Origin: Streptomyces sp. I05A-00742
GTDB taxonomy: Bacteria > Actinomycetota > Actinomycetes > Streptomycetales > Streptomycetaceae
Assembly: GCF_013055795.1 (NCBI RefSeq)
Contig: NZ_JABETO010000010.1
Span: 62,001 to 126,000, forward strand
Direction of reading: 5' to 3'
DNA length: 64,000 bases
The notes under the pieces were generated by a model that saw nothing but the letters and a program-made list of their open reading frames with translations, searched no databases and had not been told where the DNA came from. Both the position numbers and the translations under genes were made by a program. This document shows, in pieces, positions 1-64,000 of the stretch (positions are counted from its first letter, which is position 1; each line of letters begins with the position of its first letter).

Positions 1-458
1 TCGCGACGGCCGGCCTCCATCAACCAGTCGCAGGCCTGCCGGGCCTTGTCGACGACGCCGTCGGGGTAGCCGTAGCGCACCCGGTGTTCGGCGAACTCGT
101 CCTCGTCCTCGACGTGGGCCTCGCCGCCGCGCGGCCGCACGACGTCGAGATCGAGGTCCACCGTGCGCAGGACGGTCCCGTCCGCGTCCCACTCGGGCAC
201 CGTGCACACGTCGCAGTACATCTCGGGGCCCGGGTCCGCGCAGAACGTGGCCGTCCACCACTCACCGCGCGGAACCAGCATCACGTACGCGTACCGGCTC
301 GTCCGGCCGCCCTTGGCCGAGTCGACGGAAACCCCCCGCGGGGTGCCCAGCCACACGCCGTACCCGTCCTCACCGAGCCGGGTGGCGGTCCACCGCGCGC
401 TGAGGGTGCCGTCGTACTTCCGGATGTCGACCAGCACGGAGGTGCTCTCTGTGGTCAT
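1..458 (-). CDS. DUF402 domain protein, 3' end outside the window
   Basis: The reading frame opens with ATG at 458 (minus strand) and runs off the left edge without a stop, giving 152 visible codons. The start is followed by a segment (residues about 9-40) with VDIRKYDGTLSARW and GVWLGTPRG, then a strand-rich core with WWTATFC and a late acidic segment EDEDEFAEHRVRYGYP. This matches the actinobacterial DUF402 layout, whose members are small beta-barrel proteins; some are nucleoside di/triphosphate phosphatases, but many Streptomyces members are uncharacterised. It faces the hydrolase at 491-1354 on the same strand, 32 bp upstream of it, so the two may be cotranscribed. The C-terminal metal-binding region cannot be judged because the gene is cut by the edge. 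Confidence 0.75.
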   Translation of the reverse strand, partial: MTTESTSVLVDIRKYDGTLSARWTATRLGEDGYGVWLGTPRGVSVDSAKGGRTSRYAYVMLVPRGEWWTATFCADPGPEMYCDVCTVPEWDADGTVLRTVDLDLDVVRPRGGEAHVEDEDEFAEHRVRYGYPDGVVDKARQACDWLMEAGRR

Positions 459-490
459 GCCAAGACGGTAGCCCGGCGGAGCCCGGGTTT

Positions 491-1354
491 TCAGGACCCG
501 GACCGCCGCACCCGGTCGAGGAACGACACGACGGTCCCGGTGAAGTGGCCGGGGTCGTCGAGCCACGGGAAGTGGCCCGCTCCCGGCTGGACGGCCACCT
601 CGCTTCCCGGGACCGACTCCGCGACGGCGGAGGCGATCCGCGGGAGCGGGCCGCTGTCCAGTTCCCCGGCGAGGATCAGGATCCGCTCCCCCAGCGGGGC
701 CAGGGCCGCGCGGGTCGCGGCCGGGTCGAACCCGCCTGCCGCCGCGTACACCTCCGCCGCCTCCTCGTTGCTCTGCCCCGCCTCGGCCGCGGCGTGCGCC
801 TGCGCCTCCGCGTCCCACCTGCCGTAGAAGAAGGGCACCACGGCGTCCCAGTCGGCGTCGGTTGCCGTCCCCTCCTCCCACGCGGCCCGCCAGGAGGGGA
901 ACACCGCTTCGAACCACGGTTCGTCCGCCCGCAGCGCCGCCACCTCCATGCGGTGCTCCCCGGTGAACCGGACGCCGACGGCCCGCGCCCTGGGCGTCAC
1001 CAGGACGAGGCCCCGGACGCGGTCCGGGTACCGGGCCGCGTGCAGCAGCGCCAAGTCGCCCGCCGCGGAGTGCGCCAGGGCGTCCGCCCGCTCCAGGCCG
1101 AGGTGATCCCACAGCGCCTCGACGTCCTCCACCTGCCGGTCGGGGCGGTACGTGGCCGGGTCGTCCGGCGTACCTGAGTCACCCGTGCCCCGCAGGTCCA
1201 GCTTGATCAGCCGACGGTGCTTCGCCAGTCCGCCGAGGTCGCCGAGGTAGACGGACGCCCGCATGGGCCCGCCGGGCAGGCAGAGCAGCGGCTCGCCCTC
1301 GCCGAGGGAGTGGTAGGCGAGGGTGGTTCCGTCGTGGGCTGTGAAGGTGGGCAT
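491..1354 (-). CDS. Alpha/beta hydrolase
   Basis: This 287-residue protein has the alpha/beta-hydrolase order: an N-terminal HDGTTLAYHSLGEGEPLLCLPGGP with the oxyanion-type PGGP, LDLRGTGDSG about residue 53, a nucleophile elbow ALAHSAAGDL near residue 96, an acid in AGELDSG and a C-terminal histidine in GAGHFPWLDDP. The elbow is Ala-His-Ser-Ala-Ala rather than Gly-x-Ser-x-Gly, a tolerated variant in this superfamily. The start ATG at 1354 opens the conserved first strand. It resembles proline-iminopeptidase-like or epoxide-hydrolase-like hydrolases; substrate is unknown. It lies upstream of the DUF402 gene on the same strand. The roughly 220 bp upstream hold no gene I can support. Confidence 0.85.
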   Translation of the reverse strand: MPTFTAHDGTTLAYHSLGEGEPLLCLPGGPMRASVYLGDLGGLAKHRRLIKLDLRGTGDSGTPDDPATYRPDRQVEDVEALWDHLGLERADALAHSAAGDLALLHAARYPDRVRGLVLVTPRARAVGVRFTGEHRMEVAALRADEPWFEAVFPSWRAAWEEGTATDADWDAVVPFFYGRWDAEAQAHAAAEAGQSNEEAAEVYAAAGGFDPAATRAALAPLGERILILAGELDSGPLPRIASAVAESVPGSEVAVQPGAGHFPWLDDPGHFTGTVVSFLDRVRRSGS

Positions 1355-1573
1355 GGGGCATCCTTGTGAGGTTGTGACGGCTGCGGCAAGCGGATTTTCT
1401 TTGCACGCAGGCCGGTTGAGCGTTCAGTGCGTCCATTGCCGCGCCCGAATCCACCACTTCGCGCCCTTCCGCGCGTACGCTCGGCAGCGGTCACTGCTGT
1501 GACCTGTGGCTTTGCCGAGCATGACCCGGCGGGCGCGCGGCAATCGGTGGATCCGGGCGCGGGGCCGCTCCCG

Positions 1574-1789
1574 TCACGGCCACCGTACGAACACGTACTT
1601 CCGGCGCCGCCCGTCAAAGCTCAGCACGCCGGTCCCGGTCGCGGACGCCGTCGGGCCCACCTCCGCCGGTCCGGGCACCTCGCGCCACAGCGCCCCGTAC
1701 GCGGTGAAGCGGCGCACCCCGCAGCGGCAGCAGGTCGCCACCCCGCCCCGGGTGACCACCCAGGCCCCGGGCGCATGCCCGCACCCCAT
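1574..1789 (-). CDS. Small Cys-containing protein, 71 aa
   Basis: The supported start is ATG at 1789, which overlaps the stop codon of the upstream 63-aa gene as ATGA; the longer upstream frame is a shadow. Residues 3-23 hold Cys-Gly-His followed by Cys-Cys-Arg-Cys, spaced like a small zinc ribbon, and the C-terminus ends in basic and aromatic residues (RRRKYVFVRW). Function is not known. The stop-start overlap indicates translational coupling. The pair is divergent from the XRE/DUF397 pair, a place where Streptomyces often carries such small proteins. Zinc binding is inferred only from cysteine spacing. Confidence 0.6.
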   Translation of the reverse strand: MGCGHAPGAWVVTRGGVATCCRCGVRRFTAYGALWREVPGPAEVGPTASATGTGVLSFDGRRRKYVFVRWP

Positions 1790-1980
1790 CAGTGCACCCA
1801 CCGGTGGTGCCGGCCCATCGCCGCGATCCACTGCTGCGCCTCGGTGCGGTTCCCTGCGCGGGAGGCGGCGTAGTAGGCCTCCTTGATGCGGCGGCACTCC
1901 GCGCAGGGGGCTGGGCGGGGGGTGGGGGCCTTGGGCGGGAGGGCGGCCGAGGGCATGCGGGTACCTCTTCCGGTGGGCAA
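1789..1980 (-). CDS. Small conserved hypothetical protein, 63 aa
   Basis: The C-terminal two thirds carry CAECRRIKEAYYAASRAGNR followed by an alpha-helical segment ending in GRHHRWVH. A Cys-x2-Cys and closing histidines suggest a possible metal site. Two in-frame ATG codons, at 1980 and 1956, could start it; the first is used here and the second would remove eight residues. It is coupled to the 71-aa gene by an ATGA overlap and divergent from the XRE regulator that starts at 2077, so the promoters of the two modules share about 100 bp. No enzymatic motif is visible. The function is unknown. Confidence 0.55.
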   Translation of the reverse strand: MPTGRGTRMPSAALPPKAPTPRPAPCAECRRIKEAYYAASRAGNRTEAQQWIAAMGRHHRWVH

Positions 1981-2076
1981 TTACCTGGTGTGCTCCCAGC
2001 GTTGCGGTCCGCGAGTACGCTCAGGAAGAGGGGAGCCCATAACCCTGCGGAAGTTATGGATGGAAGGACGCCCACC

Positions 2077-2898
2077 GTGGCCGCCGAGACCGACTCACCG
2101 CCCGACCCCAACTCGTCGCTGCTTGCCTTCTTCGGATCCGAGCTGCGCCGCGTGCGCACGGAGGCGGGCAAGTCCCAGCGGGAGACGGCCGCGCTCGCCC
2201 ACTCGACGCAGGCGATGATCTCCTACGTGGAGGCGGCGAAGAGGGTGCCGTCGGAGGATCTGGCGCGGGATCTGGACACGGGGTTCGGGACGGGTGGGCA
2301 CTTCGGGCGGTTGTACCCGCTGGTGATCAAGTTCGCGTATCCGAGTTGGTTCCTGCCGTTCGTGGAACTGGAACGGGAGGCATCTTCCATGCGAGTCTTC
2401 GAGAGCCAAGTCATCCCGGGGCTGCTACAGACCGAGAGTTATGCAAGAGCCATGCTGAGTTCCGTACGGCCGGAAAACCTCGAAGACTTGGTCGCCGCGC
2501 GGATGACGCGCCGCGACCTCCTTGAGCAGGACTCCCCTCCACGCACTTGGTTCGTCATTGACGAGCAGGCACTGCTCCGGCACATCGGTGGGCCGGGTGT
2601 CATGCGGCCCCAGTTGGAAGCGCTGCTGCTGGCAGGCCGACGCCCCCGAACGGTGATCCAGGTCATCCCCCGAGCGGTGGCGTCCCACCCCGGTCTCGCA
2701 GGGCCCTTCACGGTCCTCAGCTTCGACAAAGGACAGGATGTGCTGTTCGTGGACGGTTTCTCCCAAGGCCGCATCGCTCTTGATGCAAACGAGGTGGCAG
2801 CAGCCGAACACGCATACGATCTGCTACGGGCGCTAGCCCTGTCACCGGAAGCGTCCGCCGAATTGATCAGCACCCACTTGAAGGAGCTAGGTCCGTGA
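2077..2898 (+). CDS. XRE-family regulator (DUF5753 type), WhiJ-like
   Basis: The protein is 273 residues. Residues about 10-70 form an XRE helix-turn-helix (FGSELRRVRTEAGKSQRETA), and residues about 95-270 form the DUF5753 sensor-like domain (SQVIPGLLQTESYARAML, VIDEQALLRHIGGP, VIPRAVASHPGLAGPFTVL). GTG at 2077 was chosen because GGAAGG lies eight bases before it; ATG at 2056 has no good ribosome site. Proteins of this class form a large paralogous set in Streptomyces, including WhiJ, and are nearly always paired with DUF397 proteins. The DUF397 gene follows with a GTGA overlap. A role in developmental gene control is likely from family knowledge; some such pairs have been described as toxin-antitoxin modules. 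Confidence 0.9.
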   Translation: MAAETDSPPDPNSSLLAFFGSELRRVRTEAGKSQRETAALAHSTQAMISYVEAAKRVPSEDLARDLDTGFGTGGHFGRLYPLVIKFAYPSWFLPFVELEREASSMRVFESQVIPGLLQTESYARAMLSSVRPENLEDLVAARMTRRDLLEQDSPPRTWFVIDEQALLRHIGGPGVMRPQLEALLLAGRRPRTVIQVIPRAVASHPGLAGPFTVLSFDKGQDVLFVDGFSQGRIALDANEVAAAEHAYDLLRALALSPEASAELISTHLKELGP

Positions 2899-3257
2899 TC
2901 AGCTCTACCAAACTTCCCGTGCTCACATGGCGGAAGAGTAGCTACAGCACCAATGGCGGAAACTGCTTGGAGGTGGGCGACCTCCTGCGCACCGCCTGGA
3001 GTAAGTCCAGCTACAGCAGTAGCAACGGCGGGAACTGTCTTGAGGTCGGTGACCTCATACATGCTGGCTGGACGAAATCCAGTTACAGCGGGCCAAACGG
3101 CGGCCAGTGCCTGGAGTGGCAACCTTCGGCCACAGGAGCCGGCGCCGTCCCCATAAGGGACAGCAAACGGCCCGCCGGCGCAGCCCTCCTCTTCCCCGCC
3201 GCCGCATGGCGATCCTTCGTCGCCGCCGTCAACGGTGCGCGACTGGCGGACCGCTGA
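2895..3257 (+). CDS. DUF397 protein with three tandem motif copies
   Basis: GTG at 2895 overlaps the TGA of the XRE gene, so the two are translationally coupled. DUF397 proteins are usually about 60-80 residues with a single Trp-x-Lys-Ser-Ser-Tyr-Ser motif followed by Gly-Gly-x-Cys-Leu-Glu and later IRDSK. Here the 120-residue protein has that motif three times, at residues 12-30, 35-54 and 59-75, and only one C-terminal IRDSKRP block (about residue 86). The DNA of the three copies has clearly diverged, so this is an old internal duplication and not an assembly artefact. DUF397 proteins work with their XRE partner. The consequence of triplication is unknown; it could give multivalent binding. 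Confidence 0.9.
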   Translation: MISSTKLPVLTWRKSSYSTNGGNCLEVGDLLRTAWSKSSYSSSNGGNCLEVGDLIHAGWTKSSYSGPNGGQCLEWQPSATGAGAVPIRDSKRPAGAALLFPAAAWRSFVAAVNGARLADR

Positions 3258-3271
3258 GGCCGCAGACAGGC

Positions 3272-3571
3272 CTACCGGTACGACGAGAAGCCCGGCTCGA
3301 CCCCCAGGGACTTCAACCAGCGCATCTCGCCGAAGTGCACGATTTCCGTGCCGTTGGCGGCCAGCAGGTCCAGGACGTCGTCCCCGTCCGCGCCGCCGAG
3401 CGCGGTGACGACCAGGGGGATCTCGTCCGGCTTGACGGAGAGCATGTACTCGTATTCTCCCCGGCTGAGGTCCTGCCCCTCGATGTGCAGCCTGCCGTCG
3501 GCGTCAAGGCGTGCGTTCACGTACAGGCGGTTCGCCGCGTACAGGCTGACCCGTCGGTCGTTTGCGGTCAT
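3272..3571 (-). CDS. Conserved hypothetical protein, 99 aa
   Basis: This acidic, soluble 99-residue protein starts with ATG at 3571 and ends close to the DUF397 stop, so the two genes converge with 14 bp between them. It has alternating strands and turns (VNARLDADGRLHIEGQDL, EYEYMLSVKPDEIP) and a C-terminal segment with FGEMRWLKSLGVEPGFSSYR. I recognise no domain, signal peptide or membrane segment. Codon usage fits the neighbourhood. A small intracellular partner or immunity-like role cannot be excluded but is unsupported. Confidence 0.65.
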   Translation of the reverse strand: MTANDRRVSLYAANRLYVNARLDADGRLHIEGQDLSRGEYEYMLSVKPDEIPLVVTALGGADGDDVLDLLAANGTEIVHFGEMRWLKSLGVEPGFSSYR

Positions 3572-3945
3572 GGCAGCTCCTCACGTCGGCGGCCGATGCA
3601 TCTCGTCATGCAACGGATCATGTACTGGGCACGACGGTGAGCGCGGCGCTTCCGGTTCCCGGCCGACGGGGCACGTGATCGGGTTCACGGCGGCCCTCCG
3701 CCCCCATGGGGGACGGGCAAGTGCGAGGGCGGAGGGACGGCGCGACCGGGGGGACTCGGGGGAAGCGGACTTCCGGCCATCCTCATCCGTTGACGGTGGC
3801 CCCTCAACTCCTGCGCGTGTTACCGCTGGTGCGTTGTCGGCCACTCCCGTGATCCGCGCGCCAGTCGATCCGATTCACCAACGGATGTCCCGATCGGTCA
3901 GGGATTGAGAAGCGCGGTGCAGGAGCCGCCTCTAGCCTGCTCACC
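3572..3945. other. Intergenic region without a supported gene
   Basis: This 374-bp stretch separates two divergent genes (starts at 3571 and 3946) and should hold both promoters. A minus-strand 87-codon frame crosses it, but it has no ribosome site and low-complexity composition. I see no strong hairpin or repeat. Confidence 0.5.
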
Positions 3946-4356
3946 ATGGACATCACCATTCACACGACTTCTCTCCCGCACGACGACGCGGACGCGTCGC
4001 TCGCCTTCTACCGCGACGTCCTCGGCTTCGAGGTCCGCAGCGATGTCGGGCAGGGCAGGATGCGCTGGATCACGGTCGGCCCGCCCGGTCAGCCGGGCAC
4101 GTCGATCCTTCTGGCGCCGCCTGCCGCCGATCCCGGGATCACCGAGGACGAGCGCCGCACGATCACCGAGATGATGGCCAAGGGCACCTACGGCTGGATC
4201 CTGCTGGCCACCTCGGACCTCGACGCCACGTTCGAGAAGGTGCAGGCCGGTGACACCGAGGTCGTCCAGGAGCCGACCGAGCAGCCGTACGGCGTCCGCG
4301 ACTGCGCGTTCCGCGACCCCGCGGGCAACCTGATCCGGATCCAGGAGCTGCGCTGA
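3946..4356 (+). CDS. VOC (glyoxalase/extradiol dioxygenase-like) protein
   Basis: The 136-residue protein has the betaalphabetabetabeta repeats of the vicinal-oxygen-chelate fold: residues 1-35 with DADASLAFYRDVLGFEVRSD, a middle linker, and residues about 85-136 with DLDATFEKVQ, VQEPTEQPYG and CAFRDPAGNLIRIQE. The last block is the canonical C-terminal strand with a Glu that often binds metal. Substrate cannot be told from sequence. A single-domain AraC regulator follows 109 bp downstream on the same strand and a second VOC gene comes after it, so the three may form one response unit. Confidence 0.9.
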   Translation: MDITIHTTSLPHDDADASLAFYRDVLGFEVRSDVGQGRMRWITVGPPGQPGTSILLAPPAADPGITEDERRTITEMMAKGTYGWILLATSDLDATFEKVQAGDTEVVQEPTEQPYGVRDCAFRDPAGNLIRIQELR

Positions 4357-4465
4357 GCTGTGCGGGTATCGGTGCGGCCGTGCGCGCCGACATCGCGACC
4401 ACCCCGGCGGGCCGCTCGAAGACGTCGAGGGACAGGGAAGACGAAAGGCGAAGGGGAGAGTTCCC

Positions 4466-4981
4466 ATGTGTAAGCCCGAATGGCGGCGTGCACGCGTCCA
4501 GGCGCAGCGTCTGGCCGACCTCGCGCGGCTGCGCCGCGTCCGCGACCGGATCGACAGGGAGTACGCGCGGCCGCTGAACGTGGAGGCGCTCGCCCGCGAT
4601 GTGAACATGTCCGCCGGGCATCTGAGTCGGCAGTTCCGGGCCGCCTACGGTGAGTCGCCGTACGCGTACCTGATGACGCGTCGCATCGAACGGGCGGCGG
4701 CGCTGCTGCGGCGGGGCGACCTCAGCGTCACCGAGGTCTGCTTCGAGGTCGGCTGCGCGTCGCTGGGAACGTTCACCACCCGCTTCACCGAGCTGGTCGG
4801 CATGCCGCCCGGGGCCTTCCGGCGCCGGGCGGCGGATGCGGCGTCCGACGATGCCGAAGCCGCGGGTAGGGCCGGCGATGCGGGGCCGGCGATCAAGGTG
4901 GAGGGGATGCCGGCGTGCGTGGCGAAGCAGGTCTCAAGACCGGTCAGGAATCGAGAAGCCCCGCCGCCGCGCAGCCCCTAG
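4466..4981 (+). CDS. AraC-family regulator, DNA-binding domain only
   Basis: The 171-residue protein is essentially one AraC/XylS DNA-binding domain. The first helix-turn-helix spans about residues 40-62 (LNVEALARDVNMSAGHLSRQ) and the second about 88-112 (LSVTEVCFEVGCASLGTFTT), followed by a disordered Ala/Pro-rich tail. There is no N-terminal ligand domain, so signal input must come from a partner or from expression level. ATG at 4466 has GGGGAG ten bases upstream. It sits between two VOC genes on the same strand, a layout that suggests it controls them, most directly the one at 5079. Control is inference from position. Confidence 0.88.
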   Translation: MCKPEWRRARVQAQRLADLARLRRVRDRIDREYARPLNVEALARDVNMSAGHLSRQFRAAYGESPYAYLMTRRIERAAALLRRGDLSVTEVCFEVGCASLGTFTTRFTELVGMPPGAFRRRAADAASDDAEAAGRAGDAGPAIKVEGMPACVAKQVSRPVRNREAPPPRSP

Positions 4982-5078
4982 CGTGATGGTCATGGCAACC
5001 AGCACACGCGCCGATGTGACAGCCGGGCCCTGGCCCGGATGTCCGGCACATATACCTCCGCAGTGCAAGGAGCAAGGC

Positions 5079-5492
5079 ATGAAAGCGCACGTCAGCTCGA
5101 TCCTCCTCGGTGTCCGGGACATGGACCGGGCCAAGCGGTTCTATACCGAGGGGCTCGGCTGGAAGATCCGGAACGACTACGGCATCTCGGTGTTCTTCGA
5201 CTCGGACGGCGCCTCGCCGATCGGCTTCTACGGTCGCGAGGGTCTGGCCGGCCAGGTGGGCACGGACCCGGAAGGCAGTGGCTTCAGCGGGCTGGTTCTG
5301 ACCTACGTCGTCCGCAGCGAGGCACGGGTCGACGAGATCATGGCGGAGGCCCGGAAGGCCGGCGCCACGATTCTCAAGCCCGCCGATGCTCTGCCGTGGG
5401 GCGGGTACGGCGGCACCTTCGCCGACCCGGACGGCTACGTCTGGAGCCTCGGCTACAGCGCCCAGGGAACCGACCAGCCCTACGCCGAGTAG
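5079..5492 (+). CDS. VOC (glyoxalase-like) protein
   Basis: ATG at 5079 is preceded at six bases by AAGGAG, which fixes the start inside a longer open frame. The 137-residue protein shows the VOC fold: VSSILLGVRDMDRAKRFYTE at the N-terminus, a middle segment SPIGFYGREGLAGQV, and the C-terminal VDEIMAEARKAGATILKP plus YGGTFADPDGYVWSLGY. It belongs to the large set of Streptomyces VOC proteins placed next to AraC-type regulators and may act in resistance or in handling small electrophiles. Substrate is unknown. It is less than 35% like the VOC protein at 3946 by eye, so the two are not a recent duplication. Confidence 0.9.
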   Translation: MKAHVSSILLGVRDMDRAKRFYTEGLGWKIRNDYGISVFFDSDGASPIGFYGREGLAGQVGTDPEGSGFSGLVLTYVVRSEARVDEIMAEARKAGATILKPADALPWGGYGGTFADPDGYVWSLGYSAQGTDQPYAE

Positions 5493-5683
5493 CCGCGATC
5501 CCTTGCCTCACAGCCGTCCAGGACACGGCGACGGCCCCGGTGTGGAATGTGGGAGCGGCTATCGGAGCCGGGCGGGCAAGCACCGCCGCGAGGAGCGCTT
5601 CCTCTTCGATGCCCGTCCCCCCTGAACCCGGCTCATTCGTCTGGTGCCGCTGGTGACCTGCCCGGCCTCTGCGGGCCGGCGCG

Positions 5684-6385
5684 TCAGCCCGTCTCGTCCA
5701 CGTCCTTCGGCACGCTCACCTTCACCGGTGCGCCGAAGTCCTTGAGGACCGTGACCCTGCGCAATCCGTCGGGCGTCCGCTGCTCCGCCCGCACGACGCG
5801 GCCCGCCTTGTTGATCCAGACGTCGCAGTCGATCCACTTCTTCTTCGTGACCGACATCTGGAGGTGCAGGAATTGGTCGGCCGGACGGACCCGTTCCAGG
5901 GTGAGGGTGCCGGAAAGCCGGTAGGCGGGCTCGCCGCCCTGCTGCTCGACGCCCTTACGGACGCTGGGGCCCATGCCCAGCAGCGTGTGCGTGTAACTGT
6001 CGACATCCTGGCTGCCGAAATCACTGACGCCGGGCGGGACCTTCCGCCACCGGCCACCGGAACCCTTGGAGCCGGGCTGGTAGAGCATGTAGTCCGCGTC
6101 GGAGGTCACGACCTCCTGGTAATCCACCGGGGACTTGCCTACGAGATGCCGTATCCGCAACGTGCCGGCCTTCGGGGCGTTGTAGTTGACCCGGCCTGTC
6201 ATGGTCGACCACGGCTGACCGATGAACGTCTGGATTTCGACCTGCGCCGAGTACGGCGCCTTGTCCGCCTTGCGGACCGCATCCTCGACGTCGAACGACG
6301 GCGCGGAGTCGTCCGACCCACAGCCGCCGAGGACGGCGACGGCCGCAGCCGCCACGACGACGCCACCGGGACGGCGCATGCGCAT
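5684..6385 (-). CDS. Lipoprotein, LppX/LprG-like
   Basis: The start at 6385 (ATG, with GGGGGGA eight bases before) gives a 233-residue protein with an N-terminal Arg-rich region, a hydrophobic stretch and a lipobox LGGC about 20 residues in, so it should be exported and lipidated. The mature part has YSAQVEIQTFIGQPWSTMTG, YMLYQPGSKGSGG, and a C-terminal half with WIDCDVWINKAGRVVRAEQRT. The beta-strand pattern resembles the LppX/LprAFG lipid-carrier fold and other DUF-type lipoproteins of actinobacteria. Lipid binding is inference from fold similarity. It faces the VOC gene convergently and lies downstream of the sigma-CAP gene. Confidence 0.78.
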   Translation of the reverse strand: MRMRRPGGVVVAAAAVAVLGGCGSDDSAPSFDVEDAVRKADKAPYSAQVEIQTFIGQPWSTMTGRVNYNAPKAGTLRIRHLVGKSPVDYQEVVTSDADYMLYQPGSKGSGGRWRKVPPGVSDFGSQDVDSYTHTLLGMGPSVRKGVEQQGGEPAYRLSGTLTLERVRPADQFLHLQMSVTKKKWIDCDVWINKAGRVVRAEQRTPDGLRRVTVLKDFGAPVKVSVPKDVDETG

Positions 6386-6616
6386 GAGCGTTTCCCCCCA
6401 CAGGAAAGACAAGGCCGTCATCCTTTCCTGGGAAACCCCCTACGGGCAACGGGATTTGGTGCCGGTGGAAGAAGACATGCGATCCCTTGGCCGAAGGCCA
6501 TCCTCGGCTCAGCACCGCCGCGCCCAGGGCGCTCCCCCGCGCCGCCGACCGCGCCGCCATCACAGCGGCGGTCGCCCCGGCGCGGGGGTCACTGAGAAAC
6601 GATCAGCGATGAAACG

Positions 6617-8497
6617 TCACTGCGCGCCGAAGACCTGCGTCCAACGGGGGCCGCCCGGCGCGTTGTTGATGCCGACACCTATCTCCTTGAAGGAGCAGTT
6701 GAGTATGTTCGCGCGGTGGCCGGAGCTGTTCATCCAGGTGTCCATCACGGAGGCGGGGGTCTGCTGCCCGTAGGCGATGTTCTCGCCGTAGGTGCTCCAC
6801 CGGTAGCCGGCGGCGGTGACGCGGTCGCCGGGGCCCTTGCCGTCGGGGTTGGTGTGGTCGAAGAAGTTGCGGGCGGCCATGTCGTCGGAGTGGCCCTGGG
6901 CGGCCTGGGTGAGCTGGGAGTTGGCCCGCACGGGCGAGCAGCCGGCCTTGGCGCGCTCGGCGTTGACGAGGGCGGTGACCTGCTGCTGGAGCGATCCGCC
7001 GGGGTTGCCGGCGGCGGGGGCGGGGACCTTGGCGGACCGCTTGGCGGGGGTGCGGGAGGCGGCGCCGGACTGACGGGTCTCCTGGGAGCGGCTCTCCGCC
7101 CGGGTACTGGTCGTGGACTGCGAGCCGGAGCCGGATGCGGAGGAGGAACGTTCCTTCTTCGCCTCGCCCTTCCCGGAGGCGGACTCGGAGGCGTCGCCCT
7201 TCTTGGCGGACTTCTCCCCCTTGCCGTCCTTGCCGTCCTTGTCGGCCTTGTTCTTGGCGTCCTTCGTCGCCTTCGCGGAGGCGGACGGGCGGGCGCTCGG
7301 CGTGGGGTCCGCGGTCGTCGCCCGGTCGCCGAGCGGGGCCGCGTCCCCGCCGGTGGTGACCTTGGAGCTCGCCTCGGTCCCGGAGGACGAGTCGGAGAAG
7401 AGGTCCGAGCCGCCGATCACGGCGCCTCCGGCCACCACGGCGAGGACGGCCGCGCCGATCGCGGCCCGCTTGCCCTTCGTGCCGTGCTTCGACTTCGCCC
7501 TGGGGTTGGTCCGCTTCGCGTTCGTCACGCCGTGCTTCCCTTTCGTCGTCTTCGCTGAGTGCATCGTGTGGGTGGGTGAGGTGGGGTGTGTGGGGTGTGT
7601 GGGGTGCGTGTGGTGCATGGGGTCCGCTGTAGCGCCCGAGGTTCCCGAGGTTTCGGGACCGCCCGGTGGCGGGGCCGTCACCGCCACCGCCGACTCCGTC
7701 CGCAGCACCGTGGCGCTGCCCCACCAGCCCAGCAGCGCCCCCGCGACGGGGACGAGGCCGAAGCCGACGAGCAGCCCCTCGGCGGGGACGAGCGCCGACC
7801 AGGCCCCGTCGCAGCGGCCGCAGCCGCGCGCGTGGCGGGCGACGCGCTTGCGCCAGAGGGCGGAGGGGACGCCGTCCCAGGGGGCGACGAGCCCGGCGAG
7901 GGCGGGACAGCGCGGGGTGGCGGAGAGGGCGCGGACGACGCCGCGGGCCGTGTCGAGCCGGTCCTTGATGCGCTGGACGCGGACGGCGGTGTGCTGCGGG
8001 GTGAGGCCGAGCGCCCCGGCGACCTCGGCGCGGGTCAGCTCGCCCGCGGCCTCCAGCCACCAGAGCGAGAGCACTTCGCGCTCCCCCGCGTCGAGCCAGC
8101 GCGTGGCCTCGGCGACCTCCTTGCGCTGGCCCTCCAGGCCGAGCCGGACGATGGTGACGGCGACGAAGTCGGCCGCGGGGTCGGGTACGTCCGCGCCGGT
8201 CCCGGGCAGCCCTTCGAGGGGGGTTTCGGGGCGGCGCTCCCGCCAGTGGGTGCGTATCTGGTTGGTGGTGATCGCGACCAGCCACGAACGGAAGCCGGCC
8301 GGGTCGCGCAGTTCCCCCAGTCCGTTGATGACGCGCAGCATCGTCTCCTGGACGACGTCGTCGACGTCGGCGTGGCCGTTGAGGGCCCGTCCGACGATGT
8401 TGTAGACGAGCGGCAGGCAGTCGGCGACGAGCTCGTCCTGTGCCGCCGTGTCACCGGCCCGCGCCGCCTCGACCAGCGCAGCGTTATCGGTACTCAC
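6617..8497 (-). CDS. ECF sigma factor fused to zinc finger, membrane and CAP domains
   Basis: One continuous 626-codon frame from GTG at 8497 encodes several modules. Residues 1-90 are sigma region 2 (YNIVGRALNGHADVDDVVQETMLR), and 130-190 are region 4 with GELTRAEVAGALGLTPQHTAVR. His222, Cys226 and Cys229 form an H-x3-C-x2-C anti-sigma-type zinc-finger motif. Hydrophobic segments lie at about 238-258 and 346-363; the second follows a Lys/Arg cluster, so the C-terminus should face outward. Residues 294-312 are a His-Thr-Pro repeat. Residues 395-490 are a Ser/Lys-rich stalk, and 503-626 are a CAP/SCP domain (FFDHTNPDG, YGENIAYGQ, GHRANIL) with Cys520 and Cys601 positioned for a disulfide. ECF groups with long membrane-anchored extensions are known. 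The likely model is an extracellular sensor that controls its own sigma factor. Confidence 0.85.
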   Translation of the reverse strand: MSTDNAALVEAARAGDTAAQDELVADCLPLVYNIVGRALNGHADVDDVVQETMLRVINGLGELRDPAGFRSWLVAITTNQIRTHWRERRPETPLEGLPGTGADVPDPAADFVAVTIVRLGLEGQRKEVAEATRWLDAGEREVLSLWWLEAAGELTRAEVAGALGLTPQHTAVRVQRIKDRLDTARGVVRALSATPRCPALAGLVAPWDGVPSALWRKRVARHARGCGRCDGAWSALVPAEGLLVGFGLVPVAGALLGWWGSATVLRTESAVAVTAPPPGGPETSGTSGATADPMHHTHPTHPTHPTSPTHTMHSAKTTKGKHGVTNAKRTNPRAKSKHGTKGKRAAIGAAVLAVVAGGAVIGGSDLFSDSSSGTEASSKVTTGGDAAPLGDRATTADPTPSARPSASAKATKDAKNKADKDGKDGKGEKSAKKGDASESASGKGEAKKERSSSASGSGSQSTTSTRAESRSQETRQSGAASRTPAKRSAKVPAPAAGNPGGSLQQQVTALVNAERAKAGCSPVRANSQLTQAAQGHSDDMAARNFFDHTNPDGKGPGDRVTAAGYRWSTYGENIAYGQQTPASVMDTWMNSSGHRANILNCSFKEIGVGINNAPGGPRWTQVFGAQ

Positions 8498-8656
8498 GCC
8501 CCACGCACCTCTCTCCGTTCGCTTCCGACACTTGGGAGACGGAGGGCTCCCGGCCGGATAACAAAAATTGCAAGATTCTTGCATCACGCCGACGGGCGCG
8601 TCGGCGGGGGCCGAATCGCGGCCTCCGCGCGAGCCTCGGCAGGAGGGTGGGGAAGG

Positions 8657-9103
8657 GTGCGCGCAGGAGGAAGGACGGGCAGGCCGGCTGCCCTGGCTTC
8701 GGTGCCGGTGGTGGCCGCGCTGGTGCTGACCAGCTGTGGCGGAGGGGACTCCGGTGAGGGGGCCCGGAGCGAGAAGGACACCGCCGGGGCCTACGTCGCG
8801 GCGCTCAACGCCCGAGACGTGGACGCCCTGGTGCGGCTGGGGCCCTCGGGGCACGAGGGGGCGGCGGAGGACGCCCGGCGGATCGTCGCGGAGAAGGGCG
8901 GGCGGGGGCTCAGCGTCACGTCGGTGGACGTCAGTCACGAGTTCGGGCCCGACACCGCCGACGCGGTCGTCTCGGCGACGGACGGCGGGGGAACCGTCCG
9001 GCGGGAGACCGTGACGCTGGTCCGGGACGGGGAGCGGTGGTGCGTGCCGCTCGGCCGGAAGGAGGGGGCCGCTCCCAAGCAGACGTCGGGCGTGGGGCGG
9101 TAG
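8657..9103 (+). CDS. Small secreted lipoprotein
   Basis: GTG at 8657 follows AGGAGG ten bases upstream. The 148-residue protein has Arg-rich N-terminus, a hydrophobic segment ALASVPVVAALVLTSC with the lipobox LTSC, and a mature domain KDTAGAYVAALNARDVDALVRL that resembles the NTF2/SnoaL-like fold seen in many small actinobacterial lipoproteins. The C-terminal half has VTLVRDGERWCVP. It is divergent from the sigma-CAP gene, sharing its upstream region, so it could be a target of that sigma factor; this is inference from position. Function is unknown. Confidence 0.8.
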   Translation: MRAGGRTGRPAALASVPVVAALVLTSCGGGDSGEGARSEKDTAGAYVAALNARDVDALVRLGPSGHEGAAEDARRIVAEKGGRGLSVTSVDVSHEFGPDTADAVVSATDGGGTVRRETVTLVRDGERWCVPLGRKEGAAPKQTSGVGR

Positions 9104-9140
9104 CGGAGGAGGGAGTTGGAGGGTGGGGGTGCGCCGGGTT

Positions 9141-9200
9141 CCGGTGGATCGGGGCGGTTTTTCGGCCCGACACGCCGTAGTGGGCGCCCCGATCCACCGG
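9141..9200. terminator. Convergent hairpin, 16-bp perfect arms
   Basis: Positions 9141-9156 and 9185-9200 are exact inverted copies (CCGGTGGATCGGGGCG) separated by 28 bp, with a T-run just after the left arm. It sits between the convergent lipoprotein and TipA-like genes. A second short hairpin lies at about 9236-9250 (CCCTCCACCGGAGGG). Both probably end transcription from either side. Confidence 0.75.
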
Positions 9201-9381
9201 TTCCGCCACGGGGCGGGCAGCCGGGGTGCCCCGGTCCCTCCACCGGAGGGCTCCCCCAACGAGCTGAACAGCCTGGGACAGAGACCGGTGATGGCCCGGC
9301 TCCGGGTCCGTGTCGGCGGGACCGGCAAGTGGCCCGGCCCGCCGGGCCGCCGCACCCCCGTGGCGGCGGCCCGGTCCCGGC

Positions 9382-10143
9382 TCAGCGCAGCCGAGTCGAG
9401 GCGTACGCCTCGATGGCGGCCCGCTGGTATGCGGCCAGGCCCGGCGCGATCGCCTCGTACGCCGCGCGCCAGTGCTCGTTCTCCACGCAGGTACGCCCGA
9501 TCGCGCGGTACTCCCCGGCGGTGGCTGCCCGGATCCGGGCCAGCGTCCGGTACTGGGTGTCGACCTCGGCCTGCACCGCGTCGGCGTCGGCGGGCAGGCC
9601 GGCGGCCAGCAGCTCGGCCAGGCGGACCAGCTGCGCCGTGCGCTCGCGCTCGTCGGCCTCGCTCTCGGCCTCGCTCATCGTGGAGGCGTGCCGTCCGGCG
9701 GCTTCGACCAGCTCCGGGAAGCCGTGCAGGACCTTCAGGCAATGGGTGGACCGGATGCCCTCGAAGAGGTTCTCCGGCCGGCTGATGGTGATCACGTCGG
9801 TGCCGTCCTTCCTGGACTGTTCCAGTTCGGCGATCGTGCGGGCGACGGTGGCGGCCAGGGCGTCGAGCCGGTCGCGCTCGGCGAGCAGCCGGCGGTGGTG
9901 GCCGCGGAGGGCGTCCAGCTCGTCGACCTGGGCGGCCAGGATCCGGCCGATGTCGGGCAGTCCCAGGCCCAGCGCCCGCAGCACGAGGATCTGCTGCAGC
10001 CGCAGCAGTTGGCGGTCCTCGTAGTAGCGGTGGCCGTTGGCCCCGGTCCGGGCCGGCGGCAGCAGGCCGATCTCGTCGTAGTGCCGCAGGGTCCGGGCCG
10101 TCACACCCGACATCCGGGCGACCTCCGCGATCGGCCAGGCCAT
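9382..10143 (-). CDS. MerR-family regulator with TipAS ligand domain
   Basis: This 253-residue protein has an N-terminal MerR winged helix (residues 1-70: IAEVARMSGVTARTLRHYDE, GHRYYEDRQLLRLQQI), a coiled-coil dimerisation helix at about 75-115, and a C-terminal TipAS domain from about 145 (LVEAAGRHASTMSEAESEAD ... GRTCVENEHWRAAYEAIAPG). TipAL is a Streptomyces regulator that binds thiopeptide-type antibiotics through its TipAS domain, which is also made alone from an internal start. The start ATG at 10143 has GAGGGAGG six bases upstream. Whether the ligand pocket is intact cannot be said; the Cys in RTCVENEHW lies where TipAS uses a cysteine for covalent trapping. Confidence 0.88.
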   Translation of the reverse strand: MAWPIAEVARMSGVTARTLRHYDEIGLLPPARTGANGHRYYEDRQLLRLQQILVLRALGLGLPDIGRILAAQVDELDALRGHHRRLLAERDRLDALAATVARTIAELEQSRKDGTDVITISRPENLFEGIRSTHCLKVLHGFPELVEAAGRHASTMSEAESEADERERTAQLVRLAELLAAGLPADADAVQAEVDTQYRTLARIRAATAGEYRAIGRTCVENEHWRAAYEAIAPGLAAYQRAAIEAYASTRLR

Positions 10144-10287
10144 CGCCGCCTCCCTCTCTCACATGCTTCACCGGGCCGGGATTTCCGGCTCTGTTCAGGA
10201 CGGTAGGGGCTTCCGCTGCGGCAGCTTCAAGCCCCATTCCCCGCTTCTCGCGCGCCGATCGGCGGCCGCACGGGCGGTGATCACGAT

Positions 10288-10349
10288 CGGCCTGCCTGCA
10301 CACCCGTCGGCCCGCCTGCACAACCCGTCGGCCTGCCTGCGCATCCCGG
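10288..10349. repeat. Three tandem 20-21 bp repeats upstream of tipA-like gene
   Basis: Three consecutive units begin at 10288, 10308 and 10329, each reading close to CGGCCTGCCTGCACACCCGT. They lie 145 bp upstream of the TipA-like start, in the 240-bp gap between that gene and the YdbT-like stop. There is no gene in the gap. A regulatory role is possible but unproven. Confidence 0.7.
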
Positions 10350-10383
10350 CGGACTCCCTTGGAGGGAGCACCCACCCCACCCC

Positions 10384-11850
10384 TCACCCCCGCACCAGGA
10401 ACTCCCCCACCATCCCCGGCGTCACCGCCTCCGCGAGCGCCGCCGCCTCGTCGGCCGCCATGTCCCGGACGCGGTACGCCTCTTCGCCCGCCGCGACGGC
10501 GGCCGTGGCGGTGATGACGCCGGCGCGACGGGAGAACGGGGTCCGGGTGAACGTCCAGGCGAGGACCGCGCTCCGGTCCAGGAGGACGGTGTCCTGGGTG
10601 AGGGCGCCGGATCGGATGACGAGGTGGCGGCCGCGGACGGCATGGCCGAGGGCGCGGTAGGCGCGGTCGGCGAGGACGTACGCGACGGGGGCGGCGAGCA
10701 GCAGCCAGCCGGCCGCGCAGTACAGCAGCACCGGGGTGAGCAGGGCGCCGAGCACCGCGAGGACGACGGCCGGCGGGAGGACGCCCCAGACCACCGCGCG
10801 GACCATGCGCCGCCGCCGGGCCGCCCGGGGGTGGGCGCGGAGCCCGTCCAGGTCCGGGGCCCCGCCGAGGACCCCGGCGCAGACGCGCAGCGCCTCGGAG
10901 CGCGGGGCGGGCGGGAGGAGGGTGCTGCGTTTGCGGTTCTCCTCGCGGTTGCCGAGGCCACTGGCGACGGCCCGCACCGTGGCGCCGCCGCCCGAGCGGA
11001 GCAGCAGGGGCTCGCGGAGGACGACGCCGCGCAGGCGGGAGCGTTCGAGGGAGACGGACCGGGTGGTGAACAGGCCGTGCCGGACGCGCAACGTCGTCGC
11101 GTCCGTCCATTCCAGCCGGTACCGCCACCACGTCTCGGCGTAGAGGGCGACGGCGCCGACCGAGCCCACGGCGGTGACCGCGAGGAGGGCGAGGGGGATG
11201 GTGATCCAGAGGGCGCTGTTGCCGAACTCGTCGAAGGAGCGGCGGACGAGGCCGATGCGCCAGGGCTTGATGCCCATGCCGTCGAGCGCCCGCCAGACCG
11301 CGCCGGCGACGGCGAGGACGCCGCCGAACACCCAGAAGGTGAGCGGCGCGTAGCGCAGCCAGCGGGGGTCGGCGGTGGACAGCAGCGGGTCGTCGGCGTC
11401 CACTCCGCCCGCGCGGGCGAGGAGTTCGGCCCGCAGCCGCTCCGCGTCGGGGCGGGACAGGGCGTCCAGCGACACCTCGCCGTGGCCGCCCGTGCCGGCC
11501 CGGAGGACGACGAGGCGCAGGACGCGCTGGACGGGGTTGGCGGTGAGGTCGACGTTGCGGACGCGGTGCAGGGGGACGGACGTGGTGCGCCGGAGGAGCA
11601 GGCCGGTGCGGAGTTCGAGGGCGTCGGGTGTGACGCGGTAGCGGGTGCGGTACCAGGTGACGGCACCGGCGGCGGTGAGGGCCGCGAAGACGGCGGCGAT
11701 GATCCCGAGGGTGATCCACACCCGGGCGTCCGGCCTGCCGCCGGTGGCGAGGACGGCCAGGGCGAGCGAGCCGAGGGGTGCGCCGAGCCAGGAGCAGTGG
11801 GCGAGCAGGGTGCGGGGGGCGAGGCGGCGCCAGCCGCGTGCGGTGGTCAT
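10384..11850 (-). CDS. PH domain (DUF304) membrane protein, YdbT-like
   Basis: ATG at 11850 overlaps the upstream gene's stop as ATGA and opens an N-terminal membrane pair, so this start is chosen over a longer frame. The 488-residue protein has membrane segments around residues 22-60, 165-180, 210-240 and 360-395, alternating with three soluble blocks of bacterial PH-like type: RYRVTPDALELRTGLLLRRT, YRLEWTDATTLRVRHGLFTT and VRGRHLVIRSGALTQDTVLL. This three-repeat arrangement is that of YdbT in Bacillus. Loss of YdbS/YdbT-like pairs affects resistance to certain bacteriocins in other Gram-positives. Function in Streptomyces is unknown. It is cotranscribed with the shorter partner at 11847-12413. 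Confidence 0.85.
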   Translation of the reverse strand: MTTARGWRRLAPRTLLAHCSWLGAPLGSLALAVLATGGRPDARVWITLGIIAAVFAALTAAGAVTWYRTRYRVTPDALELRTGLLLRRTTSVPLHRVRNVDLTANPVQRVLRLVVLRAGTGGHGEVSLDALSRPDAERLRAELLARAGGVDADDPLLSTADPRWLRYAPLTFWVFGGVLAVAGAVWRALDGMGIKPWRIGLVRRSFDEFGNSALWITIPLALLAVTAVGSVGAVALYAETWWRYRLEWTDATTLRVRHGLFTTRSVSLERSRLRGVVLREPLLLRSGGGATVRAVASGLGNREENRKRSTLLPPAPRSEALRVCAGVLGGAPDLDGLRAHPRAARRRRMVRAVVWGVLPPAVVLAVLGALLTPVLLYCAAGWLLLAAPVAYVLADRAYRALGHAVRGRHLVIRSGALTQDTVLLDRSAVLAWTFTRTPFSRRAGVITATAAVAAGEEAYRVRDMAADEAAALAEAVTPGMVGEFLVRG

Positions 11851-12413
11851 GCGGCGTCCTCCCGGACGTACCGGGCGGCCCGGCCGACGCGTTCCGCCAT
11901 CCGCCGGGCGTCGTCCAGGGCCAGGCCCGAGATCTTCACCGCGCCGGCGGTGGAGGCGGTGGTGACGACGACGGTGGCGAGTCCGTAGCGGCGCTGGAGC
12001 GGGCCGATCGTGGTGTCGACGGTCTGGACCCGGGAGAGCGGGGCGATGCGGTTCCGCTGCCGGAACCAGCCGTGCGCGGTGTGGACGGCGACCTCTCCCA
12101 CCTCCCAGGCGTGGACCCGGTAGCGCAGGGCGGGCATGGCCAGTTGGTAGGCGACCGCCGGGGCGACCAGGGTCACCGCGACGAGGGGGGCGAGCCAGGG
12201 CAGGGCGCCGGGGAAGAACAGGGCGGACAGCACGAGCAGCGCCGCCGCCGTCAGCAGCAGCGGGCCGCTGACGGTCAGCACCGCCTGGACCGCCCACCAG
12301 CGGCGGGCCCGGGGGGCGACGCGGTGGCGCGGCGGCCGGAGCGTGATGTGTGTGCCGGATATGCCGTGTACGCCGGCGGATGTGCCGGGTGTGCCCGGTG
12401 TGCCGGTGGTCAT
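11847..12413 (-). CDS. PH domain (DUF304) membrane protein, YdbS-like
   Basis: The protein is 188 residues: a low-complexity N-terminus (GTPGTPGTS and ISGTHITLRPP), two membrane segments at about residues 42-85, and one PH-like domain (YRVHAWEVGEVAVHTAHGWF, then PLSRVQTVDTTIGPLQRRYG). A single PH unit after a membrane pair matches YdbS, and the next gene has three units like YdbT; the two overlap by ATGA. Start ATG at 12413 follows GGGGG. It is divergent from a TetR gene with a strong palindrome between them, so the pair is likely under that repressor. The first 12 codons are made of near 9-bp repeats. Confidence 0.85.
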   Translation of the reverse strand: MTTGTPGTPGTSAGVHGISGTHITLRPPRHRVAPRARRWWAVQAVLTVSGPLLLTAAALLVLSALFFPGALPWLAPLVAVTLVAPAVAYQLAMPALRYRVHAWEVGEVAVHTAHGWFRQRNRIAPLSRVQTVDTTIGPLQRRYGLATVVVTTASTAGAVKISGLALDDARRMAERVGRAARYVREDAA

Positions 12414-12454
12414 GAGGTGCCCCCTGAAGGCCTTTCCCGACCTTTCCAGGTCAG

Positions 12455-12492
12455 TCGTATTGCTACACCATGGGTAAGGTATAGCAATACGA
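12455..12492. promoter_or_regulatory. 38-bp palindrome, probable TetR operator
   Basis: 15-bp arms at 12455-12469 and 12478-12492 (TCGTATTGCTACACC against GGTATAGCAATACGA in reverse complement) match at 14 of 15 positions with an 8-bp spacer. The site lies midway between the divergent YdbS-like gene and the TetR gene, in an unusually AT-rich patch, which suits an operator controlling both. Confidence 0.8.
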
Positions 12493-12524
12493 ACGACTTG
12501 CAAAACGGGAAGGTGACCGCCACA

Positions 12525-13124
12525 GTGCCCAAGCGCGTGGACCACGGGGAACGCCGCCGCCTGATCGCCGAGGCGCTGTGGCGCCTCGCGAGCACCCGCG
12601 GCCTGGAGGGCGTGAGCCTGCGGGACGTCGCCGCCGAGGCGGGCATCTCGCTCGGGCAGTTGCAGCACTACTTCTCGGACAAGGACGAGATGCTCGTCTT
12701 CGCCTTGGAGCACATCAACGGCCTCGCCGAGAACCGCATCCGCAACCGCATCCTGGCCCTCTCCGACGACCCCGCGCCGCGCACGGTGCTGCGCGAGTGC
12801 GCCGCCGAGATGCTGCCCCTGGACGCCGAGACCCGCACCGGCCTCCTCGTCGGCATCGCCTACTTCGTCCGGGCCCTCAACGACGAGCGCGTCCGCCGCC
12901 ACGTCCAGGAGGGCCTGCCCGCACTGCGGGCCTTCTTCGCCGACCAGTTCCGGCGGGCCGTCGAACGCGGTGAGGCCGTGTCCGGCCTCGACCCCGACAT
13001 GGAGGCCGTGCTGCTCATCGCCCTGACGGACGGTCTGACGTCCTCCGCCCTGCTGGACGTGATCACGCCGGAGGAGGCGATGGGCTGGGTCGACCGGCAT
13101 CTGGACCGGTTGTTCACGGCGTGA
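12525..13124 (+). CDS. TetR-family regulator
   Basis: GTG at 12525 is chosen because GGGAAGG precedes it by 11 bases; GTG at 12513 in the same frame has no site. The 199-residue protein has a TetR helix-turn-helix in residues 10-55 (IAEALWRLASTRGLEGVSLR, EAGISLGQLQHYFSDKDEML) and an all-helical C-terminal domain (GIAYFVRALNDERVRRHVQE) of the BetI-like type. A 38-bp palindrome lies in its promoter, so autoregulation and control of the divergent PH-domain pair are likely. The ligand is unknown. Confidence 0.9.
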   Translation: MPKRVDHGERRRLIAEALWRLASTRGLEGVSLRDVAAEAGISLGQLQHYFSDKDEMLVFALEHINGLAENRIRNRILALSDDPAPRTVLRECAAEMLPLDAETRTGLLVGIAYFVRALNDERVRRHVQEGLPALRAFFADQFRRAVERGEAVSGLDPDMEAVLLIALTDGLTSSALLDVITPEEAMGWVDRHLDRLFTA

Positions 13125-13148
13125 GGGCGCCGGGGCGTGGGGCCCGGA

Positions 13149-13176
13149 CGCCGGGCTCCGCTCAAGAAGCCCGGCG
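13149..13176. terminator. Convergent hairpin
   Basis: A 9-bp perfect stem (CGCCGGGCT at 13149-13157 with its complement at 13168-13176, 10-nt loop) lies between the convergent TetR and FUSC genes and overlaps the FUSC stop codon at 13162. It has no T-run, so activity is inferred from position. Confidence 0.55.
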
Positions 13177-15258
13177 CGTCGCCCTGTTCCGGCCGCCCGG
13201 CCCCGGCGACAGGGCCGCCTCCAGCTCGTCGAGGGCGTCCGCCAGCAGCTCCGCGCCGCGGACCGCCACGCCCGTGTCGCCCTCCGCGGCGGTCCAGTCG
13301 GTGAGCTTCTTCCGCAGCGGGGTCCAGTCGGGCGGGCGGCGGTCGCGCACCGCCTCGACGGCGTCCGGGAGGGTGTCGCGCAGGGCGGTGGCGAACTCGC
13401 CCGCGCCCGGGGAGGGTTCGGCCCCGGCGTCCGGGAGGTGGGCCTCCATCAGCATCGTCACGCGGCCCATGGTGGCGAGCGCGGCCTCCGCCGCGCGCTC
13501 CGCGCTGCGGGAGAGGCCGCGGTGGCGGACGGGCTCCTTCTGGGCCCGCTCGGCGGTGTCCTCCCACTCCCGCCGGGCCGCGCGCGAGTCGAGCAGGGCC
13601 TCGCGGACGCGGCGGGAGCGGGGCTCGTCGGGACGGGCGTAGGCGCCGAGGACGGCGAGGCTGTACTCGCCGTTGGCGCGCAGCCACTCCGCGAGGCGGT
13701 CGCGCAGCCGGCGCGTCTCCCAGACCGGGAAGAGGGCGTAGGCGGCCATCGCCAGCAGCCCGCCCAGGAGGGTCAGCGCCACGCGGGCCTGCACGGTCTG
13801 GGACCAGCCCTCGCCGACGACCCCGAGCAGGAACACGACGTACCCGCCGATGCAGGCGGACGCCACGATGTAGCCGGTGCCGGTCAGCAGGTAGAGCAGC
13901 CCGACGCAGGCCACCGCCAGCGCCGCGCACACGTACGGGTCCGGGTGCAGCAGCGCGGTGACGGCCGCGCCGAGGAGGACGCCCACGACGGTGCCCACGA
14001 AGCGGGCGACGCCGCGCGAGTAGGTCTGCGCGAAGTCCGGCCGCATGACCATCACCGAGGCCATCGGCGCCCAGTAGCCGTGCCCGAGCGGCAGCGCGGT
14101 GCCCAGCACGTAACCGACGCTCGCCACGGCCGAGACGCGCACCGCGTGCCGGCCGATCGGGGACGACCAGCGGGCCTCGCGCCGGACCGCCCGCAGGGCG
14201 ACCGGGACCAGGCGGTAGACCGTGGGCCGCAGCAGATGGCGGTACTCGCCCGACGACCGGCCGCCGGCCTTCACCGGCTCGTCGCTGCCCTCGACCGCGT
14301 CGCCGAGCAGGGCGATCAGCCGGTACGCGGAACGGCGCGCCGGGCCGCTGAGCATCGGGCCGGACTCCGGCACCTGCAGGACGTCCAGCGCCTCCGACGG
14401 CAGCCGTACCGGCCCGCCCCTGCGGACCGAGCGGGCGACCGCGTCCAGCACCGTCGCCGCGGCGCCCAGCAGGTCGCGGACGCGGTCCCGTTCGGGGCCC
14501 TCGGCGGGCGCCCCGACCACCGGGTCGGCGAGCGCCGCCAGTACCGGCCGCAGCCGCTCGGCCAGGCCGCGCGGGCCGCCCAGTTGGCGGGGGCGGCTGC
14601 GGGCCTGACGGGGTGTGAGCTCGGCCGCGCTGCGCGCCTCCATCAGCGGCTGCGGGTCGAAGTGCGCCACCGGGTCGTGCCGCAGCCTGCGCGCGTAGTC
14701 CGCCTCAGCGGCCAGCGCGTCCGCGAGCACGTCCCGTTGTCTGCCCCACGGTCTGATCGGGAGCACCACGATGAGCAGGGCCTGTACCAGGCCGCCGAAG
14801 GCGATGAGGCCGGCGTGCTCCGCCGCTCCCGCGACGGACGTCGGCAGCGTCACGGTGATCAGCATCACCGCCACGGTCTGGGTGGCGACGAGGCCCGAGA
14901 CCGGGCCCACCGCCCAGGCCATGCCCGCCAGGAGGGTCCAGGCGGCCAGCAGCACGACGAACAGGACGTGGCTGGAGGCCGCCAGATAGCCCAGGAACGT
15001 GCTGACGCCCAGGCCGACCGCCACGCCCAGGGCGAGGACCGGGCGGGGGCGCCAGCTGCGCTGGAAGGTGGCGAGGCCGGCGGCGAAGGCGCCGAAGGCG
15101 GAGGAGACGGCGAGGGCGGGGCTGCCGTAGGTGAGCATGAGCGTCATGACGACGGCCACGCCGGCTGTACTGCGTACGGCTACGAGGGGTTCGAGGGTGG
15201 GGCGTTCGATGGCCAGCCCGGCGCGGGTGGTTTCTTTGAGGGCGCTCAACCAGGGCAT
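13162..15258 (-). CDS. FUSC-family membrane protein
   Basis: The 698-residue protein has an N-terminal membrane block (about residues 25-170, six hydrophobic segments such as AVVMTLMLTYGSPALAVSSA and LALGVAVGLGVSTFLGYLA), a soluble middle (about 180-350), a second membrane block (about 365-500, with MRPDFAQTYSRGVARFVGT) and a C-terminal helical domain. The R-x-F-x-Q-T-Y-x-R-G-x-x-R-x-x-G-T pattern at the second block is the hallmark of the FUSC/aromatic-acid exporter family (relatives of AaeB and YccS). It probably sits in the plasma membrane; substrate is not predictable. Its stop is 38 bp from the TetR gene's stop on the opposite strand. Confidence 0.85.
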   Translation of the reverse strand: MPWLSALKETTRAGLAIERPTLEPLVAVRSTAGVAVVMTLMLTYGSPALAVSSAFGAFAAGLATFQRSWRPRPVLALGVAVGLGVSTFLGYLAASSHVLFVVLLAAWTLLAGMAWAVGPVSGLVATQTVAVMLITVTLPTSVAGAAEHAGLIAFGGLVQALLIVVLPIRPWGRQRDVLADALAAEADYARRLRHDPVAHFDPQPLMEARSAAELTPRQARSRPRQLGGPRGLAERLRPVLAALADPVVGAPAEGPERDRVRDLLGAAATVLDAVARSVRRGGPVRLPSEALDVLQVPESGPMLSGPARRSAYRLIALLGDAVEGSDEPVKAGGRSSGEYRHLLRPTVYRLVPVALRAVRREARWSSPIGRHAVRVSAVASVGYVLGTALPLGHGYWAPMASVMVMRPDFAQTYSRGVARFVGTVVGVLLGAAVTALLHPDPYVCAALAVACVGLLYLLTGTGYIVASACIGGYVVFLLGVVGEGWSQTVQARVALTLLGGLLAMAAYALFPVWETRRLRDRLAEWLRANGEYSLAVLGAYARPDEPRSRRVREALLDSRAARREWEDTAERAQKEPVRHRGLSRSAERAAEAALATMGRVTMLMEAHLPDAGAEPSPGAGEFATALRDTLPDAVEAVRDRRPPDWTPLRKKLTDWTAAEGDTGVAVRGAELLADALDELEAALSPGPGGRNRATRRAS

Positions 15259-15299
15259 GGCTTTGAGCTTACGTTCCGGAGGGGCCGGTTCCGGGGGTG

Positions 15300-15396
15300 G
15301 GTTTGCCCCGGTCCCACCCTTTCACCGTTTCTTGCGGGGGCAAGCCCCCGCACCCCCGAAAGCGGCTTCGCCGCTTGTCCTCAAACGCCGGACGGG
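15300..15396. repeat. Dispersed intergenic repeat, single unit (R1)
   Basis: The unit begins GTTTGCCCCGGTCCC, continues TTTCACCGTTTC, a 20-bp perfect hairpin TGCGGGGGCAAGCCCCCGCA at 15333-15352, a second hairpin at 15360-15376, and ends GTCCTCAAACGCCGGACGGG touching the mmsA stop. Related sequence lies at 22736-22914 and 63967-64000. It also forms the likely mmsA terminator. Confidence 0.85.
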
Positions 15397-16890
15397 CTAC
15401 TTGTGGCTCGGGAATCCCAGATCCACCCCGCCGTCCTCCGGGTCCGGCCAGCGCGTCGTCACGACCTTCCCCCGCGTGTAGAAGTGGATGCCGTCGTTGC
15501 CGTAGATGTGGTGGTCCCCGAAGAGGGAGTCCTTCCAGCCGCCGAAGGAGTGGTAGCCCACCGGCACGGGGATCGGGACGTTCACGCCCACCATCCCGGC
15601 CTGCACCTCCAGCTGGAAGCGGCGCGCGGCACCCCCGTCGCGGGTGAAGACGGCCGTGCCGTTGCCCCACGGAGAGGCGTTGATGAGGGCCACGCCGTCC
15701 TCGTAGGTCTCCGCGCGCAGCACGCACAGCACCGGGCCGAAGATCTCGTCGCGGTAGGCGTCCGAGTCCGTGGAGACCTTGTCGAGCAGGGACAGACCGA
15801 TCCAGTGGCCCTTCTCGTGACCCTCGACCGTGAAGCCGGTGCCGTCCAGAACCACCTCGGCGCCCTGCGCGGCCGCGCCCGTCACGTACGAGGCGACGCG
15901 GTCGCGGTGCTCGGCGGTGATCAGCGGGCCCATCTCGGACGTGGGGTCGGAGCCCGGGCCGATCTTGATCTTCTCGGCGCGGTCGCGGATCTTGGCAACG
16001 AGGGCGTCGGCCGTGTCCCCGACCGCCACCACCGCCGAGACGGCCATGCAGCGCTCCCCCGCCGAGCCGTAGGCGGCGGACACCGCGGCGTCGGCGGCGG
16101 CGTCGAGGTCGGCGTCGGGCAGGACGAGCATATGGTTCTTGGCGCCGCCGAGGGCCTGGACGCGCTTGCCGTGGGCGGAGGCGGTGGCGTGGATGTGGCG
16201 GGCGATGGGGGTGGAGCCGACGAAGGAGACGGCGGCGATGTCAGGGTGCTCCAGCAGCCGCTCGACCGCCACGCGGTCGCCGTTGACGACGTTGAGGACG
16301 CCGGCCGGAAGTCCGGCCTCCGCGGCGAGTTCCGCCAGCAACAGCGCCGCCGAGGGGTCCTTCTCGCTCGGCTTCAGCACGAACGTGTTGCCGCAGGCGA
16401 TCGCCAGCGGGAACATCCACATCGGCACCATCGCCGGGAAGTTGAAGGGCGTGATGCCCGCCACCACGCCCAGCGGCTGCCGGATCGCCGACACGTCCAC
16501 CCGGTTGGAGACCTGGGTGGAGAGCTCGCCCTTGAGCTGGGTGGTGATGCCGCAGGCGAGTTCGACGATCTCCAGGCCGCGGGCGACCTCGCCGAGCGCG
16601 TCGGCGTGCACCTTGCCGTGCTCGGCGGTGATCAGCCGGGCCAGGTCCTCGCGGCGGGCGTCGAGCAGTGCCCGGTAGGCGAAGAGGACGGACGTGCGGG
16701 CGGCGAGCGAGGAGGTGCCCCAGTCGGCGTACGCGGCCTTCGCCGCCGCCACGGCGGTGTCCACCTCCTCCGCCGACGCCAGCGCGACCCGCGTCGTCAC
16801 CTCGCCCGTCGCCGGGTCGGTGACCGGGCCGTACGCGCCGGACGTGCCCTCGACGGTCCGGCCGCCGATCCAGTGGTTGACGGTCTTCAT
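15397..16890 (-). CDS. mmsA: Methylmalonate-semialdehyde dehydrogenase (CoA-acylating)
   Basis: The 497-residue protein is a full-length CoA-acylating aldehyde dehydrogenase of the MmsA/IolA type. It converts malonate semialdehyde to acetyl-CoA, or methylmalonate semialdehyde to propionyl-CoA, with NAD and CoA. Visible motifs are GITPFNFPAMVPMWMFPLA with catalytic Asn150, KPSEKDPS, SFVGSTPIARHI, and the nucleophile Cys281 in AYGSAGERCMAVSAV. The start ATG at 16890 opens the conserved VNHWIGG. It follows iolD by 21 bp on the same strand, so it closes the inositol pathway here and may also serve valine degradation. A dispersed repeat abuts its stop codon. Confidence 0.95.
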   Translation of the reverse strand: MKTVNHWIGGRTVEGTSGAYGPVTDPATGEVTTRVALASAEEVDTAVAAAKAAYADWGTSSLAARTSVLFAYRALLDARREDLARLITAEHGKVHADALGEVARGLEIVELACGITTQLKGELSTQVSNRVDVSAIRQPLGVVAGITPFNFPAMVPMWMFPLAIACGNTFVLKPSEKDPSAALLLAELAAEAGLPAGVLNVVNGDRVAVERLLEHPDIAAVSFVGSTPIARHIHATASAHGKRVQALGGAKNHMLVLPDADLDAAADAAVSAAYGSAGERCMAVSAVVAVGDTADALVAKIRDRAEKIKIGPGSDPTSEMGPLITAEHRDRVASYVTGAAAQGAEVVLDGTGFTVEGHEKGHWIGLSLLDKVSTDSDAYRDEIFGPVLCVLRAETYEDGVALINASPWGNGTAVFTRDGGAARRFQLEVQAGMVGVNVPIPVPVGYHSFGGWKDSLFGDHHIYGNDGIHFYTRGKVVTTRWPDPEDGGVDLGFPSHK

Positions 16891-16911
16891 CTCTTCAGCG
16901 CCTCTCTCGCG

Positions 16912-18789
16912 TCAGAGGCAGCGGCGGCGGGCCGCGGCCCTGCGGTCGTACTCCTCCCGGGCCCTGACGGCGGCCGGGCGGGTCGCGGTGCGGGCGACGG
17001 GCACATCCCACCACGCCTGGGCGGGGGGCGCGCCCGGCACACTGTCGGGCGTTGCGGTCTCGACGTGGACACATGTGGGCCGGGTGGCGGCCCGGGCGGC
17101 GGCCAGCGCCTCGTCCAGTTCGCCGGCCTCGCGGACGCGGAGGACGTCCAGGCCGAGGGAGGCCGCGTTGGCGGCGAGGTCGACGGGGAGCGGGTCGCCG
17201 GTGTACGTGCCGTCGGGCGCCCGGAACCGGTAGGCGGTGCCGAAGCCCTCGGCGCCGACCGCCTCGGAGAGGCCGCCGATGGAGGCGTAGCCGTGGTTCT
17301 GGAGGATCACCACCTTGATGTCCAGGCCCTCCTGCACCGCCGTCACCAGTTCCGTCGGCATCATCAGGTACGTGCCGTCGCCGACCAGCGCCCACACCGG
17401 GCCGCGGCCCGCCAGCCGGACGCCGATCGCGGCCGGGATCTCGTAGCCCATGCAGGAGTAGCCGTACTCGACGTGGTAGTCGCCGCCGCGCGAGCGCCAC
17501 AGCTTGTGCAGGTCGCCCGGGAGCGAACCCGCCGCGTTGACGAGCACGTCGGTGCCGTCGTCCGCGACGAGCCGGTCGAGCGCGCCGAGCACCTGCGTCT
17601 GGGTCGGGCGGGCGGCCGGGTCGGGGTGGGGCGCGAAGGCGCGGGTGACCGTCCGGTCCCACTCCTCCCGGCCCGCCGCGTACTCGCGCGCGTACTCCTC
17701 CGGCACCCGGTACCCGGCCAGTTCGCCCGCCAGCGCCTCCAGGCCGGCGCGCGCGTCGGCCGTCACGGCGAGGCCGGCGAGCTTGTGGGCGTCCGCGGCC
17801 GAGATGTTGAGGTTGACGAAGCGGACGCCGGGGGCGGCGAAGAGGGTGGAGGAGGCGGTGGTGAAGTCGGTGTAGCGGGTGCCGACGCCGACGACCACGT
17901 CCGCCGTGCGGGCCAGCCGGTCGGCGACGGCCGTACCGGTGTGGCCGACGCCGCCGACGTCCGTGGGCGTCGAGTGGTGCACGGCGCCCTTGCCCGCCTG
18001 GGTGAAGGCCATCGGGATGCCCGTGGCCTCCGCGAGGGACCGCAGCGCCTCCTGGGCGCCGCTGTGCCGTACGCCGCCGCCGCAGACCAGCAGCGGGCGG
18101 CGGGCCGCCCGGATCAGCTCCGCCGCCTCGGTCACGGCCGCCGGGTCGGGGGCGGGGCGGCGGACGTGCCAGACGCGGTCGGCGAAGAACTCCTCCGGCC
18201 AGTCGAACGCCTCGGTCTGAACGTCCTGCGGCAGGGCGAGGGTCACGGCGCCCGTCTCGGCCGGGTCGGCCAGCACCCGCATCGCCTGGAGCGCGGCGGG
18301 GATCAGCGCCTCCGGGCGGGTGATCCGGTCGAAATAGCGCGAGACCGGGCGGAGGCAGTCGTTCACCGACACGTCGCCCGCGCCCGGGTGTTCGAGCTGT
18401 TGCAGTACGGGGTCGGCGGGGCGGGTGGCGAAGGTGTCGCCGGGGAGCAGCAGGACGGGCAGGTGGTTGACGGTGGCGAGGGCGGCGCCGGTGACGAGGT
18501 TGGTGGCGCCGGGGCCGATGGACGTGGTGACGGCGTGCGCGGACATCCGGTCCGCCGTCCGGGCGTAGCCGACGGCCGCGTGCACCATGGCCTGTTCGTT
18601 GCGCCCCTGGTGGAACGGCATGGCGTCGCGGCCGGTCTCCAGGAGCGCCTGGCCGATCCCGGCGACGTTGCCGTGGCCGAAGATGCCCCAGCAGGCGGCG
18701 ATCAGGCGCCGCCGCCGTCCGTCGCGCTCGGTGTGCTGGTGCGCCAGGAACTCCACCAGGGCCTGGGCGACGGTGAGCCGTCGGGTCAT
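16912..18789 (-). CDS. iolD: Trihydroxycyclohexane-1,2-dione hydrolase
   Basis: The 625-residue protein is a thiamine-diphosphate enzyme with the three domains of the acetolactate-synthase fold. Glu65 in GRNEQAMVHAAVGYAR is the catalytic cofactor-activating residue; the cofactor motif GDGTYLMMPTELVTAVQEG closes near residue 500 with LQNHGYASIGG. It opens the ring of 3D-trihydroxycyclohexane-dione to 5-deoxyglucuronate in inositol breakdown. The start at 18789 overlaps the iolB stop by ATGA, and mmsA follows 21 bp later. Length and motifs are as expected for IolD, with no missing residue seen. The C-terminal tail is Arg/Ala-rich and not conserved. Confidence 0.95.
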   Translation of the reverse strand: MTRRLTVAQALVEFLAHQHTERDGRRRRLIAACWGIFGHGNVAGIGQALLETGRDAMPFHQGRNEQAMVHAAVGYARTADRMSAHAVTTSIGPGATNLVTGAALATVNHLPVLLLPGDTFATRPADPVLQQLEHPGAGDVSVNDCLRPVSRYFDRITRPEALIPAALQAMRVLADPAETGAVTLALPQDVQTEAFDWPEEFFADRVWHVRRPAPDPAAVTEAAELIRAARRPLLVCGGGVRHSGAQEALRSLAEATGIPMAFTQAGKGAVHHSTPTDVGGVGHTGTAVADRLARTADVVVGVGTRYTDFTTASSTLFAAPGVRFVNLNISAADAHKLAGLAVTADARAGLEALAGELAGYRVPEEYAREYAAGREEWDRTVTRAFAPHPDPAARPTQTQVLGALDRLVADDGTDVLVNAAGSLPGDLHKLWRSRGGDYHVEYGYSCMGYEIPAAIGVRLAGRGPVWALVGDGTYLMMPTELVTAVQEGLDIKVVILQNHGYASIGGLSEAVGAEGFGTAYRFRAPDGTYTGDPLPVDLAANAASLGLDVLRVREAGELDEALAAARAATRPTCVHVETATPDSVPGAPPAQAWWDVPVARTATRPAAVRAREEYDRRAAARRRCL

Positions 18790-19685
18790 CGGGCGTCTCC
18801 CGCGGGGTAGAGCGGCAGCCGGGGGTCGGCCGGCTGCCGGGGCCAGGTGGTGCGGATCCAGGCGTGGTCGGGGTGGTCGCGGATCAGCCACTCCCGGGGG
18901 CCGGGGCCCGCCATGACGTTGAGGTAGTACATGGCGTGGCCCGGCGCGGCGACCGACGGGCCGTGCCAGCCGTCGGGGATCAGCACCGCGTCCCCGGTGC
19001 GGACCTCCGCGAGGACATCGGTTCCCCGCTCGCGGGAGGGCGACACCCGCTGGTAGCCGAGACCGGGTTCACCCCCGGGCGCCGCGGCGATCTCGAAGTA
19101 GTAGATCTCCTCCAGTTCCGACTCCTCCCCCGGCCGGTGCTCGTCGTGCTTGTGGGGCGGGTACGAGGACCAGTTGCCGCCGGGGGTGAGGACTTCGACG
19201 GCGATGAGCCGGTCGCAGTCGAACACGTCCGCCGCGGCGAAGTTGTTGACCTGCCGTGAGCAGGTGCCCGCGCCGCGCAGTTCGACGGGGACGGCGGGGG
19301 CCGGGCCGTACCGGGCGGGGAGGCGGCGCTCGCAGCGGGCACCGGCGAGGGCGAAGCGGCCCCCGGCGGGCGCGGTGACGGTGACGTGCGCGTCGCGCGG
19401 GGCGTAGGCGAAGTCCGTGACGGCGGTGAAGACGCTGTCCCTGCCGTGCAGTTCGAAGACCCCGCCGCCACTGCCACTGCCACTCCCGCCGTCGGCGACG
19501 GCGACCGTGCAGCCGCCCGCCAGCGGCAGCACGATCCATTCGCTGTCCCCGGTGGGGAAGGTGTGGGTGCCGCCGGGGGGCAGGGCGAGGACGCGGAGGG
19601 ACGAGCGGTCCCATCCGGCGCGGGCGGGGCCGATGTCCACGGCGTAGGGGCCGTGGGCGGTGGTTCCGGCCGGGAGGTGGGTCAT
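18786..19685 (-). CDS. iolB: 5-deoxy-glucuronate isomerase
   Basis: The 299-residue double-cupin protein isomerises 5-deoxy-glucuronate to 2-deoxy-5-keto-gluconate. The second cupin has SSYPPHKHDEH followed by LEEIYYFEI, giving the metal ligands His, His and Glu, and a final histidine in IPDGWHGPSVAAPGHAMYYL. A short Gly-Ser run (about residues 67-75) is an unusual low-complexity spot in the first cupin. Stop overlaps the iolD start by ATGA, indicating coupling. ATG at 19685 opens the expected first strand; the aldolase gene ends 76 bp upstream. Confidence 0.93.
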   Translation of the reverse strand: MTHLPAGTTAHGPYAVDIGPARAGWDRSSLRVLALPPGGTHTFPTGDSEWIVLPLAGGCTVAVADGGSGSGSGGGVFELHGRDSVFTAVTDFAYAPRDAHVTVTAPAGGRFALAGARCERRLPARYGPAPAVPVELRGAGTCSRQVNNFAAADVFDCDRLIAVEVLTPGGNWSSYPPHKHDEHRPGEESELEEIYYFEIAAAPGGEPGLGYQRVSPSRERGTDVLAEVRTGDAVLIPDGWHGPSVAAPGHAMYYLNVMAGPGPREWLIRDHPDHAWIRTTWPRQPADPRLPLYPAGDAR

Positions 19686-19761
19686 GGGGTGTGCGCTCCT
19701 TGGTCGCGAGGGGGCGTGGCCGAGGTGTTCCCGTGGGCCGGCCCGGCCCTCCGCCGTCTCC

Positions 19762-20643
19762 TCACAGCAGTCCCACCACCCGGTCCACCGCCCCCGCCAC
19801 GTCCCCGTCCGGCGGGTACAGCAGCGCCCGTCCCACCACCATCCCCCGCACCCCGGGCAACCGCAGCACCGCGCCCCACCGTTCGTACGCCCGTTCCGCG
19901 TCCTCGGGGGCCGTTCCGGCGTCGCCGCCCAGCAGCACCACGGGCAGCGTCGTGGCCCGCAGCACCCGTTCCATGGCGCCGGCGTCCTCGGTCACCGGCA
20001 CCTTGAGCCAGGTGTACGCGGAGGTGGCGCCGAGGCCGGACGCGATGGCGAGGGAGGCGGTGACGGCCTCCGCGCCCAGGTCGTTGCGGAGGAGGCCGCC
20101 GTCCCTGCGGCAGAGGAACGGCTCGACGAAGACGGGCAGCCGCTGGGCGGCCATGGCGTCGACGGCCCGGGCGGCGGACTCCAGGGTGCGCAGCGAACCC
20201 GGGTCCTCGGGGTCGATGCGCAGCAGCAGCTTGCCCGCGTCGAAGCCGCGCCGGGCCAGGTCCCCGGCGCTCGGGCCGGTGAAGCGGTCGTCCAGCTCGA
20301 AGGAGGCGCCGAGGAGCCCGCCGCGGTTCATGGACCCCATGACGACCTTGTTCTCCAGCGCGCCGAGCAGCAGCAGGTCGTCGAGGATATCGGCGGTGGC
20401 CAGCACGCCGTCCACGCCGGGCCGGGAGAGCGCGGCGCAGAGCCGTTCCAGCAGGTCGGCGCGGTCGGCCATGGCGAGGCGGCGGCCTCCGGCGTCGAGG
20501 GCGCCGCGCGCGGTGTGGTCGGCGGCGACGACCAGCAGCCGGCCGGAGGGGCCGAGCAGCGGGCGGCGGGCCCGGCGCGCGGCGGCCTCGGCGATGGCCT
20601 CCGGGTGGCGGCTGCGGACACCGGTGAGGTCGGAGATGCGCAT
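19762..20643 (-). CDS. DeoC/LacD-type class I aldolase (IolJ-like role)
   Basis: This 293-residue protein has an eight-strand barrel pattern with LLVVAADHTARGALDAGGRR near residue 35, DGVLATADILDDLLLLG, and a Lys in TSAYTWLKVPVTED at about residue 212 that fits the Schiff-base position of DeoC/LacD aldolases. ATG at 20643 lies two bases past the iolC stop; an alternative GTG at 20649 would overlap that stop. Its place between iolC and iolB implies cleavage of 2-deoxy-5-keto-gluconate-6-phosphate into dihydroxyacetone phosphate and malonate semialdehyde, the IolJ step. That reaction is inferred from position and fold, since it is not a typical FBA-type IolJ. Confidence 0.82.
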   Translation of the reverse strand: MRISDLTGVRSRHPEAIAEAAARRARRPLLGPSGRLLVVAADHTARGALDAGGRRLAMADRADLLERLCAALSRPGVDGVLATADILDDLLLLGALENKVVMGSMNRGGLLGASFELDDRFTGPSAGDLARRGFDAGKLLLRIDPEDPGSLRTLESAARAVDAMAAQRLPVFVEPFLCRRDGGLLRNDLGAEAVTASLAIASGLGATSAYTWLKVPVTEDAGAMERVLRATTLPVVLLGGDAGTAPEDAERAYERWGAVLRLPGVRGMVVGRALLYPPDGDVAGAVDRVVGLL

Positions 20644-20645
20644 GG

Positions 20646-21659
20646 TCACGACCGGCTGCCCGCCGCCGCGAGCAGCGCCTCGACCTCGTCCGGCCCGGGC
20701 ATGGCCGACGAGCAGGCGAGCCGTGAGGCGACGAGCGCGCCCGCGGCGTTGGCGTAGCGGAGGACGTCCGTCAGGTCCCGGCCGGCGAGCAGCCCGTGGC
20801 AGAGGGCGCCGCCGAACGCGTCGCCCGCGCCGAGGCCGTTGAGGACCTCGACCCGCACGGGCGGCACCTCCGCGCGCCTGCCGTCGCGGTGCAGGGCGAG
20901 GACGCCGTCCGGTCCGCGCTTCACGACGGCGAGTTCGACACCGGCGTCGAGCAACGCCCGGGCGGCGGCTTCGGGTTCGCGCTCGCCGGTGGCGACCTCG
21001 CACTCGTCCGCGTTGCCGACGGCCACCGTCGCGTGCCGGAGCGCCGCCGCGTAGTGCGGGCGGGCGGCGGCCGTCGCGGCGGGGCCCGTCCGGCCGCCCG
21101 CGCCGGAGGCGCCGCCCTCGCCGCCCCAGAAGAGCGGCCGCCAGTCGAGGTCGAAGACGGTGATGCCGCGCTTCCCGCGCGCCGCGAGCGCGGCGAGCGT
21201 CGCGCCGCGGCTCGGCTCCTCGCACAGGCCCGTGCCGGTGACCCACAGGACCCGCGCGGCGCGGATCGCCGCCAGGTCCAGCTCCTCCGTACGGATCTCC
21301 AGGTCGGGCGCCTTGGGGCGGCGGTAGAAGTACAGCGGGAAGTCGTCGGGCGGGAAGATCTCGCAGAAGGTGATGGGCGTCGGGTACGCGGCCACGGGCG
21401 TCACCCAGCGGTCGTCGACGCCGAAGCGGCGGAGCTCCGCGTGCAGGTAGTCGCCGAACGGGTCGGCACCGGTGCGGCTGACCAGTGCCGCGCGGCGGCC
21501 CAGCCGGGCGGCGGCGACGGTGACGTTGGCGGCCGACCCGCCGAGGAACTTCCCGAAGGTCTCGGCCTCCGCCAGCGGCACCCCGGCCCGGAGCGGATAG
21601 AGGTCCACACCCAGCCGGCCCAGGGCGATCAGGTCGTACGGTCCGTCCGGCTCGCTCAT
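20646..21659 (-). CDS. iolC: 5-dehydro-2-deoxygluconokinase
   Basis: The 337-residue PfkB-family kinase phosphorylates 2-deoxy-5-keto-gluconate at O6. Motifs: the sugar-binding FLGGSAANVTVAAARLG at about 38-54, a metal/ATP region around NADECEVATGERE, and GLGAGDAFGGALCHG with catalytic Asp280. A Gly/Ala-rich insertion of about 20 residues at 180-200 is unlike typical IolC and may be a surface loop. It is the first gene of the minus-strand operon iolC-aldolase-iolB-iolD-mmsA, divergent from the iolE-like gene. Regulation is likely from the shared 167-bp promoter region. Confidence 0.93.
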   Translation of the reverse strand: MSEPDGPYDLIALGRLGVDLYPLRAGVPLAEAETFGKFLGGSAANVTVAAARLGRRAALVSRTGADPFGDYLHAELRRFGVDDRWVTPVAAYPTPITFCEIFPPDDFPLYFYRRPKAPDLEIRTEELDLAAIRAARVLWVTGTGLCEEPSRGATLAALAARGKRGITVFDLDWRPLFWGGEGGASGAGGRTGPAATAAARPHYAAALRHATVAVGNADECEVATGEREPEAAARALLDAGVELAVVKRGPDGVLALHRDGRRAEVPPVRVEVLNGLGAGDAFGGALCHGLLAGRDLTDVLRYANAAGALVASRLACSSAMPGPDEVEALLAAAGSRS

Positions 21660-21826
21660 GGCTCAGGTCTAACGGGGGCCGGCCGGGACTGTCAAGGAAT
21701 TGTCCTTACATATTGACGTCATCGCCGGGTGCTTGACGTTACGTCCGTATGTCCTGTCGAAGTCTTGACACCCCTTCACCGGGCCTGGAAGCTACGGGCA
21801 TCCCCCCTCGTCGAGAGGAGAGCCGC
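21660..21826. promoter_or_regulatory. Divergent iol promoter region
   Basis: The region between iolC and the iolE-like gene is AT-rich for this genome. It holds the near-palindrome AAGGAATTGTCCTT (about 21694-21707), two TTGACGT/TTGACG boxes (about 21713 and 21732) and TTGACAC at about 21766. It must carry both promoters and probably an iol regulator's operator; no regulator gene lies adjacent. Confidence 0.6.
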
Positions 21827-22720
21827 ATGCTCGACCGCATCCGCATCGGTTCCGCGCCCGACTCCTGGGGCGTCTGGTTCGCCGACGATCCCGCACAGGT
21901 GCCGTGGCGGCGCTTCCTCGACGAGGTCGCCGAGGCGGGCTACGCGTGGATCGAGCTGGGCCCCTACGGCTATCTGCCCACCGATCCCGCCCGGCTGCGA
22001 GACGAGACCGAACGGCGCGGCCTCCGCGTCTCCGCCGGGACCGTCTTCACCGCCCTCCACCGCGGGCCCGCCGTCTGGGACGCCACCTGGGACCACGTCT
22101 CCCGCGTCGCCGCCCTCGCCCGCGACACCGGCGCCCGCCACCTCGTCGTCATCCCCTCCTTCTGGCGCGACGACCGCACCGCCGAGGCCGTCGAGGACCC
22201 CGAACTCACCGCCGAGCAGTGGCACCACCTCGCCGCCGGCACCGAACGGCTCGCCCGCTCGGTCCGCGACGCGTACGGGCTGGAGATCGTCGTCCATCCC
22301 CACGCCGACACCCATATCGACACCGAGGAGCACGTCGCCCGCTTCCTCGACGCGACCGATCCCTCGCTGGTGCGGCTCTGTCTGGACACCGGGCACTACG
22401 CCTACTGCGGCGGCGACAGCGTCAAGCTGATCGAGACCTACGGGGAGCGGATCGGGTACCTCCACCTCAAGCAGGTGGATCCGGATGTGCTCGCCGACGT
22501 CGTCGCCCGGGGGACGCCCTTCGGGCCTGCCGTCCGGCAGGGGGTGATGTGTGAGCCGCCGCTCGGGGTGCCCGCGCTGGAGCCCGTTCTTGCGGCGGCC
22601 TCGCGGCTCGATGCCGATCTGTTCGCCATCGTCGAGCAGGATATGTATCCGTGTGCGCCGGATGTGCCGTTGCCGATCGCTCGGCGGACGCGGGCGTTCT
22701 TGCGGTCGTGCGGGGCTTAG
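21827..22720 (+). CDS. IolE-like sugar dehydratase/isomerase (TIM barrel)
   Basis: ATG at 21827 follows GAGAGGAGAG, so the longer upstream frame is not used. The 297-residue protein starts IRIGSAPDSWGVWFADDP, a sequence typical of IolE-type 2-keto-myo-inositol dehydratases, and has metal-ligand positions in LGPYGYLP, VVHPHADTHIDTEEH, LCLDTGHYAYCGGD and a late EQDMYP. It should dehydrate 2-keto-myo-inositol to the trihydroxycyclohexane dione used by IolD. It is divergent from the iolC operon and followed by the IolG-like gene, with a dispersed repeat between the two. Confidence 0.85.
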   Translation: MLDRIRIGSAPDSWGVWFADDPAQVPWRRFLDEVAEAGYAWIELGPYGYLPTDPARLRDETERRGLRVSAGTVFTALHRGPAVWDATWDHVSRVAALARDTGARHLVVIPSFWRDDRTAEAVEDPELTAEQWHHLAAGTERLARSVRDAYGLEIVVHPHADTHIDTEEHVARFLDATDPSLVRLCLDTGHYAYCGGDSVKLIETYGERIGYLHLKQVDPDVLADVVARGTPFGPAVRQGVMCEPPLGVPALEPVLAAASRLDADLFAIVEQDMYPCAPDVPLPIARRTRAFLRSCGA

Positions 22721-22735
22721 GCCCGCGTTGAGTTC

Positions 22736-22914
22736 GCCCCGGTCCCTCCCCCAGAGGGGGCACCCCCATTTCACCGCTTCTTGCGGGGGCAAGCCCCCGC
22801 ACCCCCAACAGACGGGCTGATTCAGCCCGTCCGGCGTTTGAGGACGCCGCGCGCAGCGCGGCTCGGGGGCGCGGGGCCCTCCCCGCAGAAACGGTGAAAG
22901 GGAGGGACCGGGGC
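22736..22914. repeat. Dispersed repeat, inverted pair (R2)
   Basis: The 179-bp element has outer arms GCCCCGGTCCCTCCC at 22736 and its complement ending at 22914, continued by TTTCACCG and GCGGGG on the left and their mirror on the right; the left arm has an 18-bp extra segment at 22751-22768. Inside are the TGCGGGGGCAAGCCCCCGCA hairpin (22782-22801), a perfect 21-bp palindrome at 22811-22831 and the GTCCGGCGTTTGAGGAC module seen reversed in R1. It reads as two R1-type units head to head. Confidence 0.85.
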
Positions 22915-22941
22915 ACCTCCCCCTCCCACAAGGAAAGCACC

Positions 22942-23967
22942 ATGACAGACCTCCGCATCGCCCTCCTCGGCGCAGGCCGCATCGGCTCCCTCCACGCCGC
23001 CACCCTCACCACCACCCCCGGCGTAGCCGACCTCCTCATCGCCGACGCCGACCCCACCCGCGCAGCGGCCCTCGCCGCCCGCGTGCACGCGAAGGCCCTC
23101 GACGCCCCCGAGGACGCGTTCACGGCGGGCGTCGACGCCGTCGTCATCGCGACGGCGACAGCGGCCCACGCCGACCTGATCGTCCGAGCAGCCCACGCCG
23201 GCGTCCCCGCGTTCTGCGAGAAGCCGATCGCCCTGGACCTCCCCGGCACGGCCCGCGCGCTGGCGGAGGTGGAAAAAGCCGGGACGCTGCTGCAGATCGG
23301 CTTCCAGCGGCGCTTCGACGCGGGCTACCGGAGAGCGCGCGAGGCGCTCAGGGCGGGGCGGCTGGGACGGGTGCACACGATCAGGGCCGTCACCTCGGAC
23401 CCGGCGCCGCCGCCGGCGGAGTTCCTGCCGCTGTCGGGCGGGCTGTTCAGGGACTGCATGGTGCATGACTTCGACACGGTGCGGTGGCTGACGGGGCGCG
23501 AGGTGGTGGAGGTCTATGCGCGGGGGTCGGACGCGGGGGCGGCGGTGTTCCGGGAGCAGGGGGACGTGGACACGGCGTGCGCGCTGCTCACGCTGGACGA
23601 CGGGACGCTGGTCTCGGCGACGGCGACCCGGTACAACGGCGCGGGCTACGACGTCCGTACGGAGCTGTGCGGCGAGCGTGACCAGTGGGTGGTGGGGCTG
23701 GACGGGCGAGCGCCGCTGACGTCGGCCGAGCCGGGCGGGCCGGGGGCGCCGGAGCGGCCGTGGCCCGGGTTCCTGGAACGGTTCGAGGGCGCGTACCGCG
23801 CGGAGCTGGACGCCTTCGTGCGCGCCGTGCGCGGCGCGCTGGACAGCCCCTGCCCCGGCCGCGAGGGTCTGAACGCCCTGCTGATCGCCGAGGCGTGCGA
23901 GCTCTCGCGCGCGCGGAACCGGCCGGTGGGGCCGGCGGAGGCGGCCGCGGCGGCGGGGCTCGGCTGA
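22942..23967 (+). CDS. iolG: Inositol 2-dehydrogenase, Gfo/Idh/MocA family
   Basis: The 341-residue protein has an N-terminal Rossmann fold with GAGRIGSLHAATL, VVIATATAAHADLIVRAAHA and the Gfo/Idh signature CEKPIALDL at about residue 95, and a C-terminal alpha/beta domain with the catalytic pair in GLFRDCMVHDFDTVRWL. It most likely oxidises myo-inositol to 2-keto-myo-inositol with NAD. AAGGAAAG precedes ATG at 22942. It lies downstream of the IolE-like gene on the same strand, 221 bp away with the repeat R2 between. Related family members act on other sugars, so substrate is inferred from context. Confidence 0.88.
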   Translation: MTDLRIALLGAGRIGSLHAATLTTTPGVADLLIADADPTRAAALAARVHAKALDAPEDAFTAGVDAVVIATATAAHADLIVRAAHAGVPAFCEKPIALDLPGTARALAEVEKAGTLLQIGFQRRFDAGYRRAREALRAGRLGRVHTIRAVTSDPAPPPAEFLPLSGGLFRDCMVHDFDTVRWLTGREVVEVYARGSDAGAAVFREQGDVDTACALLTLDDGTLVSATATRYNGAGYDVRTELCGERDQWVVGLDGRAPLTSAEPGGPGAPERPWPGFLERFEGAYRAELDAFVRAVRGALDSPCPGREGLNALLIAEACELSRARNRPVGPAEAAAAAGLG

Positions 23968-24179
23968 TCCACCGGACGGCATCCGTCCGAACACCACGTC
24001 GCCGGCGGGTTACGAGCGTCACGACCCGGTCAGCCTTCCTCGACAGCCGTTCGACAGCCCGCCCGCCCGGCTCCCGTGCGCCGTTCGCCGGGCGAGGCTG
24101 CTCGATCAAGAACGGCAGCGCCGCGGGCCCCCCGACGGAACCCCCTCCGTGGCCGCGGCGCAGCGGAGAGGCGCGAGAG

Positions 24180-24386
24180 ATGACCGACCGTCGACTCTGG
24201 TCCTACAAGGAGATCGCCGCGCATATCGGGGTACAGACCGACACCGTGCGGTCGTACCGCAAGCACGGCCTGCTGCCGGTTCCCGACCTGACCGAGGACG
24301 GGAAACCGTACTGGTTCGCCGACACCATCCGGCTCTGGGTCGCCGAGCGCCCCGGCAACCGGGCGCGGCGCGATCGCAGGGGGTGA
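24180..24386 (+). CDS. Small helix-turn-helix protein, 68 aa
   Basis: ATG at 24180 follows GGAGAGG; the long upstream frame is a shadow. The 68-residue protein is a single winged-helix unit (WSYKEIAAHIGVQTDTVRSY, RKHGLLPVPD, PYWFADTIRLWVAERPG) of the MerR N-terminal/AlpA excisionase-like type, with no effector domain. It ends 75 bp upstream of copZ on the same strand. Streptomyces carry many such orphan DNA-binding proteins; whether it relates to copZ is unknown. Target sites cannot be predicted. Confidence 0.8.
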   Translation: MTDRRLWSYKEIAAHIGVQTDTVRSYRKHGLLPVPDLTEDGKPYWFADTIRLWVAERPGNRARRDRRG

Positions 24387-24397
24387 CGGTGACGGCA

Positions 24398-24412
24398 TAC
24401 CCCCTGGGGGTA
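24398..24412. promoter_or_regulatory. CsoR-type operator upstream of copZ
   Basis: TACCCCCTGGGGGTA is a perfect 15-bp palindrome and lies within ATACCCCCTGGGGGTACTAT. It matches the C-run/G-run inverted repeat bound by the copper sensor CsoR in actinobacteria. The TACTAT at 24411-24416 reads as a -10 box, so bound CsoR would block the copZ promoter. Confidence 0.8.
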
Positions 24413-24461
24413 CTATGAGGTCGCAGTCGCCAACCGGTCCACCTTCACCGAGGAGCACAGC

Positions 24462-24695
24462 ATGACGCACGGAACGACCGCCGGGACCACCACCGTCTAC
24501 CGGGTGACCGGTATGACCTGCGGCCACTGCGAGAGCGCGGTCGGCAGCGAGCTCTCCGCCCTCCCCGGGGTGACCTCCGTCCGGGCCGACGCGTCCGCCG
24601 GACAGGTCACCGTCGTCTCCGGGGGCCCGCTGGACGACGAGGCCGTACGGGCCGCCGTCGACGAGGCGGGGTACGAGCTGGTCGGCCGCGCCTGA
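24462..24695 (+). CDS. copZ: Copper chaperone, heavy-metal-associated domain
   Basis: The 77-residue protein is one HMA domain with the metal motif GMTCGHCESAVGSELSALPG at residues 17-36; Cys20 and Cys23 bind Cu(I). It has the betaalphabetabetaalphabeta pattern closing with EAVRAAVDEAGYELVGRA. It should deliver copper to a P-type ATPase, but no copA gene follows: the next gene is citA on the other strand and a terminator lies 57 bp after the stop. The CsoR-type palindrome upstream suggests copper induction. In S. coelicolor, from memory, copZ and copA are neighbours. Confidence 0.93.
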   Translation: MTHGTTAGTTTVYRVTGMTCGHCESAVGSELSALPGVTSVRADASAGQVTVVSGGPLDDEAVRAAVDEAGYELVGRA

Positions 24696-24752
24696 TCCGG
24701 CGCCGCCGGGCGGACTGACGGCCTGACGGTCCGACGGCCGCCATTACCCCTC

Positions 24753-24793
24753 GGGCAAGGACCTTGATTTCCGTTCAGGGTCCTTGCCCTTTT
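24753..24793 (+). terminator. Intrinsic terminator of copZ
   Basis: An 11-bp perfect stem (GGGCAAGGACC at 24753-24763 and its complement at 24779-24789) is followed by TTTT. It separates copZ from the structured transcript that follows. Confidence 0.9.
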
Positions 24794-24838
24794 ACGTCCC
24801 TGTTTGGCGGACGAAAACAAGAGACCTAGATCACAGCA

Positions 24839-25134
24839 ATTTGGGGGTAACCATTCCGGGCCTCGATTGGTCTAACCATGCAGTGCTGGATCGTCTTGGG
24901 GGACGGGCCGGCCACGCGTGGCCGGGACACGTACCCGGGGAGCTTTGAGCGGCCCTCCCGTCCGTACGTTGTCCCGGCAGATCGCGTCCGAAGGCGGCCC
25001 GTCGCACGGGCCGCCGGCACAGTGAGCGCATGGCGCGCATTTGAGCTCCCGGACGGATCCCGTGGGGGGAATCCGTTTCGGGACGGAAAGCGTCCCGCTC
25101 CGACCCGTGGGGGGATCGGAGCCGGGGCGCTTTT
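24839..25134 (+). ncRNA. Candidate structured small RNA between copZ and citA
   Basis: Promoter-like boxes TTGGCG (24804-24809) and TAGATC (24827-24832), 17 bp apart, precede the region; the start near 24839 is an estimate. Hairpins follow: an 18-bp perfect palindrome at 24908-24925, a 10-bp perfect stem with CGC loop at 24993-25015, a 6-bp stem with loop CCCGTGGGGGGA at 25053-25076, a hairpin CGGGACG/CGTCCCG at 25079-25097, and a terminator stem at 25089-25131 whose inner loop is again CCCGTGGGGGGA, followed by TTTTC. The last two hairpins share one strand and are mutually exclusive. A 92-codon frame from ATG 24878 crosses the terminator, so I favour RNA. From memory, a small RNA named scr2736 is reported next to S. 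coelicolor citA; this may be its relative. Confidence 0.6.
25089..25134 (+). terminator. Intrinsic terminator of the candidate RNA
   Basis: AGCGTCCCGCTCCGA (25089-25103) pairs with TCGGAGCCGGGGCGCT (25116-25131) with one mismatch and one bulge, followed by TTTC. The 12-nt loop matches that of an earlier hairpin at 25053-25076. Confidence 0.8.
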
Positions 25135-25246
25135 CATTGATGCCCTGCACAACTAAGTCGGATGCCCTGTACACGTGTCACGTACACGCTTATTAGGGGT
25201 CCGTTCTCCGGACACCATGCCCCGAACAAGCCCCGGACCACACGAA

Positions 25247-25287
25247 GGCGCCCCCGCCGCCCCTCGTGGAGGGGTGGCGGGGGCGCC
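25247..25287. terminator. citA terminator hairpin
   Basis: GGCGCCCCCGCC at 25247-25258 pairs perfectly with 25276-25287; the loop itself contains a second stem, CCCCTC with GAGGGG. It lies 14 bp beyond the citA stop on the minus strand. Confidence 0.85.
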
Positions 25288-25301
25288 GTGACGCAGAAGG
25301 G

Positions 25302-26591
<1,290 letters not shown>

Positions 26592-26759
26592 GTCATCCCT
26601 CACCGACGTTGTGCCTCTTCTTCGAGGTGCCCTGACTACCCCTACCTTCCCCCATTTGGACGCGGTACGTGCACTCGGGGTCGGCCATAGGGCCCAAGAG
26701 CGGCACTGAGTGCCGTCCAGCTGGCCATCCTGCCCCCTTCGCCCCGATTGGTAAACCGC

Positions 26760-28982
26760 TCAGAGACGAACACCACCTCCCATGACGAGCCGGTGATCGA
26801 GGGCGGTACAGCGACGGCCGGCCCCCACCGTACGGACCGCCTGACCCAGGGCGCGCCGCGAGCCGACCAGGACGACGAGGCGCTTTGCCCGGGTTACGGC
26901 CGTATAGAGGAGATTGCGCTGGAGCATCATCCAGGCGCCGGTGGTCACCGGGATCACCACGGCCGGGTACTCGCTGCCCTGGGAGCGGTGGATCGTGACC
27001 GCGTAGGCGTGCGCCAGTTCGTCGAGTTCGTCGAAGTCATAGCCCACTTCCTCGTCCTCGTCGGTGCGCACGGTCAGCCGCTGCTCGACCGGGTCCAGCG
27101 CGGTGACCACCCCGACCGTGCCGTTGAAGACGCCGTTCTCGCCCTTCTCGTAGTTGTTGCGGATCTGTGTCACCTTGTCGCCGACCCGGAAGACGCGGCC
27201 GCCGAAGCGGCGCTCGGGCAGGTCGGGCCGGGCGGGGGTGACGGCCTGCTGGAGCAGGCCGTTGAGGGCGGCCGCGCCGGCCGGGCCGCGGTGCATCGGG
27301 GCGAGCACCTGGACGTCCCGGCGGGGGTCGAGCCCGAACTTGGCGGGGATCCGCCGGGCCGCCACGTCCACGGTGAGCCGGCCGGCCTCCTCGGTGTCCT
27401 CCTCGGCGAAGAGGAAGAAGTCGGCGAGGCCCGTGGTGATGGGCGGGACACCGGAGTTGATGCGGTGGGCGTTGGTGACGACGCCGGACTGCTGGGCCTG
27501 CCGGAAGATACGGGTGAGCCGCACGGCGGGGACGGGGCTCCCGGGGGCCAGGAGGTCGCGCAGCACCTCGCCGGCGCCCACGGAGGGCAGCTGGTCCACA
27601 TCCCCGACGAGCAGCAGGTGGGCGCCCGGCGCCACGGCCTTGGCCAGCTTGTTGGCCAGCAACAGGTCCAGCATGGACGCCTCGTCGACGACGACCAGGT
27701 CGGCGTCGAGCGGCCGGTCCCGGTCGTACGCGGCGTCGCCGCCGGGCTTGAGCTCCAGCAGCCGGTGGACGGTGGACGCCTCGGCGCCGGTGAGCTCCGA
27801 CAGACGCTTGGCGGCGCGGCCGGTGGGGGCGGCGAGCACCACCTTCGCCCGCTTGGCCCGGGCCAGCTCGACCACCGACCGGACGGTGAAGGACTTGCCG
27901 CAGCCGGGCCCGCCGGTGAGGACGGCGACCTTGCTCGTCAGCGCCAGCCGGACGGCGTCCCGCTGCTCGGGGGCGAGCTCCGCGCCGGTCCGCCCGGCCA
28001 GCCAGGTCAGGGCCTTGTCCCAGTCGACGTCCGCGAAGGCCGACAGCCGGTCCTCCCCGGCCCGCAGCAGCCGGGACAGCTGTCCGGACAGGGAGAGTTC
28101 GGCCCGGTGGAAGGGGACGAGGTAGACGGCGGTGACGGGCTGCCCGTCCTCCGGTCCCGGTACGGTCTCCCGGACCACCCCCTCGTCGTCCGCGGCGAGT
28201 TCGGCCAGGCACTCGATCACCAGGCCGGTGTCGACCTGGAGGAGCTTCACCGCGTCGGCGATCAGCCGCTCCTCGGGCAGGAAGCAGTGCCCCTGGTCGG
28301 ACGACTGCGAAAGGGCGTACTGGAGGCCCGCCTTGACCCGCTCGGGGCTGTCGTGCGGGATGCCGACGGACTGGGCGATCCGGTCGGCGGTGAGGAAGCC
28401 GATGCCCCAGACGTCGGCCGCCAGCCGGTACGGCTCGTTCTTCACCACGGAGATGGAGGCGTCCCCGTACTTCTTGTAGATGCGCACGGCGATGGAGGTG
28501 GAGACCTCGACGGTCTGGAGGAAGAGCATCACTTCCTTGATCGCCTTCTGTTCCTCCCATGCCTCGGCGATCTTCTTGGTGCGTTTGGGGCCGAGTCCCG
28601 GCACCTCGATCAGCCGCTTCGGCTCCTCCTCGATGATCTGCAGGGTGTCGACGCCGAAGTGCTGGGTGATCCGGTCGGCGAACACCGGGCCGATGCCCTT
28701 GACCAGGCCGGAGCCGAGGTAGCGGCGGATGCCCTGGATGGTGGCGGGCAGCACCGTCGTGTAGTTCTCCACCGTGAACTGCCGTCCGTACTGCGGGTGC
28801 GAGCCCCAACGGCCCTCCATCCGCAGCGACTCACCGGCCTGGGCGCCGAGGAGCGAACCGACGACCGTGAGCAGATCGCCGGAGCCGCGGCCGGTGTCCA
28901 CCCGCGCGACCGTGTACCCGTTCTCCTCGTTGGCGTAGGTGATGCGTTCGAGCACCCCTTCGACCACTGCCAGTTGCGCCAT
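26760..28982 (-). CDS. recD2: RecD2-type ATP-dependent DNA helicase
   Basis: ATG at 28982 gives a 740-residue protein; the longer upstream frame lacks a ribosome site. It has an OB-like N-terminus, helix-hairpin-helix repeats at about 90-200 (RRYLGSGLVKGIGPVFADRI, LIEVPGLGPKRTKKIAEAW, VWGIGFLTADRIA), Walker A GGPGCGKS at 357-364, Walker B LVVVDEASMLD near 435, QLPSVGAGEVLRDL, and a C-terminal UvrD-like part with AYAVTIHRSQGSEYPAVVIP and NLLYTAVTRAKRLVVLVG. RecD2 is a 5'-3' superfamily 1B helicase found without RecBC. It acts in genome repair. It is divergent from the TIM-barrel gene at 29230. Confidence 0.93.
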   Translation of the reverse strand: MAQLAVVEGVLERITYANEENGYTVARVDTGRGSGDLLTVVGSLLGAQAGESLRMEGRWGSHPQYGRQFTVENYTTVLPATIQGIRRYLGSGLVKGIGPVFADRITQHFGVDTLQIIEEEPKRLIEVPGLGPKRTKKIAEAWEEQKAIKEVMLFLQTVEVSTSIAVRIYKKYGDASISVVKNEPYRLAADVWGIGFLTADRIAQSVGIPHDSPERVKAGLQYALSQSSDQGHCFLPEERLIADAVKLLQVDTGLVIECLAELAADDEGVVRETVPGPEDGQPVTAVYLVPFHRAELSLSGQLSRLLRAGEDRLSAFADVDWDKALTWLAGRTGAELAPEQRDAVRLALTSKVAVLTGGPGCGKSFTVRSVVELARAKRAKVVLAAPTGRAAKRLSELTGAEASTVHRLLELKPGGDAAYDRDRPLDADLVVVDEASMLDLLLANKLAKAVAPGAHLLLVGDVDQLPSVGAGEVLRDLLAPGSPVPAVRLTRIFRQAQQSGVVTNAHRINSGVPPITTGLADFFLFAEEDTEEAGRLTVDVAARRIPAKFGLDPRRDVQVLAPMHRGPAGAAALNGLLQQAVTPARPDLPERRFGGRVFRVGDKVTQIRNNYEKGENGVFNGTVGVVTALDPVEQRLTVRTDEDEEVGYDFDELDELAHAYAVTIHRSQGSEYPAVVIPVTTGAWMMLQRNLLYTAVTRAKRLVVLVGSRRALGQAVRTVGAGRRCTALDHRLVMGGGVRL

Positions 28983-29229
28983 GGGCCGACAGTACCGCCG
29001 GGGTCCGACAGCCCCGCCCCGGACGCGATTCGAGGGGCCCGGTCCGCGACCGAGCCCCTCGCTTCCCCCCGGCCGGCCTCCCCTTGATCCCCCCGGATAC
29101 CTCCCCCGGGAAGCCGGATGCCACATACGACAGCCGGGGGCGCCGAGAGGTTGCAGCCGACTCGAAGCGTTATCGATCCGTTACCCAAGGTGGCGAGAAG
29201 TCCGTTACGCACGGGGAAGCCGGTTCACT

Positions 29230-30027
29230 GTGAAACTGGCTTTCTCCACTCTCGGTGTCCCTGGTCTCCCGATCCCCGACGTCACCCGGCTGGCCGCCGC
29301 CCACGGCTGGGACGGCGTCGAGCTCCGCGCCCACCCCGAGGAGCCGCTCCACCCGGGCAGCGGACCCGCCGAACGGGCGGCCGCGGTACGGCGGTTCGAC
29401 GCCGACGGGGTACGGATCCTCGCGGTGGCCGGATACGTCCGGGCCGCCTCCCCCGGCCCCGACGAGCCGGTGCTGACGGAGCTGGACGCGCTCGTCCGGC
29501 TCGCCGCCGACCTCGGGGCGCCGTTCGTGCGGGTGTTCCCGGGCGCCGGGGAGCAGCCGGCGGAGGAGAGCGACGCCACCGCCGCGCGCCGCCTCGCGTG
29601 GGTCGCGCCGCTCGCCGCCGACCTCGGCGTCCGGGTCCTGCTGGAGACCCACGACTCGCACCCCCGCGCCCAGGACACGGCCCGGGTGCTGGGCCCGGTG
29701 GGCCACCGGAACGTCGGCGCGCTGTGGGACGTCCTGCACACCTGGCGCAACGGCGAGCCCCCCTCCGTCACCCTGCCCACGCTCGCCCCGCATCTGGGCT
29801 ATGTCCAGGTCAAGGACGTCGTCTCGGAACACGACACCGCGCCCCTGACGCTGGGCGCGGGCGCGGTGCCGCTCGCGGCGTGTGTGCGGGAGCTCGCCGC
29901 GGCCGGGTGGGACGGCTGGCTGTGCTGGGAGTACGAGAAGCGCTGGCACCCCGAGGCGCCGGACTTCGCGGGCGTGTCCGCGGCGGGCCGGGAGTTCCTG
30001 CGGGACCTGCTCGACCGGTCCGCCTGA
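29230..30027 (+). CDS. Sugar phosphate isomerase/epimerase (TIM barrel)
   Basis: GTG at 29230 opens VKLAFSTLGVPGLPIPDVTR, the first barrel strand, so the upstream open frame is not part of it. The 265-residue protein is an AP-endonuclease-2/xylose-isomerase-like barrel with the metal-ligand blocks WDGVELRAHPEEP, VRVFPGAGEQPAEES, VLLETHDSHP, ALWDVLHTWRNGEPP, YVQVKDVVSEHDTAPL and LCWEYEKRWHPEAP. It could be an inositol or sugar isomerase (IolH- or IolI-like), but the iol genes lie 7 kb away and context gives no answer. Its stop mirrors the LysE stop in a 14-bp palindrome. Confidence 0.85.
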   Translation: MKLAFSTLGVPGLPIPDVTRLAAAHGWDGVELRAHPEEPLHPGSGPAERAAAVRRFDADGVRILAVAGYVRAASPGPDEPVLTELDALVRLAADLGAPFVRVFPGAGEQPAEESDATAARRLAWVAPLAADLGVRVLLETHDSHPRAQDTARVLGPVGHRNVGALWDVLHTWRNGEPPSVTLPTLAPHLGYVQVKDVVSEHDTAPLTLGAGAVPLAACVRELAAAGWDGWLCWEYEKRWHPEAPDFAGVSAAGREFLRDLLDRSA

Positions 30028-30033
30028 CGCGCG

Positions 30034-30657
30034 TCAGTCCACGGCCACGGTCACGGCGATGCCCGCGAGGGCCGTCCCCATCACATACCGCTGGGTGCGC
30101 AGCCACCGGGGGCGCCCCCGGAGGAACGTCGAGACGGATCCGGCGGACACGGCGATCAGGCCGTTCACGGTGACCGCCACGACGATCTGGGTGAGTCCGA
30201 TGAGGAGGCTCTGGAGCGGCACGGAGCCCCGGTCGGGGTCGACGAACTGCGGCAGCACCGAGACGTAGAGGATCGCGATCTTCGGGTTGAGCAGATTGGT
30301 GACCAGCCCCATGGTGAAGAGCTTGCGCGGCGGGTCCGGGGGCAGCGGCTTGGGGTCGAAGGCCGAGGTCCCGCCGGGCCGCAGGGCCTGCCAGGCGAGC
30401 CAGGCCAGGTAGGCCGCGCCGGCCAGCTTCACGGTGGTGTAGACGGCCGGCACCAGGGCGAAGAGGGTGGCGATGCCCGCCACCGCCGCCAGCAGGTAGA
30501 CGAAGAAGCCCACGGCGACGCCCAGCAGGGAGATCAGCCCGGCCCGCCGCCCCTGGGTCACCGATCTGGACACCAGGTACATCATGTTCGGACCGGGGGT
30601 GAGCACCAGCCCCAGCGCCACGAGCGCCATACCGGCGACATCGTGCAGGGTGACCAC
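30034..30657 (-). CDS. LysE/RhtB-family amino-acid exporter
   Basis: The 207-residue integral membrane protein has six hydrophobic segments and the LysE-family signature VLTPGPNMMYLVSRSVTQGR at about residues 18-37, followed by VAVGFFVYLLAAVAG and NLLNPKIAILYVSVLPQFVD. Members export basic or branched amino acids and related compounds. GTG at 30657 follows AAGGAG. Its neighbour EamA ends 70 bp upstream on the same strand and the LysR gene is divergent from both, so the two exporters may share control. Substrate is unknown. Confidence 0.88.
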   Translation of the reverse strand: MVTLHDVAGMALVALGLVLTPGPNMMYLVSRSVTQGRRAGLISLLGVAVGFFVYLLAAVAGIATLFALVPAVYTTVKLAGAAYLAWLAWQALRPGGTSAFDPKPLPPDPPRKLFTMGLVTNLLNPKIAILYVSVLPQFVDPDRGSVPLQSLLIGLTQIVVAVTVNGLIAVSAGSVSTFLRGRPRWLRTQRYVMGTALAGIAVTVAVD

Positions 30658-30726
30658 GGGGAACTCCTTGGGGAAGCGTCAGGGGAAAGCAGGGGACAGA
30701 GGGGGTTTCCGGGGAGGCCCCGGGCG

Positions 30727-31662
30727 TCACCGGGAAACGGGCGACGGCTCGGCCGCCCGTACCTCGGGCCCGGCGGCGGGCCCGGCCGCCGCGGACACCG
30801 CCCGCCGCCGCGTTCCCGACAGCGACGCCAGCGCGATACCACCGACCAGCAGCACCGCCGCGCACCAGCGCAGCGGGCTCACGCCCTCGCCCAGCAGCAG
30901 CGCCGCGGACGACATCCCGAAGACGGGCACGAGGAGCGCGTAGGGGGCGACGGCCGAGGCGTCGTACGTGCGCAGCAGGTGGCCCCAGATGCCGAAGCCG
31001 AGCAGCGTGCTGATCCAGGCGACGAACAGCAGCGCCCCGACGCCGCTCATGTCGAGCGAGCCCAGCGCCTCCGCGTCGGCGCCCGGGCCCTCCAGGACGA
31101 GGGAGAGCAGCAGCAGCGGCAGGACCGGGACGGCGCTCACCCAGACGATGAACCGGAAGGCGTCCGGTGCGGCGGCCTTGCGGGTGAGGATGTTGGAGAC
31201 GCCCCAGAAGGCGGCCGCGACCACGACGAGGACGAAGCCGAGGAACGGCCCGGACATCCCTTCGTCGACCGCCGCGACCACGATCCCGGCGACCGCCACG
31301 GCCATGCCCACCGCCCGGGCCCCGCGGACCCGCTCGCCCAGCGCGAGGATGGCGAAGAGGGCGGTGAACACCGCCTGGACCTGGATGACCAGCGAGGACA
31401 GCCCGGCGGGCATCCCGGAGTGCATACCGACGAACAGCAGCCCGAACTTGCCCACGCCCAGCGTCAGCCCGACGCCGATGATCCAGCGCCACTTCACCGG
31501 CGGCCGGCCGATGAAGAAGAGGGCGGGCACCGCCGCCGCGAGGAAGCGCAGGGCACCGAAGAACAGGGGCGGGAAGTGGTCGAGTCCGACGTCGATGACG
31601 ACGAAGTTGACGCCCCACAGAGCGGCGACGAAGACGGCGAGGAGAAGGTGGTGCGGACGCAT
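30727..31662 (-). CDS. EamA-family (DMT) transporter
   Basis: The 311-residue protein starts at ATG 31662 (RPHHLLLAVFVAALWGVNFV), where a membrane segment begins; ATG codons further upstream would add a polar leader. It has about ten hydrophobic segments in two EamA repeats, WGVNFVVIDVGLDHFPPLFF in the first and WGVSNILTRKAAAP in the second, the usual drug/metabolite transporter layout. The substrate is unknown; relatives export amino acids or other metabolites. It is divergent from a LysR regulator, the classical arrangement for control of such exporters, and LysE follows it on the same strand. The C-terminal tail is Ala/Arg-rich. Confidence 0.88.
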   Translation of the reverse strand: MRPHHLLLAVFVAALWGVNFVVIDVGLDHFPPLFFGALRFLAAAVPALFFIGRPPVKWRWIIGVGLTLGVGKFGLLFVGMHSGMPAGLSSLVIQVQAVFTALFAILALGERVRGARAVGMAVAVAGIVVAAVDEGMSGPFLGFVLVVVAAAFWGVSNILTRKAAAPDAFRFIVWVSAVPVLPLLLLSLVLEGPGADAEALGSLDMSGVGALLFVAWISTLLGFGIWGHLLRTYDASAVAPYALLVPVFGMSSAALLLGEGVSPLRWCAAVLLVGGIALASLSGTRRRAVSAAAGPAAGPEVRAAEPSPVSR

Positions 31663-31743
31663 GCGACCAGCATCACGGCACCGGACCATGTAGCACCAGT
31701 TCATCTTTCTTCAGTATGTGATTGAGCAATGCTTCAATGAGCA

Positions 31744-31782
31744 GGGCTTCGACGTAAGGCTTCGCCGTAGGGCTTCGACGAA
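31744..31782. repeat. Three 13-bp tandem repeats before lysR
   Basis: Units starting at 31744, 31757 and 31770 read close to GGGCTTCGACGTA with a period of exactly 13 bp. A near-palindrome ATTGAGCAATGCTTCAAT lies just upstream (31721-31738). The period is not a multiple of three, so the repeats are not coding. They sit between LysR and EamA and may be LysR binding sites. Confidence 0.75.
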
Positions 31783-31795
31783 TGGAGGTGATCAC

Positions 31796-32791
31796 GTGCT
31801 GGACCTGTCCCGGATGCGCGCCCTGCACGCCGTGTCCGTGCACGGCTCGGTCAGCGCGGCGGCGATCGCCCTGGGCTACACGCCGTCCGCCGTGTCCCAG
31901 GCGATCACCAAGCTGGAGCGGGAGACCCGCACCCCCCTGCTGGAACGGCGCGGCCGGGGCGTGGCGCTCACCGACGCCGCCGTACGGCTCGCGGAGACCG
32001 CGCGGGAGCTGCTGGTGCTGGTCGAGCGGGCCGAGACCGAGCTCGACGAGCGCCGCGGGCTGCCCACCGGGCGGCTGACCATCGGCGCGTTCCCCACGGC
32101 CGCCCGGGACCTGCTCCCCGGCGTCCTGGCCCGGCTCGCCCGGGAGCACCCCACCGTGGACGCCCGGCTGTCGGAGATCGACCCGCACCTGTCGATGGGG
32201 CTGGTCGCCCAGGGGGCGATCGACCTGGCCGTGGCCCACGACTGGGACATCAACCCGCTGCCCGCGCCGGAGGGCATGGAACGGGTGACGCTGGGCGAGG
32301 ACCGGTGCGAGGTGCTCGTCCCCGAGGGCCATCCGCTGACCGGACGCGACGCGATCGCGGCGACGGACCTGGTGGACGAGCGCTGGATCTGCCAGCCGCC
32401 CGGCACGGTCTGCCACGACTGGCTGGTGCGGACCCTGCGCGAGACCGGCCACGAGCCGAACCTCGCGCACCAGGTGGCCGAGTACCAGACCCAACTGGCC
32501 CTGGTCGAGGCGGGGCTGGGCGTCGCCCTGATCCCCCGGCTGGGCCGCGGGCCGCTGCCGCCCGGCGTGGCGGTCCTGCGGCTCGAACCGGTGCCCGTAC
32601 GGCGGCTGTTCGCCTACTGGCGGATCGGCGCGGCGCGGCGGCCCGCGATCACCGAGACCGTGCGGCTGCTGCGGGCGGCGGCCAGGGAAGGCTGTGCGGC
32701 CGAGGAACCGGCGGACGGCGTCCTCCGTCCAAGGGCCGTGCCGTCGGCGAGTCCCCGCGGTGCGGTGCCGGGACCGTCGCACGCCGCGTAG
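31796..32791 (+). CDS. LysR-family regulator
   Basis: GTG at 31796 is preceded by GGAGGTGATC, an unusually full match to the anti-Shine-Dalgarno sequence, which decides the start; ATG at 31718 would translate the repeats. The 331-residue protein has an N-terminal winged helix (SRMRALHAVSVHGSVSAAAI, LGYTPSAVSQAITKLERETR) and the two-lobed effector domain (RLTIGAFPTAARDLLPGVLA, IDLAVAHDWDINPLP, VEAGLGVALIPRLGRG), then a disordered Ala/Arg-rich tail of about 30 residues. It is divergent from the EamA exporter and probably controls it and possibly LysE. The effector is unknown. Confidence 0.9.
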   Translation: MLDLSRMRALHAVSVHGSVSAAAIALGYTPSAVSQAITKLERETRTPLLERRGRGVALTDAAVRLAETARELLVLVERAETELDERRGLPTGRLTIGAFPTAARDLLPGVLARLAREHPTVDARLSEIDPHLSMGLVAQGAIDLAVAHDWDINPLPAPEGMERVTLGEDRCEVLVPEGHPLTGRDAIAATDLVDERWICQPPGTVCHDWLVRTLRETGHEPNLAHQVAEYQTQLALVEAGLGVALIPRLGRGPLPPGVAVLRLEPVPVRRLFAYWRIGAARRPAITETVRLLRAAAREGCAAEEPADGVLRPRAVPSASPRGAVPGPSHAA

Positions 32792-33001
32792 CCCGGCCTC
32801 CCTCTCCACCGTCCGCGGCCGTCGGCACGCCGCCGCCTGTGCGCGCCCTCCCGGGCACCGGCGGCGGCTCTCCGCCGCCCGGCCGGGGGCGTGCGGCACG
32901 GGACGCACACCCCGGGGAACACCCCGCGCTCCTGGCGCACGCCGGGCCCCTCCGGTAACTCTGGACGGAATCCGTGGGGTTGCGGACATCGAGGGGGTTC
33001 C

Positions 33002-33649
33002 ATGCGTCAACCGGCGCTGCGTGCGGCGCTGTTCGCGGTGGCCGTGCTCTCCGGGCCGCTCGCGCTCACCGCGTGTCACGCGCCGGACAGCCCGGATCCG
33101 GGGGCCGCGGGCCGGACCGGTACGGCCGGCGGCCGGGACGGGACCGCCGCCCCGGCCCGCCCGGTGACCGCCGCGCGGTTCCTCGGCCGGGGCTCCTGCG
33201 CGGACCGGGGGCCGGGCTACGACGAGGTGGACTGCGCGGGCGCCCGGGCCGCCGCCCGGGTCCTCGCCCGCTGGAACGGCCCGCAGGCGTCAGGACCCCG
33301 CTGCCCCTCCCTCACCGACTTCGTCCTGCACCTCTCCGCCGTCGACACCGGCAGCTCGGAGGAGGAGAGCGCGCCGGAGGGGTACGCCTGTATGCGCAAC
33401 CTGCGCCCGCCGCACCCCGGCGACCCGGGCCGGGGCGGCGGCCCGCTGACGGTCGTCGGCGACTGCGTCCGCACCACCGCGCGGCCGGGCGTGGTGAAGG
33501 AGACCGCCTGCGACGGCTCCCGGCCCGAGGCCCCGGAGTACGAGGTGACGCACGAGGCCGCCACCCGCGCCGGCTGCCCCGCCGGCACCGACCTCTACGT
33601 ACAGCTCGGCGGCGGGGCACCCGTCGGGTGCGCCCGCCGCCTCGGCTGA
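33002..33649 (+). CDS. Lipoprotein of unknown function
   Basis: ATG at 33002 follows GAGGGGG eight bases upstream. The 215-residue protein has a signal peptide (residues 1-24) with lipobox LTAC, then a Gly/Ala-rich linker of about 25 residues, and a mature domain with six or more cysteines (GRGSCADRGPGYDEVDCAGA, GPRCPSL, GYACMRN, VVGDCVRTTARPG, ETACDGSR, RAGCPAGTD). The paired cysteines suggest disulfides outside the cell. I do not recognise the family; short Cys-rich secreted proteins of this type are common in Streptomyces. It converges with the peptidase gene 19 bp downstream. Confidence 0.75.
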   Translation: MRQPALRAALFAVAVLSGPLALTACHAPDSPDPGAAGRTGTAGGRDGTAAPARPVTAARFLGRGSCADRGPGYDEVDCAGARAAARVLARWNGPQASGPRCPSLTDFVLHLSAVDTGSSEEESAPEGYACMRNLRPPHPGDPGRGGGPLTVVGDCVRTTARPGVVKETACDGSRPEAPEYEVTHEAATRAGCPAGTDLYVQLGGGAPVGCARRLG

Positions 33650-33668
33650 ACTCCGGTACTCCCGCGCC

Positions 33669-35099
33669 CTACGGACGCAGGGCGGTCTGCCGGTCGATCC
33701 TGGCGCGGTCGAGCTTCGCGTCGAACGTGGCCAGCGGCTTGGCCGCCTTCTCGTCCCGCTGGACGGCCTGCGGCGCCACACCGGCCCACTTCAGGACCTC
33801 GGCCGTGGCCTTGGCCCGCTCGTCGGCCACGAGCTGCGAGATATTCGAACCGTGGTTGCCGCCCGGCGCGTAGAAGCGGAAGTCGTGCCGCGCCGCGGCG
33901 CCCCGGCCCAGGCGGAACGGCTCACCGCTCCACGGGTCGTTCTGCCCGTAGACGAACAGCATGTTCCGGCTGTCCTCGCGCACCCAGCGGTCGACGTCCG
34001 CCATCGCGCCGTTCCGGAACGTCATGGGGATGTCCCGCGGCACGTACGAGCGCGGCTGGTTGATCCCGGGGTACCGCAACAGGCCCTTGAGGTGCGGGTT
34101 CCTCACCGTGGGGGCGCCCAGCTCGGTGCCCGCCTGGTAGTAGTACGGCGTGTACCGCTCCAGGCCCTGGTCGGTGTAGGCGTCGAAGCCCGAGATGTCG
34201 TCGACGAACTTGTACAGGTCGTCGGTGGACGCCTTGGTGGCGGGGACGGAGGCGCAGTCGCTCTGCAGGTGGTACTGCCAGAAGGACCAGACGAGGTCCA
34301 GCACGACGTTCTCGTACGCCTTGTCGGCGCTGCCGACGACCTTGAACGTCTTGCCGTTCTCCTTCGCCCACTTCTCGTACCGGGCCACGATCTCGTCGCG
34401 CCGGACCAGCGCCTCGCGCTGCACCGAGTTGAGCTGGGTGCGGCAGGCCTTGTCGCCGACGCCCGCGAAGAAGCGGTCGTAGGCCACGTCCTCCTTGTCG
34501 TTCACGTCGTTGGGCGCGACGTAGGCGACCGTGCCGTTCATGTCGTTCGGGTAGAAACGGCGGAAGTAGGTGGCCGTCATACCGCCCTTGCTGCCGCCCG
34601 TGGCCAGCCAGTTCTTGTTGTAGACGGGCTTGAGGGCCGCGAAGAGGCGGTGCTGGTCGCTCGCCGCCTGCCAGATGTCCAGCTTGGACCAGTCGGCGGG
34701 CTGCGGACGGGACGGGGTGAAGAAGCGGTACTCCATCGACACCTGGTTGCCGTCGACGATGCGCGTGGGCTCGCTGCGGCTGGGGTTGGTGGAGACGTTG
34801 TAGCCCGAGGTGAAGAAGACCGTGGGACGGTCGGTGTCCTTGTGCAGCAGGGTGAAACGCTGCTCGAAGGTGCCCTTCTTGGGATTCCGGTGGTCGACCG
34901 GCTGCCGGTACGTCATCACGAGGTAGCGGTAGCCCGCGTAGGGCTTCTCCTCGACGAACTTCATCCCGGGAATCCTCAGGATGCGGTCCTTGATGTCGGC
35001 CTGCGGGGCGGTGGTCGCCGCCCCTGCCGTGGCGCTGCCGGCGCCGATCGCTCCTATGAGCATCGTCGCCGCCAGCAGCGATCTGAGAGCCTTGCGCAT
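33669..35099 (-). CDS. Secreted peptidase, S37/PS-10 family
   Basis: The 476-residue protein has a signal peptide (MRKALRSLLAATMLIGAIGA followed by ATAGAATTA), so it should be exported. The mature part shows the alpha/beta-hydrolase-like peptidase features NWLATGGSKGGMTATYFRRF with the putative nucleophile Ser in GGSKGG at about residue 169, and a late GGNHGSNISQL with the catalytic histidine. The family is the prolyl tri/tetrapeptidyl aminopeptidases that Streptomyces secrete to release peptides from the N-terminus of proteins. It probably helps use extracellular protein. The gene lies convergent to the lipoprotein at 33002 with a short gap. Exact specificity is unknown. Confidence 0.88.
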   Translation of the reverse strand: MRKALRSLLAATMLIGAIGAGSATAGAATTAPQADIKDRILRIPGMKFVEEKPYAGYRYLVMTYRQPVDHRNPKKGTFEQRFTLLHKDTDRPTVFFTSGYNVSTNPSRSEPTRIVDGNQVSMEYRFFTPSRPQPADWSKLDIWQAASDQHRLFAALKPVYNKNWLATGGSKGGMTATYFRRFYPNDMNGTVAYVAPNDVNDKEDVAYDRFFAGVGDKACRTQLNSVQREALVRRDEIVARYEKWAKENGKTFKVVGSADKAYENVVLDLVWSFWQYHLQSDCASVPATKASTDDLYKFVDDISGFDAYTDQGLERYTPYYYQAGTELGAPTVRNPHLKGLLRYPGINQPRSYVPRDIPMTFRNGAMADVDRWVREDSRNMLFVYGQNDPWSGEPFRLGRGAAARHDFRFYAPGGNHGSNISQLVADERAKATAEVLKWAGVAPQAVQRDEKAAKPLATFDAKLDRARIDRQTALRP

Positions 35100-35254
35100 G
35101 CGCCCTCCCCTGGGTTCGCAAAGGTCGCCGCGAACCTACCGGGGGTGACATGCGTTGCGCCAGACCCTTTGTCCCCGCACTTCACATCACTTCACAGCCC
35201 GTGCCGCCTTGTCCGGGACGGCCCGCATTCGGCCGGTCCGCCCCGGGCCGGGGC

Positions 35255-35902
35255 TCAGCGGCCGGTCAACCGCCGCATGATCGCCATCAGTTCGTCGGGC
35301 GGCGCGATCCCGAACTCCTTGGTCTCGTGGTCGATCACGGTCAGCGAGGTGAGGACGCCGTCCCGCCACCAGTAGAGCCGGGGCGAGATATGGGTGTCGG
35401 GGTTGTCCTGGTACGCGCCGAGGCCGAACATGGCCAGCTCGTTGACGGCACTGACGACCGTGGCGTCCACGACCGGATGGAAGGCGAGGTTGTGCCGGCT
35501 CGGCACGGTCACCAGCACGCCCTCGGCCGGGGGCTCCTGACCGGTCGTCGCCCGGATCAGCTCCCCCAGTACCAGGACCTTGCTCGCCGCGTGGATCGAG
35601 CCGCCGCCGACGATGTGCAGGACCGTGCCGTCGGGCCGGTCCACCGTGTCGTGCTCCATGGGCAGCTCGACGAGGTTGGCGCGCGCCGCCGCCCACAGGG
35701 CCGCCGGGTCGCCGGCCTCCGCCACGCCCCCGTCGTCCAGGAGCAGCACCGCGTCGGGGGTGTCGAGGGCGATGCCCGCCAGCAGCCCCTCGGCCACCGG
35801 GCGGAGGTAGCCGAAGCGGTCGGCCACCTCGGCCGGGATGTGATCGTCGGGTATGAGGCGCAGGACGGGCATGTTCTGAGGGTTCGAGAGATCAGGTGTC
35901 AC
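35255..35902 (-). CDS. Conserved hypothetical protein, DUF1444-like
   Basis: The 215-residue soluble protein contains LRLIPDDHIPAEVADRFGYL, VEGLLAGIALDTPDAVLLLD, LLVTVPSRHNLAFHP and a C-terminal LTVIDHETKEFGIAPPDELM. The mix of strands and a conserved central R-H-N suggests the DUF1444 family by shape, but I am not certain. Start ATG at 35902 lies 15 bp after the ABC exporter's stop on the same strand, so the two may share a transcript. No membrane segment, no catalytic motif is clear. I do not assign a function. Confidence 0.6.
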   Translation of the reverse strand: MTPDLSNPQNMPVLRLIPDDHIPAEVADRFGYLRPVAEGLLAGIALDTPDAVLLLDDGGVAEAGDPAALWAAARANLVELPMEHDTVDRPDGTVLHIVGGGSIHAASKVLVLGELIRATTGQEPPAEGVLVTVPSRHNLAFHPVVDATVVSAVNELAMFGLGAYQDNPDTHISPRLYWWRDGVLTSLTVIDHETKEFGIAPPDELMAIMRRLTGR

Positions 35903-35917
35903 CCGGCCACCCTATGA

Positions 35918-38900
35918 TCAGAGCGCCGCCCCGAGCGGCTCCCCCTTGTCGCTCCCACCGGCTCCCCCGCCCACGAACGTCCGCCACAGCGCCGCGTACC
36001 GCCCGTCCAGGGCCAGCAGTTCCGTGTGCGTCCCGTCCTCCACGACGCGGCCCGCGTCGAGCACGACCACCCGGTCCGCCCGGGCCGCCGTGGTCAGCCG
36101 GTGCGCCACGACGAGCGTCGTCCGCCGGCCGGCCAGCCGGTCCGTGGCCTCGTTGACGAGGGCCTCGGTGGCGAGGTCGAGCGCCGCCGTGGCCTCGTCG
36201 AGCAGCAGGACGTCCGGGTCGACGAGCTCCGCGCGCGCCAGGGCGATCAACTGCCGCTGTCCCGCGGACAGATTGCGGCCGCGCTCGGTCACCGGGTGCA
36301 GATAGCCCCCGTCGAGCGTGGCGATCATGGCGTGCGCGCCCACCGCCCGCGCGGCCGCCTCGACCTCGGCGTCGCTCGCGTCCGGACGGCCGTACGCGAT
36401 GGCGTCGCGTACCGTGCCCGGGAAGAGGTACGGCTCCTGCGGGACCACGCCGAGCCGGTGCCGGTACTCGACCGGGTCCAGGGTGCGCAGGTCCCGCCCG
36501 TCCACCAGGACCGCGCCGCCGGTCGGGTCGTAGAACCGGGCGACCATCTTGACCAGCGTGGACTTGCCCGCGCCGGTCTCGCCGACGAAGGCGACCGTCT
36601 GCCCGGCCGGAATGGTCAGCCGGACCCCGGACAGGGCCTGCGCCCGGCCGCCGGCCGCACCCTCGGGGGCCTCGGCGCCCGCGATGCCCTTGGCGGCCTC
36701 GGCGTCCGCCCCGCCGTACCGGAAGTGCACGTCGTCGAAGACGATCTCGCCCCGCAGCGCGGGCACCGGGCGCGGGTCCGCCGCCACCGGGGTGGACGTC
36801 CGCTCGCGCAGCAGCGACTGGATCCGGCCGAGGGAGACCGCCGCCTGCTGGTAGCCGTCGAAGACCTGGGAGAGCTGCTGCACCGGGGCGAAGAACAGGT
36901 CGATGTAGAGCAGGTAGGCCACCAGCGCGCCGGCGGTGAGCGTGCCGTCGTCCACCCGGCCCGCGCCCACGATCAGCACGGCGGCCGCGGCCACCGACGA
37001 CAGCAGCTGGACGAACGGGAAGTACACGGATATCAGCCACTGGCCGCGCACCCGCGCCCGCCGGTAGTCGTCGCTCCGCTCGGCGAACCGGTCGGCGCCC
37101 GCCTCCTCGCGGCGGAACGCCTGCACGATCCGCAGCCCCGCCACGCTCTCCTGGAGGTCGGCGTTGACCAGGCCGACCCGCTCCCGGGCGAGCTCGTACG
37201 CCTTGACGCTCTGCCGCCGGAAGAAGAACGTCCCGACGACCAGCAGCGGCAGCGTCGCGAAGACCACCAGGGCCAGCTGGACGTCGATGACCAGCAGGGC
37301 CACGAGGATGCCGAGGAAGGTGAGGACCGAGACGAAGGCGGTGACCAGGCCCGTCTGGAGGAACGTCGACAGGGCGTCGACGTCGGTGGTCATCCGGGTC
37401 ATGATCTTGCCGGTGAGCTCGCGCTCGTAGTAGTCGAGCCCGAGCCGCTGGAGCTGGGCGAAGATCTTCAACCGGAGCGCGTAGAGGACGCGTTCACCGG
37501 TCCGCCCGGTCACCCGGGTCTCACCGATCTGGGCCGCCCACTGGACGACGACCACCAGCAGCGCCAGCCCGGACGCGGCCCACACCGCGCCGAGCGCCAG
37601 CCGCTCCACGCCCTGGTCGATGCCGTGCCGGATCAGGACGGGCAGCAGCAGCCCGGCGACCGCGTCGACGGCCACCAGCAGCAGGCTCACCGCGAGCGGC
37701 GCGCCGAAGCCGCGCAGCAACTGGCGCAGGCCGTAGGCCCGTTCGGGGCGGGCGGCCTGCTCCTCGTCGATCGCGGGGGTGTCGGTGGCGGGCGGCAGGG
37801 CGTCGACCTGTGCGAGGAGTTCGGGGGTGGCGGGCATCCCGGTGAGGGAGCCGTGCGGGTCGGCGGGCGCCTTGTCCGCGTCACGGACCCAGAGCGCGGG
37901 GGTGACACCATCCGCCTGCTCCGCCTCGTCCGCCACGGTGTCCACGGGCGGTTCCGTGGCACCCGCCGGATCCCTGGGCACCCCGCCCAGCTCGTCGGGG
38001 TCGGTCAGCAGCCGCCGGTAGAGCGCGGACCGCTCCTGGAGCTCGTCCGCCGTGCCGACGTCCGCCAGCCGGCCGCCGTCCAGCACGGCGATCCGGTCCG
38101 CGAGCCCCAGCGTGGAGGCCCGGTGGGCGATGAGGAGCGTCGTCCGGCCCGCCATGACCCCGCGCAGCGCCTCGTGGATCTCGTGCTCGACGCGGGCGTC
38201 GACCGCCGAGGTCGCGTCGTCGAGGAGCAGCAGCCGGGGATCGGCGAGGATCGCTCGGGCCAGGGCGATGCGCTGGCGCTGGCCGCCGGAGAGGGTGAGG
38301 CCCTGCTCGCCGACCTTGGTGTCGTACCCCTCGGGCAGCGCCGAGATGAAGCCGTCGGCCTGCGCGGCCCGCGCGGCGGTGCGCACCTGCTCGTCGGTCG
38401 CTCCCGGCATGCCGTAGGCGATGTTGTCACGGACGCTGTCGGAGAAGAGGAAGCTGTCCTCGGGCACCAGCCCGATCGCGGCCCGCAGCGAGGCATGGGT
38501 GAGGTCGCGGACGTCGTGCCCGCCGATCCGGACGGCGCCGGACGTCACGTCGTAGAAGCGCGGGAGCAGCAGCGACAGCGTCGACTTGCCGCTGCCCGAG
38601 GCGCCGACGACGGCGACCGTCTCGCCGGGCTCGATCCGCAGCGAGACCCCGTCGAGGACGGGCCGCTCGGGGTCGTAGCCGAAGGAGACGTCGTCGAACT
38701 CGACGGTCGCGGGGGCGTCGGCGGGCAGTTCGTGGGCGTCGGGGCGCTCGTCGATCACCGGCTCGGTGTCGATCAGTTCGAGGACCCGCTCGACGCCGGC
38801 GCGGGCCTGCTGCCCGACCGTGAGGATCATGGTGAGCATCCGGACCGGGCCGACGAGCTGCGCCAGGTAGGTGGAGAAGGCGACGAACGTGCCGAGGGTG

Positions 38901-39727
38901 ATCTGCCCGCGGGTGGCCATCCAGCCGCCCAGCGCCAGCATGGCCACCTGGCCGAGCGCGGGGACGGCCTGGAGCGCCGGGGTGTAGCGCGCGTTGAGGC
39001 GGACGGTGCGCAGCCGTCCCGCGAACAGCCTGCGGCTGACCTCGCGGAGCTTGCCGGCCTCCTGGGCCTCCTGCCCGAAGCCCTTGACGACCCGGACGCC
39101 GGTGACCGCCCCGTCCACGACCCCCGCGACGGCGGCGGCCTGCCCCTGGGCGTACCAGGTGGCGGGGAAGAGCTTGGTGCGGCTGCGGGAGGCGAGGAAC
39201 CAGAGGGCGGGGGCGACAGCGAGGGCGACGACGGTCAGCAGCGGGGAGAGGACCGCCATCACGACCAGGGATATCAGGAAGAGGAGGATGTTGCCGATCA
39301 TCATCGGCAGCATGAACAGCAGCCCCTGGATCAGCTGGAGGTCGCTGGTGGCGCGGCCCACCACCTGGCCGGTGGAGAGCTCGTCCTGCCGCTTGCCGTC
39401 GAGGCGCGCTATGGACGCGTACATCTCGGTCCGCAGGTCGTGCTGGACGTCGAGCGCGAGCCGGCCGCCGTAGTAGCGGCGGACGTAGGTGAGGCCGTAG
39501 ACGACGACCGCGGCGACGATCAGGAGGGTCGCCCAGGGGGCGAGCGGGCGGGCGTGACCACCGATGACGTCATCGATGATCACCTTGGGTATCAGCGGGA
39601 CGAGGGCCGTCACCGCCATGCCCCCGAGCGAGGACCCCAGGGCGAGCAGCACGGCCCGCCGGTACCGCCAGCAATAGCCCGTGAGCCGCCTGGCCCACCC
39701 CTGTCCGTCCGCTGCCTTCGCCGCCAC
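35918..39727 (-). CDS. Fused ABC exporter with one degenerate ATP site
   Basis: GTG at 39727 follows GGGAGGACC. The 1,269 residues form TMD1 (about 15-310), NBD1 (345-575), a Pro/Asp-rich linker (575-660), TMD2 (670-960) and NBD2 (995-1245). NBD1 has Walker A GASGSGKST at 375-383, signature LSGGQ at 479-483 and Walker B LLLLDD, with Asp504 in place of the catalytic Glu. NBD2 has Walker A GETGAGKST from 1049, signature LSAGQ at 1153-1157 and Walker B LLLDE with Glu1178. Both deviations belong to one composite site, the pattern of heterodimeric exporters such as BmrCD, here in one chain. It likely exports a drug or lipid. A 12-bp palindrome lies upstream at 39763-39774. Confidence 0.92.
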   Translation of the reverse strand: MAAKAADGQGWARRLTGYCWRYRRAVLLALGSSLGGMAVTALVPLIPKVIIDDVIGGHARPLAPWATLLIVAAVVVYGLTYVRRYYGGRLALDVQHDLRTEMYASIARLDGKRQDELSTGQVVGRATSDLQLIQGLLFMLPMMIGNILLFLISLVVMAVLSPLLTVVALAVAPALWFLASRSRTKLFPATWYAQGQAAAVAGVVDGAVTGVRVVKGFGQEAQEAGKLREVSRRLFAGRLRTVRLNARYTPALQAVPALGQVAMLALGGWMATRGQITLGTFVAFSTYLAQLVGPVRMLTMILTVGQQARAGVERVLELIDTEPVIDERPDAHELPADAPATVEFDDVSFGYDPERPVLDGVSLRIEPGETVAVVGASGSGKSTLSLLLPRFYDVTSGAVRIGGHDVRDLTHASLRAAIGLVPEDSFLFSDSVRDNIAYGMPGATDEQVRTAARAAQADGFISALPEGYDTKVGEQGLTLSGGQRQRIALARAILADPRLLLLDDATSAVDARVEHEIHEALRGVMAGRTTLLIAHRASTLGLADRIAVLDGGRLADVGTADELQERSALYRRLLTDPDELGGVPRDPAGATEPPVDTVADEAEQADGVTPALWVRDADKAPADPHGSLTGMPATPELLAQVDALPPATDTPAIDEEQAARPERAYGLRQLLRGFGAPLAVSLLLVAVDAVAGLLLPVLIRHGIDQGVERLALGAVWAASGLALLVVVVQWAAQIGETRVTGRTGERVLYALRLKIFAQLQRLGLDYYERELTGKIMTRMTTDVDALSTFLQTGLVTAFVSVLTFLGILVALLVIDVQLALVVFATLPLLVVGTFFFRRQSVKAYELARERVGLVNADLQESVAGLRIVQAFRREEAGADRFAERSDDYRRARVRGQWLISVYFPFVQLLSSVAAAAVLIVGAGRVDDGTLTAGALVAYLLYIDLFFAPVQQLSQVFDGYQQAAVSLGRIQSLLRERTSTPVAADPRPVPALRGEIVFDDVHFRYGGADAEAAKGIAGAEAPEGAAGGRAQALSGVRLTIPAGQTVAFVGETGAGKSTLVKMVARFYDPTGGAVLVDGRDLRTLDPVEYRHRLGVVPQEPYLFPGTVRDAIAYGRPDASDAEVEAAARAVGAHAMIATLDGGYLHPVTERGRNLSAGQRQLIALARAELVDPDVLLLDEATAALDLATEALVNEATDRLAGRRTTLVVAHRLTTAARADRVVVLDAGRVVEDGTHTELLALDGRYAALWRTFVGGGAGGSDKGEPLGAAL

Positions 39728-39762
39728 CCCGGTCCTCCCGCCTCATATGCCTACCGGAAGGA

Positions 39763-39774
39763 CCGAACGTTCGG
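39763..39774. promoter_or_regulatory. 12-bp palindrome upstream of the ABC exporter
   Basis: CCGAACGTTCGG is a perfect palindrome located 36 bp before the exporter's GTG start. It suits a TetR-type operator half-turn spacing, and no regulator gene is adjacent, so any repressor would be encoded elsewhere. The site is short and could be chance in this GC context. Confidence 0.4.
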
Positions 39775-39844
39775 AACGGCGGATTTCATCCCGCCGCAAC
39801 AAACGGGGGTGGGTCAGCCCTGGGACCGCGCCGCCGCGCTGTGC

Positions 39845-40822
39845 CTACTGACCCGACCTGGCGGCCGCGATCTGCCGCGACATGATCGTCGTCAGCTCGT
39901 ACGCGGTGTGGGAGGCGGCCACGGCCGTGATCTCGGCGTGGTCGTAGGCGGGGGCGACCTCGACGACGTCCGCGGAGACCAGGTTGCAGGAGGCGAGCCC
40001 GCGCAGGATCTCCAGGAGCTCGCGCGAGGTCATGCCGCCGGCCTCGGGGGTGCCGGTGCCGGGGGCGTGGGCCGGGTCGAGGCAGTCGATGTCGATCGAT
40101 ATGTAGAGCGGGCGGTCGCCGATGCGCTGGCGCAGCTGGTCGGCGACCTCGTCGGCGCCGCGGCGGTAGACGTCCGCGGAGGTGACGATGCCGAAGCCCA
40201 TCTTCTCGTCGTCGGTCAGGTCCTGCTTGCCGTACAGCGGGCCGCGGGTGCCGACGTGGGAGAGGGCGGAGGTGTCGAGGATGCCCTCCTCGACGGCCCG
40301 GCGGAACGGCGTGCCGTGGGTGTACTCGGCGCCGAAGTAGGTGTCCCAGGTGTCCAGGTGGGCGTCGAAGTGCAGCAGGGCGACCGGGCCGTGCTTCTTG
40401 GCGACCGAGCGGAGCAGCGGCAGCGCGATGGTGTGGTCGCCGCCCAGGGTCATCATGCGGGCGCCGGTGCCGAGGAGGTCGTCGGCCGCGGCCTCGATCG
40501 TCTCGACGGCCTCGTCGATGTTGAACGGGTTCGCGGCGATGTCCCCGGCGTCCGCGACCTGCGCGAGGGCGAAGGGCGACGCGTCCTGGGCCGGGTTGTA
40601 GGGGCGCAGCAGGCGGGAGGCCTCGCGGATGGCGTTGCCGCCGAAGCGGGCGCCGGGGCGGTAGGAGACGCCGGTGTCGAAGGGCACGCCGACGACGGCG
40701 ACGTCGGTGGTGCCGACCTCGTCGAGGCGGGGCAGCCGGGCGAAGGTCGCGGGGCCCGCGTAGCGCGGGATGCGGGACGAGTCGACGGGGCCGCGCGGTT
40801 CACGGGGGGCGTCGGTGGTCAT
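39845..40822 (-). CDS. speB: Agmatinase (ureohydrolase)
   Basis: ATG at 40822 gives 325 residues; longer frames are shadows. The manganese-binding set of the ureohydrolase family is complete: [26 protein letters not shown] and [20 protein letters not shown], with the substrate loop AYEL at the end. The family cleaves agmatine to putrescine and urea; guanidinobutyrase and guanidinopropionase are close relatives, so substrate is a family-level call. It is divergent from the phosphatase-like gene at 40967, which shares about 145 bp of promoter region. It ends 117 bp before the ABC exporter. Confidence 0.9.
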
Positions 40823-40966
40823 GCGGGGAGCCTCTCGGATCGCTGCCTGGGACGTACCCGAGGGTAGGCAGGGGAGGGTGTTCCGCACATGTACGGAACT
40901 GTGCGTCCGGGCTCCTCTTATGGACATGCCGTCCATCGCGCGCCCGCCCTGGGGGAGAATGACCGC

Positions 40967-41767
40967 ATGCCCACGCCGCAGCGCATACCCAGCCGTGCCG
41001 AGCTCATCGACCATCTGGTCCGGACCCGGATCGCGGGGGCCGTCGCGACGCCCCGGCAGAACAGCCTGGACCACTACCGCAAACTCGCGCACGGCGACCG
41101 GCTGTACTGGCTGGGCGTGGAGCTGGGTGACCGCTGGCGGGACGAGCAGGACGTGCTGGCCGTGATGGCCGAGCGGTGCGGGGTCAGCGACGACCCCGGG
41201 CTGCGCACCGGGCAGGACTCCATCGACCCCGGCCTGACCGTGGCCGCGCTGGAGCGCGCGGCCGTCCTCCTGCGCAAGGCGGCGGACGCCCGGCAGCGGG
41301 TGCTGTTCGCCACCGGCCACCCCGGCGGCCTGCTCGACGTGCACCGGACGACGGCCGCGGCCCTGCGCGCCGTCGGCTGCGAGATCGTCTCGGTGCCGAG
41401 CGGGACCGGAGCGGACGAGGGCATGGTGTACCAGGTCGCGGACGTGGCCGTGTTCGAGCGCGGGGCCACGCTGTGGCACACCCACTCCCCCGCCCCGATG
41501 GCGGCGGTCCTGGACGGCCTGGCCCGGGAGGGCCGCCCGCTGCCCGACCTGGTGGTCGCCGACCACGGCTGGGCGGGGTGCGCGGCGCAGCGCGGTATCG
41601 ACACCGTCGGGTACGCGGACTGCAACGACCCGGCGCTGTTCCTGGCGGAGGCCGAGGGGCTGCTGCGGGTGGCGGTGCCGCTCGACGACCATGTCGTCGA
41701 CCCGCGGTTCTACGAGCCGATGACGGCGTACCTGCTGGAGGCGGCGGGGCTGCCGGCGGCGGGCTGA
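40967..41767 (+). CDS. Conserved actinobacterial protein annotated as phosphatase
   Basis: ATG at 40967 gives 266 residues. The sequence has [20 protein letters not shown], a block [20 protein letters not shown] that looks like a nucleotide or phosphate loop, [37 protein letters not shown] and [20 protein letters not shown]. Proteins of this type are commonly named phosphatase, but I cannot point to a catalytic motif that proves it. No signal peptide or membrane segment is present. It is divergent from speB and converges with the small membrane gene at 41800; a stem overlapping its stop codon ends transcription. Confidence 0.7.
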
Positions 41768-41778
41768 GCCGCCGGCAG
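41750..41778. terminator. Hairpin overlapping the stop at 41765-41767
   Basis: CTGCCGGCGGC at 41750-41760 pairs perfectly with GCCGCCGGCAG at 41768-41778, with the TGA of the phosphatase-like gene in the 7-nt loop. It lies between two convergent genes and can act on both. Confidence 0.7.
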
Positions 41779-41799
41779 GCCCCGGTCCAAGGCGGTGGC

Positions 41800-42006
41800 T
41801 CAGGCCGTCCGCCGCCCGTTCCATCCCCGGACGCACAGCCAGGTGCCTCCGTACAGCACGGCGCCCTCCGCGACGCGCCAACCGAGCCCGGACATCAACC
41901 GGGCGTCCCCGGTGAGGTCCACGAGGTGCCGGTGCCAGAGGAACAGCAGCAGGGCCCCGAGGACGATGACGACGGCCCCACCGGCCATCAGCAGTATGTT
42001 GCGCAT
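41800..42006 (-). CDS. Small membrane protein, 68 aa
   Basis: ATG at 42006 has GGAGGGGAG seven bases upstream; the longer frame reaching 42387 is a shadow of tesB. The 68-residue protein has one clear membrane helix at residues 4-24 ([20 protein letters not shown]) followed by a second weaker hydrophobic segment ([15 protein letters not shown]). No domain is recognised. It ends 48 bp past the tesB stop on the same strand, so it could be the last gene of that operon. Confidence 0.7.
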
Positions 42007-42053
42007 GAGTTCTCCCCTCCTCCGCCGAAGCGTACGGGGAAGATCACCGTGTT

Positions 42054-42944
42054 TCAGTCCCGCGGGCGGGGCACCCGTACCAGCCCCTCCTGGATCACCG
42101 ACACCGCCAACTGCCCGTCCTGGGTGAAGATCCGGCCCCGGGCCAGCGCCCGGCCGCCCTGGGAGGTCGGGCTCTCCTGGTCGTAGAGCAGCCATTCGTC
42201 CGCGCGGAAGGGCCGGTGGAACCACATGGCGTGGTCGAGGCTGGCGCCGACGACGTCGCCGACCGCCCAGCCGCCGCGCCCGTGGGCGAGCAGGACGGAG
42301 TCCAGGAGCGTCATGTCGGAGACGTAGGTGGCCAGGCAGACGTGGAGCAGCGGGTCGTCGGCGAGTTTGCCGTTGGTCCGGAACCACACCTGCGACTTCG
42401 GCTCGCGCGGCTCGCCGAACCGGGCGAACGGCGGGTCGTCCACGTACCGCAGGTCGACCGCCGCCCGGGCCTCCAGCAGCCGGTCCACGACGTCCGGGCT
42501 CGCGAACCGGTCCGCGTAACGCGGCAGCATCTCGGCGGCCGTCGGCAGGGTGAGCGGATCGGGCGCGTACGGTGCCCGCTCCTGGTGCTCCAGACCCTCC
42601 TCGTGGGTCTGGAAGGACGCCGAGAGGTGGAAGATCGGGCGGCCGCGCTGGACGGCGACCACCCGCCGGGTGGTGAAGGAGCGGCCGTCGCGGATGCGGT
42701 CCACCGTGTAGACGATGGGGGCACCGGGGTCGCCGGGCCGCAGGAAGTAGGCGTGCAGGGAGTGCGGGAGCCGGTCGCCCGGGACCGTCCGGCCGGCCGC
42801 GACCAGCGCCTGCGCGGCGACCTGGCCGCCGAAGACGCGCGGGATCAGCGCGGGCCGGCTGGTGCCGCGGAAGATGTCCTCCTCGACGCGTTCGAGGTCG
42901 AGCAGGAGGAGGAGGTCCTGCAGCGGGGTGATCGGCTCGCTCAC
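42054..42944 (-). CDS. tesB: Acyl-CoA thioesterase II (TesB type)
   Basis: GTG at 42944 starts a 296-residue double hot-dog protein: FGGQVAAQALVAAGRTVPGD, LHAYFLRPGDPGAPIVYTVD, VQRGRPIFHLSASFQTHEEG in the first fold and VCLATYVSDMTLLDSVLLAH, SLDHAMWFHRPFRADEWLLY, FTQDGQLAVSVIQEGLVR in the second. The conserved HSLHAYFLRPG and the SLDH(A/T)MWFH-type sequence are typical of TesB. It hydrolyses medium or long acyl-CoA to free acid and CoA. The gene is followed by the acyl-CoA dehydrogenase upstream on the same strand, 20 bp apart, so both are cotranscribed. Confidence 0.9.
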   Translation of the reverse strand: MSEPITPLQDLLLLLDLERVEEDIFRGTSRPALIPRVFGGQVAAQALVAAGRTVPGDRLPHSLHAYFLRPGDPGAPIVYTVDRIRDGRSFTTRRVVAVQRGRPIFHLSASFQTHEEGLEHQERAPYAPDPLTLPTAAEMLPRYADRFASPDVVDRLLEARAAVDLRYVDDPPFARFGEPREPKSQVWFRTNGKLADDPLLHVCLATYVSDMTLLDSVLLAHGRGGWAVGDVVGASLDHAMWFHRPFRADEWLLYDQESPTSQGGRALARGRIFTQDGQLAVSVIQEGLVRVPRPRD

Positions 42945-42964
42945 GTGCTGTTCCGGTCCGTTCC

Positions 42965-44122
42965 TCAGAGGCCCATGGACTTGGCGACGATGGAGCGCAT
43001 GACCTCGCTCGTGCCGCCGTAGATCCTGCTGACCCGGGTGTCCGCGTACAGCCGGGCGATGGGGTACTCCATCATGTAGCCGTAACCGCCGTGCAGCTGG
43101 AGGCACTTGTCGATGACCACGGCGGCCCGCTCGGTGGTGAAGAGCTTGGCGGAGGCCGCGTCGGCGGCGCTCAGCTCGCCCGCGTCGTGCGCGTCCAGCG
43201 CCCGGTCGACGACGGCCTGCATGGCGTCGACCTCGGACTTGCAGTCGGCGAGGACGAACTTGGTGTTCTGGAACGCGGCCACCGGCTGCCCGAAGACGCT
43301 GCGGTCGCGCACGTACTGCTTGGCGAACTCCAGCGCGGCGGCGGACTGCGCGTACGCCCCCACGGCGATGCCCAGCCGCTCCTGCGGCAGGTTGTGGGCG
43401 AGGTAGGAGAACGCCTTGCCCTCCTCGCCGAGCAGGTCCTCGACGGGCACCTTGACGTCGGCGAAGGAGAGTTCGGCGGTGTCGGAGGTCTTCAGGCCCA
43501 GCTTCTCCAGCTTGCGGCCGACCGCGTACCCCTCGGACCGGGTGTCCACGACGAGCAGCGAGATGCCGCCGCGGCGGTCCTCGGGGGTGGGCGGCGCGGT
43601 GCGGGCGCAGACGATCACCCGGTCGGCGAGGACGCCGCCGGTAATGAAGGTCTTGGCGCCGTTGAGGACGTAGTGGGTGCCGTCCGCGGAAAGCTTGGCG
43701 GTGGTCTTCATTCCGGCCAGGTCGGAGCCGGTGCCGGGCTCGGTCATGGCGATGGCGGTCATCATGTCGCCGGTGACGAAGGACGGCAGCCAGCGCCGCT
43801 TCTGCTCCTCGTTCGCGTACGCGAGGAGGTACGGGAGGCAGAGCGCGGTGTGCACATTGCTGCCGCCGAAGCTGACGGCCGCCCGGGCGCACTCCTCGAT
43901 GATGACGGCCTGGTACTTGAAGCCGGACTCGCCCGCGCCGCCGTACTCCTCGGGGACCTCGATGCCGAAGACGCCCAGCTCACCGAGCTTCTTGTAGAAG
44001 TCGCGCGGGGCCTGCCCGGCCTCGCGCCACTCGTCGTAGTACGGCACGACCTCCGCGGCGATGAAGTCGCGGATGGTCCCACGGAACGCCTCGTGGTCCT
44101 CGTTGAACACCGTCCGACGCAC
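42965..44122 (-). CDS. Acyl-CoA dehydrogenase
   Basis: The 385-residue FAD enzyme has the usual regions: EEYGGAGESGFKYQAVIIEE, AMTEPGTGSDLAGMKTTAKL, FITGGVLADRVIVCAR, GLKTSDTAELSFADVKVP, QLHGGYGYMMEYPIARLYAD, and RIYGGTSEVMRSIVAK at the end. The position of the catalytic Glu in medium-chain enzymes is Gly here (IYGGT), so the base is probably Glu248 in PQERLGIAVG, as in isovaleryl-CoA dehydrogenase. It lies upstream of tesB on the same strand and near the leucine cluster. Substrate may be a branched or longer acyl-CoA; which one is not decided by sequence. Confidence 0.9.
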   Translation of the reverse strand: MRRTVFNEDHEAFRGTIRDFIAAEVVPYYDEWREAGQAPRDFYKKLGELGVFGIEVPEEYGGAGESGFKYQAVIIEECARAAVSFGGSNVHTALCLPYLLAYANEEQKRRWLPSFVTGDMMTAIAMTEPGTGSDLAGMKTTAKLSADGTHYVLNGAKTFITGGVLADRVIVCARTAPPTPEDRRGGISLLVVDTRSEGYAVGRKLEKLGLKTSDTAELSFADVKVPVEDLLGEEGKAFSYLAHNLPQERLGIAVGAYAQSAAALEFAKQYVRDRSVFGQPVAAFQNTKFVLADCKSEVDAMQAVVDRALDAHDAGELSAADAASAKLFTTERAAVVIDKCLQLHGGYGYMMEYPIARLYADTRVSRIYGGTSEVMRSIVAKSMGL

Positions 44123-44224
44123 AACTACCCCCTCAACGGGGCCGGTTCCACCGTTCCCCCGGTCGGCTAAGCGCTTGCTCAGCGAAAGTTACCCGGCGGT
44201 CTCCTCGGCTGTCCAGATCCCGCC

Positions 44225-44270
44225 GGGCCCGGATGCCACCGGGCCGGGATGCCACCGGGCCCGGATCCCG
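44225..44270. repeat. Three tandem 16-bp repeats
   Basis: Units beginning at 44225, 44241 and 44257 read close to GGGCCCGGATGCCACC. They lie in the 169-bp gap between the TetR gene's stop and the acyl-CoA dehydrogenase start. A role is unknown. Confidence 0.65.
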
Positions 44271-44291
44271 TCCACCGCCCGTCCGGCCGGC

Positions 44292-44975
44292 TCACGCCCG
44301 CCCGGGGTCCGACAGCGCCCCGAGCGCGCCGTGCGCCAGCCGCCGCAGCAGCGCCGCGGTGGCCTCGCGGCCGGGCAGCCCGCCGGGGCGGCCGAGGTGC
44401 GGGGTGGAGTTGAGCAGGCCGAAGACCGCGTGCACGGCGGCCCGGGTGTCCGTCTCGGCGGCGCCGGGGTGGAGCGCGCGCACCACCTCGACCCACAGCT
44501 CGACGTACTGCCGCTGGAGCGAGCGCACCAGCTTGCGGTCCTCGTCGCGGAGCTGACCCAGCTCCCGGTCGTGGAGGATGATCAGCGCCCGGTCGTCCAG
44601 CGCGAAGTCGATGTGCCCGTCGATCAGCGAGCCCAGCACGACGGCCGGTCCCGCCCCCGCCACCTCGGCACCCGCCCGGCGCTCGCGCCCGCTCGCCAGG
44701 AGCCGGCCGCTGATGCCCACCAGCAACTCGGCGAGCATCGCGTCCTTCCCCGCGAAGTGGCGGTAGAGCCCCGGGCCGCTGATGCCGACCGCGGCCCCTA
44801 TCTCGTCCACCCCGACCCCGTGGAACCCGCGCTCGGCGAAGAGCCGCGCGGCCTCCCGGAGGATCTGCTCACGGCGGGTGGGAGCGGGGACGGGCGCCCT
44901 GACGGCGGCGCCCTCTGCTGCTGCGGCGGGGCCGGCCGCCGCACGGGCCTGGTTGACGGGGTTCGCGCGGTTCAC
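44292..44975 (-). CDS. TetR-family regulator of the leucine cluster
   Basis: The 227-residue protein has an Ala-rich leader of about 30 residues and a TetR DNA-binding domain at about 33-80 (REQILREAARLFAERGFHGV, IGAAVGISGPGLYRHFAGKD), then a helical ligand domain. The start ATG at 44975 is divergent from the carboxyltransferase gene at 45077, and a perfect 7-bp inverted repeat lies between them. It therefore probably represses the branched-chain catabolic genes 45077-51491, perhaps responding to a CoA ester. The leader may start at a later in-frame codon. Confidence 0.88.
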   Translation of the reverse strand: MNRANPVNQARAAAGPAAAAEGAAVRAPVPAPTRREQILREAARLFAERGFHGVGVDEIGAAVGISGPGLYRHFAGKDAMLAELLVGISGRLLASGRERRAGAEVAGAGPAVVLGSLIDGHIDFALDDRALIILHDRELGQLRDEDRKLVRSLQRQYVELWVEVVRALHPGAAETDTRAAVHAVFGLLNSTPHLGRPGGLPGREATAALLRRLAHGALGALSDPGRA

Positions 44976-45024
44976 GAACCAAATTGTAGACAGCGCCGTT
45001 AGCGGGCGTTAACCTGAAGAAGAT

Positions 45025-45044
45025 CTGTTAACGCTTATTAACAG
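45025..45044. promoter_or_regulatory. TetR operator between regulator and carboxylase genes
   Basis: CTGTTAA CGCTTA TTAACAG is a perfect 7-bp inverted repeat with a 6-bp spacer, 33 bp before the carboxyltransferase start. A second GTTAAC lies nearby at about 45008-45013. The size and place fit the TetR site for the divergent genes. Confidence 0.7.
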
Positions 45045-45076
45045 CACGTGGAAACGGGCAAGGGAGCTTCGAGTCC

Positions 45077-46708
45077 ATGCAGCAGGCACCGGCGCTGGTC
45101 AGCGCCGCAGATCCGGCGTCCGACGGCTGGCGCGGCAATGAGGCCGCGCACCACCGGCTGGTGACGGAGTTGCGCGAGAAACTCGCGACGGCCCGGCTGG
45201 GCGGCGGCGAGCGGGCGCGCGCCCGGCACACCGCCCGCGGCAAGCTCCTGCCGCGCGACCGGGTGGACACCCTGCTGGATCCCGGTTCGCCGTTCCTGGA
45301 GATCGCCCCGCTGGCGGCCGAGGGGATGTACGGCGGGGCCGCCCCCGCCGCCGGGGTGATCGCCGGCATCGGCCGGGTCTCGGGCCGCGAGGTGGTGATC
45401 GTCGCCAACGACGCGACGGTCAAGGGCGGCACGTACTACCCGATGACGGTGAAGAAGCACCTCCGCGCACAGGAGATCGCGCTGGAGAACCGGCTCCCCT
45501 GCCTCTACCTGGTGGACTCGGGCGGTGCCTTCCTGCCGATGCAGGACGAGGTCTTCCCCGACCGCGAGCACTTCGGCCGGATCTTCTACAACCAGGCCCG
45601 GATGTCCGGCGCGGGCATCCCGCAGATCGCCGCCGTCCTGGGCTCCTGCACCGCCGGCGGGGCGTACGTCCCCGCGATGAGCGACGAGGCGGTCATCGTG
45701 CGCGGCCAGGGCACGATCTTCCTCGGCGGGCCGCCGCTGGTGAAGGCGGCCACCGGCGAGGTCGTCACCGCGGAGGAACTGGGCGGCGGCGAGGTGCACT
45801 CCAAGGTGTCGGGCGTCACCGACCACCTCGCGGAGGACGACGCGCACGCCCTGCGGATCGTCCGCACGATCGTCTCGACGCTCGGCGACCGCGGCCCGCT
45901 GCCCTGGCGGGTGGAGCCCGTGGAGGAGCCCAAGGCCGACCCTGCCGGGCTCTACGGCGCCGTCCCCGTCGACTCCCGTACCCCCTACGACGTCCGCGAG
46001 GTCATCGCGCGGGTGGTGGACGGCTCCCGGTTCGCCGAGTTCAAGGCCGAGTTCGGGCAGACGCTGGTGACCGGCTTCGCCCGGATCCACGGCCACCCGG
46101 TCGGCATCGTCGCCAACAACGGCATCCTGTTCTCCGAATCCGCCCAGAAGGGCGCCCACTTCATCGAGCTGTGCGACCAGCGCGGCATACCCCTGGTCTT
46201 CCTCCAGAACATCTCCGGCTTCATGGTCGGCCGGCAGTACGAGGCCGGCGGCATCGCCAAGCACGGCGCCAAGATGGTGACGGCCGTGGCCTGCACGCGC
46301 GTCCCCAAGCTGACGGTGGTGATCGGCGGCTCGTACGGCGCCGGCAACTACTCGATGTGCGGCCGGGCCTACTCGCCCCGCTTCCTGTGGATGTGGCCCA
46401 ACGCCAAGATCTCCGTCATGGGCGGCGAACAGGCCGCCTCCGTCCTCGCGACCGTCAAACGCGACCAGCTGGAGGCGCGCGGCGAGGAGTGGAGCGCCGA
46501 GGACGAGGAGGCGTTCAAGTCCCCGGTCCGCGAGCAGTACGAGACCCAGGGCAACGCCTACTACGCGACCGCCCGGCTGTGGGACGACGGCGTCATCGAC
46601 CCGCTGGAGACCCGCCGGGTCCTCGGCCTCGCCCTCACCGCCTGTGCCAACTCCCCCCTGCCCGAACGCGACCCGAACGCGCCCGGCTACGGCGTCTTCA
46701 GGATGTGA
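45077..46708 (+). CDS. accD1: Acyl-CoA carboxylase carboxyltransferase subunit (MCC beta type)
   Basis: The 543-residue protein has two crotonase-like carboxyltransferase halves, [60 protein letters not shown] in the first and [60 protein letters not shown] in the second. It transfers carboxyl from carboxybiotin to an acyl-CoA; the genes around it point to methylcrotonoyl-CoA, in leucine breakdown. ATG at 45077 lies 101 bp from the divergent TetR start. The biotin carboxylase gene follows 15 bp later. The symbol is from memory of S. coelicolor. Confidence 0.92.
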
Positions 46709-46722
46709 GAGGAGACGTGACG

Positions 46723-49380
46723 ATGTTCGAGAGTGTCCTGGTCGCCAACCGCGGCGAGATCGCCGTCCGGGTCATCCGCACCCTGCGGGAACTGGGCGTC
46801 CGCTCGGTCGCCGTGTACAGCGACGCGGACGCCGACGCCCGGCACGTGCGCGAGGCCGACACGGCCGTCCGCATCGGCCCGGCCGCCGCCGCGGAGAGCT
46901 ACCTGTCCGCCGAGCGCCTGCTGGAGGCCGCCGCGCGCTCCGGCGCGCAGGCCGTCCACCCCGGCTACGGCTTCCTCGCCGAGAACGCCGCCTTCGCCCG
47001 CGCCTGCGAGGCCGCCGGGCTGGTCTTCATCGGCCCGCCCGCCGACGCCATCGACCTCATGGGCGACAAGATCCGCGCCAAGGCGACGGTCCGGGCCGCG
47101 GGCGTCCCGGTCGTCCCCGGCTCCTCGGGAAGCGGCCTGTCCGACGCCGAACTCATCGACGCCGCACGGGAGATCGGCACGCCCGTGCTGCTCAAGCCGT
47201 CGGCCGGCGGCGGCGGCAAGGGCATGCGGCTGGTCCGCGACGAGGCGCTGCTCGCGGAGGAGATCGCGGCCGCCCGGCGCGAGGCGCGCGGTTCCTTCGG
47301 CGACGACACGCTCCTCGTCGAGCGCTGGATCGACCGCCCCCGCCATATCGAGATCCAGGTCCTGGCCGACGGCCACGGCACCGTCCTCCACCTCGGCGAG
47401 CGCGAGTGCTCGCTCCAGCGCCGCCACCAGAAGATCATCGAAGAGGCGCCGAGCGTCCTGCTGGACGAGGCCACCCGGGCCGCGATGGGCGCCGCCGCCG
47501 TCCAGGCCGCCCGTTCCTGCGGCTACACGGGCGCCGGCACGGTGGAGTTCATCGTCCCCGGCGACGACCCGTCCGCCTACTACTTCATGGAGATGAACAC
47601 CCGCCTCCAGGTCGAGCACCCGGTGACGGAGCTGATCACCGGCCTGGACCTGGTGGAATGGCAGCTCCGCGTGGCGGCGGGCGAGCACCTGGCCTTCACC
47701 CAGGAGGACGTCACCCTCACCGGCCACGCCATGGAGGCCCGCATCTGCGCCGAGGTCCCGGCCCGCGGCTTCCTCCCCTCCGCCGGCACCGTCCTCGCCC
47801 TCCACGAGCCGGAGGGCCCCGGCGTCCGCGTCGATTCCGGACTCACCGTCGGCACCGAGGTCGGCACCCACTACGACCCCATGCTCGCCAAGGTCATCGC
47901 CCACGGCCCCGACCGCCCCACGGCCCTCCGCCGCCTCCGCGCCGCCCTCGCCGAGACCACCGTCCTCGGCCTCGACACCAACACCGGCTTCCTCCGCCGC
48001 CTCCTCGCCCACCCCTCGGTCGTCTCCGGCAACCTCGACACCGGCCTCGTCGACCGCGACGGCCCGTCCCTCCTCGCGGACACAGTCCCCGACGAGGTCT
48101 ACACCGCCGCCGCCCTCACCCGCCAGGCATCCCTCCAGCCCGCCCTCCCCCCGAACACCTGGACCGACCCCTTCTCCGTCCCCGACGGCTGGCGCCAGGG
48201 CGGCGAACCGGCCTGGACCCACCACCACCTGCGGGTGCCTGGGCAGGAGCCGGTGACGGTACGGGTGCGGGGGGCCGCGTCGGACGCGGAGGTGGTGCTG
48301 GACGCCGCATCCGCGCCGGGGGCGCAGGCCGCCCCTCCGGGCGGGGGCGGTGACGAGCCCTCGGGCGGCACGCCGCCCGGAGCCGGCGCGGAGCAGCCGG
48401 GCGGGACGGTCCCGGGGCGGCCGGGCCTCGTCGCTTCGACAGCCCCTCACGGCGGAGGCCCGAGCGCCTCCGGCGCGGAGCAGCCGGGCGGTGCCGCCGT
48501 CCCGTCCGCCGGCACCCGGCCCGAGGGCCGGGACCTCCCCGGCGACGGGCGGGAGCGGCCCGGCCCGGCGCCGTCCGCGAGCGGCCACGGCCGAGGAACG
48601 GCGCAGCCGGAACCGGCCGGAGCACCCGGAGCACCCGGAGCACCCGGAGCACCCGGAGCACCCGGAGCACCCGGAGCACCCGGAGCACCCGGAGCGAACG
48701 CCGTGCCCGCGCAGCAGGACACCGCCGCCCAGGCCGGTGCGGACGCCGGCGCTCCCGCCGCCGCCCGTCCCGGGGCCGCGGGTACCCCCGGCGCGGAGCG
48801 GTCGGCCGGTACGGTCCCGGCGCAGCCGGGTACCGCCGGGGCGGCCGCCCCGCCGCCCGCGCAGCAGGGCGGTCCCGGGGGCTCCGGGGGCTTGCCCCCG
48901 GTTTCGGGAAGGGGTGGGGCTGGGGAGCAAGCCGCCGCAGGCACCCCCCGCAAGGCCCGCCTCGTCCGTACCGCCCCGCACCGCCTCACCCTCCACCTCG
49001 ACGGCCGCACCATCCCCTTCACCACCGGCCCCACCGAAGCCCCGCCCGGCGCCGGAACGTGGCTCGCCCACGAAGGCGACACCTGGCACATCGCCGACCA
49101 CGACCCCATAGGACCCCGCGGCGCCGGAGCCGACGCACACGCCGGCGCGCTCACGGCGCCGATGCCGGGCACGGTCACCGTCGTCAAGGCGTCCGTCGGC
49201 GACAAGGTCACCGCGGGCCAGAGCCTGCTCGTCGTGGAGGCGATGAAGATGGAGCACGTCATCGCCGCCCCCCACGACGGCACGGTCACGGAGCTCGACG
49301 TCACCCCCGGCAGCACGGTCGCCATGGACCAGGTCCTCGCCGTGGTCACCCCGGACCTGCCCGCCCAGGAGGAAGCATGA
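46723..49380 (+). CDS. Biotin carboxylase/BCCP subunit (MCC alpha) with large insertion
   Basis: ATG at 46723 follows GAGAGGAGA. The 885-residue protein begins with a biotin carboxylase domain (1-450: [19 protein letters not shown] as ATP loop, [36 protein letters not shown]). The carrier domain (about 803-876) has [12 protein letters not shown] with biotinyl Lys842. The linking BT domain is split: its first part ends near residue 527 and the second begins near 743 ([20 protein letters not shown]), leaving about 215 residues of Pro/Gly/Ala-rich sequence. This includes eight Gly-Ala-Pro units at 633-656. Usual length is about 650-670. The gene follows accD1 by 14 bp and overlaps the lyase start by ATGA. 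Activity depends on whether the split BT domain folds. Confidence 0.9.
48304..48948 (+). repeat. In-frame low-complexity insertion in the MCC alpha gene
   Basis: Eight exact 9-bp units GGAGCACCC (48619-48690) sit near the middle. Flanks repeat short modules such as GCGGAGCAGCCGGGCGG (48388 and 48475). At 48884-48901 is a hairpin CCGGGGGCTTGCCCCCGG, whose core is the reverse complement of the R1/R2 hairpin core. Frame is kept throughout, so this is not a pseudogene. Confidence 0.85.
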
Positions 49381-50324
49381 CGGCCGACGGCCTGCCCATG
49401 CCCGTACGGGACCCCGCCCTCCCGGAGCACGTCCGCATCCACGAGGTCGGCCCCCGCGACGGCCTGCAGAACGAGAAGGCGATCGTCCCGGTGGAGGTCA
49501 AGGCGGACTTCATCCGCCGCCTCGCCGCCGCGGGCCTGGGCACGATCGAGGCGACGAGCTTCGTCCGCCCGGAGTGGGTGCCGCAGCTCGCCGACGCCGA
49601 GCAGCTCCTGCCGCTCGTCGAGGACGTCGCCGCAGGCGTCCGGCTCCCCGTCCTCGTCCCCAACGAGCGCGGCCTCGACCGCGCCCTCGCCCTGGGCGCG
49701 CGGGAGGTCGCGGTCTTCGCCAGCGCCACCGAGTCGTTCGCCAAGGCCAACCTCAACCGGACGGTCGACGCGTCGCTGGCCATGTTCGAGCCGGTGGTGC
49801 GGCGGGCGAAGGACGAGGGCGCCCGCGTCCGCGGCTATCTGTCGATGTGCTTCGGGGACCCCTGGGAAGGCCCGGTGCCGGTCGAACGGGTCGCGGACGT
49901 CGGCCGCCGCCTGTACGAGATGGGCTGCGACGAGCTGAGCCTCGGCGACACCATCGGCGTGGGCACCCCCGGCCACGTCTCCGCCCTGCTGCGGGCCGTC
50001 AACGAGGCGGGCGTCCCCACCGACCGCCTCGCCGTGCACTTCCACGACACCTACGGCCAAGCGCTGGCCAACACCCTCGCGGCGCTGCACCACGGCGTGA
50101 CCACCGTCGACTCCTCGGCGGGCGGCCTCGGCGGCTGCCCGTACGCGAAGAGCGCCACCGGCAACCTCGCCACGGAAGACCTCGTCTGGATGCTCCACGG
50201 CCTCGGCGTCGAAACCGGGGTCGACCTCGGCCGGCTCACCGCCACAAGCGTGTGGATGGCCGCCCACCTGGGACGGCCGAGCCCGTCCCGCACCGTTCGC
50301 GCCATCTCCCACCAGGAGTCATGA
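49377..50324 (+). CDS. hmgL: Hydroxymethylglutaryl-CoA lyase
   Basis: ATG at 49377 overlaps the stop of the biotin carboxylase gene. The 315-residue protein has the HMGL-like barrel with [20 protein letters not shown] (metal and catalytic Arg/Asp), [60 protein letters not shown] and [20 protein letters not shown] with the catalytic Cys. It cleaves HMG-CoA to acetyl-CoA and acetoacetate, the last step of leucine degradation. The gene sits between the MCC genes and acdH, which agrees with that pathway. All key residues are present and length is normal. Confidence 0.94.
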
Positions 50325-50327
50325 GCC

Positions 50328-51491
50328 ATGCTGGACCACCGCCTCACCCCAGAGCACGAAGAACTCCGGCGCACCGTCGAGGAGTTCGCCCATGACGTGA
50401 TCGCCCCGAAGATCGGGGAGTTCTACGAGCACCACGAGTTCCCCTACGAGATCGTCCGCGACATGGGCCGCATGGGCCTGTTCGGGCTGCCGTTCCCCGA
50501 GGAGTACGGCGGGATGGGCGGCGACTACCTGGCCCTGGGCATCGTCCTGGAGGAGCTGGCCCGCGTCGACTCCTCGGTGGCGATCACCCTGGAGGCGGGC
50601 GTCTCCCTCGGCGCCATGCCGATCTACCACTTCGGGACCGAGGAGCAGAAGCGGGAGTGGCTGCCCCGGCTGTGCTCCGGCGAGATACTGGGCGGCTTCG
50701 GGCTGACGGAGCCCGACTGCGGCTCGGACGCCGGCGGCACCCGCACCACCGCCCGGCTGGACGAGGCCACGGACGAGTGGGTCATCAACGGCACCAAGTG
50801 CTTCATCACCAACTCGGGCACCGACATCACCGCCCTGGTCACCGTCACCGCGGTCACCGGCCGCACCGCGGAGGGCAAGCCGCTGATCTCCTCGATCATC
50901 GTGCCGTCCGGCACGCCCGGCTTCACGGTCGCGGCCCCCTACTCCAAGGTCGGCTGGAACGCCTCGGACACCCGCGAGCTGTCCTTCTCCGACGTCCGGG
51001 TGCCGCGCGCCAACCTGCTGGGCGAGGAGGGCCGCGGGTACGCCCAGTTCCTGCGCATCCTCGACGAGGGCCGGATCGCCATCTCGGCGCTGGCGACGGG
51101 CCTCGCACAGGGCTGCGTCGACGAGTCGCTGGCGTACGCGAAGGAGCGGCGCGCCTTCGGCCGGCCGATCGGCGCCAACCAGGCCATCCAGTTCAAGATC
51201 GCGGACATGGAGATGCGGGCCCACACCGCCCGGCTCGCCTGGCGCGACGCGGCGTCCCGGCTGGTGCACGGCGAGCCCTTCAAGAAGCAGGCGGCGCTGG
51301 CCAAGCTCTACTCGTCGGAGATCGCGGTGGACAACGCCCGGGAGGCCACCCAGATCCACGGCGGCTACGGCTTTATGAACGAGTACCCGGTGGCCCGTAT
51401 GTGGCGCGACGCCAAGATCCTGGAGATCGGCGAGGGCACCAGCGAGGTCCAGCGGATGCTGATCGCCCGGGAGCTGGGGCTCGCGGGCTGA
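50328..51491 (+). CDS. acdH: Branched-chain acyl-CoA dehydrogenase
   Basis: The 387-residue FAD enzyme starts at ATG 50328, three bases after the lyase stop. It carries FEHDVI-like N-terminus (AHDVIAPKIGEFYEHHEFPY), FGLTEPDCGSDAGGTRTTAR, CFITNSGTDITALVTVTAVT, KVGWNASDTRELSFSDVRVP, ATQIHGGYGFMNEYPVARMW and ILEIGEGTSEVQRMLIAREL. The Glu in IGEGT is the usual catalytic base, so this enzyme keeps a residue that the dehydrogenase at 42965 lacks. In S. coelicolor and S. avermitilis the acdH product oxidises isovaleryl-, isobutyryl- and related CoA esters. It ends the operon; the next gene starts 83 bp downstream. Confidence 0.93.
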   Translation: MLDHRLTPEHEELRRTVEEFAHDVIAPKIGEFYEHHEFPYEIVRDMGRMGLFGLPFPEEYGGMGGDYLALGIVLEELARVDSSVAITLEAGVSLGAMPIYHFGTEEQKREWLPRLCSGEILGGFGLTEPDCGSDAGGTRTTARLDEATDEWVINGTKCFITNSGTDITALVTVTAVTGRTAEGKPLISSIIVPSGTPGFTVAAPYSKVGWNASDTRELSFSDVRVPRANLLGEEGRGYAQFLRILDEGRIAISALATGLAQGCVDESLAYAKERRAFGRPIGANQAIQFKIADMEMRAHTARLAWRDAASRLVHGEPFKKQAALAKLYSSEIAVDNAREATQIHGGYGFMNEYPVARMWRDAKILEIGEGTSEVQRMLIARELGLAG

Positions 51492-51574
51492 CCCGCGCGG
51501 CGGGCCGGACGAATCGGAGGTCACCCCTCCGTCCGGCCTGCCGCAACCCCCTTCCGGCCTGCGAGAATTCACCC

Positions 51575-52474
51575 ATGGCAGAGATCTTCCAGAAGGACGG
51601 CACCTGGACCTTCGACGGCAGCGCGATACGCGTCGTGCCGGGCGGGGAGCGCGGGGTGCACCTGGTCCGCCGGACGCTGGGTGAACTGACCGTGCCGCTG
51701 GAGGCCGTGGCCGGCATCGCCTTCGAGCCGGGCCGCAAGAACGGCCGGCTGCGGCTGCGGCTGCGCGAGGGGGCCGACCCCCTCTCCCAGGTCACCCGCG
51801 GCCGGATGTCCGACGCGATCGACCCGTACCAGCTGCGGACCGAACCGGACCGGTCCGGGGTCGCCGAGTATTTCGCGGAAGAGGTGCGCACCGCCCTGCT
51901 GCTGGAACAGGTGCCGGACGGGCCCGCCGACCGCTACCTGCTGTCCGGCCCGGCCGTCCCGATGGCGGTCGGCGCCGGGGACGGCACCGCCTCCTTCGAC
52001 GGCGAGCGCGTCCGCCTGGACTGGAACTGGGTCACCGACGAGGGCAAGGCCTCGGGCGGCCCGCGCGAGCTCGCGCTGTCCGACATCCGCGCCGTGGAGT
52101 GGCTGCCGAGCATCGGCCTGGAGAACGGCTATCTGCGGTTCGTCGTCCCCGGCGCGCCCGCGAAGGGAGCCGCCAAGTACGACCCGAACGCCATCGAGCT
52201 CTTCGGCTTCAAGAAGGACGGGCTGATGGCCCTGCTGGGCGCCGCCGTCGCGGCCCGCCTGCCGCACCCGTCCGCCCCGGCCCACGAGACGCCCGCGCCT
52301 CCCGCGCTCCCCCGGGCGGCGGCCGATACCTCCCCCGCCTCCCCCGCGGACCCGGCCGACGATCACGACACCCTGCTCCGCCGGCTCCGCGAGCTGGGCG
52401 AGCTCCACCGGTCGGGGATCCTCACCGACGAGGAGTTCACCGCGGCGAAACAGGCGATTCTCCAGCGTTTCTAG
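51575..52474 (+). CDS. DUF4429 protein with C-terminal SHOCT motif
   Basis: ATG at 51575 starts a 299-residue soluble protein. Residues 1-230 hold two beta-rich DUF4429 units (GTWTFDGSAIRVVPGGERGV, LVRRTLGELTVPLEAVAGIA; then GTASFDGERVRLDWNWVTDE, LRFVVPGAPAKGAAKYDPNA). Residues about 262-299 form a SHOCT-type short domain (LRRLRELGELHRSGILTDEE, FTAAKQAILQRF) after a Pro/Ala linker. DUF4429 proteins are common in Streptomyces and their function is unknown; SHOCT tails are thought to mediate oligomerisation. No signal peptide is seen, so it should be cytoplasmic. Confidence 0.88.
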   Translation: MAEIFQKDGTWTFDGSAIRVVPGGERGVHLVRRTLGELTVPLEAVAGIAFEPGRKNGRLRLRLREGADPLSQVTRGRMSDAIDPYQLRTEPDRSGVAEYFAEEVRTALLLEQVPDGPADRYLLSGPAVPMAVGAGDGTASFDGERVRLDWNWVTDEGKASGGPRELALSDIRAVEWLPSIGLENGYLRFVVPGAPAKGAAKYDPNAIELFGFKKDGLMALLGAAVAARLPHPSAPAHETPAPPALPRAAADTSPASPADPADDHDTLLRRLRELGELHRSGILTDEEFTAAKQAILQRF

Positions 52475-52560
52475 GCAAAACGATCATCGATTCGCATCCT
52501 TCCTGCCCGAAATCGGGCAGGATTCTTGCGAAACACTCCGATACCCCTCAGTATCAACGG

Positions 52561-52836
52561 GTGCTCGAACGCCGTACGTCCCATGACGACCTGGTGGATC
52601 ACCTGGTGCGCAGCACGCCGCTCCAGCGCGGCGAGGCCGCCCGGGTGGTCCTGGACGTCCTGGCGTACTTCGACGAGACGACCGAGGAGTTCGTCCGCCG
52701 CCGCCACCGTGAGCTCCAGTCCGGCGGCCTGGCCAACGCGGAGATCTTCGAGCGGATCGCGGCCGAGCTGCCGCACCGCGCGGTCGCACCGCCCCGGCTC
52801 TCGCTGCGCCAGCTCCGGCGCATCGTCTACGGCTGA
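52561..52836 (+). CDS. Conserved hypothetical protein, 91 aa
   Basis: GTG at 52561 starts a frame of 91 residues, mostly helical: ERRTSHDDLVDHLVRSTPLQ, GEAARVVLDVLAYFDETTEE, RRRHRELQSGGLANAEIFER, then RLSLRQLRRIVYG at the end. It has Arg-rich positive helices and no known domain. A ribosome site before the GTG is weak. Its strand and place, 90 bp before glmS, are kept in other Streptomyces by my memory, which argues for a real gene. Function is unknown; an RNA- or DNA-binding role is only a guess from charge. Confidence 0.6.
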   Translation: MLERRTSHDDLVDHLVRSTPLQRGEAARVVLDVLAYFDETTEEFVRRRHRELQSGGLANAEIFERIAAELPHRAVAPPRLSLRQLRRIVYG

Positions 52837-52926
52837 GGCACCGGCGCCGGGACGGCGTCCACGGCGGAACGGCGGCTGCTGCCGCCCGCGGGCATCATCG
52901 ATCGTTTGTCTGGGAGGGTCATCACC

Positions 52927-54747
52927 ATGTGCGGAATCGTCGGTTACATCGGCAAGCGGGACGTCGCCCCGCTGCTGCTGGAGGGGCTCCAGCGCCTGGA
53001 GTACCGCGGCTACGACTCGGCCGGCATCGCCCTGCACGCGAGCGGCAAGGCCGGCGGCCTGAAGACCGCCAAGGCCAAGGGCCGCGTCCGTGAGCTGGAG
53101 GCCCGGCTGCCCAAGCGCTTCAACGGCACCACCGGCATCGCGCACACCCGCTGGGCCACCCACGGCGCCCCCAACGACGTCAACGCGCACCCGCACGTGG
53201 ACGCCGAGGAGAAGGTCGCGGTCGTCCACAACGGCATCATCGACAACGCCTCCGAGCTGCGCGCCAAGCTGACCGCCGACGGCGTGACGTTCCTCTCCGA
53301 CACCGACACCGAGGTGCTCGCCCACCTCATCGGGCGCTCGCAGGCCGCCACCCTGGAGGAGAAGGTCCGCGAGGCCGTCCGGCACATCGAGGGCACATAC
53401 GGCATCGCCGTGCTGCACGCCGACTTCCCCGACCGCATCGTCGTCGCCCGCAACGGCTCGCCGGTCGTCCTCGGCATAGGCGAGAAGGAGATGTTCGTCT
53501 CCTCCGACGTCGCCGCGCTGGTCAGCCACACCCGTCAGGTCGTCACCCTGGACGACGGCGAGATGGCCACCCTCAAGGCGGACGACTACCGCACCTACAC
53601 CACCGAGGGCTCCACCACCTCGTCGCAGCCCACCACCGTGGAGTGGGAGGCCGAGTCGTACGACATGGGCGGCCACGACACGTATATGCACAAGGAGATC
53701 CACGAGCAGGCCGACGCCGTGGACCGCGCGCTGCGCGGCCGCATCGACGACCGCTTCTCCACCGTGCACCTGGGCGGCCTCAACCTCGACGCCCGCGACG
53801 CCCGCGCCGTGCGCCGGGTGAAGATCCTGGGCTGCGGCACCTCGTACCACGCCGGTCAGATCGGCGCCCAGATGATCGAGGAGTTGGCCCGCATCCCCGC
53901 CGATGCCGAGCCCGCCTCCGAGTTCCGCTACCGCAACCCGGTCGTGGACCCCGACACCCTCTACATCGCGGTGTCCCAGTCCGGCGAGACCTACGACGTC
54001 CTCGCCGCCGTCCAGGAGCTCAAGCGCAAGGGCGCCCGCGTCCTCGGCCTGGTCAACGTGGTCGGCTCCGCGATCGCCCGCGAGACCGACGGCGGCATCT
54101 ACGTGCACGCCGGTCCCGAGGTCTGCGTCGTCTCCACCAAGTGCTTCACCAACATGGTGGTCTCCTTCGGCCTGCTCGCCCTGCACCTGGGCCGCACCCG
54201 CGACCTGTCCGTCGCCGACGGCAAGCGGATCATCGCGGGCCTGCGCAGGCTGCCCGGCCAGATCGAGGAGATCCTGGCGAACGAGGCGCAGATCGAGAAG
54301 CTGGCGGGCGAGTACGCCGACGCCAAGTCGATGATGTTCATCGGCCGCGTCCGGGGCTACCCGGTGGCCCGCGAGGCCTCGCTCAAGCTGAAGGAGGTCT
54401 CGTACATCCACGCCGAGGCCTACCCGGCGTCGGAGCTCAAGCACGGCCCGCTGGCCCTGATCGAGCCCGCCATGCCGACCGTCGCGATCGTCCCCGACGA
54501 CGAGCTGCTGGAGAAGAACCGCGCCGCGCTGGAGGAGATCAAGGCCCGCAGCGGCCGTATCCTCGCCGTCGCGCACCAGGAGCAGGAGAAGGCCGACCAC
54601 ACGATCGTGGTGCCGAAGAACGAGGACGAGCTGGACCCGATCCTCATGGGCATCCCGCTCCAGCTCCTCGCGTACTACACGGCCAAGGCGATGGGCCGCG
54701 ACATCGACAAGCCGCGCAACCTCGCCAAGTCGGTCACGGTCGAGTAG
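52927..54747 (+). CDS. glmS: Glucosamine-6-phosphate synthase
   Basis: The 606-residue enzyme makes glucosamine-6-phosphate from fructose-6-phosphate and glutamine, the first step toward UDP-GlcNAc for peptidoglycan. Cys2 is the glutaminase nucleophile (MCGIVGYIGKRDVAPLLLEG); HTRWATHGAPNDVNAHPHVD and LVSHTRQVVTLDDGEMATLK follow. Two SIS domains follow from about residue 290 (KILGCGTSYHAGQIGAQMIE, YIAVSQSGETYDVLAAVQEL, then SLKLKEVSYIHAEAYPASEL) and the C-terminal PRNLAKSVTVE closes the active site. GGGAGG lies before ATG 52927. A strong terminator follows the stop. I see no glmS ribozyme upstream. Confidence 0.96.
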   Translation: MCGIVGYIGKRDVAPLLLEGLQRLEYRGYDSAGIALHASGKAGGLKTAKAKGRVRELEARLPKRFNGTTGIAHTRWATHGAPNDVNAHPHVDAEEKVAVVHNGIIDNASELRAKLTADGVTFLSDTDTEVLAHLIGRSQAATLEEKVREAVRHIEGTYGIAVLHADFPDRIVVARNGSPVVLGIGEKEMFVSSDVAALVSHTRQVVTLDDGEMATLKADDYRTYTTEGSTTSSQPTTVEWEAESYDMGGHDTYMHKEIHEQADAVDRALRGRIDDRFSTVHLGGLNLDARDARAVRRVKILGCGTSYHAGQIGAQMIEELARIPADAEPASEFRYRNPVVDPDTLYIAVSQSGETYDVLAAVQELKRKGARVLGLVNVVGSAIARETDGGIYVHAGPEVCVVSTKCFTNMVVSFGLLALHLGRTRDLSVADGKRIIAGLRRLPGQIEEILANEAQIEKLAGEYADAKSMMFIGRVRGYPVAREASLKLKEVSYIHAEAYPASELKHGPLALIEPAMPTVAIVPDDELLEKNRAALEEIKARSGRILAVAHQEQEKADHTIVVPKNEDELDPILMGIPLQLLAYYTAKAMGRDIDKPRNLAKSVTVE

Positions 54748-55086
54748 TCCTCCGGGCCGACGGTCTCCCGGCGACGACGGCTCTCCCCGCACGTGTCACC
54801 CGCGTGCGGGGAGAGCCGTTTTCCGGTGCCGGCGTCGCCCTCGCGCCGGCGGCGGTGCCACCGGTCCCCGGGAGCCGTCACCTCCCGCCCGGCGGCACGT
54901 CACTCACCGGTGTGATACCCGGAGCGGAAGCCCTGTGCACATGTGTTCGCGGGGAGATGGCGCCAAAAGCTCCGCGGGCAGCGGAAGTTGATCCTTCGGA
55001 CGGCAGACGCGGGCGCGGCAGACGCGGGCGCCCGCCACGGGGTGACGGGCGCTGCGGAACGACGGGCGCTACGGGATGACGAACGT
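54748..55086. other. Intergenic region holding the glmS terminator
   Basis: The first part carries the glmS terminator at 54779-54822. The rest (to 55086), between convergent glmS and the universal stress gene, shows direct repeats of GCAGACGCGGGCG near 55000-55030 and no supported gene. Confidence 0.6.
54779..54822 (+). terminator. glmS intrinsic terminator
   Basis: A 15-bp perfect stem (GGCTCTCCCCGCACG, 54779-54793, with its complement at 54803-54817) is followed by GTTTTCC. Loop is nine bases. Confidence 0.92.
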
Positions 55087-55608
55087 TTACGGGATCACGA
55101 CGACGGGCCGCTGCGCCCGGCGGGCCAGCCGCCCGGCCACCGAGCCGAAGATCCGGCCCACGATCCCATGGGTGGACCCCACCACGATGGCGTCGGCCGC
55201 GTACTCCCGCCCGACCTCCTCCAGCTCATGGCAGATGTCGCCGCCCCGCTCGACGAGGATCCAGGGCACCTCGGAGAGGTGGTCGGCACAGGCCAGCTCC
55301 AGGCCCAGAACCTCGGTGCGGTGATCGGGGACGTCCACGAAGACCGGCGGCTCGCAGCCCGCCCAGACGGTCGTCGGCAGCCGGTTGGCCACATGGACGA
55401 TGATCAGGCCCGAGCCGGAGCGCCGGGCCATGCCGATTGCATAAGCAAGCGCCCGTTCGCTCGACATGGAGCCGTCGAATCCCACCACGACGCCGTGCCG
55501 GAACGCGGGATCGCAGGAGTGACGTGGTTCTTCCACCGCTTCGGGAAGCGCCGTCTGATCGGCGATCCGCTTGCGGTCCGCGGGTTCGGAGAATTCGTGA
55601 CCGGCCAT
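55087..55608 (-). CDS. Universal stress protein (UspA)
   Basis: ATG at 55608 gives a 173-residue protein; the upstream in-frame codons would add an Arg/Pro-rich segment not seen in the family. It is a single UspA domain: GVVVGFDGSMSSERALAYAI at the start, GLIIVHVANRLPTTVWAGCE, LVERGGDICHELEEVGREYA and the ATP-binding motif GSTHGIVGRIFGSVAGRLAR near the end. Members with this last motif bind ATP and help in stress or dormancy. It points away from the small membrane gene at 56129, sharing a 520-bp divergent region. Ligand and targets are unknown. Confidence 0.88.
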   Translation of the reverse strand: MAGHEFSEPADRKRIADQTALPEAVEEPRHSCDPAFRHGVVVGFDGSMSSERALAYAIGMARRSGSGLIIVHVANRLPTTVWAGCEPPVFVDVPDHRTEVLGLELACADHLSEVPWILVERGGDICHELEEVGREYAADAIVVGSTHGIVGRIFGSVAGRLARRAQRPVVVIP

Positions 55609-56128
55609 CGGTGTCTCGGCGAAGGAAGTCCTCTTGCGGAGGGTCGGCGGTGGGCTGGTGGGACATTTCCCGCCGTACAGGACACCGCGCGGGCGCATGG
55701 ATGTCAGTACGGCGACAAAAATCCGTCCGGGATTCATCTTTTCAAGGACTTACCCCCCAGGGTACGGCCCCATGCGCCGGGTGCCCAGAGGCCGGCCCGC
55801 CGAACGGGGCCGGAAGACGCCGGCGGTCACCGGCCGGTGCGGTCCGGCCCCTGCGGGCGGACGTCCGGACGACGGGTGCGGCACGCGGTGTCCCCTCGAC
55901 GGGTGTGGCGGCTGACGGGTGAGCGTTCCCCGGAGCATGCACGAGGGCAGCCCCCAGCGCAATGCCCCGTGTGTTCCCGCCTACCCGCTCCGTGTGTTCC
56001 CGCCCGCCCGCTCCGGCTGTTCCCGCCCGGCCGCCCGGCGGGCCCCGCTCCCGCCCGTCCGGCGAGTGACCCACACGCCCGGCCCGCGTTGTACTACCGC
56101 CAGCAGCCGCCATCAGGGAGCCGCTCCA
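55609..56128. other. Divergent gap with 23-bp tandem repeats
   Basis: Between the stress gene and the membrane protein gene. It contains three tandem units at 55967, 55990 and 56013 (CCGTGTGTTCCCGCC core). The rest is GC-rich without any supported ORF; the plus-strand frame that crosses it lacks a ribosome site. Confidence 0.6.
55967..56035. repeat. Three tandem 23-bp repeats
   Basis: Period is exactly 23 bp; units 1 and 2 share CCGTGTGTTCCCGCC and differ at three or fewer later positions, while unit 3 begins CCGGCTGTTCCCGCC. They lie 94 bp upstream of the membrane-protein GTG. Confidence 0.75.
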
Positions 56129-56491
56129 GTGCCCGGAACCCACGAGGACGCCCACGCCGCCGACACCGACCGGGAATCGCCCGATCCGGTGAGCGACGTG
56201 GTGCGCTGGGCGGCGTTCAGCTGCGCCCTGGTCCCCGTCGTGCTGCTGATGTGCGGTCAGTCCTTCGGCGGCGCGGCCGGCAGCGCCGCCGGCCTCGTGG
56301 CGGTCACCTGTGCCTGCCGCGCCCTGCTCCGCCGCTCCGAGCGCACTCCCGACGAACGTCCCGGCCGGGGCGTCAGGGCCCTCGAAGGAGCCGTCGAACC
56401 GGTCTCCCCCCATCGCGGCCGGCACGGCCGTACGGGCACCGGTACGCACCGCGGCTCCCGCCATCCGGGCACCAGTACGCACGTCGACTGA
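56129..56491 (+). CDS. Small membrane protein, 120 aa
   Basis: GTG at 56129 has CAGGGAG eight bases upstream, which makes it a better start than the longer frame. The protein has an acidic N-terminus, two adjacent hydrophobic helices at about residues 24-63 (WAAFSCALVPVVLLMCG and AGSAAGLVAVTCACRALLR), and a basic, Arg/His-rich C-terminal half (RHGRTGTGTHRGSRHPGTST). The N-terminus probably is cytoplasmic and the basic tail also faces in. I recognise no family. Its position just upstream of adpA, 367 bp away, is by memory kept in other Streptomyces, but no link is known. Confidence 0.65.
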   Translation: MPGTHEDAHAADTDRESPDPVSDVVRWAAFSCALVPVVLLMCGQSFGGAAGSAAGLVAVTCACRALLRRSERTPDERPGRGVRALEGAVEPVSPHRGRHGRTGTGTHRGSRHPGTSTHVD

Positions 56492-56858
56492 TTTTTTGTA
56501 CGACGACACCCGTAGGTTTTCGGCCAACTTCAGGCCGAAGGCCTTCGCTTGGCCTGACCAGCCCCCAACAGCCGGGCGACCAGCAAGGAAGGGACCGCTG
56601 AGGGCGGTTGATCCCTACGGCGATGGGGCAGTGGCGAGAGGCGTACTTTTCAGCGGGGCCTGCAAGTGCAACGCTTCGTGATCGAACGCTTCGCGCCAAG
56701 TTGTCATGTCGACATAGAGCCGGATGGTGAACTGGTCACCGCGACTTCATCCGACACAGTAGATTCGATCTTGGCCATGACCGGCGGGGGAACCGTTCAG
56801 GACCGAGGGGAAACGTGCAGGACCGAGAGGACTCGACCGCCGAGGGGGGCTTAGCGCC
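56492..56858. other. adpA upstream region
   Basis: The 367-bp region ahead of adpA holds a hairpin TTCGGCC/GGCCGAA near 56519-56539, two ACGCTTCG boxes about 56672 and 56688, and two CAGGACCGAG copies at 56798 and 56818. adpA promoters in Streptomyces are long and controlled by several factors; individual sites here are not assigned. Confidence 0.55.
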
Positions 56859-58214
56859 ATGAGCCAGGACTCCACGACCGTACCGGAGACCGTGCGCAAG
56901 CTCTCCGGACGCCGCCGCCGGGAGATCGTCGCCGTACTGCTCTTCAGCGGCGGCCCGATCTTCGAAAGCTCCATTCCGCTCTCCGTATTCGGGATCGACC
57001 GGCAGGACGCCGGGGTCCCCCGTTATCGCCTGCTCGTCTGCGCGGGCGAAGATGTGCCATTGCGAACGACCGGCGGCCTGGAACTGACCGCACCGTACGG
57101 CCTGGAGGCACTCTCCAGGGCCGGCACCGTCGTCGTACCGGCCTGGCGGTCCATCACCCAGCCACCGCCACCGGCCGCTCTCGACGCACTGCGCCGGGCC
57201 CACGAGGAGGGCGCCCGCATCGTCGGGCTGTGCACCGGGGCCTTCGTACTGGCCGCCGCGGGGCTGCTCGACGGCAGACCCGCCACCACCCACTGGATGT
57301 ACGCGCCGACGCTCGCCAAGCGCTATCCCTCGGTCCATGTGGACCCGCGGGAGCTCTTCGTGGACGACGGTGACGTCCTGACCTCCGCGGGCACCGCCGC
57401 GGGCATCGATCTGTGCCTGCACATCGTCCGCACCGACCACGGCGCGGACGCCGCCGGGGCGCTCGCCCGACGCCTCGTCGTACCACCGCGCCGCAGTGGC
57501 GGGCAGGAGCGCTATCTCGACCGGTCTTTACCGGAGGAGATCGGCGCCGACCCGCTCGCCGAGGTCGTCGCCTGGGCGCTGGAGCATCTCCACGAGCAGT
57601 TCGATGTGGAGACCCTGGCCGCCCGCGCCTATATGAGCCGCCGCACCTTCGACCGCAGGTTCCGTTCGCTCACCGGCAGCGCACCGCTCCAGTGGCTGAT
57701 CACCCAGCGGGTGCTCCAGGCGCAGCGGCTGCTGGAGACCTCGGACTACTCCGTGGACGAGGTCGCCGGACGCTGTGGTTTCCGTTCTCCCGTCGCCCTG
57801 CGCGGCCACTTCCGGCGGCAGCTGGGGTCCTCCCCGGCCGCCTACCGGGCGGCCTACCGGGCGCGGCGGCCGCAGGGCGGTCCCGACGGCCGGCCGGACC
57901 GCCCCGAGCGGCCCGACCGGGACGGACGGGGCGACCGCTTCGGCGGTCCCGAGCCGGTGGAACCCCGGTCCGGGGAACCGTCGGTCGTGGGCCTCAGACG
58001 CACGGCCCTGGCCGCCGCCCATGCCGCGCCCGGTCCGCTCGGCGGTCCGGCGCACCACGGGCACGGCGGGCATCCCGGGCACGGGATGTCCCTCGGGCAC
58101 GGACCGGGGAATCCCGGGTTCGGCCACGGCCCGGGCGCCGTGGAACCGGGCAAGCCGGAGTCCGACCTGTACAGCCCGCACCTGCCCGGCCAGCGGGAAC
58201 GCCCCGTAGGGTGA
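56859..58214 (+). CDS. adpA: AdpA, AraC-family master regulator with a TTA codon
   Basis: The 451-residue protein has a DJ-1/PfpI-like N-terminal domain (about 22-200: VAVLLFSGGPIFESSIPLSV, GLCTGAFVLAAAGLLDGRPA with Cys125) and an AraC DNA-binding domain at about 230-335 (DVETLAARAYMSRRTFDRRF; DYSVDEVAGRCGFRSPVALR). Leu224 is TTA (57528-57530), in the linker between domains, so translation needs bldA tRNA; the position is conserved in Streptomyces AdpA proteins. AdpA controls aerial growth and antibiotic genes. It has a longer Gly/His/Pro-rich tail (from about 340) than the roughly 400-residue relatives. orn follows five bases after its stop. Confidence 0.96.
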   Translation: MSQDSTTVPETVRKLSGRRRREIVAVLLFSGGPIFESSIPLSVFGIDRQDAGVPRYRLLVCAGEDVPLRTTGGLELTAPYGLEALSRAGTVVVPAWRSITQPPPPAALDALRRAHEEGARIVGLCTGAFVLAAAGLLDGRPATTHWMYAPTLAKRYPSVHVDPRELFVDDGDVLTSAGTAAGIDLCLHIVRTDHGADAAGALARRLVVPPRRSGGQERYLDRSLPEEIGADPLAEVVAWALEHLHEQFDVETLAARAYMSRRTFDRRFRSLTGSAPLQWLITQRVLQAQRLLETSDYSVDEVAGRCGFRSPVALRGHFRRQLGSSPAAYRAAYRARRPQGGPDGRPDRPERPDRDGRGDRFGGPEPVEPRSGEPSVVGLRRTALAAAHAAPGPLGGPAHHGHGGHPGHGMSLGHGPGNPGFGHGPGAVEPGKPESDLYSPHLPGQRERPVG

Positions 58215-58219
58215 CGTCC

Positions 58220-58825
58220 ATGAACGATCGCATGGTGTGGATCGACTGCGAGATGACCGGGCTCTCGCTGTCGACCGACGCGCTCATCGAGGTGGCCGCC
58301 CTGGTCACCGACTCCGAGCTGAACATCCTCGGCGACGGTGTGGACATCGTCGTCCGGCCGCCCGCCGAGGCCCTGACCACCATGCCCGAGGTGGTGCGCC
58401 AGATGCACACGGCCTCCGGGCTGCTCGACGAGCTGGACGGCGGGACGACGCTCCAGGAAGCGGAGCGGCAGGTCCTGGCGTACATCCGTGAGTACGTCCC
58501 GGAGCCGGGCAAGGCCCCGCTGTGCGGAAACTCGGTCGGCACCGACCGCGGCTTCCTGCTGCGGGACATGCCGGAGCTGGAGAAGCACCTGCACTACCGC
58601 ATCGTCGACGTCTCGTCGGTGAAGGAGCTGTCCCGGCGCTGGTTCCCGCGGGCCTACTTCGCCAGCCCGAAGAAGACCGGCAACCACCGGGCCCTCTCCG
58701 ACATCCGCGAGTCGATCGCCGAGCTCCGCTACTACCGCGAGGCGATCTTCGTGCCGCAGCCCGGCCCGGACTCCGACACGGCGAAGACGATCGCGGCCAA
58801 GCACGTCCTTCCTGCTCAGCCATAG
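58220..58825 (+). CDS. orn: Oligoribonuclease
   Basis: The 201-residue DEDDh exonuclease degrades nanoRNAs of 2-5 nucleotides; in Streptomyces it is also needed for pGpG hydrolysis. Motif I is WIDCEMTGLSL with Asp9 and Glu11; motif II, GNSVGTDRGFLLRDMPELEK; motif III, KKTGNHRALSDIRESIAELR, holds the histidine and the last aspartate. ATG at 58220 is five bases past the adpA stop, and the gene's stop is followed by the tRNA-His. Linkage adpA-orn is typical of Streptomyces; orn is also called ornA there. The enzyme is a dimer by family knowledge. Confidence 0.97.
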   Translation: MNDRMVWIDCEMTGLSLSTDALIEVAALVTDSELNILGDGVDIVVRPPAEALTTMPEVVRQMHTASGLLDELDGGTTLQEAERQVLAYIREYVPEPGKAPLCGNSVGTDRGFLLRDMPELEKHLHYRIVDVSSVKELSRRWFPRAYFASPKKTGNHRALSDIRESIAELRYYREAIFVPQPGPDSDTAKTIAAKHVLPAQP

Positions 58826-58954
58826 TTCCGTCCCTGGTTCGGATGGAGTGACGCAGCTCGCTCCCGGCCCGGCGAAAGCCGGGAGCGAGCACCCCTCCGG
58901 ACCCTGTACACTTTTTCTCGGCCGGTGGGAAACACGGAAACGAACGCCGGACGT

Positions 58955-59028
58955 GGTGGGTATAGCTCAGCTGGTAGAGCACCTGGTTGTGGTCCAGGAT
59001 GTCGCGGGTTCGAGTCCCGTTACTCACC
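58955..59028 (+). tRNA. tRNA-His (GTG anticodon)
   Basis: The cloverleaf is complete: acceptor GTGGGTA at 58956-58962 pairs with TACTCAC at 59021-59027, the D-arm has AGCTCAGCTGG, the anticodon loop TTGTGGT carries GTG, and the T-arm has GGGTTCGAGTCCC. G at 58955 is the extra 5' G of tRNA-His opposite C at 59028. The 3' CCA is not encoded. Confidence 0.95.
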
Positions 59029-59038
59029 CTCAGAGGTG

Positions 59039-59072
59039 AAGGCCCTGATCTGGGAAACCAGATCGGGGCCTT
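59039..59072 (+). terminator. tRNA-His terminator
   Basis: AAGGCCCTGATCTGG at 59039-59053 pairs with CCAGATCGGGGCCTT at 59058-59072 around a GAAA loop, with one mismatch. It lies 11 bp after the tRNA. Confidence 0.85.
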
Positions 59073-59324
59073 CGTCGTTTCCGCCCCCATGGGCACCACC
59101 GGTTCCACCCGACGGGCCGTCAGCCCCGCCGCGACACGCCGAACGATCGTCCCTTCCTCGGTCGCCCTCAGAACCCGTCACGCACCGCATCCTTGACACT
59201 ACGCCAGGTTGCGGCGAGTCTCGGGGCTGTTCCGAAGCCCCAATGCTCCACGCCGCCGCGCCCCTTGGGCGGGCCGGCGCGTCAGAAGGCATCACGAGAC
59301 ACCAGGACGCTTCAGGAGGAGCGC

Positions 59325-60599
59325 ATGCGGAGGGCACGGGCGGCACTGGCGGCCGGGGTCCTCCTGTGCGCGGCGCTCACCGGCTGCACGGCGGACGACG
59401 GTGCCGGGCGGACCACGCTCTCCGTCGGCACCTTCGGGGTCTTCGGCTACCGGCAGGCCGGTCTCTACGCGGAGTACGAGCGGCTGCACCCGGAGATCCG
59501 GATCAAGGAGAGCGTGATCGAGCGGAACGACACCTACTTCCCGCAGTTCCTGACGCACCTGGTGACCGGCAGCGGTCTGGCGGACGTCCAGGCCGTCGAG
59601 GTCGGCACCGTCCACGACCTGGCGGCGGGCCAGGGCCACCGGCTGGAGGACCTGTCCCGGGCGCCGGGCGTGCGCCGGCAGGACTGGCTCGGGTGGAAGT
59701 GGGCGCAGGCCACCACCGCCGACGGCCGGACGGTCGGGCTCGGCACGGACATCGGGCCGATCGCCGTCTGCTACCGCAAGGACCTCTTCCGCCGGGCCGG
59801 ACTGCCCACCGGCCGGGAGGCCGTCGGCCGGCTGTGGGCCGGCGACTGGCGGAAGTACCTGGACGTCGGCCGGGCCTACCGGAAGCGGGCCCCGGAGGGG
59901 ACGGTCTTCACCGACTCGGCGGCCGGGGTCTACAACGCCGCGATCCACGGCCATCCGGAGCGCTACTACGACCGGGCCGGCCGCCGGCTCTGGACCGGCG
60001 GCCCGGCCGTCCGGGAGGCGTGGGACCTGGCGGTGCGGGCGGCGCGCGAGGGGCTGACCGCGCGGCTGAAGCAGTTCGAGAAGCCCTGGGACCAGGCGTA
60101 CGCGAACGGCCGCTTCGCGACCGTCGCCTGTCCGCCGTGGATGCTCGGCTACATCAAGGAGAAGTCGGGGGACGCGGCCCGGGGGCAGTGGGACGTGGCG
60201 ACGGCACCCCGGCCCGCCAGCTGGGGCGGCTCCTTCCTCACCGTGCCGAAGGCGGCCCGGCACCGGGCGGCCGCCGTGGCACTCGCGGCCTGGCTGACGG
60301 CGCCCGAGCAGCAGGCCAAGCTCTTCGCGCGGCAGTCGAGCTTCCCCTCCACCCCGGCCTCGTACGGCATGCCGGAGCTCAGGAACGCGCGGAACCCCTA
60401 CTTCGGCGGGGCCCCGGTCGGGGAGATCTTCGCCCGGGCGGCCCGGGGCGCTCCGACGCTGGTGATCGGGGACCGGGAGCAGCAGATCGGTACCGCCTTC
60501 ACGGACGTCGGCATCCCCCAGGTCGAACAGCAGGGCAGGGCTCCGGAGGCGGCCTGGAAGGCGGCGCAGAAGGAGATCCGGAACGCGGTGGACGAATGA
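59325..60599 (+). CDS. cebE: Cello-oligosaccharide ABC binding lipoprotein (CebE-like)
   Basis: ATG at 59325 follows AGGAGGAG. The 424-residue protein has a signal peptide with lipobox LTGC and a solute-binding fold: LSVGTFGVFGYRQAGLYAEY, PEIRIKESVIERNDTYFPQF, LADVQAVEVGTVHDLAAGQ and a late VACPPWMLGYIKEKSGDAAR. The TFGVFGYRQAGLY segment is close to CebE of other Streptomyces, which bind cellobiose and cellotriose. Two permease genes and a beta-glucosidase follow, and the stop overlaps the permease start by ATGA. No ATPase lies here; Streptomyces use a shared MsiK. The cebR gene, usual between orn and cebE, is not here. Confidence 0.9.
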   Translation: MRRARAALAAGVLLCAALTGCTADDGAGRTTLSVGTFGVFGYRQAGLYAEYERLHPEIRIKESVIERNDTYFPQFLTHLVTGSGLADVQAVEVGTVHDLAAGQGHRLEDLSRAPGVRRQDWLGWKWAQATTADGRTVGLGTDIGPIAVCYRKDLFRRAGLPTGREAVGRLWAGDWRKYLDVGRAYRKRAPEGTVFTDSAAGVYNAAIHGHPERYYDRAGRRLWTGGPAVREAWDLAVRAAREGLTARLKQFEKPWDQAYANGRFATVACPPWMLGYIKEKSGDAARGQWDVATAPRPASWGGSFLTVPKAARHRAAAVALAAWLTAPEQQAKLFARQSSFPSTPASYGMPELRNARNPYFGGAPVGEIFARAARGAPTLVIGDREQQIGTAFTDVGIPQVEQQGRAPEAAWKAAQKEIRNAVDE

Positions 60600-61600
60600 C
60601 GGCCGCGCCGCCCGCCACCACCGTCGGCGACCCGGCCACCGGGCCGGAGCCGGGCCCGGGCCGGAGGCCCCGCCCGCCCGGGCCCCGCTCCGCCTGGCGG
60701 ACCCGCCGCCACCGGTGGGACGTGCGCTGGAGCCCGTACGCCTTCGTGGCGCCGTTCTTCCTCTTCTTCGCCGCATTCGGGATCTTCCCCCTCCTCTGGA
60801 CCGGCTGGGCGTCGCTCCACCGGCTGGAGCTCACGGACCCGGACCGCATGGAGTGGACCGGGCTGCACAACTACGTCCGGCTGCTGGACGACGAGTTCTT
60901 CTGGAACGCCCTGCGCAACACCGTCACCATCGGGATCCTCTCGACCGTCCCCCAGCTCCTCATGGCCCTCGGCCTGGCCCATCTGCTGCACCACCGGATG
61001 CGGGCGGCGACCTTCTGGCGCGTCGCGCTGCTCACCCCGTACGCCACCTCGGTCGCGGCGGCCACGCTCGTCTTCGTCCTCCTCTACGGCCGCGACTACG
61101 GGATGATCAACTGGGCGCTGGGGCTGGTCGGTGCCGACCCGGTGGACTGGCAGAACGGCACCTGGAGCGCGCAGCTGGCCGTCTCGTCGATCGTGGTCTG
61201 GCGGTGGACGGGCTACAACGCGCTGATCTATCTGGCGGCCATGCAGGCGATCCCGGACGAGCTGTACGAGTCGGCGGCGCTGGACGGCGCCTCGCGCTTC
61301 CGGCAGTTCCGGCACGTCACCGTCCCGTCGCTGCGGCCGACGATCCTCTTCACGGTCGTCGTCTCGACGATCGGGGCCACGCAACTGTTCGGCGAGCCAC
61401 TGCTGTTCGGCGGGGCGGCCGGGCAGAAGGGCGGGGCCTCGCACCAGTTCCAGACCCTGGGTCTCTATCTGTACGAACAGGGCTGGTTCAGCTTCCACTT
61501 GGGTCGCGCGTCCGCCGTGGCCTGGGCCATGTTCCTGATCCTGCTGCTGGTCGCCGCCGTGGGCGGGCTGCTCGCCCGCCGGCTGCGCGCGGACCGGTGA
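60596..61600 (+). CDS. cebF: ABC permease (CebF-like)
   Basis: The 334-residue integral membrane protein starts at ATG 60596, overlapping the cebE stop, and has a Pro/Gly-rich leader of about 42 residues before the first helix (YAFVAPFFLFFAAFGIFPLL). About six helices follow, and the inner-membrane EAA loop ESAALDGASRFRQFRHVTVP lies near residue 225. It is the first of two permeases that move cello-oligosaccharides across the membrane. A second start a few codons later is possible. The next permease starts nine bases after its stop, on the same transcript. Confidence 0.9.
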   Translation: MTAAPPATTVGDPATGPEPGPGRRPRPPGPRSAWRTRRHRWDVRWSPYAFVAPFFLFFAAFGIFPLLWTGWASLHRLELTDPDRMEWTGLHNYVRLLDDEFFWNALRNTVTIGILSTVPQLLMALGLAHLLHHRMRAATFWRVALLTPYATSVAAATLVFVLLYGRDYGMINWALGLVGADPVDWQNGTWSAQLAVSSIVVWRWTGYNALIYLAAMQAIPDELYESAALDGASRFRQFRHVTVPSLRPTILFTVVVSTIGATQLFGEPLLFGGAAGQKGGASHQFQTLGLYLYEQGWFSFHLGRASAVAWAMFLILLLVAAVGGLLARRLRADR

Positions 61601-61609
61601 GGAGCCGCC

Positions 61610-62530
61610 GTGACGACCACCGTGAGGCCCGACGGGGAGGTACCCGTACCCGTCCCTGTACTGTCGGCGGCCCGCCCGGTCCCGCGTCCGGGCCGCCGCC
61701 GGGGCGCCCGACGGCAACTGCGCGCCGGGCCCGTCGCGTACGCCGTGCTCGTGCTCTTCACCGCGGGCTCGGTCCTGCCCCTGGTGTGGACGGCCGTGGC
61801 CGCCTCGCGCGACAACACCCGGCTGGCGCACACGCCCCCGCCGCTCTGGTTCGGCGGCAACCTGCCGCGCAACCTCGGCGCGGCGTGGACCGACGCCAAC
61901 CTGGGCCTGGCCCTGCTGAACACGACGCTGGTCGCCGGGAGCGTCGCCCTGGGCACGGTGTTCTTCTGCACGCTGGCCGGGTTCGCCTTCGCCAAGCTGC
62001 GGTTCCGGGGGAAGAACGTGCTGCTGACGCTGACCGTCGGCACGATGATGGTGCCCGCGCAGCTCTCCGTCGTCCCCCTCTTCATGCTGATCGCCGAGCT
62101 GGGCTGGACCGACCGGCTCCAGACGGTGGTACTGCCCACCCTGGTCAGCGCGTTCGGCGTGTTCTTCATGCGGCAGTACCTCGTGGAGGCGCTGCCCACC
62201 GAGCTGATCGAGGCCGCCCGCGTCGACGGCGCGAACAGCCTGCGCGTCGTACGGCACGTGGTCGTTCCGGTCGCGCGGCCCGCGATGGCCGTGCTGGGCA
62301 TGCTCTCCTTCGTCCAGGCCTGGAACGACTTCTTCTGGCCGGTCATCGCGCTGACCCAGGACAACCCGACCGTCCAGGTGGCCCTCACCGGCCTCGGCCG
62401 CGGCTACGTCCCCGACCAGGCCGTCGTCATGGCCGGGGCACTGCTCGGCACCCTGCCGCTGCTGCTGGTCCTCGCCCTCTTCGGCCGGCACATCGTCGGC
62501 GGCATCATGCGCGGCGCGGTGAAGGGCTGA
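61610..62530 (+). CDS. cebG: ABC permease (CebG-like)
   Basis: GTG at 61610 starts a 306-residue protein of the MalG/CebG type: leader of about 38 residues, then six hydrophobic segments ([60 protein letters not shown]) and the EAA loop [20 protein letters not shown] near residue 205. The last helix pair ends in [10 protein letters not shown]. With CebF it forms the channel fed by CebE and powered by an ATPase encoded elsewhere. It is separated by nine bases from cebF and 52 from bglC. All appear cotranscribed. Confidence 0.9.
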
Positions 62531-62569
62531 CGCCGGCCCGTGCGACCCTCCCATCCACCTCTCCTCCCC

Positions 62570-62583
62570 CTGGAGCGCTTCCA
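62570..62583. promoter_or_regulatory. CebR-box-like sequence at the bglC start
   Basis: CTGGAGCGCTTCCA matches 11 of 14 positions of the CebR operator TGGGAGCGCTCCCA known from S. scabies and relatives. It ends at the A of the bglC ATG (62583). No comparable AGCGCT box is seen upstream of cebE (59029-59324). Confidence 0.5.
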
Positions 62584-63971
62584 TGCCCACCTCCTTCCCG
62601 CCCGGTTTCGTCTGGGGTGCCGCGACCGCCGCGTACCAGGTGGAGGGGGCGGTCCACGAGGACGGCCGCACCCCCTCCATCTGGGACACCTTCTGCCGCA
62701 CGCCCGGCAAGGTCCTGAACGGTGACACCGGCGACACGGCCACCGACCACTACCACCGCCGCGCCGAGGACGTGCGCCTGATGTCCGAACTCGGCCTCGG
62801 CGCCTATCGCTTCTCCGTCTCCTGGCCCCGCGTCCAGCCCACCGGCAAGGGCGCCGCCTCCCGGAGCGGCCTCGACTTCTACCGCCGCCTCGTCGACGAC
62901 CTCCTCGCCCACGGCATCAAGCCCGTGCTCACCCTCTACCACTGGGACCTCCCCCAGGAGCTGGAGACGGCGGGCGGCTGGCCCGCCCGCGACACCGCCC
63001 ACCGCTTCGCCGACTACGCCGAGCTCGTCGCCCGGGCCCTGGGCGACCGCGTCGACTCCTGGGCCACCCTCAACGAGCCCTGGTGCAGCGCCTTCCTCGG
63101 CTACGCGGCCGGTATCCACGCCCCGGGCCGCACCGACGACGCCGCCGCCCTGCGCGCCGCCCACCACCTCAACCTCGCCCACGGCCTCGGCGCCCGGGCG
63201 CTCCGCGCCACCCTGCCGAGAGGCGCGCGGATCGCCGTCGTCCTCAACCCGAACGCCGTCCGCGCCCGCACCACGTCACCCGGCGACCTCGACGCCCAGC
63301 GGCGCATCGACGCCCTCTCCACCCGTATCTTCACCGGCCCCATGCTCCGCGGCGCGTACCCCGCCGACCTGATCGCCGACACCGCCGGGATCACGGACTG
63401 GTCCTTCGTCCACGACGGCGACACCTCCGTCATCAAGCACCCCCTCGACTGGCTGGGCATCAACTACTACGCACCCTCAGTGGTATCAGCCACCACTGAC
63501 AACCACCCCTCACCTGCACCTTCCCCCTACCCCGGCGCCCAGTCCGTCACCTTCCACCAGCCCCCCGGCCCCCGCACCGCCATGGACTGGACCGTCGACC
63601 CCACCGGCCTCCACGACCTCCTCATGCGCTTCACCCACGAGGCGCCCGGTCTGCCCCTCGCCGTCTCCGAGAACGGCGCCGCCTATGACGACACGGTCGA
63701 TGCGCGGGGGGCCGTGCGCGATCCCGATCGCATCGCTTATCTGCACGGCCACTTCGACGCCGTGCTGCGAGCGCTGGGGGACGGTGCGGATGTGTGGGGG
63801 TACTTCGTGTGGTCACTGATGGACAACTTCGAGTGGGCGTACGGGTACAGCAAGCGGTTCGGGATCGTGTACGTGGATTACTCGACGCTGGCGCGGACGC
63901 CGAAGGCCAGCGCCGGGTGGTACCGGGATGTGATCCGGGCGGGGCGGGTGCTGCCGGTGCCCACGGGGTGA
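62583..63971 (+). CDS. bglC: Beta-glucosidase, glycoside hydrolase family 1
   Basis: The 462-residue enzyme has the GH1 barrel with [40 protein letters not shown], the acid/base Glu165 in [38 protein letters not shown], and the nucleophile Glu363 in [20 protein letters not shown]; the usual Thr before ENG is Ser. The closing [20 protein letters not shown] is complete. It lacks a signal peptide, so it hydrolyses imported cellobiose or cellotriose in the cytoplasm. It is the last gene of the ceb cluster. A copy of the dispersed repeat starts right after its stop at the window edge. Confidence 0.95.
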
Positions 63972-64000
63972 GTTTGCCCCGGTCCCGCCCTTTCACCGTT
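63967..64000. repeat. Dispersed repeat, partial copy at the edge (R3)
   Basis: GGGTGAGTTTGCCCCGGTCCCGCCCTTTCACCGTT matches the first third of R1 (15300) with one or two differences, and begins at the bglC stop. It continues beyond the window. Confidence 0.8.

What the first reader, a model, noticed from the sequence alone, without database searches (positions are those of the whole stretch)
24839..25134. Structured transcript with twin identical hairpin loops between copZ and citA
Seen directly: five hairpins in about 230 bp, two of which (25053-25076 and 25098-25121) have different stems but the same 12-nt loop CCCGTGGGGGGA, and the last is an intrinsic terminator. A copZ terminator lies upstream and promoter-like boxes precede the region, so it looks like an independent unit. 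The 25079-25097 hairpin shares CGTCCCG with the terminator stem, so the two structures exclude each other, as in an attenuator. Loop conservation against stem change suggests the loop is the active part, perhaps pairing with C-rich RNA. From memory, a small RNA scr2736 is reported at this locus in S. coelicolor.
Basis: partly seen in the sequence, partly recalled or inferred. Interest (0 to 1): 0.85.

Follow-up and report, generated by a model that had tools for sequence, protein, structure and literature searches.

The report
Streptomyces RNA with repeated G-rich loops
The twin hairpin loops are real and almost unchanging across Streptomyces; they form the tail of a longer stand-alone regulatory RNA that seems built to soak up a partner with runs of C, and the public family entry covers only part of it.

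Summary
In detail: 25053-25076 and 25098-25121 are hairpins with different stems and one 12-nt loop, CCCGUGGGGGGA; the second is a terminator. Rfam already names the place Scr2736 (RF02831, 48 bits), but its 64-position match ends at the first base of loop 2. In relatives conservation runs about 250 bp further upstream: Crp-like box, ECF-type promoter (GTAACC-N17-GTCTAA), UUGGGG-loop hairpins, a long hairpin with loop CUUUGAGCGGCC, then the twin hairpins. Stems covary: 17 of 50 pairs change on both sides, reached by 0 of 500 shuffles. Of 98 full-length RNAs 77 carry four [GU]UGGGGG motifs; shuffles average 0.2. The exact twin is in 196 of 297 Streptomycetaceae genomes; 172 of 176 loci with it lie beside citA, the other four have short flanks. 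Some carry three or six loops. It is not an attenuator (no gene downstream on its strand) nor coding. I think it is a decoy RNA: its G loops match the C-run loops of 6C RNA, or bind a protein. Support for 6C is modest: rank 15 of 2120 windows, and 6C keeps its C loops where G loops are absent.

The parts
24753..24793 (+). terminator of copZ, separates the RNA from the upstream gene
   Evidence: read: GGGCAAGGAC ... GTCCTTGCCC TTTT
24821..24834 (.). Crp-like palindromic box GAGACCTAGATCAC (two letters off the quoted consensus here)
   Evidence: AGATCAC in 113 and GATCACA in 115 of 126 unique loci; GTGACGCACGTCAC in L083 and GTGACGCAGGTCAC in L251, L253, L255 fit GTG(N)6GNCAC quoted in PMC10033298
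24847..24852 (+). -35 element GTAACC, ECF type
   Evidence: a -35/-10 pair of this kind in 108 of 136 loci, spacer 17 in 101 of the 108
24870..24875 (+). -10 element GTCTAA; start of transcription inferred near 24882
   Evidence: GTCTAA in 100 of 108 promoter matches; the start site itself is inference
24892..24905 (+). 5' hairpin GUC-UUGGGG-GAC (one copy here; two in many relatives)
   Evidence: 4 of 6 pairs change on both sides; 77 of 98 RNAs have four G motifs in all
24921..24978 (+). central long hairpin; apical loop CUUUGAGCGGCC at 24943-24954
   Evidence: TGAGCGGCCC invariant in 37 of 37 rows of A1; same loop on other stems in other genera
24993..25015 (+). GC-rich hairpin in a stretch that varies between species
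   Evidence: sequence; columns variable or gapped in the other rows of A1
25047..25083 (+). G-loop hairpin 1, loop CCCGUGGGGGGA at 25059-25070
25086..25134 (+). G-loop hairpin 2 and intrinsic terminator, loop CCCGUGGGGGGA at 25104-25115
   Evidence: apical stem, 6 of 6 pairs change on both sides
25046..25104 (+). stretch matched by Rfam RF02831 Scr2736
   Evidence: 48 bits, gathering score 43

Best explanation
The twin hairpins are the 3' end of a stand-alone non-coding RNA of about 250 nt (240-400 nt in relatives), full-length Scr2736. It is made from its own promoter, probably by an ECF sigma factor with help from Crp, and ends at the second G-loop hairpin, which doubles as terminator. It carries several hairpins that present the same G-rich loop, UGGGGG(G)A, and acts as a decoy: each loop captures a C-rich partner, most likely the C-rich loops of 6C RNA (GGGGGGA pairs with UCCCCCC, two loops on each RNA), and so relieves targets that 6C represses. 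A separate central loop, CUUUGAGCGGCC, does another job, perhaps protein binding or stability. Shown here: promoter conservation, structure, loop constancy, loop repetition, distribution. Inferred: transcription start and end, Crp and ECF control, decoy action. Least certain: 6C as the partner.
For: Stems covary around unchanged loops (122 cells changed on both sides, shuffles 31.4, slid versions at most 20). Four [GU]UGGGGG motifs in 77 of 98 RNAs, 3 in 17, 5 in 3, 2 in 1; shuffled mean 0.21. Loop number varies, which suits titration: six twin-type loops in one array in L190 (G499; L232, Streptantibioticus silvisoli, shows the same three pairs at the same contig positions), three in L079, L188, L191. 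6C RNA is found in 197 of 199 Streptomyces genomes at E<=1 (92 above cut-off); in 54 6C loci read, both loops hold U followed by six to nine C in 53. GGGGGGA/UCCCCCC with loop access counted gives -10.6 and -8.4 kcal/mol for the two G loops, rank 15 of 2120 background windows. In Mycobacterium abscessus the C loops of the 6C-type RNA B11 repress a target with a tract of six G in its 5' UTR, and restoring the pairing restored repression (passages of PMC10470900). A stand-alone RNA with G-rich regions that neutralises C-rich small RNAs exists in Bacillus subtilis, RosA (passages of PMC8216469).
Against: 6C keeps its two C loops in genomes that have this RNA without G loops (G508, G516, G623, G511, G501, G486, G492, G506) and in genomes where I saw no such RNA beside citA (G497, G487, G484), so the two do not rise and fall together. 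All 12 loop letters are kept, though CCCGU is not needed to pair with 6C. In a scan that allowed any part of the RNA, 6C ranked only 69 of 1062 windows (that background included the antisense strand of the gene itself). UCCCCCC is not special to 6C: TCCCCCC occurs 11 times in the 64-kb window, both strands. No transcript data were examined; S. lividans RNA-seq did not validate RF02831 (table in PMC8079986).
Confidence: 0.4

Rival explanations
1. Protein-titrating RNA: the repeated hairpins bind an RNA-binding protein that reads the whole loop CCYGUGGGGGGA / UUGGGGGA, as CsrB or RsmZ do for CsrA, but with another protein.
For: The complete loop is kept, not only the G run; CCC can pair inside the loop with GGG and gives a shaped loop; number of hairpins varies; no conserved long mRNA complement found; the complement of the central loop is also nearly absent elsewhere.
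Against: No candidate protein was identified. I recall, but did not test, that CsrA is absent from Streptomyces.
Confidence: 0.3
2. Trans-acting antisense RNA: the G loops or the UGAGCGGC loop pair directly with mRNAs.
For: Invariant loops in a stand-alone RNA; loop pairing with mRNAs is reported for 6C-type RNA (PMC10470900 passages; a reference title there says independent of RNA chaperones).
Against: In five genomes (G013, G005, G109, G000, G508) GGCCGCTCAAA occurs at the RNA gene itself and otherwise 0, 0, 0, 1 and 2 times. TCCCCCCACGG has 8, 11, 14, 11 and 3 sites in G000, G013, G005, G109, G508, about as many as the reversed control (19, 10, 17, 14, 5) and with the gene's own two sites in the first four. 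The only sites shared at orthologous places are in the RNA gene (blastn of 3-kb loci, 45 of 47 hits fetched; the two left out are the gene's own in G109). Short seeds of 6-8 nt were not tested.
Confidence: 0.2
3. Cis attenuator or 3' regulator of a neighbouring gene.
For: Stays beside citA (172 of 176 loci), also where its orientation differs; competing hairpin 25079-25097 exists in the window and a helix of six or more pairs is possible in 45 of 138 cores.
Against: No gene downstream on its strand in the window; its orientation relative to citA differs between clades (L143, L144, L148; L251-L256 and L259); 93 of 138 cores have only a four- or five-pair competing helix.
Confidence: 0.04
4. Small protein gene mistaken for an RNA.
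For: ORFs of 92 and 54 aa on the + strand and others on the - strand can be read across the interval; the longest closed ATG frame found in any of 98 RNAs has 89 aa.
Against: Loop spacing runs through 45 to 52 nt, all remainders of 3; stems covary; the longest closed ATG frame has a median of 19 aa in 98 RNAs.
Confidence: 0.01

Closest known systems
Rfam RF02831 Scr2736 (Streptomyces RNA 2736)
   Same: same locus, same strand; the window scores 48 bits over the 43-bit cut-off
   Different: the model has 64 positions and ends at the first base of loop 2; 5' G hairpin, central hairpin and second G loop lie outside it
6C RNA, RF01066 (B11 in mycobacteria)
   Same: two hairpins with repeated single-type loops; short stand-alone actinobacterial RNA
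   Different: loops are runs of C, the complement of these; no match to the RF01066 model
RosA and RsaI sponge RNAs of Firmicutes (PMC8216469 passages)
   Same: stand-alone RNA with several G-rich regions complementary to C-rich regions of small RNAs
   Different: no relation by sequence was sought; here the G runs sit in conserved hairpin loops; no interaction has been measured
CsrB / RsmY / RsmZ protein sponges (recalled)
   Same: repeated hairpins with GGA in the loops, variable number
   Different: loop sequence much longer and stricter; no CsrA shown

Membership tests
Scr2736 (RF02831) | covariance model score at or above 43 bits | tested here: met
   48 bits at 25046-25104
Scr2736 (RF02831) | expressed small RNA in Streptomyces | not testable with these tools
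   PMC8388888 passage reports confirmed expression in S. coelicolor, citing Vockenhuber et al., and a homolog among predicted S. ambofaciens sRNAs; PMC8079986 table says not validated by RNA-seq in S. lividans; the original paper is not held
6C RNA (RF01066) | model match, two hairpins with six or more C in the loops | tested here: not met
   no RF01066 match in the window at the gathering score; loops hold G
RosA-type sponge RNA (works like) | G-rich accessible regions complementary to a C-rich small RNA of the same cell | tested here: met
   7-pair match to 6C, -10.6 and -8.4 kcal/mol with access counted; not unique, rank 15 of 2120
RosA-type sponge RNA (works like) | binding to and control of the C-rich RNA in the cell | not testable with these tools
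   needs bench work
CsrB/RsmZ-type protein sponge | CsrA/RsmA in the same cell | not tested
   not searched; absence in Streptomyces is recall
CsrB/RsmZ-type protein sponge | several hairpins with GGA in or at the loop | tested here: met
   loops end GGGGGGA or GGGGGA
Transcription attenuator | terminator with a competing structure upstream of a gene on the same strand | tested here: not met
   citA is on the opposite strand; a competing helix of six or more pairs is possible in 45 of 138 cores only

The most novel reading that the evidence does not exclude
A Streptomyces-side RNA acquired a set of G-loop hairpins that mirror the C loops of the widespread actinobacterial 6C RNA, so that loop-to-loop contact between two twin-hairpin RNAs tunes 6C; the dose is set by Crp and an ECF sigma factor and by the number of loops, up to six twin-type loops in one array.
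Probability: 0.3. Interest if true: 0.75.

Novelty: new variant of a known kind. Interest (0 to 1): 0.55.

Why it matters
I met no partner or function of this RNA in the listings and passages I saw. A near-universal Streptomyces RNA with an invariant repeated loop, a Crp-type control box and a matching antisense loop in 6C RNA gives a direct test of RNA sponging in a group with no known Hfq (recalled), in which development and antibiotic production answer to Crp. The Rfam entry could be rebuilt to the full RNA.

Tried and rejected
Attenuator reading: rejected mainly because no gene follows on the strand. Coding frame: rejected. Promoter directly in front of hairpin 1: none conserved in ungapped columns. 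Conserved long mRNA complements of either loop: none found in five genomes. Co-occurrence of 6C with the G loops: tested, no tracking. The first interaction scan was poor as a test, since the whole RNA and the antisense strand of the gene itself were included; I repeated it with G loops only and the gene left out, and both ranks are given. Weak RF02831 matches elsewhere in the same genomes: the ones fetched as loci held no exact twin loop and were set aside as chance or repeats; many others were listed without a locus and not read. The two matches outside the genus (G429, G476) are below cut-off and without the exact loop.

Limits of the counts. A1 (37 rows) is the window plus 36 of the other 53 members of the 54-member diverse set; 17 were left out to shorten it, without a criterion. 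That set comes from 98 loci selected for exactly two exact loops and a strict promoter match, so loop constancy in A1 is by construction; the figures free of this are those (the 89 of 90). The sets of 136 and 176 loci hold some places fetched twice. 28 of 136 failed the promoter pattern. In one search two loci (L004, L032) were printed at the wrong place. The output was cut in the middle, so L257 and L258 were seen only in part there (L257 again). In G541 no such RNA was seen beside citA; other coding-like sequence lies there.

Full report
What is there. Rfam calls 25046-25104 Scr2736. The model stops at the first base of loop 2, so it shows neither the twin nor the terminator.

Distribution. 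RF02831 is above its cut-off in 184 of 199 Streptomyces genomes and in 24 of 296 genomes across the class, all 24 in this genus. The exact twin pattern is in 196 of 297 genomes of the family and 9 of 17 genera, against none for the reversed pattern. By my count of that list 151 of 153 genomes of the window's own genus have it and 45 of 144 of other genera. The two without it, G422 and G578, keep near copies: CCTGTGGGGGGA as second loop in G422, five G in the second loop in G578 (L187). A scan of a collection of 84,980 species for the variant with a shorter 3' arm of hairpin 1 gave 30 contigs, all Streptomycetaceae by title: Streptomyces, Actinacidiphila, Streptantibioticus, Wenjunlia and one unnamed member.

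A longer RNA. Ungapped columns upstream of hairpin 1 show no conserved promoter, but words conserved at varying distance do exist: AGATCAC (113 of 126 unique loci), GTAACCA (117), TCTTGGG (119), TTGAGCG (122). They order into a Crp-like palindrome, GTAACC-N17-GTCTAA, hairpins GUC-UUGGGG-GAC, and a long hairpin with loop CUUUGAGCGGCC, then a variable stretch, then the twin hairpins. The distance from -35 to loop 1 is 177 to 334, median 247, in the 108 loci with a promoter match. The promoter geometry AACC-N16-GTCT is that of sigma-E promoters such as hrdD in a table of PMC6767563 (passage); the -35 CGTAAC also resembles the BldN consensus (recalled). Main texts of PMC6767563 and PMC10771440 do not hold SCO2736; the second reports one intergenic small RNA among its sigma-E sites, unnamed in the passage. 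The Crp consensus GTG(N)6GNCAC is taken from passages of PMC10033298.

Structure. In 37 aligned RNAs 96.8% of cells pair, 17 of 50 pairs change on both sides (shuffles 10.5, none of 500 as high), 122 cells change on both sides (31.4), and sliding the partner destroys it. The stem around loop 2 covaries at 6 of 6 pairs and the 5' G hairpin at 4 of 6; the stems of hairpin 1 have no pair changed on both sides and so say little. MFE folds keep both G hairpins in 134 of 138 unique cores; L047, L048, L055 and L085 do not.

Two modules. In genomes of other genera that lack the twin (G508, G516, G623 of g127; G511, G501 of g116; G486, G492, G506) the place beside citA still has the central loop or its core UGAGCGGC on a different stem, for example GGGAACG-CUUUGAGCGGC-CGUUCCC, mostly with promoter-like boxes and a GGGG-UUCCGGCGGA-CCCC-type hairpin, but no G loops. 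G541, also g127, shows none of it. In a Streptomyces clade (L251-L256, L259) the RNA lies on citA's own strand and keeps the twin G loops (CCCGUGGGGGGA and CCUGUGGGGGGA); in the four read in full (L251, L253, L255, L256) it follows a Crp-like palindrome and the central hairpin is gone. G184, G105, G047 and G050 have one G loop. In G497, G487 and G484 I saw no such RNA beside citA. So the central loop and the G loops are separate modules. Of 176 loci with two or more exact loops 172 lie within 660 bp of a citA match and the other four have too little flank; three of them (L143, L144, L148) are on citA's strand.

How it works. Repeated identical loops on changing stems, in varying number, point to capture of a partner. 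The loop complement UCCCCCC is what 6C RNA presents twice (53 of 54 loci read), and loop access leaves -10.6 and -8.4 kcal/mol for the two G loops, better than 99% of background windows though not unique. A 6C-type RNA is known to act through C loops on a six-G tract (PMC10470900 passages), and a G-rich sponge of C-rich RNAs is known from Bacillus (PMC8216469 passages). Against this, 6C keeps its loops where G loops are missing, and the CCCGU part of the loop stays fixed without need. A protein reader of the loop is the main rival. No long conserved mRNA complement of either loop was found in five genomes.

Known or new. Scr2736 is in Rfam, and its expression is reported second-hand (PMC8388888 passage). 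Searches of the held library brought no title, abstract start or opened passage that describes the longer RNA, the G loops, its promoter or a 6C partner; of the nine papers listed only PMC8388888 and PMC8079986 hold a name of the RNA itself, and the passages of PMC3765725 (Moody 2013) do not. The original description (Vockenhuber et al., 2011, recalled date) is not held and may say more.

Noticed in passing
L138 (G440:C1:174213-174276): A second, lone copy of the hairpin pair with no citA match in the locus and without the conserved upstream part; its second loop has decayed to CCCATGGGGA.
   Followed up: partly
L190 (G499), L232 (Streptantibioticus silvisoli), L079, L188, L191: Tandem growth of the G-loop hairpins: six loops in L190, three in L079, L188 and L191.
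   Followed up: partly
L251-L256, L259: The RNA gene lies on citA's strand in one Streptomyces clade; in the four loci read in full it sits behind a TGTGAC-N4-GTCACA palindrome.
   Followed up: partly
L002 1501-1576 and other 6C loci: The linker between the two hairpins of Streptomyces 6C RNA reads CCGUGGGGA in many loci, close to the G loop studied here; it varies between species.
   Followed up: no
window 24397-24413: Palindrome ATACCCCCTGGGGGTAC just upstream of copZ, like a CsoR copper-repressor box (name recalled).
   Followed up: no
G069:C1 and G128:C2: Sets of identical-scoring weak RF02831 matches (31.6 bits six times; 24.3 bits five times) that look like dispersed repeats.
   Followed up: no
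PMC8388888: S. ambofaciens is reported to have an antisense RNA to gltA2, a citrate synthase gene; whether this is read-through from this RNA was not checked.
   Followed up: no
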